Under the pieces are notes generated by a model. It had not been told where the DNA came from. It was given only the letters and a program-made list of their open reading frames with translations, and searched no databases. The position numbers and the translations under genes were made by a program. From positions 1 through 24,575 of IMG/VR virus record IMGVR_UViG_3300027631_000127: 24,575 nucleotides of DNA. One strand, 5' to 3'. Source of the DNA: a virus. Of this stretch, positions 1 to 24,575 are shown one piece after another (position 1 is the first letter of the stretch; every line of letters begins with the position of its first letter).

Positions 1-512
1 GGTGGTACTGCTGACCATTTTAAATCTGTTGATGAGAATGTTTGACCGTTTCTTAATGTGATTTTATAACCATTTGTGCCCACACAAGCCCAAGTACCCC
101 ATTGATATTTGTCACCATCTTTATATGCAAACCCATAATCATTCTTAAATATATGTTTAATTCCACCATCTCGTGTTATATGTAATTGAGTTTTACCTGA
201 TGTATAGGCCTTACCTGAGGTGTGTACAGCTTCAATACAAGAAAAAACATTAGCTGTTGGTGTTGATGATCCACTTCCACCACAATATGTTGAGTTTGGA
301 AATAAATCACAAGCATATTTTTTAAAAAAATTCTGAATTGTGTCGTTATAATAAAAAACACCCTTAGGATCTTGTGCCGACACTAACATTTGATAAAAAT
401 TAGATGTAGCTTGCTCTGATCCAAAATATTTCTTTTTGAAATCAACAAAACCCAAATCAGTTTCACCGTCAGCTTTTAACCCTTGATAAATTTTTATTCT
501 TTCGTTTTCCAT
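1..512 (-). CDS. hypothetical protein, C-terminus beyond window edge
   Basis: An open frame of about 170 codons runs leftward from an ATG at 512-510 and off the left edge without a stop. The protein begins MENERIKIYQGLKADGETDL and continues with an acidic, aromatic-rich domain. A cysteine pair (CDLFPNSTYC) is followed by a GSGSSTPT linker, which suggests a second domain after about residue 85; that domain holds a Trp/Gly-rich stretch (YQWGTWACVGTNGY). The start overlaps the stop of the upstream gene in a TAATG junction, so the two are probably co-translated. I do not recognise the family. The position behind two virion-like genes suggests a late structural or ejected protein, but that is inference. 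There is no N-terminal tag of the kind seen on its neighbours. Confidence 0.75.
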   Translation of the reverse strand, partial: MENERIKIYQGLKADGETDLGFVDFKKKYFGSEQATSNFYQMLVSAQDPKGVFYYNDTIQNFFKKYACDLFPNSTYCGGSGSSTPTANVFSCIEAVHTSGKAYTSGKTQLHITRDGGIKHIFKNDYGFAYKDGDKYQWGTWACVGTNGYKITLRNGQTFSSTDLKWSAVP

Positions 513-1474
513 TAATTAAATCTACCTTTACCACCTGAATTATTGGTATTACCGCCACCACTAGTGCACCCAAACCAATCATTAGTTTTTTCCCACCCTA
601 ACCTACAAAGTAATGTGCCACCAAATTCCTTTAGCGTCCATGCACCCACAACAACACCAATAAGACCTATAGTAAGCCCCCATTTTACAGCACCTTTACT
701 TCCTTCCCATGCTTCATCACCCTTTTTAGCTAAACCAATAACTTGATCAATTCTTTTTGAGAATGTAACTGTTTTAGCGTCTGGACTAGTTGCTATTCTA
801 TCAAAATATACTTCTACTTTACTTAAAATTTCTTTAGGGGTGACATTATCACCAAGATTAACTTCTATCCAATTTTCAACCAATTCCCTTGATCCTTTTT
901 TAGCTTTCATTATTGCACTAAAAACCGGATCAACATCAATATGTTTCATAACCTCATCAACTGACGATTTTAATGGTAAATTAGCTAACCCTTTCCCGCC
1001 AAATGTTACTGCTTGTTTACCACCAGCACCAGCACCAGCTCCTGCACCAGTTGATCCTTTAGCTGCTCTATATGATCTACCAAGTTCCTTAGTGATACCT
1101 GCGAATTCACCTGCATTTAATGCAGATAATTCACTATATGCTCTAGCGGATTCACCAGCTGCACTCATGTTATATTTCGCAAATATCGCATCTATAGCCG
1201 ATTTTTCTGCAGTATAAATAGCATCCCCAATTTCTTTTCTAATTGCTGCTAGTTCAGCACTTTTAAATGCTGCTTTAATTTCGGCTTCTGAAGCTGCTGC
1301 AATCTTTTTACCACCTAATTTTGCTTCAACACTACTTATAAATTTTCCTTCAAGAGATGGGGCTAATTTTCTTATAAGGTTTAAAATAGGGTTTGCTTCT
1401 AAAATAAGTGTGTTTTCATTTATGTTCAGCAATTTTTTAATTCTGCTAATTTCTTCGTTTAAATTATTTTTCAT
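512..1474 (-). CDS. tagged Ala-rich virion-like protein with C-terminal membrane segment
   Basis: 320 residues. The N-terminus (MKNNLNEEISRIKKLLNINE) is a short amphipathic helix ending in a glutamate site, with a second possible site at LILE just after it; this fits the capsid-targeting-like tag seen on nine other proteins here. The body is Ala/Lys/Glu-rich and helical. A GAGAGAGAGG linker lies near residues 143-152. One hydrophobic helix (WGLTIGLIGVVVGAWTL, about 265-281) precedes a Cys-containing, Gly/Asn-rich tail. That order resembles phage internal or ejection proteins that insert into the host membrane, but no family was recognised. It lies 33 bases behind the 1508-2467 gene and carries its own ATATTTATAA element 16 bases before the ATG. 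Confidence 0.8.
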   Translation of the reverse strand: MKNNLNEEISRIKKLLNINENTLILEANPILNLIRKLAPSLEGKFISSVEAKLGGKKIAAASEAEIKAAFKSAELAAIRKEIGDAIYTAEKSAIDAIFAKYNMSAAGESARAYSELSALNAGEFAGITKELGRSYRAAKGSTGAGAGAGAGGKQAVTFGGKGLANLPLKSSVDEVMKHIDVDPVFSAIMKAKKGSRELVENWIEVNLGDNVTPKEILSKVEVYFDRIATSPDAKTVTFSKRIDQVIGLAKKGDEAWEGSKGAVKWGLTIGLIGVVVGAWTLKEFGGTLLCRLGWEKTNDWFGCTSGGGNTNNSGGKGRFN

Positions 1475-1490
1475 CGATTTTAAATATATT

Positions 1491-1500
1491 TTATAAATAT
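1491..1500 (-). promoter_or_regulatory. ATATTTATAA start-proximal element (class B)
   Basis: The coding strand reads ATATTTATAA, 16 bases before the ATG at 1474. It is one of 14 similarly oriented elements just upstream of starts in this window. Confidence 0.5.
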
Positions 1501-1507
1501 CTATTAT

Positions 1508-2467
1508 TTAGTCTTTAGGTTCCCAAGTACCATCTGGTAACTGTACCATACCGTCTGCTTTATAAATAGTAGGAGTATCTCTAGTTAATTTTGCCATATC
1601 TTTTTTAGGGGCTCCAGTAAGTTTATCATACCCCATACTATATGCAACACCAAGACCACCATACCCAATAACACTACCACCAATTCCAGCAGCTTTATTT
1701 GCTACATTTTTCCTAACAATATTTTTTTGTACGCCTTTTCTAGCAGCGGCAATTGTAGCATCCTTACCGATTTTCCCCATTTCGGCTTTGATTAAATCTT
1801 TATATTTTGCTATCTGTGTTACAACTTCAACTTCTGTTGGATTTGTAATTTTAGACCCTAAAGTTATTTTTTTTGCTAATGCGGCCATACCCTTAGCTCC
1901 CAATGTTTTAACACCAGGAATCTTAGATACAACCGTACCAACCCCAGGTAGTATAGAAAACATTCCAACCATACCCGCCATTTTCGTATCACCTTCTTTA
2001 TAATATTGTCCAGCATCTGCTAATCCAATACCCGCAGATACGGCCGGGCCAACAAACGGAATGAAAAACGCACCAATTGCTAAAACTGTATTAACTTCAT
2101 GATTATATTTTTTGTAAAAATCAACAACTCCCTGTACAAGCTCTCTATTCTCTCTGTTAGATTTTTCCGCAGCGGCTGCAGTACCATAACGTCTATCAAA
2201 AGCCAAATCGTTTTGTTCGCTTAGTGGGTTTGCTTTACCTCTAGTAACCCCACTTACCCAGACACCATCACTACCAATAGGGTTTGCTTTACCTCTAGTT
2301 ACACCACTTTCCCACTTAGTTGCACCTGTCTTTTTTTCACCGTCACTAGAAACCCCAGACTCTGGAGCAGCTGCTGCAGCATCACCATCTTCCTCAGTAA
2401 CCGCTTGATTTGCAGTTATCTGTGAGGTTAGTTTCCTAAGCTGTTTTTCTGTTATAACTAATTGCAT
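1508..2467 (-). CDS. tagged protein with Gly/Ala-rich hydrophobic (pore or pre-toxin-like) domain
   Basis: 319 residues. The N-terminus MQLVITEKQLRKLTSQI is a degenerate form of the ITExQ tag found on other genes here. Residues about 25-85 are low-complexity and hold two 18-residue repeats with the core SGVTRGKANP. The central region (VLAIGAFFIPFVGPAVSAGI, then KMAGMVGMFSILPGVGTVV) has the Gly-Pro hydrophobic pattern known from pre-toxin and phage ejection or membrane-insertion domains: two hydrophobic hairpins separated by a DAGQYYKEGDTKMA turn. The C-terminus is basic, then ends in a short acidic stretch. It is likely a virion cargo protein that interacts with membrane, by inference from the tag and hydrophobic domain. 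The start is fixed by the tag, with an ATATTTATA element only 3 bases upstream. Confidence 0.8.
   Translation of the reverse strand: MQLVITEKQLRKLTSQITANQAVTEEDGDAAAAAPESGVSSDGEKKTGATKWESGVTRGKANPIGSDGVWVSGVTRGKANPLSEQNDLAFDRRYGTAAAAEKSNRENRELVQGVVDFYKKYNHEVNTVLAIGAFFIPFVGPAVSAGIGLADAGQYYKEGDTKMAGMVGMFSILPGVGTVVSKIPGVKTLGAKGMAALAKKITLGSKITNPTEVEVVTQIAKYKDLIKAEMGKIGKDATIAAARKGVQKNIVRKNVANKAAGIGGSVIGYGGLGVAYSMGYDKLTGAPKKDMAKLTRDTPTIYKADGMVQLPDGTWEPKD
2226..2309 (-). repeat. two 30-bp direct repeats, period 54
   Basis: 2226-2255 and 2280-2309 are near-identical, with three differences visible by eye. They encode the duplicated SGVTRGKANP unit at an 18-codon period inside the 1508-2467 gene. Confidence 0.85.
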
Positions 2468-2470
2468 ACC

Positions 2471-2480
2471 CTATAAATAT
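2471..2480 (-). promoter_or_regulatory. ATATTTATAG start-proximal element (class B)
   Basis: The element lies 3 bases before the ATG at 2467 in coding orientation. This is too close for an ordinary -10 box unless the mRNA is leaderless or starts inside the motif. Confidence 0.45.
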
Positions 2481-2498
2481 AAAATAGTTTCAGTTTCT

Positions 2499-2530
2499 TT
2501 TGTTAATATCAATAAAATATACGAGTTTTG
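2499..2530 (+). promoter_or_regulatory. possible Bacteroidetes-type promoter, weak -7
   Basis: TTTG at 2499-2502 is followed after 20 bases by GAGTTTTG at 2523-2530. The TTTG half of TAnnTTTG is present but the TA is replaced by GA. It precedes the lipoprotein gene by about 19 bases. Confidence 0.35.
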
Positions 2531-2549
2531 TACTTCAAAATCAATAATA

Positions 2550-3101
2550 ATGAAAAAACTATTCTTAATTCTATTAATTGCTCCATTATTATGGGGTTGT
2601 GAGAAGATCGAATTTGAGACCTATCCCAAATTATCAGGTCAGTGGAAATTGATATCAGCAGATATAACAATACAAGGTATTCATGGAGATTCCGTGATTC
2701 ATATTTTGAATGACACTATTATCACTGAACAATATAATGTAAGTTCAATAAATGGTAATGTTGTTACATTTAAACAGAATTATAGTAGAGCTAAACCATT
2801 AGATCGATTTGTTTTAAATAAAACTATTTGGGAATTTGAGACAAATATTTTAGGATTACCGACTATGATTAATAATGCTCCTGGGTATGAATACCAAACA
2901 TTTTATAGCCCAACACAAGACCTATATTCTGGGAAATATAATGCAATTAAAACGGCTGAAGGTAGATATATCCAAATAAACCAATATGGATTAACTGAAT
3001 TAAAATTGGTATATCCTAACGTTTGGACAATGTTTAGAAGAAATACTAATGTTGAGGTGTTTATGAAGGAAAATGTTGTCCTCCATTTTAGAAGAATTTA
3101 G
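2550..3101 (+). CDS. lipoprotein, lipocalin-like
   Basis: 183 residues. The N-terminus MKKLFLILLIAPLLWGCEK is a signal peptide II with an LWGC lipobox, so Cys17 should be lipidated and the mature protein exported to the envelope. The following KLSGQWKLISADITI and alternating beta-strand pattern, with aromatic-rich strands to the C-terminus, resemble the lipocalin-like lipoproteins common in Bacteroidetes; that is a resemblance, not a firm family call. A phage-coded surface lipoprotein could act in superinfection exclusion or envelope modification (inference only). Its stop abuts the stop of the convergent metallopeptidase gene with no base between them. A weak host-like promoter lies upstream. 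Confidence 0.85.
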   Translation: MKKLFLILLIAPLLWGCEKIEFETYPKLSGQWKLISADITIQGIHGDSVIHILNDTIITEQYNVSSINGNVVTFKQNYSRAKPLDRFVLNKTIWEFETNILGLPTMINNAPGYEYQTFYSPTQDLYSGKYNAIKTAEGRYIQINQYGLTELKLVYPNVWTMFRRNTNVEVFMKENVVLHFRRI

Positions 3102-3470
3102 CTATTCGTCATATACTGTTTGATCCTTTTGAGCAAACATCTTGATGAATTGACCCGCTTTAGCGTTTGCTTCGTCTTCGATCTCACCACCAATGTCTGG
3201 CGGTTTAACTTCTAGGCGTCCGTCTTCATATTGTTTGTGATGTACTAACTCATGTGCCACACTTCTCATTACATCTACAAGCATTCTATTTTTGGCATTA
3301 ACCTTGATTATCTTTTCAGATTTAGTATAATCATAGCTTGCTGTCGTTTTAAGATCTTTTCTTCCATTTTGGACAACAACCTTAGGGGTAGACTTTAATT
3401 TAAGTTCACCCTTTACGAATTTAACAAACTCGGTTAATTTTTCTTTTTGTTGGTCATTTAGAAACTCCAT
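3102..3470 (-). CDS. HExxH metallopeptidase-like protein
   Basis: 122 residues. HELVH at residues 73-77 (context VAHELVHHKQYEDG) is a zincin HExxH site, followed by GGEIEDEANAKAG (about 94-106), which supplies a candidate third zinc ligand glutamate. An N-terminal helix and a basic beta-rich stretch precede it. This architecture matches small phage zincins of unknown substrate, so a peptidase or minimal SprT/IrrE-like fold is likely. It has no signal peptide and should act in the cytoplasm or the virion. It follows the 3483-3716 gene by 12 bases and has an ATATTTATAA element 3 bases before the start. A second HExxH protein lies at 12832-13230. Confidence 0.8.
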   Translation of the reverse strand: MEFLNDQQKEKLTEFVKFVKGELKLKSTPKVVVQNGRKDLKTTASYDYTKSEKIIKVNAKNRMLVDVMRSVAHELVHHKQYEDGRLEVKPPDIGGEIEDEANAKAGQFIKMFAQKDQTVYDE

Positions 3471-3473
3471 ATC

Positions 3474-3483
3474 TTATAAATAT
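3474..3483 (-). promoter_or_regulatory. ATATTTATAA start-proximal element (class B)
   Basis: It lies in coding orientation 3 bases before the ATG at 3470, filling the short gap after the upstream gene's stop. Confidence 0.45.
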
Positions 3484-3716
3484 CACAACATTTCTTCTTC
3501 TGGTAGTTCATTGTTCTTTGAATACTCAAATATTAGCTCGGTTATAAACTCTTCATCTATTTCCGTGTCATCGTCTAATATTGTGGGTGAGTAATATTCA
3601 ATATCTTCCTTATTGAATTCAATAACTCTATAAAAGTCGTCACCGTCTTTTTTTGTGGAGAATTCGACATACAATCCGCCGTTATCCTCATTAATGTAAA
3701 ATTCTCGTATAATCAT
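3483..3716 (-). CDS. small acidic hypothetical protein
   Basis: 77 residues, very acidic, beginning MIIREFYINEDNGGLYVEFS and ending in an Asp/Glu-rich tail (DDDTEIDEEF, PEEEML). The N-terminal half predicts beta strands. No motif or family was recognised. It is the first gene of a two-gene minus-strand unit with the metallopeptidase-like gene and is divergent from the gene at 3802. Acidic small phage proteins of this type are often DNA mimics or host-takeover factors, but nothing here shows that. Confidence 0.7.
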   Translation of the reverse strand: MIIREFYINEDNGGLYVEFSTKKDGDDFYRVIEFNKEDIEYYSPTILDDDTEIDEEFITELIFEYSKNNELPEEEML

Positions 3717-3788
3717 TTTATTAATACCAAATAAGTATATCTTTATTTTATAAAATCCATAATAATGTAATTATTGAAAGAAATTTCT

Positions 3789-3796
3789 TATATTAG
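3789..3796 (+). promoter_or_regulatory. TATATTAG box (class A)
   Basis: TATATTAG ends only 5 bases before the ATG at 3802. It matches the host -7 pattern TAnnTTTG except for A in place of the third T. No TTTG lies at the usual distance, so the -33 element is unconvincing. Confidence 0.4.
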
Positions 3797-3801
3797 TTAT
3801 T

Positions 3802-4125
3802 ATGTTAGATTGGTATTCCATAGAATATTTGTACCCGAAAGCCTTTAAAAGGTTTAACGATAATATGTTTCCAAATATTGGGGTGTTGAGTATTTCAACG
3901 ATTGCCACATATGATTTAAAGAAGCTTTATAGATTCTTTGATAAAGAAGGTGTATATCTAACAATTGAAATGTATAATCCTAAACAATGGGTTTTTAGTA
4001 TTTCATTAAATAATGGAATTGTTTTTGGGCCGGCTCAATCGTCAAAAGAAAATCGAGAAGATATTGAGAAAGATGGATTCTTTGAATGTTTCAGGATATT
4101 AGAAAAAAAGTTAATCAATGAATGA
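3802..4125 (+). CDS. hypothetical phage protein
   Basis: 107 residues, beginning MLDWYSIEYLYPKAFKRFND. It is aromatic-rich, with a compact alpha/beta pattern (YDLKKLYRFFDKEGVYLTIE, then WVFSISLNNG) ending in an acidic helix. I recognise the general type as a small protein often found in Bacteroidetes phages, but no function is known to me. It is the first gene of a three-gene plus-strand unit: its end overlaps the next gene by 8 bases, and that gene overlaps the third. A TATATTAG box sits directly upstream, which groups it with the apparent early genes. Confidence 0.75.
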   Translation: MLDWYSIEYLYPKAFKRFNDNMFPNIGVLSISTIATYDLKKLYRFFDKEGVYLTIEMYNPKQWVFSISLNNGIVFGPAQSSKENREDIEKDGFFECFRILEKKLINE

Positions 4126-4438
4126 AGGTATATTTATGAATATGTCAGTGTCATTTCTTTTACAAGCTACTAGAGTACTTCACGTCGGTAACTATGATGA
4201 TGATGAGGTTAGAATGATATATGATTACATAAGAAACGTTGACAATGATATGATTTTTGAGTATATTAATAAAAAGACAATATTAAGTTACAATAATGAT
4301 TTAGAATTATTAATCGAAATTATCGATAGAATGATTGAAATATTAGAAGAAACGGAAGAATATGAAAAATGTTTAGTATTAAAAAATAAAAAAGAGAGAT
4401 GTCTCCAAGAAAACAAAAAACAATTAAAATATGAGTAA
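4118..4438 (+). CDS. hypothetical helical protein
   Basis: 106 residues, mostly alpha-helical and charged. The C-terminal part (IEIIDRMIEILEETEEYEKC, followed by LVLKNKKERC) has the spacing of a UVR-type helical hairpin or short coiled coil, but the match is too weak to name. The start at 4118 overlaps the previous gene by 8 bases; ATGs at 4136 and 4142 are alternatives. It is co-transcribed with its neighbours on both sides. Confidence 0.7.
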   Translation: MNEGIFMNMSVSFLLQATRVLHVGNYDDDEVRMIYDYIRNVDNDMIFEYINKKTILSYNNDLELLIEIIDRMIEILEETEEYEKCLVLKNKKERCLQENKKQLKYE

Positions 4439-4580
4439 TGTATTTAAAATGACCGAAGAAGAAAAAAAGAAGATATTAGAAAAACATAAGGATGCAACAA
4501 AAAATCATTATGTTAAAAAAGATGAAACTAAAAAAGGTTTACAACAACCAGACAAACCAGAAAATAAAAAAACCTCCTAA
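4431..4580 (+). CDS. 49-residue small charged protein
   Basis: A short frame starts at the ATG at 4431, overlapping the previous gene by 8 bases, and ends at TAA 4578-4580. It encodes MSNVFKMTEEEKKKILEKHK followed by a Lys/Gln/Pro-rich tail (KKGLQQPDKPENKK). This helix-plus-basic-tail layout is one I have seen in small phage proteins of unknown role. The operonic overlap, coding-like composition and placement directly before a terminator support it as real. The stop codon lies in the loop of that terminator hairpin. Confidence 0.65.
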   Translation: MSNVFKMTEEEKKKILEKHKDATKNHYVKKDETKKGLQQPDKPENKKTS

Positions 4581-4597
4581 TTGGAGGTTTCTTTTTT
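4570..4597. terminator. bidirectional intrinsic terminator between convergent genes
   Basis: AAACCTCC (4570-4577) pairs with GGAGGTTT (4583-4590) around a five-base loop and is followed by CTTTTTT. The run of A on the left gives a U-tract on the other strand. Stop codons of both convergent genes (TAA 4578-4580 plus, TAG 4579-4577 minus) fall at the loop. Confidence 0.85.
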
Positions 4598-4819
4598 ATT
4601 TAAGTACTTCGTAAGAACTATATAACACAACCAAAAACAACCTGAAATAGAATAAAAAACGATATCGGCTACCCAATATGAACCACTCATGTCCATTATT
4701 AATTTGAATAAAGCATCGTAGCCAAATGGGAGAAAGAACATCGCTAACATTAGTGATATATCTTTGTATAGGACCAGTCTCTTTTCCTTGTTCTTTAAAT
4801 CTTTTATTTTGTTCACCAT
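4577..4819 (-). CDS. small two-helix membrane protein
   Basis: 80 residues. A charged N-terminus (MVNKIKDLKNKEKR) is followed by two hydrophobic helices (ISLMLAMFFLPFGYDALFKL and WVADIVFYSISGCFWLCYIV) and a basic KYLNKKETSN end, so an inner-membrane protein with two passes is expected. A holin is possible on size and topology, but the endolysin is far away and nothing else supports that. The start at 4819 is the only in-frame ATG before a stop. Its last codons lie in the terminator. An ATATTTATAA element sits 49 bases upstream, in the gap after the glycosyltransferase operon. Confidence 0.75.
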   Translation of the reverse strand: MVNKIKDLKNKEKRLVLYKDISLMLAMFFLPFGYDALFKLIMDMSGSYWVADIVFYSISGCFWLCYIVLTKYLNKKETSN

Positions 4820-4868
4820 CAGGGTCCATGTATAATTTGTTTATCGATTTATGGTGTATAACCGTTTT

Positions 4869-4878
4869 TTATAAATAT
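4869..4878 (-). promoter_or_regulatory. ATATTTATAA element (class B)
   Basis: It lies in coding orientation between the glycosyltransferase operon and the two-helix membrane protein, 49 bases before the ATG at 4819. Confidence 0.4.
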
Positions 4879-4886
4879 AATAGTTT

Positions 4887-6245
4887 TTAACTTTTATAAA
4901 CCCCATATATTTGAAATAATGTTTTTTCAACATCTAAACCGGATTGTGGGTATGATTCGTGTGATAGTGAATCTAATATTCTTTTATAATATTCTAATGG
5001 TTTGGTTTTTATTATTCTTCTACTAATAATGTATTGAGCCCCAGGTGTCATATAAATTGGATATGTAATATCAAATCCAATTGATTTAGCATATGATTCT
5101 ACTTGCTGATTGATTGCATCATATTCCATAGTTAACTGGTGCAAAACACCCAATGGTTTAAATTCTGTCTTGAAGTCAAAATTATTTATTAAATTAATAA
5201 TATCATTACAGTGGTCTTGTGGCTTACCTTGTAAAAATACTAGATATTCTGGTAGGTTATCATAGTTGTTAACAATGTGATTAAAAAACGTGTGGCCTTC
5301 TCTACCAACATTTGGTAAGTTATTTGAAAATAGATGGTTATCGTCAATATTTTTATTATAAACTGTTACTTTATAATTAAGTTCTTTTATCCATTCAAGA
5401 TCTTCATTGTATCTAGCAACAACAACTTCCAAATCTTTTTTGGTTGTGAATAAATCAATATATTCTCTCCAACCACACTGTATTAAATTGTAATTATCCG
5501 GATTCGTTAGATAAGTGAAATCAAATATTTTTTCATCGCTACCAACAAACCCTTTTGATATACAATCTAACGCTGTGTTTTTAAATAATTCACAAATCTC
5601 TTCTATGCATTTTTTAGGAACAAAAACAGAGCCACCTTGAATATATCTCATTTGAGAAAAGGCGTGAAATTTATATTGATCATTAGCCACCCTAACATAT
5701 GGGTGATGGCAAAAGAACGTAACTTTATTATTATCTAATTCATTAATTTTTTGGATATCTGGCCACTTTAGGTTTTTTTCTGGTTGATCATTTCTTATAA
5801 CACCGGCATCCGCCCAAACATATAAGTCAGCATTAAACAAATTCTTTTTTGCTGAATCTAAAATATAAAAAAGCTTAGCAAACATTACAACATTATATAA
5901 TGGTTTACTCATCTCTGGGACATCAAATTGAACATCTCTTTTAAACTCATCACTAGTCATTAAATTATTTAATGGTTCATAGAATGTTTTATAACCTTCT
6001 ATTGATTCTAATGGTTGAATAATTAAAATAGTTTTTTCTAATTTAGGGTCTACCTCTTTTCTATAGTTTAAGATATCTTCCTTAAACTTCTCCTCTGTGT
6101 ATATAATAAGATCGGTATCTAAATAAAGTAAGTTCCTCATCCACCACAGATACGTGTGATAGGACATTGTAAAATTATCCCATTTATCTCTACCGATGTC
6201 AAATATGGCCGTTACGATGGCCGTTTTCTTTATAACCATTCCCAA
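4887..6245 (-). CDS. HtrL/YibB-type glycosyltransferase fused to DUF3431
   Basis: 452 residues, apparently two domains. Residues about 5-270 match the HtrL/YibB family: TAIVTAIFDIGRDKW at the start, LYLDTDLIIYTEE, then YVWADAGVIRND, where WADAG supplies the metal-binding acidic residues of a GT-A-type fold. Residues about 275-450 match DUF3431: VVARYNEDLEWIKEL, VTVYNK, NVGREGHTFFNHI, NNYDNLPEYLVFLQGKPQDH. Both families occur in polysaccharide loci; their chemistry is poorly defined, so transfer of a sugar is inferred for the first half and the role of the second is open. It is the last gene of a four-gene overlapping operon (16-base overlap with the previous gene). An alternative start is Met3. 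Confidence 0.85.
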   Translation of the reverse strand: MGMVIKKTAIVTAIFDIGRDKWDNFTMSYHTYLWWMRNLLYLDTDLIIYTEEKFKEDILNYRKEVDPKLEKTILIIQPLESIEGYKTFYEPLNNLMTSDEFKRDVQFDVPEMSKPLYNVVMFAKLFYILDSAKKNLFNADLYVWADAGVIRNDQPEKNLKWPDIQKINELDNNKVTFFCHHPYVRVANDQYKFHAFSQMRYIQGGSVFVPKKCIEEICELFKNTALDCISKGFVGSDEKIFDFTYLTNPDNYNLIQCGWREYIDLFTTKKDLEVVVARYNEDLEWIKELNYKVTVYNKNIDDNHLFSNNLPNVGREGHTFFNHIVNNYDNLPEYLVFLQGKPQDHCNDIINLINNFDFKTEFKPLGVLHQLTMEYDAINQQVESYAKSIGFDITYPIYMTPGAQYIISRRIIKTKPLEYYKRILDSLSHESYPQSGLDVEKTLFQIYGVYKS

Positions 6246-6985
6246 TTTATTTTTTGATTCTTATGTAGAATGTTAACCTCGTTAACATCAAAGTAATTTG
6301 ATGTATTTTCAGGAGTTATTATTGTTTTCAATTTTTGACCTTCGTAATTTAACACAGTTGGAACCATTCCTTCATGATATGCATGATATCCATTTAAATT
6401 GTAATCCATAATTGTTTTTAACGCCTTATTTGAAAATCTGGTTGTTGGAAAAAATGATCCGAATAATTTGGTCATGTCTTTTGGTAAGTTGGCATCAACC
6501 CCTGGGAATCTTTTAAACCATTCAGTTCTAGAGTATGTTCTATCATCAATCATAGGAACCTCTGGTTGAGTTTCAACATCAGTATTTTTAAATAAAAAAT
6601 ATGTTAAGAAGTCCGCATCCTCGTTTTTAAATGAATCAAAAAATAAATTCCAGTTATCCATTTTAATATCATCATCAAAAAACCAATAATAATCATAATT
6701 CGGATGTTCCATATAAAAATTTATCATTCTTAAATGCGCATAAAACCAAGCAATATTTCTATTACCGTAAGAATTCCACCAATTAAATTTACTAACCTCT
6801 TGTGTGAAGTTTAATTTCTCTTTTAATTGCTGTTCGGTAAATGTAAACCCCTTATTAAATGTAAGATCTTTTGTTACATCAACGATCACAAACTTATCAC
6901 TATTAAGTACTGGTTCATTTAGCCATTCTTCAATAAACGGTCCATATAGGTCGCTAGTTGAACAAACACATATTGCATTATTCAT
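6230..6985 (-). CDS. GT-A-like glycosyltransferase
   Basis: 251 residues. The protein starts with a beta strand (NAICVCSTSDLYGPFIEEWL), and YDYYWFFDDDIKMDNWNLFF holds a DDD triplet at 104-106, the expected DxD metal-nucleotide-sugar site of a GT-A fold. YGNRNIAWFYAHLRM before it is the usual nucleotide-binding helix region, and the late HEGMVPTVL could supply the catalytic acid. I cannot assign a CAZy family. No membrane segment is visible, so it should act in the cytoplasm. It overlaps both neighbours in the operon (8 and 16 bases), which implies coupled translation. Confidence 0.75.
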   Translation of the reverse strand: MNNAICVCSTSDLYGPFIEEWLNEPVLNSDKFVIVDVTKDLTFNKGFTFTEQQLKEKLNFTQEVSKFNWWNSYGNRNIAWFYAHLRMINFYMEHPNYDYYWFFDDDIKMDNWNLFFDSFKNEDADFLTYFLFKNTDVETQPEVPMIDDRTYSRTEWFKRFPGVDANLPKDMTKLFGSFFPTTRFSNKALKTIMDYNLNGYHAYHEGMVPTVLNYEGQKLKTIITPENTSNYFDVNEVNILHKNQKINWEWL

Positions 6986-7802
6986 ATTCTTTAGTTATTA
7001 TTTTTTTCCATTCATCAACTCTATTAAATTGGTGAACCATATCATATTTTATTCCAGACTGTGTGTAAACAACACCGTCTTCTTTTAGTTCTGGTATTCC
7101 ATAACCCTTTCTGATTATTGCATTTTTAAGCCCCCATGATTCAAAAAATTGTGTTGGTCCAGATGATTGACAATGCATCGCCCATCCCTCATCTAATGAG
7201 AAGTTTTTTAATCTTTCTATTTCATTATTCTTTACCATGATAATAAGTGCGGCTTGATCCTTAATATTGTGACCATCTAAACTATTTTCACACATATGAT
7301 CAAGTTTATAATATAACTTTATCAACGATTCTTTTTTCCCACCAATTATACCAGAACAAACAATTTCTGTTTGCATACAAGCTGTCGTTTCATTTGGGAA
7401 TACTTTATTGATAACATCAGCATTCCAAGGTTCTTCACAAACTAAGATACCCTCCTTACTAATAAAGATATCGTTATTTTCTAAATCCATTTTATTAAAC
7501 GGATCTGATTGAAATAAAACATCAAACACATCTGTGATTAAAAAGACATCACCATCAGATTGTTCTAAGAAATCTTTAGTGTGTTTTAATCTTTTATTAT
7601 TAATATACCAAGTGTCCTCAACGGTTACTTGATAATATTTTATGTTTAGATCAATACATGTTTGTATATCTTCATCGGTAGCATTAGCCGCTATTAAAAC
7701 CACATCACCATCAGAATGTCTTTTAAAACTTTCTGACCAAACTTTTATTTTTTGTTTGTTTAGTGAAATATTGTTTGATAATCCTGTTAATATTTTTTTC
7801 AT
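6978..7802 (-). CDS. GT-A-like glycosyltransferase
   Basis: 274 residues. VFLITDVFDVLFQSDPFNK (about 86-104) is the hydrophobic strand plus DxxD arrangement seen in GT-A enzymes of the procollagen galactosyltransferase and GMA12-like kinds. IVCSGIIGGKKESLI and DGHNIKDQAALIIM later in the chain match the acceptor-side substructure of those enzymes (a GxxGG turn and a D-Q helix). The exact sugar and acceptor are unknown. The start ATG shares one base with the stop of the upstream gene (TAATG), and the end overlaps the next gene by 8 bases. Confidence 0.75.
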   Translation of the reverse strand: MKKILTGLSNNISLNKQKIKVWSESFKRHSDGDVVLIAANATDEDIQTCIDLNIKYYQVTVEDTWYINNKRLKHTKDFLEQSDGDVFLITDVFDVLFQSDPFNKMDLENNDIFISKEGILVCEEPWNADVINKVFPNETTACMQTEIVCSGIIGGKKESLIKLYYKLDHMCENSLDGHNIKDQAALIIMVKNNEIERLKNFSLDEGWAMHCQSSGPTQFFESWGLKNAIIRKGYGIPELKEDGVVYTQSGIKYDMVHQFNRVDEWKKIITKEYE

Positions 7803-9052
7803 TATAATGACCCCTCAATTTTATTTAACCAACCCTTTGATTCCGAATGTGGCCAGACAATCCATTTAGTTGGTTTTTTTTCCGTATTAAATGTTCTCCA
7901 TATTTTTATAAAATCATCTGTTGTTCTAAGAGCACTTTTAATTTCCTCAGAAGTCATATCTTGTCTATGTAAGGTTCCACCAACCTCATCTTCAAATATT
8001 ACGGCCCAAAAATTATAATCGTTATCTATAAATGAATTTCGATGAATGTCTATACAATGTTTAAATATTCTTAAAAACGAATCATTAAACTCTTGTCCAT
8101 ATAGTGGTGGGTTTGGAGCAATATTATTATCTAGTGTGAATTTTTGAACGGCTCTTTTTTTAAAGGACACCCCAGCATACCTTTCATAATCCTCAACACT
8201 TCTAACTTTACCAAAATCATATATACCAAAATCAATATCTTTGATAAGCCCGTCCATCTCAAAAAGTTTTCTATTCCTTAAATGTGAATTACCATTTTTT
8301 TCACCCCAAAACTTATCATCATCCCACTGTTTTATTCTATTCTTTCTAGTATATTCATGCCAAGCAATTATTTTGTGTGGATGAAATAGATCATAACCCC
8401 AGGTGTATGCCCTAACAGCAATTGAGATCTCCTCACCATGGAAATAGTATTCAGGATCATGTGGTACTTCTTTAACAAAAGCCCCGCCAGTAAACGCAAA
8501 GTGCGCAGAATAGAATCTAGCCGGAATTGGTTCTGTCAATTCTTTGTGATTATCAATTGATGCAGGTAAAAAGAATACTGCGCCTTCTGGTATAAATCTA
8601 TCGAAGTTCATTTTCCACGGAATCATACCTCTACCATCTGGATCATTATCTGGGTCATAAGAAGAAATGTAGCTTGTTAATAATGGTTTACCATAACCTT
8701 TATCTTGTAAACCATTATACATTGTTATTAATTCTTCGTCCCAATTTTCAATAAATCTGTGATGTGAATCTAATTGTAAGGTATACTCCTCATCGGTATA
8801 ACTCTTTTGTAGTTGATTTCTGGCCCAACAAGCCCCTTTAGATAACTCATATGGTATATCCGTTATTTTAAACCTATCGTCGTTTAAATACTCATCTAAA
8901 TTATCCCAAACATCATCTTTTGAATGTTGCCAAGCAATTGCAAATACTAAGTTCTCAGGATTTTTTGCTTTAGAAATACAATCCTTTAATGTTGGAATTA
9001 ACTGTGGGTCTCGATATGACGCAATTTGAATGAAAATCTTTCTATTTCCCAT
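7802..9052 (-). CDS. Skp1-type GlcNAc-transferase family protein
   Basis: 416 residues. IFIQIASYRDPQLIPTLKDC at the N-terminus, SKGACWARNQLQ (71-82), QLDSHHRF with the DxH metal site (D95, H97), FTGGAFVKEVPHDPEYYFHG and the following EE/W(H)EYTR segment together define the family of the Skp1 GlcNAc-transferase (Pfam GlcNAc, GT60-like). In the founding eukaryotic enzyme GlcNAc is added to hydroxyproline of a protein; in phages the acceptor is not known. Residues after about 290 form an extra C-terminal domain ending WIVWPHSESKGWLNKI. It heads the glycosyltransferase operon. Upstream lies a TATATTTTAG stretch (9076-9067) that may be its promoter; no ATATTTATA element is present. Confidence 0.88.
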   Translation of the reverse strand: MGNRKIFIQIASYRDPQLIPTLKDCISKAKNPENLVFAIAWQHSKDDVWDNLDEYLNDDRFKITDIPYELSKGACWARNQLQKSYTDEEYTLQLDSHHRFIENWDEELITMYNGLQDKGYGKPLLTSYISSYDPDNDPDGRGMIPWKMNFDRFIPEGAVFFLPASIDNHKELTEPIPARFYSAHFAFTGGAFVKEVPHDPEYYFHGEEISIAVRAYTWGYDLFHPHKIIAWHEYTRKNRIKQWDDDKFWGEKNGNSHLRNRKLFEMDGLIKDIDFGIYDFGKVRSVEDYERYAGVSFKKRAVQKFTLDNNIAPNPPLYGQEFNDSFLRIFKHCIDIHRNSFIDNDYNFWAVIFEDEVGGTLHRQDMTSEEIKSALRTTDDFIKIWRTFNTEKKPTKWIVWPHSESKGWLNKIEGSL

Positions 9053-9134
9053 TGTATATTTTTATTCTAAAATATAAGGAAAATAAGTTTATTTTTAAAT
9101 TCTAAGCTCGTTTTTTTATTTCATTTTTTTCACT

Positions 9135-9142
9135 TATATTAG
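9135..9142 (+). promoter_or_regulatory. TATATTAG box (class A)
   Basis: TATATTAG lies 20 bases before the ATG at 9163, preceded by a T-rich stretch but without a clear TTTG at -33. It is the same octamer as at 3789, 9968 and 11362. Confidence 0.5.
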
Positions 9143-9162
9143 TAAAAAATAAATTTTAAAAG

Positions 9163-9561
9163 ATGAGCTACCTACCTAAAATCCAAGAAATAACAGAAGG
9201 TATTATAAAAACCTTAGTTGATGACAATTACTTTACTGATTTTGAGATATCTAGTCAAGACTATGCCAGAAAAAGAATATCAGACGAGTTGACAAAGAAA
9301 TTCTTGGAGAATGGGTTGGATAATGAGGATGAAGGGTATTTTAATGAAGATGAGTTTGAGGTTATGTTAAAAGAAATTGTGGCAGAAGACCTTTTAAGAA
9401 GTTTACAGAAAAGTGGTTTAATAAATTCTTATGAGGATGATGAAACGGAGGAGGTTTTCTTTTTAAGTGATTTGGGTAAGAAAGAAATTCATAATTTAAC
9501 CGACATTGAGGATGTTAAAGGATTAAGAGTATTTCTAGATAATGAAGAAGAAAACGAATAA
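9163..9561 (+). CDS. acidic hypothetical protein
   Basis: 132 residues, strongly acidic. It begins MSYLPKIQEITEGIIKTLVD and is mostly helical. Residues about 75-113 (EIVAEDLLRSLQKSGLINS, acidic turn, EVFFLSDLGKKEI) have the helix-helix-wing layout of a winged-helix fold, but the charge argues against simple DNA binding. No family was recognised. It is a single-gene plus-strand unit convergent with the 9585-9914 gene, 23 bases away. The upstream TATATTAG box places it with the apparent early genes. Confidence 0.7.
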   Translation: MSYLPKIQEITEGIIKTLVDDNYFTDFEISSQDYARKRISDELTKKFLENGLDNEDEGYFNEDEFEVMLKEIVAEDLLRSLQKSGLINSYEDDETEEVFFLSDLGKKEIHNLTDIEDVKGLRVFLDNEEENE

Positions 9562-9584
9562 TTTATTTTAACCTAAATGTTTTG

Positions 9585-9914
9585 TTATTTCTTTTTTTCT
9601 TCCACTTGTTGTGTATAAAGAGATTTTTTAAATAGTTTTATTTTTTCTCTTAACTGTGTTGTTAGTTTTTGTGCTGAACTTAAACTTTGTGAAATTCCAG
9701 TTAATCTACCATTTGTAATTGTTTTTAAACCACCTGGTACAGAATCTTGTAGTTTTCTAAATTCCTTAAGTGTTTCGTTTAGCGAGTTTTGTAACTCGTC
9801 AATTTTAAATTGAACCCTTGCAAAGTCTTCTCTTTTAACTTTTGAAACCTCTTCGCTGAGTATTTGATCCAAAACCTCCCTTATTGTATTTTCAGAAATT
9901 ATCTTATCTCTCAT
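9585..9914 (-). CDS. tagged coiled-coil protein
   Basis: 109 residues. The first 21 form the tag: IISE at 5-8 and ILSE at 18-21, separated by a helix (NTIREVLDQ), so cleavage after Glu21 would leave an 88-residue protein. The rest is a helical, heptad-like segment (FKIDELQNSLNETLKEFRKL), a Gly-Pro break (VPGGLKTITNGR), a second helix (SSAQKLTTQLREKIKLFKKS) and a basic EEKKK end. A small head-core or packaged DNA-associated protein is plausible (inference). A GTATTTATA element lies 5 bases before the start. Confidence 0.75.
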   Translation of the reverse strand: MRDKIISENTIREVLDQILSEEVSKVKREDFARVQFKIDELQNSLNETLKEFRKLQDSVPGGLKTITNGRLTGISQSLSSAQKLTTQLREKIKLFKKSLYTQQVEEKKK

Positions 9915-9919
9915 AATAA

Positions 9920-9928
9920 TATAAATAC
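9920..9928 (-). promoter_or_regulatory. GTATTTATA start-proximal element (class B)
   Basis: It lies in coding orientation 5 bases before the ATG at 9914 of a tagged gene. Confidence 0.45.
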
Positions 9929-9967
9929 TTTTTTATTGGTTAATTTTTTAATTTATATTTTTTTTCT

Positions 9968-9975
9968 TATATTAG
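9968..9975 (+). promoter_or_regulatory. TATATTAG box (class A)
   Basis: TATATTAG lies 18 bases before the ATG at 9994, after a T-rich stretch. No TTTG lies at 19-20 bases spacing, so only the -7 half is convincing. Confidence 0.5.
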
Positions 9976-9993
9976 CTATGTAAAACACAAATA

Positions 9994-11064
9994 ATGCACG
10001 AAATGACTGAACAACTCTATGATTTTGATGATCTTTTAATTGAACCGGCCGTTTTGTCCTCAATTAGATCTAGGAGCGAAATTAACACAAGAACCACATT
10101 TGGTAATCTACCATTAATGACGGCCCCAATGGATACCGTTATTAGTGAAGATAATTTTCATTTATTTAAGAACCAAGGTATCTTACCAGTATTACCCAGA
10201 ATACCCAACCCAACATCTGACTGGGTGGATTATAATCATTTCCTTTCATATAGCTTAACTGATTTTGAAAGGTTATTTCTTAGAGAAAGGTTAGTTGTCC
10301 CAAGCAAAAGTAAAATACTCGCTTTAATTGATATCGCTAACGGACACATGTTAGATTTATATGAATCAGCAAAGAAAGCCAAAATAATGTATGGGGATGA
10401 CATGTGCTTGATGGTGGGTAACGTGGCGAATCCTAGTACATTTCACAAATATTGTGAAATAGGTGTTGATATGGTTAGAATTGGTATCGGTAATGGTGGT
10501 GGATGTTTAACAACCGTTCAAACTGGTATTGGATACCCTATGGCGTCCTTAATAATGAAATGTAGTGACATTCAGAAAAAGAAACATTATTTGAGTAACA
10601 GTAAACCATACAAAACAAAAATAGTTGCTGATGGTGGTTTTAAGAAATACTCAGACATCATTAAGGCTTTAGGATTGGGAGCCGATTATGTTATGTTAGG
10701 GTCTATGTTAAATAAGTGCTTAGAAAGCGCCGGAGAAACAAGTAAGGAGAACTATGAGGTAATACATCAATACACTAAACAAGCCAATGATATGTTTATG
10801 GCAGACATTCCTCTTTATAAGAACTTTAGAGGTATGAGTACCAAGGAAGTCCAAAAATCATGGGGTAGGGATGAATTAAAGACATCTGAAGGAGTTACAA
10901 GAAGAAATGAAGTAAAGTATACCATCGAGAGTTGGTGTCAAAATTTCGAGGATTATTTGCGTTCAGCAATGAGTTATAGTGGAAAAAAAGAACTCCACCA
11001 GTTTATTGGTGGAGCTAACTTTAATATGATATCTCAAAACTCATTTAAGAGATTTAGTAAGTAA
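9994..11064 (+). CDS. IMP dehydrogenase / GMP reductase family protein
   Basis: 356 residues, a single TIM barrel without CBS domains. Landmarks in order: YDFDDLLIEP (9-18), APMDTV (44-49), DIANGH (113-118), GNV (142-144), GIGNGGGCLTTVQTGIGYP with catalytic Cys171, ADGGF (212-216), GADYVMLGSML (229-239), FRGMS (278-282) and a SEG flap motif (298-300). TGIGYP, MLGSML and LESAGE look more like GMP reductase than IMP dehydrogenase, but CLT around the cysteine is closer to the latter, so the reaction is left open. Either would adjust guanine nucleotide supply during infection. It is transcribed from a host-like TATATTAG box, and its stop abuts the convergent RHH gene with no spacer. Confidence 0.88.
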   Translation: MHEMTEQLYDFDDLLIEPAVLSSIRSRSEINTRTTFGNLPLMTAPMDTVISEDNFHLFKNQGILPVLPRIPNPTSDWVDYNHFLSYSLTDFERLFLRERLVVPSKSKILALIDIANGHMLDLYESAKKAKIMYGDDMCLMVGNVANPSTFHKYCEIGVDMVRIGIGNGGGCLTTVQTGIGYPMASLIMKCSDIQKKKHYLSNSKPYKTKIVADGGFKKYSDIIKALGLGADYVMLGSMLNKCLESAGETSKENYEVIHQYTKQANDMFMADIPLYKNFRGMSTKEVQKSWGRDELKTSEGVTRRNEVKYTIESWCQNFEDYLRSAMSYSGKKELHQFIGGANFNMISQNSFKRFSK

Positions 11065-11316
11065 TTAATCTATTCTGAAATCGGTGTCATTAGATCCGCT
11101 AATCTCTTTATCACGTTTCATACCTTCTTTAATGTAATTTCTGATAAGTTTTGAAACCGTCATTTTCTTGTGGTTTGCAACCTTCTCTATTTCCTTATAG
11201 TAAGCCGGTACAACCCTAAATGAAAGCATTTGGATCAATTGTTTATGTTTTGGCATATCAGATCCAGCACCGGCCTTAGGATCTTTTTGCATTTCTTTAT
11301 ATTTGTTAGACGCCAT
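11065..11316 (-). CDS. ribbon-helix-helix-like protein
   Basis: 83 residues. A disordered basic N-terminus (MASNKYKEMQKDPKAGAGSD) is followed by a strand-helix-helix unit at about 31-69: LSFRVVPAYYKEIEKVANHK, then MTVSKLIRNYIKEGMKR. That is the CopG/Arc-type ribbon-helix-helix pattern, so a dimeric DNA-binding regulator is likely. The operator is not visible. The C-terminus is acidic. An ATATTTATAA element lies 12 bases before the start, and the gene is divergent from the DUF1599-like gene, so it could act on that 73-base intergenic region. Confidence 0.75.
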   Translation of the reverse strand: MASNKYKEMQKDPKAGAGSDMPKHKQLIQMLSFRVVPAYYKEIEKVANHKKMTVSKLIRNYIKEGMKRDKEISGSNDTDFRID

Positions 11317-11328
11317 GTGATTAATTTA

Positions 11329-11338
11329 TTATAAATAT
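11329..11338 (-). promoter_or_regulatory. ATATTTATAA element (class B)
   Basis: It lies in coding orientation 12 bases before the ATG at 11316. It abuts the TTTG of the divergent promoter at 11338-11369. Confidence 0.5.
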
Positions 11339-11369
11339 TTGGAAAAAAGTTTAATTTTAACTATATTAG
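11338..11369 (+). promoter_or_regulatory. Bacteroidetes-type promoter TTTG-N20-TATATTAG
   Basis: TTTG at 11338-11341 and TATATTAG at 11362-11369 are separated by 20 bases, matching the host TTTG / TAnnTTTG arrangement with one deviation. The ATG follows 20 bases later. Confidence 0.65.
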
Positions 11370-11389
11370 AACTATAAACAATAAATACT

Positions 11390-11749
11390 ATGTCAGAAGA
11401 TAAAGAACAACAAATGGACCCAATTAAAATGTGTGAGGAGAAATATCCCGAAACCACAAGAGAATTTAAAAAAATCCTAAAGGAGCAATATGAAATATTC
11501 TGCAGGAAACAACTAAACTATGGACCAGATAACATTTCTGGGGGAACGTCACTAAAAACCAATGATGATATTAGATTTTCATTAATGGGATTATTTTTCA
11601 GAATGAATGATAAGGTACAAAGATTAAAACAATTAGTTGTTTTAGGTAATCAAGATACTGTTGGAGAATCAATTGACGACACATATCAAGATTTAAGTGT
11701 TTATGGTATTATCGCACAAATTGTTAAGAGACAAAAGTGGGGAATGTAA
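11390..11749 (+). CDS. DUF1599 / Nmad1-like protein
   Basis: 119 residues, all helical. EQYEIFCRKQLNYGPDNISG, a middle RMNDKVQRLKQLVV and a late SIDDTYQDLSVYGIIAQIV reproduce the pattern of DUF1599 (nucleotide-modification-associated domain 1): a K..YG turn, an R(L) helix, and a D..DL..Y helix near the end. The family is found in phage operons linked to modified nucleotides and resembles all-alpha NTP pyrophosphatases in layout; its activity is not settled. The GMP reductase-like gene nearby is consistent with a nucleotide-metabolism role. It has a good host-like promoter, so it is probably early. Confidence 0.75.
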   Translation: MSEDKEQQMDPIKMCEEKYPETTREFKKILKEQYEIFCRKQLNYGPDNISGGTSLKTNDDIRFSLMGLFFRMNDKVQRLKQLVVLGNQDTVGESIDDTYQDLSVYGIIAQIVKRQKWGM

Positions 11750-11766
11750 TTTATCGTTAATTCGAT

Positions 11767-11776
11767 ATATTTATAA
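11767..11776 (+). promoter_or_regulatory. ATATTTATAA element (class B)
   Basis: It lies 12 bases before the ATG of the GIY-YIG gene at 11789, in coding orientation. Confidence 0.5.
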
Positions 11777-11788
11777 TAAAAAGAATAT

Positions 11789-12448
11789 ATGATAATTTAC
11801 AAAGTACAAAACAAAGTAAATCAAAAAGTTTATGTTGGAAAAACAACCAAAACCTTAAACAATCGTAAAAAAACACATTTAAAGAATGTAAGAATGGGGT
11901 TAAAATCCCATTTTTATGATTCAATAAGAAAATATGGTGAAGAATCATTTGAGTGGTGTGAATTGGTTTCTTGTAACAATATTGAGATATTAAATGAAAT
12001 GGAAATTATGTTCATAGCTAAATTTAATTCATTTAAAGATGGGTATAATATGACATTAGGCGGTGATGGTGGAGACACGATAAGTAATAAGTCAGATATA
12101 GAAAAGAAAAATCAAGGTGCAAAAATGGGTAACATTCCTTGGAATAAAGGAAAAAAAATGAAAGAAATGGGGTATACTTTTTATAAAAATAGAGAGAGTA
12201 GACCAAAATTCACATTTGAACAAAAAATAGCTCACGGACTCTCAATAATTAAATCTGAAAAATATAGAAAAGGTTTATCAAATAGAATTCACGGGATGTC
12301 TAAAAAAGTAATTAGAGTTAGTGATGGGAAAAGTTGGGAAACTATAATTGAATGTGCAAATGAAATAAATGTTCACAAATCACAAGTTAGACGCTTAATT
12401 ATACAAAATAAACCAATAAACGGTGAATTATTTTTATTTGTTAAATAA
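11789..12448 (+). CDS. GIY-YIG homing endonuclease with NUMOD domains
   Basis: 219 residues. The nuclease domain is at about 1-95: IIYKV and KVYVGKT form the GIY-YIG core, Arg26 and Glu71 or 72 are the expected catalytic residues, and GYNMTLGGDGG closes the domain as in SegA/I-TevI-like enzymes. NIPWNKGKK (115-123) is a NUMOD3 unit, and KVIRVSDGKSWETIIECANE with the following helix (173-208) is a NUMOD1-type helix-turn-helix. No split host gene flanks it, so it appears free-standing and selfish, cleaving a related phage lacking it. The next gene starts 31 bases downstream of its stop. Confidence 0.88.
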   Translation: MIIYKVQNKVNQKVYVGKTTKTLNNRKKTHLKNVRMGLKSHFYDSIRKYGEESFEWCELVSCNNIEILNEMEIMFIAKFNSFKDGYNMTLGGDGGDTISNKSDIEKKNQGAKMGNIPWNKGKKMKEMGYTFYKNRESRPKFTFEQKIAHGLSIIKSEKYRKGLSNRIHGMSKKVIRVSDGKSWETIIECANEINVHKSQVRRLIIQNKPINGELFLFVK

Positions 12449-12454
12449 TATGGG

Positions 12455-12464
12455 GTATTTATTA
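12455..12464 (+). promoter_or_regulatory. GTATTTATTA element (class B)
   Basis: It lies 15 bases before the ATG at 12480, the same spacing as at 13221-13230, and supports that start over earlier ones. Confidence 0.4.
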
Positions 12465-12479
12465 ATAAAGCAAGAGATT

Positions 12480-12839
12480 ATGAATGTAAATGTGAATCAC
12501 CCATCTATTGTTAAGTTTTTATCAGATATAACCAATAATATTGTGTCAAATATTTCAATCGATCAATATTTTACACTTACTGAAGAAAAGAAGTCAGCTT
12601 TGACATATGCTGTTTTTAAAATTATTAAAAGTAGTAGTGAAAAGAGGGTTACACTAGGGGATAATGAGTTTAAAGCTTTTTTGGTTGCGTTGTGGAAAAA
12701 GAATGAGGAAAGCGAAAATTATGAAGTTGCGGCTATTTTAAACGATATAATTAAAAATTATGATTCAATAAACGAGTTAAATAAACCGTTAAAAACCATA
12801 AAAAAACCATTAAAATCAGAGAAAAAACCAAATGGCTAA
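12480..12839 (+). CDS. hypothetical helical protein
   Basis: 119 residues from the preferred start (MNVNVNHPSIVKFLSDITNN). The frame opens earlier with a GTG at 12423 and an ATG at 12450, but the first overlaps the upstream gene, and a GTATTTATTA element 15 bases before 12480 matches the pattern at other genes. The protein is helical, with a Lys/Pro-rich tail (NKPLKTIKKPLKSEKKP). No family was recognised. It overlaps the HExxH gene by 8 bases and is probably translated with it. Confidence 0.7.
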   Translation: MNVNVNHPSIVKFLSDITNNIVSNISIDQYFTLTEEKKSALTYAVFKIIKSSSEKRVTLGDNEFKAFLVALWKKNEESENYEVAAILNDIIKNYDSINELNKPLKTIKKPLKSEKKPNG

Positions 12840-13230
12840 AAAAGTTATTGACAATTACTTAAGAAAAAAGAAATATGCAATGCTAGCCATAAAATGGTGT
12901 AAAAAAAATCTGGGTATAAACGATCGAAAAAGAACCAAATTATCGGTGGAGTTTACCACAAGAAAGAGAAAAATAAAAAAATGTGAGGTTTATGGAAATT
13001 ACTGTTTTTACAGAAACAAAATGACAATACATGAACCAACCTGCGAGACAATACATGATGTTGTATCAACAGTAATTCACGAGTATACTCATTACCTACA
13101 ATCTAGAAATTTATATCAAAAGTACGAAAAATTATACTATTACTCCACTAACCCATACGAAAGGGAAGCTAAAAGAAACGAAAAAAAATATACAACACTC
13201 TGTATTAAAGAAATAAAGAAATATTTATAA
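12832..13230 (+). CDS. HExxH metallopeptidase-like protein
   Basis: 132 residues, basic. HEYTH at 83-87 (context VSTVIHEYTHYLQSRN) is a zincin site, and NPYEREAKRNE (107-117) supplies a candidate third ligand glutamate, as in SprT/IrrE-like minimal zincins. A Cys pair (C51, C58) in the preceding beta region might be structural. No signal peptide is present. It shares only the active-site layout with the 3102-3470 protein; the two are not close copies. It overlaps the previous gene by 8 bases, and its stop codon lies inside the ATATTTATAA element of the following tagged gene. Confidence 0.8.
   Translation: MAKKVIDNYLRKKKYAMLAIKWCKKNLGINDRKRTKLSVEFTTRKRKIKKCEVYGNYCFYRNKMTIHEPTCETIHDVVSTVIHEYTHYLQSRNLYQKYEKLYYYSTNPYEREAKRNEKKYTTLCIKEIKKYL
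13221..13230 (+). promoter_or_regulatory. ATATTTATAA element (class B)
   Basis: It lies 15 bases before the ATG at 13246, overlapping the end of the upstream gene including its stop codon. Confidence 0.5.
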
Positions 13231-13245
13231 TAAAACTTACAAATT

Positions 13246-13791
13246 ATGTTATTAGAAGAAATCATTAAAACCCACCTTAGAAACTTAGTTGAAGCAAAAC
13301 AAGGTGGCGAAACGAAAGAAGCAAAGGGTAAACTAGCTAAACAATTAGATGAATTTGCATCCATCCATTCACAAATTCAGAAATTAAAATCTGATTTGGC
13401 TAAATTAGAAAAAGATCCAAAATATGTTGAATCTAAAGAAAAGATAACACAAATTATGGAAGAATTAAAAGAAACAGGTCATGACGTTCTGGAAACAAAA
13501 CAATATGTTGTTAAAATGACTAGAAAGAGTTCAATAACAGAAACAGCGAGTTATGCTAAAATATTGGAGGATTTTTTACCTAAAGTCTCAATCAAATTAA
13601 GAGATGTGTTTTCAAAAATAAAGGAAAGCAATACTAATGTTAGTAAAAAAAGTGCATCTTTCGATGTTAAAGCAAAAGAAGGTGAAATGAAAGAAAATAG
13701 TAATGGATCTAAAGTATCCTTATCTGGCGTTTTATCTGGTGTAAAATCAATACATTCAATGATTAACAGACTTAAAAGTAAATTTAGCTAA
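13246..13791 (+). CDS. tagged coiled-coil protein, head-core-like
   Basis: 181 residues, highly charged. The start MLLEEIIKTHLRNLVEAKQG is a short amphipathic helix ending in LVE, comparable to the T4 targeting peptide that ends in IAE. A long coiled coil follows (EFASIHSQIQKLKSDLAKLE, to about residue 90), then a second helical region and a Ser/Gly/Lys-rich tail. Composition and layout recall scaffold or internal head proteins. A stretch KVSIKLRDVFSKIKESN lies before the flexible tail. It is convergent with the 13784-13987 gene and overlaps it by 8 bases. Confidence 0.78.
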   Translation: MLLEEIIKTHLRNLVEAKQGGETKEAKGKLAKQLDEFASIHSQIQKLKSDLAKLEKDPKYVESKEKITQIMEELKETGHDVLETKQYVVKMTRKSSITETASYAKILEDFLPKVSIKLRDVFSKIKESNTNVSKKSASFDVKAKEGEMKENSNGSKVSLSGVLSGVKSIHSMINRLKSKFS

Positions 13792-13987
13792 CAATAATAG
13801 CTTCAGGGATTTCCCTTAAAAATATAAAAACCTCACCTTGTGGGGTTTTTTGTTTTAGTATCGTGTCACACATCCAAAAATCTTTTAAGTCTTGAATATG
13901 GTTTTCATTTACTAATCCTTGTTTAACTTTCCTATAAACCCAGAATAACTTATCTTGATATTTTATTAATTCTTTATTTAATAACAT
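13784..13987 (-). CDS. small hypothetical protein
   Basis: 67 residues, beginning MLLNKELIKYQDKLFWVYRK. The N-terminal half is helical and basic, and the C-terminal half (TPQGEVFIFLREIPEAIIVS) is beta. No family was recognised. It is the last gene of the minus-strand NTPase/nuclease operon, only 2 bases after the nuclease gene. A terminator serving the opposite strand is embedded in its 3' third, so its codons TPQGEV are also a hairpin stem. Confidence 0.7.
   Translation of the reverse strand: MLLNKELIKYQDKLFWVYRKVKQGLVNENHIQDLKDFWMCDTILKQKTPQGEVFIFLREIPEAIIVS
13826..13854 (+). terminator. intrinsic terminator for the 13246-13791 gene
   Basis: AAAAACCTCAC (13826-13836) pairs with GTGGGGTTTTT (13840-13850) with one G-T pair and a three-base loop, followed by TGTTTT. 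It lies within the coding sequence of the antiparallel 13784-13987 gene, 35 bases past the plus-strand stop. Confidence 0.75.
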
Positions 13988-13989
13988 AC

Positions 13990-14592
13990 TTAATTGTGAT
14001 CACCTGGTGAACATAACAGTTCAGTTTCATGCCATTTAAATTTAGGTTTCTCATTTAGAAAAACAAAGCATCTCCATTTTTTTTGTTTTTCAAAATATAT
14101 GTGTTTTTGCATATATGATGGTATTGCTGCGTTTGTTGGTAATATTTTAACTGGTTTATCAAAAAAGACCTTAATCAATATTGTTAAGTCTTCAGCATCA
14201 TCCCATTTTCTTTCTTGTTCTTCTAAAAGTCTCCACTCACCTCTATTCATATATTGATCTTGTAACATCGAATTTAGATATGAAAAGGTTTGCTTAAGAT
14301 TAACCATATTATCCGAGAAGGAAGCTGCTGGCGCCAGGTGGCCTTTGTCATATATGTTTTTAACATAATCCTCAGCGTCAGATGTGTGTATGTTTTTTTC
14401 TGTGTAAAAATCCATACTACCCCTATTAACATTAGTTGGTCGATTAGTTGATCGATATTTTAACCATATAGGTGATTCTAATTTTTGAGAATATAAAACC
14501 TCAAATACTTGATTTTTAACCCTTATTGTGTCTTGTGAAAATGAGTTTAAGGAAACAAAAATAAACCCCATTAGAAGTATTGTTTTTTTCAT
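13990..14592 (-). CDS. secreted DNA/RNA non-specific endonuclease
   Basis: 200 residues. MKKTILLMGFIFVSLNSFSQ is a signal peptide with probable cleavage near FSQ, so the protein should reach the periplasm. The mature part carries the beta-beta-alpha-metal nuclease signature: DKGHLAPAASF (82-92, general base His85), LNSMLQ (106-111, with the metal-binding Asn), and MNRGEWRLLEEQER (115-128). In the family the middle motif is usually NxxPQ; here Leu replaces Pro. A role in degrading incoming or host DNA in the periplasm is inferred. It sits between a P-loop NTPase (1 base upstream) and a small gene (2 bases downstream). Confidence 0.88.
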   Translation of the reverse strand: MKKTILLMGFIFVSLNSFSQDTIRVKNQVFEVLYSQKLESPIWLKYRSTNRPTNVNRGSMDFYTEKNIHTSDAEDYVKNIYDKGHLAPAASFSDNMVNLKQTFSYLNSMLQDQYMNRGEWRLLEEQERKWDDAEDLTILIKVFFDKPVKILPTNAAIPSYMQKHIYFEKQKKWRCFVFLNEKPKFKWHETELLCSPGDHN

Positions 14593-14593
14593 A

Positions 14594-15142
14594 CTATAGC
14601 TGTGTTATATACTTAAATATGTCCGTAGCAGTATTTGTATCAACACAAAATTCAACAAAAGGTATAGAATTAACCAATAATGTTTCTTTAATGTCCTTAT
14701 CAATTTCCTTAGCTTCATGTAAATCCTGTAATCTACCATTTTGATCATATGTCTCATTGTTTCTAGTTAAGAGGATGTTTATATTATCATATTGACGAAA
14801 TAGACTCCATAAGAACTTACTCAGGCCCGTCATTCCATAAAACGAAGATGGGTAATCACTACCGTAACGCTGTTCATAAAAACACCCCAAAACGATTGGT
14901 GAATCGACAATTATATATTCAACCTTACCATATAACCTACTTATGTTTCTATGTTGGTTTGCCGTTATAAAAAATTGATCGCTTAACTGAGATACATTAC
15001 CCTCCCAAGCAACTTCTTTAGGGAATTCATATGTATATTCAACATTCATATGATGTTTCTTCATCTCTGTGTATAAACCACAGGCTTGTGTTGATTTACC
15101 TATCCCAGGCCCACCAAAAAAATTAATAATTTTACTTTTCAT
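14594..15142 (-). CDS. P-loop NTPase, kinase-like (AAA_28 type)
   Basis: 182 residues from MKSKIINFFGGPGIGKST; an upstream in-frame ATG at 15160 would add six residues (MVILID), but starting right at the beta strand before the Walker A is more typical. Walker A is GGPGIGKST, and YIIVDSP is a Walker B-type strand. QLSDQFFITANQHRNISRL and LLTRNNETYDQNGRLQDLHE provide the helix and lid arginines of a small nucleotide kinase. The AAA_28/NadR-kinase-like family fits best; the substrate is unknown. It is the first gene of the operon with the secreted nuclease. A hairpin with a U-tract lies in its 5' leader. Confidence 0.8.
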   Translation of the reverse strand: MKSKIINFFGGPGIGKSTQACGLYTEMKKHHMNVEYTYEFPKEVAWEGNVSQLSDQFFITANQHRNISRLYGKVEYIIVDSPIVLGCFYEQRYGSDYPSSFYGMTGLSKFLWSLFRQYDNINILLTRNNETYDQNGRLQDLHEAKEIDKDIKETLLVNSIPFVEFCVDTNTATDIFKYITQL

Positions 15143-15162
15143 ATCTATTAATATAACCAAAA

Positions 15163-15189
15163 AAAGGGAAAATTACAAACTTTCCCTTT
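15163..15189 (-). terminator. leader hairpin with U-tract, possible attenuator
   Basis: On the minus strand AAAGGGAAA (15189-15181) pairs with TTTCCCTTT (15171-15163) and is followed by TTTT before the NTPase gene, 20 bases upstream of its ATG. It could stop antisense read-through from the right or attenuate this operon. Confidence 0.6.
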
Positions 15190-15219
15190 GTCGATTGACC
15201 TTAAATGTTCCCCAACATT

Positions 15220-15227
15220 CAAAAATA
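15220..15227 (-). promoter_or_regulatory. candidate -7 box TATTTTTG
   Basis: The minus strand reads TATTTTTG, an exact TAnnTTTG match, about 78 bases before the NTPase start. The nearest TTTG upstream is spaced 14 bases, shorter than usual. Confidence 0.35.
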
Positions 15228-15343
15228 AATAAACAAAAGATCAAAAAAACACTTAAAAATAGTATGTCTATTTGTCATGTTTAAATAAAACTGGCTTAAT
15301 AAATCCAATATCGAGAAAAATGTGGAATTTTTATTTTTATTTA

Positions 15344-15352
15344 GTATTTATG
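15344..15352 (+). promoter_or_regulatory. GTATTTATG start-proximal element (class B)
   Basis: It lies 4 bases before the ATG at 15357 and differs from GTATTTATA in the last base. It heads the unit containing the tagged gene at 15661. Confidence 0.4.
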
Positions 15353-15356
15353 TAGT

Positions 15357-15659
15357 ATGGAAAATATGTATTCTGTTTTAATCGCTGTCGTTTCTGTATT
15401 AGGATCAGCAACAGCATTCAGGTTCTATGAAAAAAGATCCCTAAATAAAGAAAGAGATGATGATTTCATCAGACATGATTGTAAGGATAGAATTGCTAAA
15501 TTAGAAGCACTTTTATTTCAATCAGCAACAGAAAAAGATGATCTTCGTAAAATGGTTTTGGGATTAACGAAAGAGGTTGCGGCCTTAACTGTTAAGGTTG
15601 AATACCTAACAAAGGAGAACGAAGAATTACATAAAAGAAGAAGAACAACAGTAAAGTAA
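15357..15659 (+). CDS. membrane-anchored coiled-coil protein
   Basis: 100 residues. One N-terminal hydrophobic helix (MYSVLIAVVSVLGSATAFRF) is followed by a charged coiled coil (DRIAKLEALLFQSATEKDDL to KVEYLTKENEELHKR) and a basic end. The topology is N-terminal anchor with a helical domain on one side, as in inner-membrane spanins or other phage membrane proteins; the endolysin is 3 kb away, so a spanin role is only a possibility. An alternative start is Met4. It ends 1 base before the tagged gene at 15661 and is surely co-transcribed with it. Confidence 0.75.
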   Translation: MENMYSVLIAVVSVLGSATAFRFYEKRSLNKERDDDFIRHDCKDRIAKLEALLFQSATEKDDLRKMVLGLTKEVAALTVKVEYLTKENEELHKRRRTTVK

Positions 15660-15660
15660 T

Positions 15661-16107
15661 ATGAAAAAATATATTTTAACAGAATCACAGGTAAAAAGAG
15701 TTTTGGATCAAATATTGAATGAGCAAATGTCATCATCAAAACCTTCAAGTGTTTCTGGAACAATTAGAAAGGCCGAAACAATTCAGGGTGATATTGATAC
15801 AATACAAAATTTAAAAACTAAAAAGGTTAAATTAGTTGTGTTAGGTTTCCGTTCATCAGTTTCAAATGCTGACGTTTATAATAAAAATTATAAAAGACCA
15901 ACAGTAGTTGGTTTAATTGCTGGAACTCCTATTGATAAAAATGCAACAGGAAAACAATTTGATAATGACACAATTATTAAATTAAATAATGGCGCAACAT
16001 TGGTATTCGGTATCGTTGGTGTTGATAGAAGATATGCCGAAGCAAATGGTGGTTTAAGTCTCACAAATGAGGGTGGTAAGCTTCGTTTAGATTTTGCTTG
16101 GGATTAA
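15661..16107 (+). CDS. tagged protein of unknown function
   Basis: 148 residues. The first 21 form the clearest tag: ILTE at 5-8, the helix SQVKRVLDQ, and ILNE at 18-21. Then comes a Ser-rich linker (MSSSKPSSVSGT) and a compact beta-rich domain (KKVKLVVLGFRSSVSNADVY, PTVVGLIAGTPID, ATLVFGIVGVDRRYA). No family was recognised for that domain. Tag removal after Glu21 would leave about 127 residues. It follows the membrane coiled-coil gene by 1 base and overlaps the convergent GIY-YIG-like gene by 4 bases. Confidence 0.78.
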   Translation: MKKYILTESQVKRVLDQILNEQMSSSKPSSVSGTIRKAETIQGDIDTIQNLKTKKVKLVVLGFRSSVSNADVYNKNYKRPTVVGLIAGTPIDKNATGKQFDNDTIIKLNNGATLVFGIVGVDRRYAEANGGLSLTNEGGKLRLDFAWD

Positions 16108-16676
16108 ACATTTTTAGTTGTTTTATCAAAAACATCGATGATATCATCTAAACATAGATAATTAAAACATTCGGAATATCCCGAAAAGGATTCTAAAAGT
16201 GGTCTGTATTTTTTTACAGACCTTTTTTTATTTAATTTATCTTTTATTTCCCCTTCTAATCTTTCGGCATCCGGAGTGTCAATTCTTCTTAGTATAGATT
16301 CCAGGGTGTAACCCTCATAACCATACGCCTTACTAAATCTTCTCATGATAAATCTCTTAGATGTTATCCCAACTTTAACAAACGTTTTACCCGATGCCTC
16401 CTCTTTAATTAAAACTAAATAAAGAGATTTAGGTAGGGTTTTTAATTTTGTTTCTTTAATTTTTTTATAATTACCAAGTTTTATAGATGCGTAATCTTTA
16501 GCCTTTTCTAGTGTTTTAAATCTTTTTTTATCCCTATTTTTATTAATTACATATTTTTTAAATCGCTCGATAAAAATATATTGGCCACTATCAGCCTCGT
16601 AACTAATTGATTTCCCGTTAGTTATCTCACATATTTGATAAAATCCAACTTTACAAATTTCTTTTTTACTCTCCAT
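16104..16676 (-). CDS. GIY-YIG-like protein of the T5orf172 type
   Basis: 190 residues. An N-terminal basic region (1-80) precedes a GIY-YIG-type core: SLYLVLIKEEASGKTFVKVG (84-103) with YLV and KVGIT in place of GIY and YIG, Arg108 or Arg112 and Glu141 as candidate catalytic residues, and a C-terminal FSGYSECFNYL. This is the pattern of the T5orf172/MUG113 branch, where many members have unknown roles. Unlike the 11789 gene, it has no NUMOD repeats, so it need not be a homing enzyme. It is divergent from the zinc-finger gene at 16742 and contains a plus-strand terminator within its coding sequence. Confidence 0.75.
   Translation of the reverse strand: MESKKEICKVGFYQICEITNGKSISYEADSGQYIFIERFKKYVINKNRDKKRFKTLEKAKDYASIKLGNYKKIKETKLKTLPKSLYLVLIKEEASGKTFVKVGITSKRFIMRRFSKAYGYEGYTLESILRRIDTPDAERLEGEIKDKLNKKRSVKKYRPLLESFSGYSECFNYLCLDDIIDVFDKTTKNV
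16201..16229 (+). terminator. intrinsic terminator for the 15357-16107 unit
   Basis: GGTCTGT (16201-16207) and ACAGACC (16216-16222) form a 7-bp stem with a T-rich loop, followed by seven T. It lies 94 bases past the plus-strand stop and inside the antiparallel GIY-YIG-like gene. Confidence 0.8.
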
Positions 16677-16691
16677 ATTTTACTAATTGTT

Positions 16692-16722
16692 TTTGAATAT
16701 TAAAACATATCTACTATATTTG
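16692..16722 (+). promoter_or_regulatory. Bacteroidetes-type promoter TTTG-N19-TATATTTG
   Basis: TTTG at 16692-16695 and an exact TAnnTTTG box (TATATTTG, 16715-16722) are spaced by 19 bases. The ATG of the zinc-finger gene follows 19 bases later. Confidence 0.75.
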
Positions 16723-16741
16723 CAATTCATAAACAATAACT

Positions 16742-17086
16742 ATGGTGGAAAATAAAGAAAAATGTTGTACCGGGTGTAAAAAGACCCTTTCATTAAATTT
16801 GTTTTATAAAAACAAAACAACTGAGGATGGTAAAAGCATCTATTGTAAAGTGTGCACCAAGTTGAACGCTAAAAAGTATTATCAACAAAAATTACTTAAA
16901 CAGGCGGGTGAAAACAATGGTATTCAAATTAAGGATATTATTTTTCCAGCTAACTTCGCTTCTCTTGGTTCCAAAAAAACTGATATTGCACTACAAATAG
17001 CACTAATACAGAGATTAATGTTAACAATTGGCTCCGAGTTAAGGGATCTGGCCGATACCATAAATAAGGATAAAATAAGTGTTTAA
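16742..17086 (+). CDS. small zinc-finger protein
   Basis: 114 residues. CCTGCKKTLSLNLFYKNKTT and SIYCKVCTK give a CxxC-x22-CxxC zinc site (C9, C12, C35, C38). The consensus K.C..C....pl..Fy...dG....C..C is one known from phage zinc ribbons and the N-terminal part of recombination-endonuclease-VII-like proteins. The catalytic residues of such nucleases are not evident in the remaining 75 residues, which are helical (TDIALQIALIQRLMLTIGSE). Binding of nucleic acid or a regulatory partner is likely; nuclease activity is not shown. It has the best host-like promoter in the window. Confidence 0.75.
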   Translation: MVENKEKCCTGCKKTLSLNLFYKNKTTEDGKSIYCKVCTKLNAKKYYQQKLLKQAGENNGIQIKDIIFPANFASLGSKKTDIALQIALIQRLMLTIGSELRDLADTINKDKISV

Positions 17087-17110
17087 TTGGTTTCCAGATT
17101 AATAAATTAG

Positions 17111-17127
17111 CCCTCCAAATTGGAGGG
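17111..17127 (+). terminator. intrinsic terminator
   Basis: CCCTCC (17111-17116) and GGAGGG (17122-17127) pair around AAATT, and flanking A/T bases can extend the stem. The downstream T-run is interrupted (TTAATTATTTTG), so it is weaker than the one at 4570 but has nearly the same core. Confidence 0.65.
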
Positions 17128-17149
17128 TTAATTATTTTGTCATTTATTT

Positions 17150-17159
17150 ATATTTATAT
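17150..17159 (+). promoter_or_regulatory. ATATTTATAT start-proximal element (class B)
   Basis: It lies 5 bases before the ATG at 17165 of a tagged gene. Confidence 0.45.
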
Positions 17160-17164
17160 AAACA

Positions 17165-18412
17165 ATGAACTTTAAAGATATTATTTACGAAATGCTTATC
17201 AGTGAAAACGCTGCCGATAAGCGAAAAACAATAGAAAGAGCCATGGGGTTTAGTCCCGCATGGGCTGAAGAGTTTTATCAATTAAATGAAAAGCACTGTA
17301 TATGGATAGCGAATACGTTTTTAAATGATTACTCCTCAACACATAAGAAAACAATTGAAAAGAAGTATAATAAACCCATCAAAGGTGAAATTGAGTTAAA
17401 AAGAGCCGCCAGAGAAATTTTAAACACTAGTGGTCCTAGAAATCTTATTTGGAAAGAAGACTATGAGAATAAGTATAAATACATTCTTGATTGGTTAACA
17501 AGCCCAAGAATTGCGGATAGAGTGGATCTAAAAGGGTTAGACTTTCAAAAAGCATATGAAAAATCTAGAATTTGGCATGAATCATTAGAAACGGGGGTTA
17601 ATTCAAATTATAAAGAAGAAAACGAGATTATCATTGATTATAGAGTAAATGGCGTTGGATTTTATTGGGCCAACTTAAACACCTCAATGTCAGAAGAAGA
17701 AAAACAAAGAATGGGTCATTGTGGAAATGATCCAGGTAAAGTGATTTTTTCATTAAGAAGTATCGATGAAATTGGTGATGGTAGATCATATGTGACTATT
17801 TCGTATGACCCAACTAAAAGAACCTTAGGTCAAATGAAAGGCCCTAAAAATAGAAAACCAAAAGAAATATTTCACAAATATATTGTTGATATTATAATAA
17901 ATGGTAAGTACCCTGTAAATGGGTTTGAGAAAAACATTTATGCGTATGAAACAAATTTTCAACTAAGCGATTTAACCGAAGAACAACTAAACTATATTTT
18001 TTCAAAAAATAAAGAAGTTAAATATGATTATCTCTTTTCAGATAAGAGAAAATTATATGAGTTAGCTAGCAATAGTGATGTTATACTTTTTAAACAACAA
18101 CCAACAAGAGGTGTAACTAAACAATTTTATGGTATTGTTAATGTAGAAACATTAGAAGTTGTGAAAGACTATGAATATCTTATTGATGAAAGTAGTGAGC
18201 TTACCGATGTTATTTTTGCTGGTTCAGCTTTGTTTAATTTAAAACATTTTAAGAATGTTAAAAATAATGATGAATTTATTGTTCTATTAACTGACCCATC
18301 AAAAGGAAAAGATAAAAACAGGAAATTTAAAATAATTTCAAAAGAAGAGGCTAAAAAAATAATTGACGATAATCCTGAAGAAAGGGATGACGAAAATAGT
18401 ATTGCAAAATAA
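17165..18412 (+). CDS. tagged protein with RMGHCG domain
   Basis: 415 residues. The first 14 (MNFKDIIYEMLISE) closely resemble the T4 capsid-targeting peptide MKTYQEFIAE. The conserved core is at about 135-240: WHESL (137-141), EIIIDYRVNGVGFYWANL, RMGHCG (182-187), SLRS (196-199), a beta pair, then GQMKGPKNRKP (222-232). The same core occurs in the 21231 gene. The HCG...TLxQxKGxKNxKP layout resembles the PcfJ-like domain of conjugative elements, a tentative comparison. The C-terminal 150 residues are basic and helical, with no recognised fold. An internal, possibly injected, effector is inferred. An ATATTTATA-type element lies 5 bases upstream. Confidence 0.8.
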   Translation: MNFKDIIYEMLISENAADKRKTIERAMGFSPAWAEEFYQLNEKHCIWIANTFLNDYSSTHKKTIEKKYNKPIKGEIELKRAAREILNTSGPRNLIWKEDYENKYKYILDWLTSPRIADRVDLKGLDFQKAYEKSRIWHESLETGVNSNYKEENEIIIDYRVNGVGFYWANLNTSMSEEEKQRMGHCGNDPGKVIFSLRSIDEIGDGRSYVTISYDPTKRTLGQMKGPKNRKPKEIFHKYIVDIIINGKYPVNGFEKNIYAYETNFQLSDLTEEQLNYIFSKNKEVKYDYLFSDKRKLYELASNSDVILFKQQPTRGVTKQFYGIVNVETLEVVKDYEYLIDESSELTDVIFAGSALFNLKHFKNVKNNDEFIVLLTDPSKGKDKNRKFKIISKEEAKKIIDDNPEERDDENSIAK

Positions 18413-18437
18413 AAAAGGGGTTTAAACCCCTTTTTTT
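18411..18437. terminator. bidirectional intrinsic terminator
   Basis: AAAAAA-GGGG, TTTAAA, CCCC-TTTTTTT forms a near-perfect palindrome between the convergent tagged gene and endolysin gene. The stops of both genes overlap its A- and T-tracts. Confidence 0.9.
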
Positions 18438-19278
18438 ATGCTAGTAATGAATAATACTCTTTAAAGTGTTTTATTCTGTCCGGTAATCCAATTGTTCCAC
18501 CATTAACTCTTTTAGTGATAGATGTTACAACTGCATCAGTTGCTCCACCATCCGCCATTTTGTGCAAACCATTTTTATTAAAGAACCAAGCGGCAGATAA
18601 TAACGCATAACTTGATGCAACTTTATCTGGGTTAGACAAAATATCTTCATTAATTGCTTTACCAAATGCCGTATAATTTTCCTTACCGGTTAATTGAATA
18701 TAACCTCTTCCACGAAACTTGTAACCTTCTTGAGTTGACTCTGGGCCATTACCCATTCTACCACCATACACTTTAGATGCGATTTTTGCTGGTTGTCTTT
18801 CATATGCTTTTGCAGCTGCCTCAGTTGGGAAATATTTTTTAAATATACCGTTCAAACCTTTAGCTGAATAATTTAAATTCTCTTGTGTTGCTCTAAACCC
18901 ACCAGATTCGTGACCACACTGTGCTAAAAAGTGTGCTAATCTTAATGGTGTGTTTATTTGAAATTTAGCTGCAGTATCTGGGATTTGTGCAATAACAGCA
19001 TCCGGAATATGCCCTTTTAATCTCTCTAATTTAAGTCCACCAATGCTGGCAACTGGAGCTGGCTCAGTAATGATAGTTGGCGCGCTTACAACACCCTCGC
19101 TAAACATTTTAGCCCACGTACCGTCACCAACAATACCGTCTGCTGTCAATCCATTAGCCGCTTGCCACGTTCTAACCGCCGCGTCTGTTTTGGGGCCAAA
19201 TTTACCTATTGGGTCAACCCCTAATTTTGTTTGGAGTTTTTTAACGTCTTCTCCTTCAGATCCTAGTTTTAAAAGCAT
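18436..19278 (-). CDS. endolysin: peptidoglycan-binding domain plus GH19
   Basis: 280 residues, two domains. Residues about 3-60 are a PG_binding_1 repeat (LGSEGEDVKKLQTKLGVDPI, GKFGPKTDAAVRTWQAANGL, DGIVGDGTW). After a Pro-rich linker (62-80), residues about 85-280 form a GH19 chitinase/lysozyme-like domain: RLAHFLAQCGHESGGFRATQ with probable catalytic Glu124, QENLNYSA with Glu133, and FRGRGYIQLTGKENY. It should cleave host peptidoglycan at lysis. No signal peptide is present, so a holin or other route is needed; the best candidate membrane proteins are at 4577-4819 and 15357-15659, neither proven. A GTATTTATTA element lies 33 bases upstream. Confidence 0.92.
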   Translation of the reverse strand: MLLKLGSEGEDVKKLQTKLGVDPIGKFGPKTDAAVRTWQAANGLTADGIVGDGTWAKMFSEGVVSAPTIITEPAPVASIGGLKLERLKGHIPDAVIAQIPDTAAKFQINTPLRLAHFLAQCGHESGGFRATQENLNYSAKGLNGIFKKYFPTEAAAKAYERQPAKIASKVYGGRMGNGPESTQEGYKFRGRGYIQLTGKENYTAFGKAINEDILSNPDKVASSYALLSAAWFFNKNGLHKMADGGATDAVVTSITKRVNGGTIGLPDRIKHFKEYYSLLA

Positions 19279-19311
19279 AATATGTTGATTTTCAATGTTT
19301 GATTATTATAC

Positions 19312-19321
19312 TAATAAATAC
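19312..19321 (-). promoter_or_regulatory. GTATTTATTA element (class B)
   Basis: It lies in coding orientation 33 bases before the endolysin ATG at 19278, the second-longest spacing of the set. Confidence 0.4.
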
Positions 19322-19331
19322 TTAGATTTTT

Positions 19332-19362
19332 TTTGTAGCAACCGTAAAATAGTGTATTTTTG
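19332..19362 (+). promoter_or_regulatory. Bacteroidetes-type promoter TTTG-N19-TATTTTTG
   Basis: TTTG at 19332-19335 and TATTTTTG at 19355-19362 have the standard 19-base spacing. Transcription would start near 19369, leaving a leader of about 8 bases to the ATG at 19377. Confidence 0.7.
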
Positions 19363-19376
19363 TAAAAAGTATGATC

Positions 19377-19691
19377 ATGAAAAAAATCACAATCACATTA
19401 TTTTTAATTTTTTCAATTGGCCCATTGTTTTCGCAGGAAATCCCACCATCCATAAAAGACGGGAAATTTAATACAAACATGTCCATAAAAAGAGAATTGG
19501 ATTCACTATCTAAAATACATTCTGTTCATGTTATTGTATATAATGTGATTGAAGCAAAAGATAGCACATTTTATGAAATATTATATTATGATCAATATAA
19601 TACAACTAGGAGAAAATTACTTGGAACCGCAAGAAAATCTAGCATTCCAACGAGTTTGTCCAACCATACCAATGGTATAAAATTTAAGTGA
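19377..19691 (+). CDS. small secreted protein
   Basis: 104 residues from MKKITITLFLIFSIGPLFSQ, a signal peptide with probable cleavage after FSQ; an ATG six bases earlier (19371) would add MI. The mature part is short and beta-rich (SVHVIVYNVIEAKDSTFYEI) and ends in a basic tail (RRKLLGTARKSSIPTS). No family was recognised. Its last 75 bases overlap the 3' end of the convergent tagged OmpA-like gene, so the two tails are encoded on opposite strands of the same DNA. It has a strong host-like promoter, so it is probably expressed early, like the lipoprotein. Confidence 0.72.
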   Translation: MKKITITLFLIFSIGPLFSQEIPPSIKDGKFNTNMSIKRELDSLSKIHSVHVIVYNVIEAKDSTFYEILYYDQYNTTRRKLLGTARKSSIPTSLSNHTNGIKFK

Positions 19692-20726
19692 CGTTGCTTC
19701 AGCAATTTTATCTATTTTAATAGCCCAACTTGAGTTTTCCCATCCCCCACCACTTTGATTGTATCCCTTTATTTGTCCTTCACTTAAAATGTAAGGTTTG
19801 ATTATTGATTCATTATCTTTAAACATCCTAGGGCCAACCTGCACTCCTTTAAACACATGAGCCAAATCGTTTACATCAGCATTTTCTGCGGCCTGCTTAA
19901 CTATTTTTGAAGCCATTCTCGGATCTATTTCTTCAATTCTTAAGTCTTTCAGCCACCAAGGTTTTTCTTTGCTAGCATAATAGTTACCTAGAATAACACC
20001 AATCATTAATCTATAGTATGGATCGGAATCACCTAACAAGCCAGTTGAAATGGTTTTCCCATTATATTCAGCAATAAAAATATCTGGAACACTAACCGGG
20101 TCAACCAATATTCTCATTTTACCGGTTCCAGGTCCTAAATCAACTGTTGTTGGGTTTCCAGCTATAAATCCAGTTAATGGGTTACCATATTTACCCGTAC
20201 TTCGCATTTTCTGTTCACAATATTGTGGAGCAATTGTAACTACTGTTGTTTTCTGTCCACTAGCGGATAATGTCAATGTAACATATTGATTTTTTGTGTA
20301 TTCTGGATCTTTAGCTCCTTTCTTGATGTCCCATTCTGGCCCTTGCGCGCCCTTGTCTACAATATTGATTTTAATGTTTTTTGGTAGCTTAGTTGAAATA
20401 TATGTCTGTACAGCTTCGGATCTTAATCTCGATAAATCACCAGGCTTCAACCCAACTCCGCTATTTGGTACCTTTGATTCAGACGCTTCAATTTTAACTG
20501 TAAATTCTTGGTTTTCCGGGTATTTTTTAATATCATTAAGAATAGATGATATTGCGTTATCTATTTCAGAGGTGTTTGTTAACTTATATTGTCCACTCGC
20601 AAATGCTGAACTAATATTGTATGGTTTTGATTCGCCCTTTTCAGTATTGGTTACCGTGGTTTGTTCGCTTATAACATAATCAACAATACTTTTTACTTGG
20701 GCTTCTGTAACTATTATTCGTCTCAT
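19617..20726 (-). CDS. tagged protein with OmpA-like domain
   Basis: 369 residues. The first 21 form the tag, with IVTE at 5-8 and VISE at 18-21. Residues about 47-155 resemble an OmpA C-terminal domain: YKLTNTSEIDNAISSILNDI, a strand FTVKIEASES, then LSRLRSEAVQTYI (98-110), which corresponds to the LSxxRAxxV helix, and a closing strand YVTLTLSASG. In cellular proteins this fold binds peptidoglycan. The C-terminal half (TGFIAGNPTTVDLGPGTGKM onward, with WWLKDLRIEEIDPRM) is unassigned and ends with a Trp/Ser/Gly segment. A virion protein acting at the cell wall on entry is a reasonable inference. Its 3' end overlaps the secreted-protein gene by 75 bases. Confidence 0.82.
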   Translation of the reverse strand: MRRIIVTEAQVKSIVDYVISEQTTVTNTEKGESKPYNISSAFASGQYKLTNTSEIDNAISSILNDIKKYPENQEFTVKIEASESKVPNSGVGLKPGDLSRLRSEAVQTYISTKLPKNIKINIVDKGAQGPEWDIKKGAKDPEYTKNQYVTLTLSASGQKTTVVTIAPQYCEQKMRSTGKYGNPLTGFIAGNPTTVDLGPGTGKMRILVDPVSVPDIFIAEYNGKTISTGLLGDSDPYYRLMIGVILGNYYASKEKPWWLKDLRIEEIDPRMASKIVKQAAENADVNDLAHVFKGVQVGPRMFKDNESIIKPYILSEGQIKGYNQSGGGWENSSWAIKIDKIAEATSLKFYTIGMVGQTRWNARFSCGSK

Positions 20727-20743
20727 TTAGAATATCTTTATTA

Positions 20744-20758
20744 TATAAATATTTATAA
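20744..20758. promoter_or_regulatory. divergent class B elements forming a 14-bp palindrome
   Basis: TATAAATATTTATA (20744-20757) is a perfect inverted repeat. It gives an ATATTTATA copy on each strand: 17 bases before the minus ATG at 20726 and 3 bases before the plus ATG at 20762. Both flanking genes are tagged. Confidence 0.6.
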
Positions 20759-20761
20759 AGT

Positions 20762-21241
20762 ATGAATATCCAGATTACTGAGACTCAATACAGGAAACTA
20801 ATTGAAAATCATATAGAAACCAATGAAAAGCCGGCTGTTATATTCGATAATCTCTATGGTACGGAACTTTCTCAACAATATGAATTTGGTGAAGGTTTAA
20901 CCTCAGACGATGTTTGGGATATGTGGGTTAAGTGTAGGGAATTTGAGGATTGTAATCAGATTTTAGAATTAACTAAAAAATTACCAGTTATATTCCCGTA
21001 TATTAATGTAAGCAAATTAGATAATCGCCAAAAAGTTGAAATACTAATGGGTATGGCTAGTGAATTTAATGTTTTCGATATAGTTTCATTTGCTGTCCAT
21101 AAAATATATGGGGATAATAATTTAGAACAAAAAAGACTCATAAAACAATTACCGCCGGAAGTTGCTTACAAGCTTCAGTGGGTTTTATCACAACATAGTA
21201 TGGACATAATAAGAACAAAATTCGATATAAATGAAATTTAA
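20762..21241 (+). CDS. tagged helical protein of unknown function
   Basis: 159 residues. The start MNIQITETQYRKLIENHIET is the ITExQ form of the tag, with LIE and HIE as possible cleavage sites. The rest is mostly helical: DDVWDMWVKCREFEDCNQIL, repeated helix pairs through KVEILMGMASEF and EQKRLIKQLPPEVAYKLQWV. No family was recognised. It leads a three-gene tagged operon and overlaps the next gene by 11 bases. The ATATTTATAA element 3 bases upstream is shared with the divergent tagged OmpA-like gene. Confidence 0.78.
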   Translation: MNIQITETQYRKLIENHIETNEKPAVIFDNLYGTELSQQYEFGEGLTSDDVWDMWVKCREFEDCNQILELTKKLPVIFPYINVSKLDNRQKVEILMGMASEFNVFDIVSFAVHKIYGDNNLEQKRLIKQLPPEVAYKLQWVLSQHSMDIIRTKFDINEI

Positions 21242-22808
21242 ATCACTATTAGAAAACATACTAACCGAGGCTAGTAAACGAGATGTTTTAATAAGTAAGC
21301 TCGGTGTAAAAGAAGTTGAGGCCGATGTACTATCTAAAGTTGCTGGGCCATTATCGGTATTTTTTGCTTATAAAATATTGGAAATGTACGAGAAAGATTA
21401 TTATGATAATGTTTCTGATGAAAAAAGAATTACAATAATAAACCAAAAATCCGCACCAGAACGTTTTGCTCTTGTTAATGGTAGTAATTCATTTACTAGA
21501 GAAAGGGACAAGATGCGAGGTATCATGGATTGGGTTAGAGTTGCTTTAGGTGGTAATGTTAAAACCTACCAACAATTAAGTTTTAATGAGTTATATGATG
21601 AATCTGAAAGATGGCATGAATCTCTAGGTGTTGGTGAATCTAAATTTGACTATAATGAAACAAATGAAATTATATTAGATTTTAGAAAAAACGATGAAGG
21701 ATATTATTGGGTTAATTTAGGTGAAACAAATTGTCCAGACGAAGCGAAAAGAATGGGTCATTGCGGAAGTACTAGAGGAGTTTTATATTCATTAAGAAGT
21801 TTTAAAAAAATAGAAAATGATCACACCCTAAATAAGAGCCATTTAACCGCGTCAATAGATAATTCGGGCACATTATTGCAGCTAAAAGGTCAGAAGAATT
21901 CAAAACCAACAAGTGAATACCATTCAGTGATTTTACCATTATTTTATTTAAAAGATGGTGGAGAATTTGAAGTAGATGGAGAATATGAAACAAGTGAATA
22001 CTTAATTAACAATATTGGCTATGAGTATGATAGTTCTAGAGATTTTAAAATTTCAGATTTAACTAGTGAAGAGGTATCAAAATTATATACGGATCGCCCA
22101 AGATTGTTTACTGGTAGACAAGAAAAGAAATTATTAAAGAGTTTAGGTTTAATAGAACCGGAACAATATAATTTTAATTTTACTTTAAATATTGGCCCCA
22201 AAAACGCAGAGGATTACATTAGAGGTGAATTGACAAACATTGTTTATGATATCTTAATGGGCGACACATATCAATACTGGGATAATTACGAGTATGCTGA
22301 TTGGAGATCAGCTATTGATTATGATTTAAATGATGAGAATGCACAAAGAATTATAGGAATATTGAAACAAAAAAATGGTATTGATGAGTTTGATGGAACA
22401 GATTTAAAAGATATAATTGAAGAATATGATCATGATGATGAAATTAAAGACAGATTGCGTGCATCAATAAATGACGCAGAATCTCAAGATTATGAAAGAT
22501 ATATGTATGATGAATTAAAAAGTGCCTTTAGTGAATTCGGTAATGTAACTAGTATGAATGACGAGGGTGTTACTATTGAGATTAATTTAGAAGATTTAAT
22601 TTCATCCAACAAAATTGATGATGAAACAATGGACGAATTAATTGAACGCTGTGGTGATGATACCGCAGATGGTGAATGTTTATTTAGCGAAATGTTGGGT
22701 GACGGATATATTGAAAAGGCTAGATTTGATGTTGATAATAGATGGTACCCATCAATAGATAGAAATAATTTTAATGAAATTTTAAACGATAGATTAGATG
22801 AAATTTAA
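21231..22808 (+). CDS. tagged protein with RMGHCG domain
   Basis: 525 residues. MKFKSLLENILTE (1-13) is a short tag like those at 17165 and 22798. Residues about 127-240 repeat the core seen in the 17165 protein: WHESL (128-132), EIILDFRKNDEGYYWVNL, RMGHCG (174-179), YSLRS (186-190), LTASID, LLQLKGQKNSKP (215-226). The C-terminal 300 residues are very acidic and have no recognised domain. It is a paralogue of the 17165 gene in the core, with unrelated tails. It overlaps both neighbours by 11 bases with the same ATGAAATTTAA junction. Confidence 0.8.
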   Translation: MKFKSLLENILTEASKRDVLISKLGVKEVEADVLSKVAGPLSVFFAYKILEMYEKDYYDNVSDEKRITIINQKSAPERFALVNGSNSFTRERDKMRGIMDWVRVALGGNVKTYQQLSFNELYDESERWHESLGVGESKFDYNETNEIILDFRKNDEGYYWVNLGETNCPDEAKRMGHCGSTRGVLYSLRSFKKIENDHTLNKSHLTASIDNSGTLLQLKGQKNSKPTSEYHSVILPLFYLKDGGEFEVDGEYETSEYLINNIGYEYDSSRDFKISDLTSEEVSKLYTDRPRLFTGRQEKKLLKSLGLIEPEQYNFNFTLNIGPKNAEDYIRGELTNIVYDILMGDTYQYWDNYEYADWRSAIDYDLNDENAQRIIGILKQKNGIDEFDGTDLKDIIEEYDHDDEIKDRLRASINDAESQDYERYMYDELKSAFSEFGNVTSMNDEGVTIEINLEDLISSNKIDDETMDELIERCGDDTADGECLFSEMLGDGYIEKARFDVDNRWYPSIDRNNFNEILNDRLDEI

Positions 22809-24575
22809 AGAAGTAATATACAGTTTATTAACCGAAAATCAAGAAGGTATATATAAAAAATACTTCTCTGATGTTGAAAGAAGAACATTCATTAGAATAG
22901 CGGACGCCGATCCCAAGACAAAAATTATTGATAACAAAATTATTAAGTTAGGATCATATTACTCCTTTTTAATTAACATGTATAGAAACGGTAATTTGAG
23001 ATTTGAAGATTTACCAAAAGCAACAGAATATCTAGAATTAGTTTATAAATATAGTATTAAGATTGGTCAAATGGAAATAGGTTCAATACCAGATCTATAT
23101 GATATTGTTAAAGATAAGATTGCAAAAACACAAACATCATTAGCTACAATAATTGCAGCGCTAGATCCAAAAGAATATGAAGTAAAACATAATGGTGATA
23201 GTTGGTTTATTATAATACCTAAAAGTGAAAAATCAGCGTCTTATCTTGGTGTTAATACAGAATGGTGCACCGCTTGGGGAGAGTATAGTTTAAATCCTGC
23301 GCACAAAGACAAAACAAATCGTTTTGATTCATATTCTTCTCCACAAAATCCATTATACATCATTGTTAATAAAGAAAATGATAACGATAAATACCAATTA
23401 CATTTTTCAAGTGATCAACTTAAAAACCCGGCAGATAATGAAATAACGAATAGACCTCAATTCTTTAATGATAGGTTGGAAGTTAAAAAAACATTTTTTC
23501 CGTCATTATATATTTCTAATCCAGAACTTGATAATGTTAAATCAGAACTGTCAAAAGCTAAAAAATTCTTAAGTCAGGCTGATTTATTAATATTAAGAGA
23601 AATTGTGTATAAAGAATATGGTGGTGTTAACCCGTTTATTGATGCATTAAACGGTGAGAATGAAGATGATATAATTAATTTTATTTCAGATGATAGTGTC
23701 AAATGTTCTGTAATTAGAGGTGATTTAGAATTCGAAGTTAAAGGCCTATCGTCTTCTGTTGATGGTTATGATGATGCCTTAAGAACACTAAAAAACTGGG
23801 AGTATAACGCATACAATGATGTCTTGGATTCAGAATATTATAACTACAAAAGTGATGCTAGTGAAATTTTATCAGGTTATCTATCAACTTATTATGAAAA
23901 AAATAAAACTATATTAATTGGTGATTTTGGATTTTATTGTAGAACTTATGATAACTTTATAGAATTTGCTGAGAATTCTGGGTTATATAAAGACGAAAAA
24001 GTTAGAGATGCGTTTCTTGATGAATTTGCAAAAGAAACCTCCATTAATTTAGAAAATGCTGTTCGAGAAATAATTAAAGAATATGAAGGTATATTAGATA
24101 TTGAGTCAAATTGGAATAATAGTAAGACATTAAAAATGCCAATAGAAAAAATAATTGAATTTGTTAATGAAAAAGAAGTATATTCAATAGAATCCTTTGA
24201 TACATTTATTGGCGATTATATTGATTATCACGATTTACCAACTTCTGATTATGTTGAGTACCCAGAATATGATTATGGTTATCCCCCACAAGAAATGATG
24301 GATGAGGCCTTTGATGAGTATTTTGAAAATAAACATGAGGAATTTTTTGATGACGAAGAAACTGGATGCAAAGAAATAAGAGGAAAATTAATAAAGATCT
24401 TCGAAAAATATTTTACTGATTCTGGTGTATATGAAAATGAATTCGTTAAAATAGAATTAAAACAACCCTGGTTTAAAAACTTTACATGTGAAAATGGGGT
24501 TGATGTTAAATTACATAATAAAAAGACTAATAAAACAGAAGAGGGCTCTGTTCAAGTTGACAACCTAGTTAATTA
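22798..24575 (+). CDS. tagged protein with WCTAWGEY motif, truncated by window edge
   Basis: An open frame of 592 codons runs from the ATG at 22798 to the right edge without a stop. MKFKEVIYSLLTE (1-13) is the short tag. Residues about 128-225 hold YEVKHNGDSWFIIIPKSEKS, NTEWCTAWGEYSLN (153-166), NPLYIIVNKEN and KYQLHFSSDQ. This W-C-T-A plus LYI...KYQ pattern is one I have seen in phage proteins of unknown function and is a distant analogue of the HCG core of its neighbours. The remainder is acidic, with a Tyr/Pro/Asp-rich stretch near residue 480. It overlaps the previous gene by 11 bases. Confidence 0.8.
   Translation, partial: MKFKEVIYSLLTENQEGIYKKYFSDVERRTFIRIADADPKTKIIDNKIIKLGSYYSFLINMYRNGNLRFEDLPKATEYLELVYKYSIKIGQMEIGSIPDLYDIVKDKIAKTQTSLATIIAALDPKEYEVKHNGDSWFIIIPKSEKSASYLGVNTEWCTAWGEYSLNPAHKDKTNRFDSYSSPQNPLYIIVNKENDNDKYQLHFSSDQLKNPADNEITNRPQFFNDRLEVKKTFFPSLYISNPELDNVKSELSKAKKFLSQADLLILREIVYKEYGGVNPFIDALNGENEDDIINFISDDSVKCSVIRGDLEFEVKGLSSSVDGYDDALRTLKNWEYNAYNDVLDSEYYNYKSDASEILSGYLSTYYEKNKTILIGDFGFYCRTYDNFIEFAENSGLYKDEKVRDAFLDEFAKETSINLENAVREIIKEYEGILDIESNWNNSKTLKMPIEKIIEFVNEKEVYSIESFDTFIGDYIDYHDLPTSDYVEYPEYDYGYPPQEMMDEAFDEYFENKHEEFFDDEETGCKEIRGKLIKIFEKYFTDSGVYENEFVKIELKQPWFKNFTCENGVDVKLHNKKTNKTEEGSVQVDNLVN

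Follow-up and report, generated by a model that had tools for sequence, protein, structure and literature searches.

We find that four close-packed genes in a viral DNA fragment (IMG/VR record IMGVR_UViG_3300027631_000127, 24,575 bases, hereafter the window) are probably one allele of a hypervariable island for O-glycosylation of the virion, which would act on Thr/Pro-repeat tail proteins and in which the genes that extend the glycan are swapped. This reading draws on enzyme families and folds, on an island whose contents are exchanged between related phages, and on an association between the family of the first enzyme and Thr/Pro-repeat proteins. The source record consists of this 24,575-base fragment only, and whole-genome checks were moved to a 251 kb contig (L004/G001) whose ORF1 is 96% identical.

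All four genes lie on the minus strand within 9052-4887, and are the same four overlapping genes that the original prediction had placed at 4887-9052. ORF1 (also labelled G0; 7802-9052, 416 aa) encodes a GT60-type (PF11397) transferase and is the first gene of the island, ORF2 (6978-7802, 274 aa) and ORF3 (6230-6985, 251 aa) encode GT-A glycosyltransferases that we propose as extenders, and ORF4 carries HtrL_YibB and DUF3431 domains, starting either at an ATG (4887-6239) or at a TTG (4887-6245, 452 aa). The predicted overlaps of 1, 8 and 16 bases between successive ORFs stand if the third is counted from the TTG at 6245; we consider the ATG at 6239 the more likely start, and the third overlap is then 10 bases. 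The overlaps are ordinary operon packing. We dropped the idea that their exact lengths are a sign of tight coupling, as the details vary among relatives; in the 96% relative, for example, ORF1 is longer and stops 40 bases ahead of ORF2.

The first gene had been described as a Skp1-GlcNAc-transferase-type protein, and profile searches bear this out. ORF1 matches the Pfam profile PF11397 (GlcNAc) with an E-value of 3.9e-70 (237.5 bits, cut-off 21) and PHROG 24687, labelled 'glycosyltransferase', with 577 bits. Its residues D95-S96-H97 form a DxH in place of a DxD motif, and D95, H97 and the C-terminal metal-binding histidine H232 are invariant in 18 aligned phage homologues. DxH variation and O-glycosylation of polypeptide Ser/Thr are common to GT27 and GT60 (PMC7185993). 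In protists, GT60 enzymes initiate mucin-type O-glycans on Ser/Thr-rich domains; the Skp1 enzyme is a cytoplasmic relative of these, and the acceptor of its founding member, Gnt1, is a hydroxyproline (PMC8724618). From these sequence features, we propose that ORF1 is an initiating polypeptide GlcNAc-transferase. Among 50,697 phage records, ORF1 homologues were found only in XacN1, CM1 and RAS14 (45-50% identity), and a scan of viral contigs gave 50 loci, the nearest relative being G001.

ORF2 and ORF3 have no match among Pfam or PHROG families or, by tblastn, among the phage records, and a PDB sequence search with ORF1 and ORF2 as queries gave no useful match. The AlphaFold models of ORF2 and ORF3 (mean pLDDT 95.1 and 94.2) are clearly GT-A folds, in agreement with the 'GT-A-like' label first given to them. 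The ORF2 model (AF2) is closest to the glucosyltransferase domain of LH3/PLOD3 (8one_A, Z 18.1, rmsd 3.1 over 210 residues), followed by Mimivirus R699 (Z 17.9), with GT6 enzymes within about 1.3 Z of the best match; its DVFDV motif is kept across 35 homologues. A different island gene (L011:11934-12677) matches the PF25342 (GT_PLOD) profile. The ORF3 model is nearest to B3GalT5 of GT31 (8zwp_A, Z 11.7), with other GT-A families tied within 1 Z, and in its FDDD motif D104-D106 are invariant in 40 homologues. Residues 7-266 of ORF4 match PF09612 HtrL_YibB (E 6e-24, 85.5 bits, cut-off 24.1), as had been predicted; a second domain had been missed, residues 275-348 matching positions 2-76 of the 219 in the PF11913 DUF3431 profile (E 4.9e-13, 49.7 bits, cut-off 25). 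ORF4 is thus a probable extender or glycan-modifying enzyme. In another locus (L041), a DUF3431-like domain is encoded by a separate gene between the ORF1 and ORF2 homologues, and because it is fused to YibB in ORF4, this suggests that the two act in one pathway.

Clustering of the genes neighbouring ORF1 loci showed conserved flanks with exchanged contents between them. Upstream of the cassette, the fixed flank gene is c4 (9163-9561, plus strand), which holds the same divergent position in closed islands. Downstream, the constant region begins with a small gene of the c49/c24 type (4577-4819, minus strand), followed by c14 (4118-4438, plus), c10 (3802-4125, plus), c11 (3483-3716, minus) and c12 (3102-3470, minus). 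A flank query with a single sequence had given few loci, and an alignment query anchored on c12 gave 80 sites. Both edges are in view in 28 distinct islands, 26 of them filled and 2 empty (L398 and L399), and ORF1 is the first gene in 25 of the 26. The remaining island genes, 112 in number, fall into 55 families, and 201 of 300 island pairs have no extender in common, though the flank protein c12 has a median identity of 72%. The cassette in the window is therefore one of many versions of a hypervariable island in which the first gene stays constant.

Two pairs of islands illustrate the exchange. In the first (L378 and L387), c12 is 97% identical, the ORF1 homologues are only 39% identical and no extender is shared; DNA similarity of 80-86% is lost about 100 bases into ORF1 and returns just past the last cassette gene, with one 95-base patch in the interior, which amounts to a swap of the whole cassette. 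In the second (L366 and L372), ORF1 and the terminal YibB gene are retained and the genes between them are exchanged, an inner swap. In phage XacN1, the order is an ORF1 homologue, a carbamoyltransferase, two ORFs and a YibB protein. A scan of 30 proteins from part of the islands identified glycosyltransferases (GT2, GT4, GT7C, GT10, GT11, GT25 and PLOD_GT), modifying enzymes (FkbM methyltransferase and carbamoyltransferase) and nucleotide-sugar enzymes (UDP-galactopyranose mutase, DegT aminotransferase and a GDP-mannose-dehydratase-like protein), some of these matches being below the Pfam cut-off. The original prediction had noted that the window itself has no gene for nucleotide-sugar synthesis, and we agree, though other islands do carry such genes. 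No flippase (Wzx), polymerase (Wzy) or lipid-linked (lipid-phosphate) initiator was present among the 30 scanned proteins.

The likely acceptor is a mucin-like, Thr/Pro-repeat tail protein of the virion. In the 251 kb relative G001, outside the window, tail-region proteins with long Thr/Pro/Ser repeats are encoded downstream of a baseplate wedge gene (PHROG match); one of 569 aa consists largely of such repeats, and another matches a virion structural PHROG. Across 26 phages related through the flanks, a TPTPTP-coding motif was present in 12 of 17 with PF11397 and in none of 9 without. Among the contigs that hold the tail gene, it was found in 10 of 10 with ORF1 as opposed to 0 of 5 without (p 0.0003), a comparison in which G005 and G006 count as carriers on locus evidence, G098 and G099 are near duplicates, most contigs are fragments, the ORF1-negative phages are more distant, and related phages are not phylogenetically independent samples. 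The G+C content of the negatives (0.32-0.37) is not below that of the positives (0.30-0.33). In addition, the tail genes of G001, G093 and G105 encode Thr/Pro runs, which are missing from their orthologues in G107-G109. G105 is informative in that its island site is empty, PF11397 is found elsewhere and the motif is retained; next to its PF11397 gene is a virion-type gene, and in G001 and G090 the relatives of this neighbour encode Thr/Pro repeats.

The association extends to isolated phages and to bacteria. XacN1 has 29 TPTPTP motifs, many of them within ORF174, 180, 190 and 232-236, and RAS14 has 19, compared to 0-1 in 12 control phages (zero in eleven, including RaK2, GAP32, PBECO4 and T4, and one in P-SSM2). 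The authors of the XacN1 study detected at least two glycoproteins by proteomics and proposed that phage glycosyltransferases, ORF334 included, are responsible; the glycosylation sites are not given in its main text (PMC5852040). Thr/Pro-repeat proteins also occur without ORF1, in 35 of 44 motif-bearing contigs above 30 kb, many of them fragments or unrelated; G084 has 7 motifs and no ORF1 that we could find. The other 9 of the 44 carry PF11397, compared to 1 of 30 control contigs with Asp/Glu repeats (p 0.033), which is only suggestive given differences in host and size, and the comparison matched by tail module took its place. In 50 bacterial genomes with PF11397, the roughly 12 kb around the gene held 159 motifs against 1.6 expected, and 14 motif-bearing loci against 1.5 expected, in a set that included every locus already seen to have Thr/Pro runs. 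A fairer figure comes from all 80 bacterial loci, where the motif was found at 15 against about 2.5 expected (an extrapolated expectation). The reversed pattern, used as a control in bacterial PF11397 neighbourhoods, gave 0.

The original prediction had left the acceptor as a virion protein, phage DNA or a host surface molecule; the association of PF11397 with TPTPTP favours virion protein, and in particular the Thr/Pro-repeat tail proteins. The prolyl hydroxylase search that it proposed bears on a different acceptor chemistry, in which ORF1 would add GlcNAc to hydroxyproline, as in the Skp1 system; the acceptors would be virion proteins, collagen-like or rich in Pro, on which 2OG-Fe enzymes of the phage had acted first. 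The search did succeed in G001, the closest relative, which encodes three PF13640 2OG-Fe oxygenases in tandem, and this family is also found in G002, G093, G096 and G102, giving 5 of the 17 ORF1-positive flank-relatives and none of the ORF1-negative ones. The acceptor of the founding Gnt1 (PMC8724618) and the resemblance of ORF2 to the LH3/PLOD3 glucosyltransferase domain, whose target is a hydroxylysine-linked sugar, point the same way. However, PF13640, the sole hydroxylase family scanned, has no match in the complete genomes of XacN1 and RAS14 or in the other 12 of the 17, which are mostly fragments and include contigs of 203-310 kb with Thr/Pro-repeat tails. The enzyme is present in the nearest relative and not generally, and therefore Thr/Ser is favoured over hydroxyproline, which we consider quite unlikely as the acceptor and disfavour as a general one; hydroxylation may be an added layer in some phages.

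It is also unlikely, in our view, that the role of the island is to alter the O-antigen, capsule or other surface glycan of an infected or pseudolysogenic host and so to exclude superinfection. Such a role would fit its content and turnover, which are like those of O-antigen loci, and variable glycosyltransferase clusters of jumbo cyanophages have been interpreted in this way (PMC7824862). However, the enzyme in the constant first position is from a family of polypeptide Ser/Thr transferases, the 30 scanned island proteins lack the flippase, polymerase and lipid-linked initiator, and surface remodelling does not predict that PF11397 should be so strongly associated with Thr/Pro-repeat proteins, as it is in both phages and bacteria. 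Phage glycosyltransferases that act on DNA are well known, and one extender (L006) matches the TET-associated glycosyltransferase TAGT, if only weakly and short of the cut-off (E 0.0063). Yet glycosylation of modified bases in phage DNA as protection against restriction seems very improbable, since both the enzyme family and the genomic association indicate proteins. The Tet_JBP family was unmatched in 19 contigs and also in control genomes, a scan without a positive control that weighs little, and TET/JBP DNA modification was set aside.

We therefore return to glycosylation of tail proteins, for which we infer which sugars are donated, how they are linked to the acceptor, in what order the enzymes act and what the phage gains. 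ORF1, presumably acting in the cytoplasm, would place the first sugar, probably GlcNAc, on Thr/Ser of mucin-like Thr/Pro-repeat linkers in tail proteins. ORF2 (a retaining-type GT-A fold), ORF3 (a GT31-like GT-A fold) and ORF4 (YibB and DUF3431) would then lengthen or modify the glycan, and the sequential glycan building foreseen in the original prediction is supported. The constant first gene would maintain the link to a constant kind of acceptor, and the genes after it would be traded among related phages by recombination at the conserved island edges, so that the glycan coat would change in a way similar to that of O-antigen loci. The benefit would most likely be changed contacts of the tail surface, or shielding.

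Several known systems share parts of this design. In the protist mucin-type system of Trypanosoma cruzi and Dictyostelium, GT60 pp-alphaGlcNAc-transferases initiate the glycans (PMC8724618), and the family of the initiator, the Ser/Thr-rich acceptor domains proposed here and the further glycosyltransferases that extend the chain are alike; in contrast, the phage enzyme has a predicted activity, is phage-encoded, is presumably cytoplasmic and cotranscribed with its extenders, and would act on tail proteins. Skp1 glycosylation likewise begins with a soluble cytoplasmic GT60 enzyme (Gnt1), followed by separate extenders, but its acceptor is a single hydroxyproline, and the phages described here do not generally encode a PF13640 hydroxylase. 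In mycobacteriophages, phage glycosyltransferases modify virion proteins and the glycans shield them (Freeman et al. 2023, as cited in PMC12619734), as we propose here for tails; the sites in that account are the C-termini of capsid and tail-tube proteins, unlike the GT60 first enzyme, Thr/Pro-repeat proteins and swappable multi-gene island of the present phages. Glycosyltransferase clusters are also reported for jumbo phages, including XacN1 ORF330-334 (PMC5852040), moraphage core glycosyltransferases (PMC12619734) and capsule-like clusters in cyanophages (PMC7824862). The XacN1 cassette is comparable to ours, and large phages infecting Bacteroidota have several glycosyltransferases; these descriptions, however, do not mention a constant-first, variable-rest design or a link to Thr/Pro-repeat acceptors. 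Bacterial O-antigen and capsule loci have fixed flanks, exchanged glycan genes, nucleotide-sugar enzymes and methyl- and carbamoyltransferases in common with the island, and differ in that the initiator here is a polypeptide transferase, with no flippase or polymerase among the scanned proteins. In the literature outside subscription journals and preprints, we found no earlier account of mucin-like tail glycosylation in phages, of an island built in this way or of its association with Thr/Pro-repeat proteins.

More broadly, GT60-type enzymes of bacteria and phages could be the initiators of a prokaryotic mucin-type O-glycosylation of Thr/Pro-repeat proteins, with large phages switching tail 'serotype' through a recombining cassette island, a generalization on which our confidence is evenly balanced. 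If so, the mucin-type O-glycosylation of protists and animals would have its counterpart in prokaryotes and viruses, and large phages would possess a locus that switches the antigens of the virion itself. A family labelled only 'glycosyltransferase' in phage databases would have a named substrate, with Thr/Pro repeats as a testable acceptor motif, and the purpose of tail glycosylation in phages, be it adsorption, shielding or host mimicry, would become approachable experimentally in the isolated phage XacN1. The association of PF11397 with Thr/Pro repeats also suggests what the uncharacterised PF11397 genes of bacteria may do.

Some phages carry two homologues of ORF1, the GT60-type (PF11397) transferase that is the constant first gene of the glycosyltransferase island (loci L045, L046, L047, L049, L019, L022, L028, and L040). 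Because the second homologue is ~40% identical in most of these two-copy loci, and the pair lies in tandem at most of the eight, we suggest that such phages have two initiating enzymes that differ in specificity. In bacteria, genes for Thr/Pro-repeat proteins, the mucin-like proposed acceptors of the ORF1-initiated glycan, adjoin PF11397 genes at L617, L619, L586, L583, L645, L605, L608, and L624, a possible mucin-type system. Beside the island, the window encodes an IMPDH/dehydrogenase-like protein (9994-11064, PHROG 9582), whose gene is missing or relocated in several relatives.

The 251 kb relative G001 has a second modification cluster, set among tail-fibre-like genes (212726-234706, L070-L071). 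Several probable glycosyltransferases, five or six SPASM radical-SAM enzyme look-alikes, one APS-kinase-like and one nucleotidyltransferase-like protein, and sulfotransferase-like genes were labelled there by eye, and three 2OG oxygenases match PF13640. Elsewhere in G001, a tail-region protein of 1373 aa (154065-158186, L067) contains Thr/Pro linkers together with repeats that, judged by eye, look like those of the SprB gliding adhesin and cadherins, and were possibly taken from a Flavobacteria-type host.

Many otherwise unrelated proteins share a short N-terminal tag (e.g., MKKYILTESQVKRVLDQILNEQ), both in the window (15661+, 20726-, 20762+, 2467-, 9914-, 1474-, 13246+, 17165+, and 21231+) and in G001 (0-34 kb, L060-L061). 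By pattern count, 13 of the 253 G001 proteins carry it at the N-terminus, against 0.3 expected, with only two occurrences elsewhere. T4 internal proteins have a capsid-targeting leader that is cleaved by a protease, and the tag resembles such a leader.
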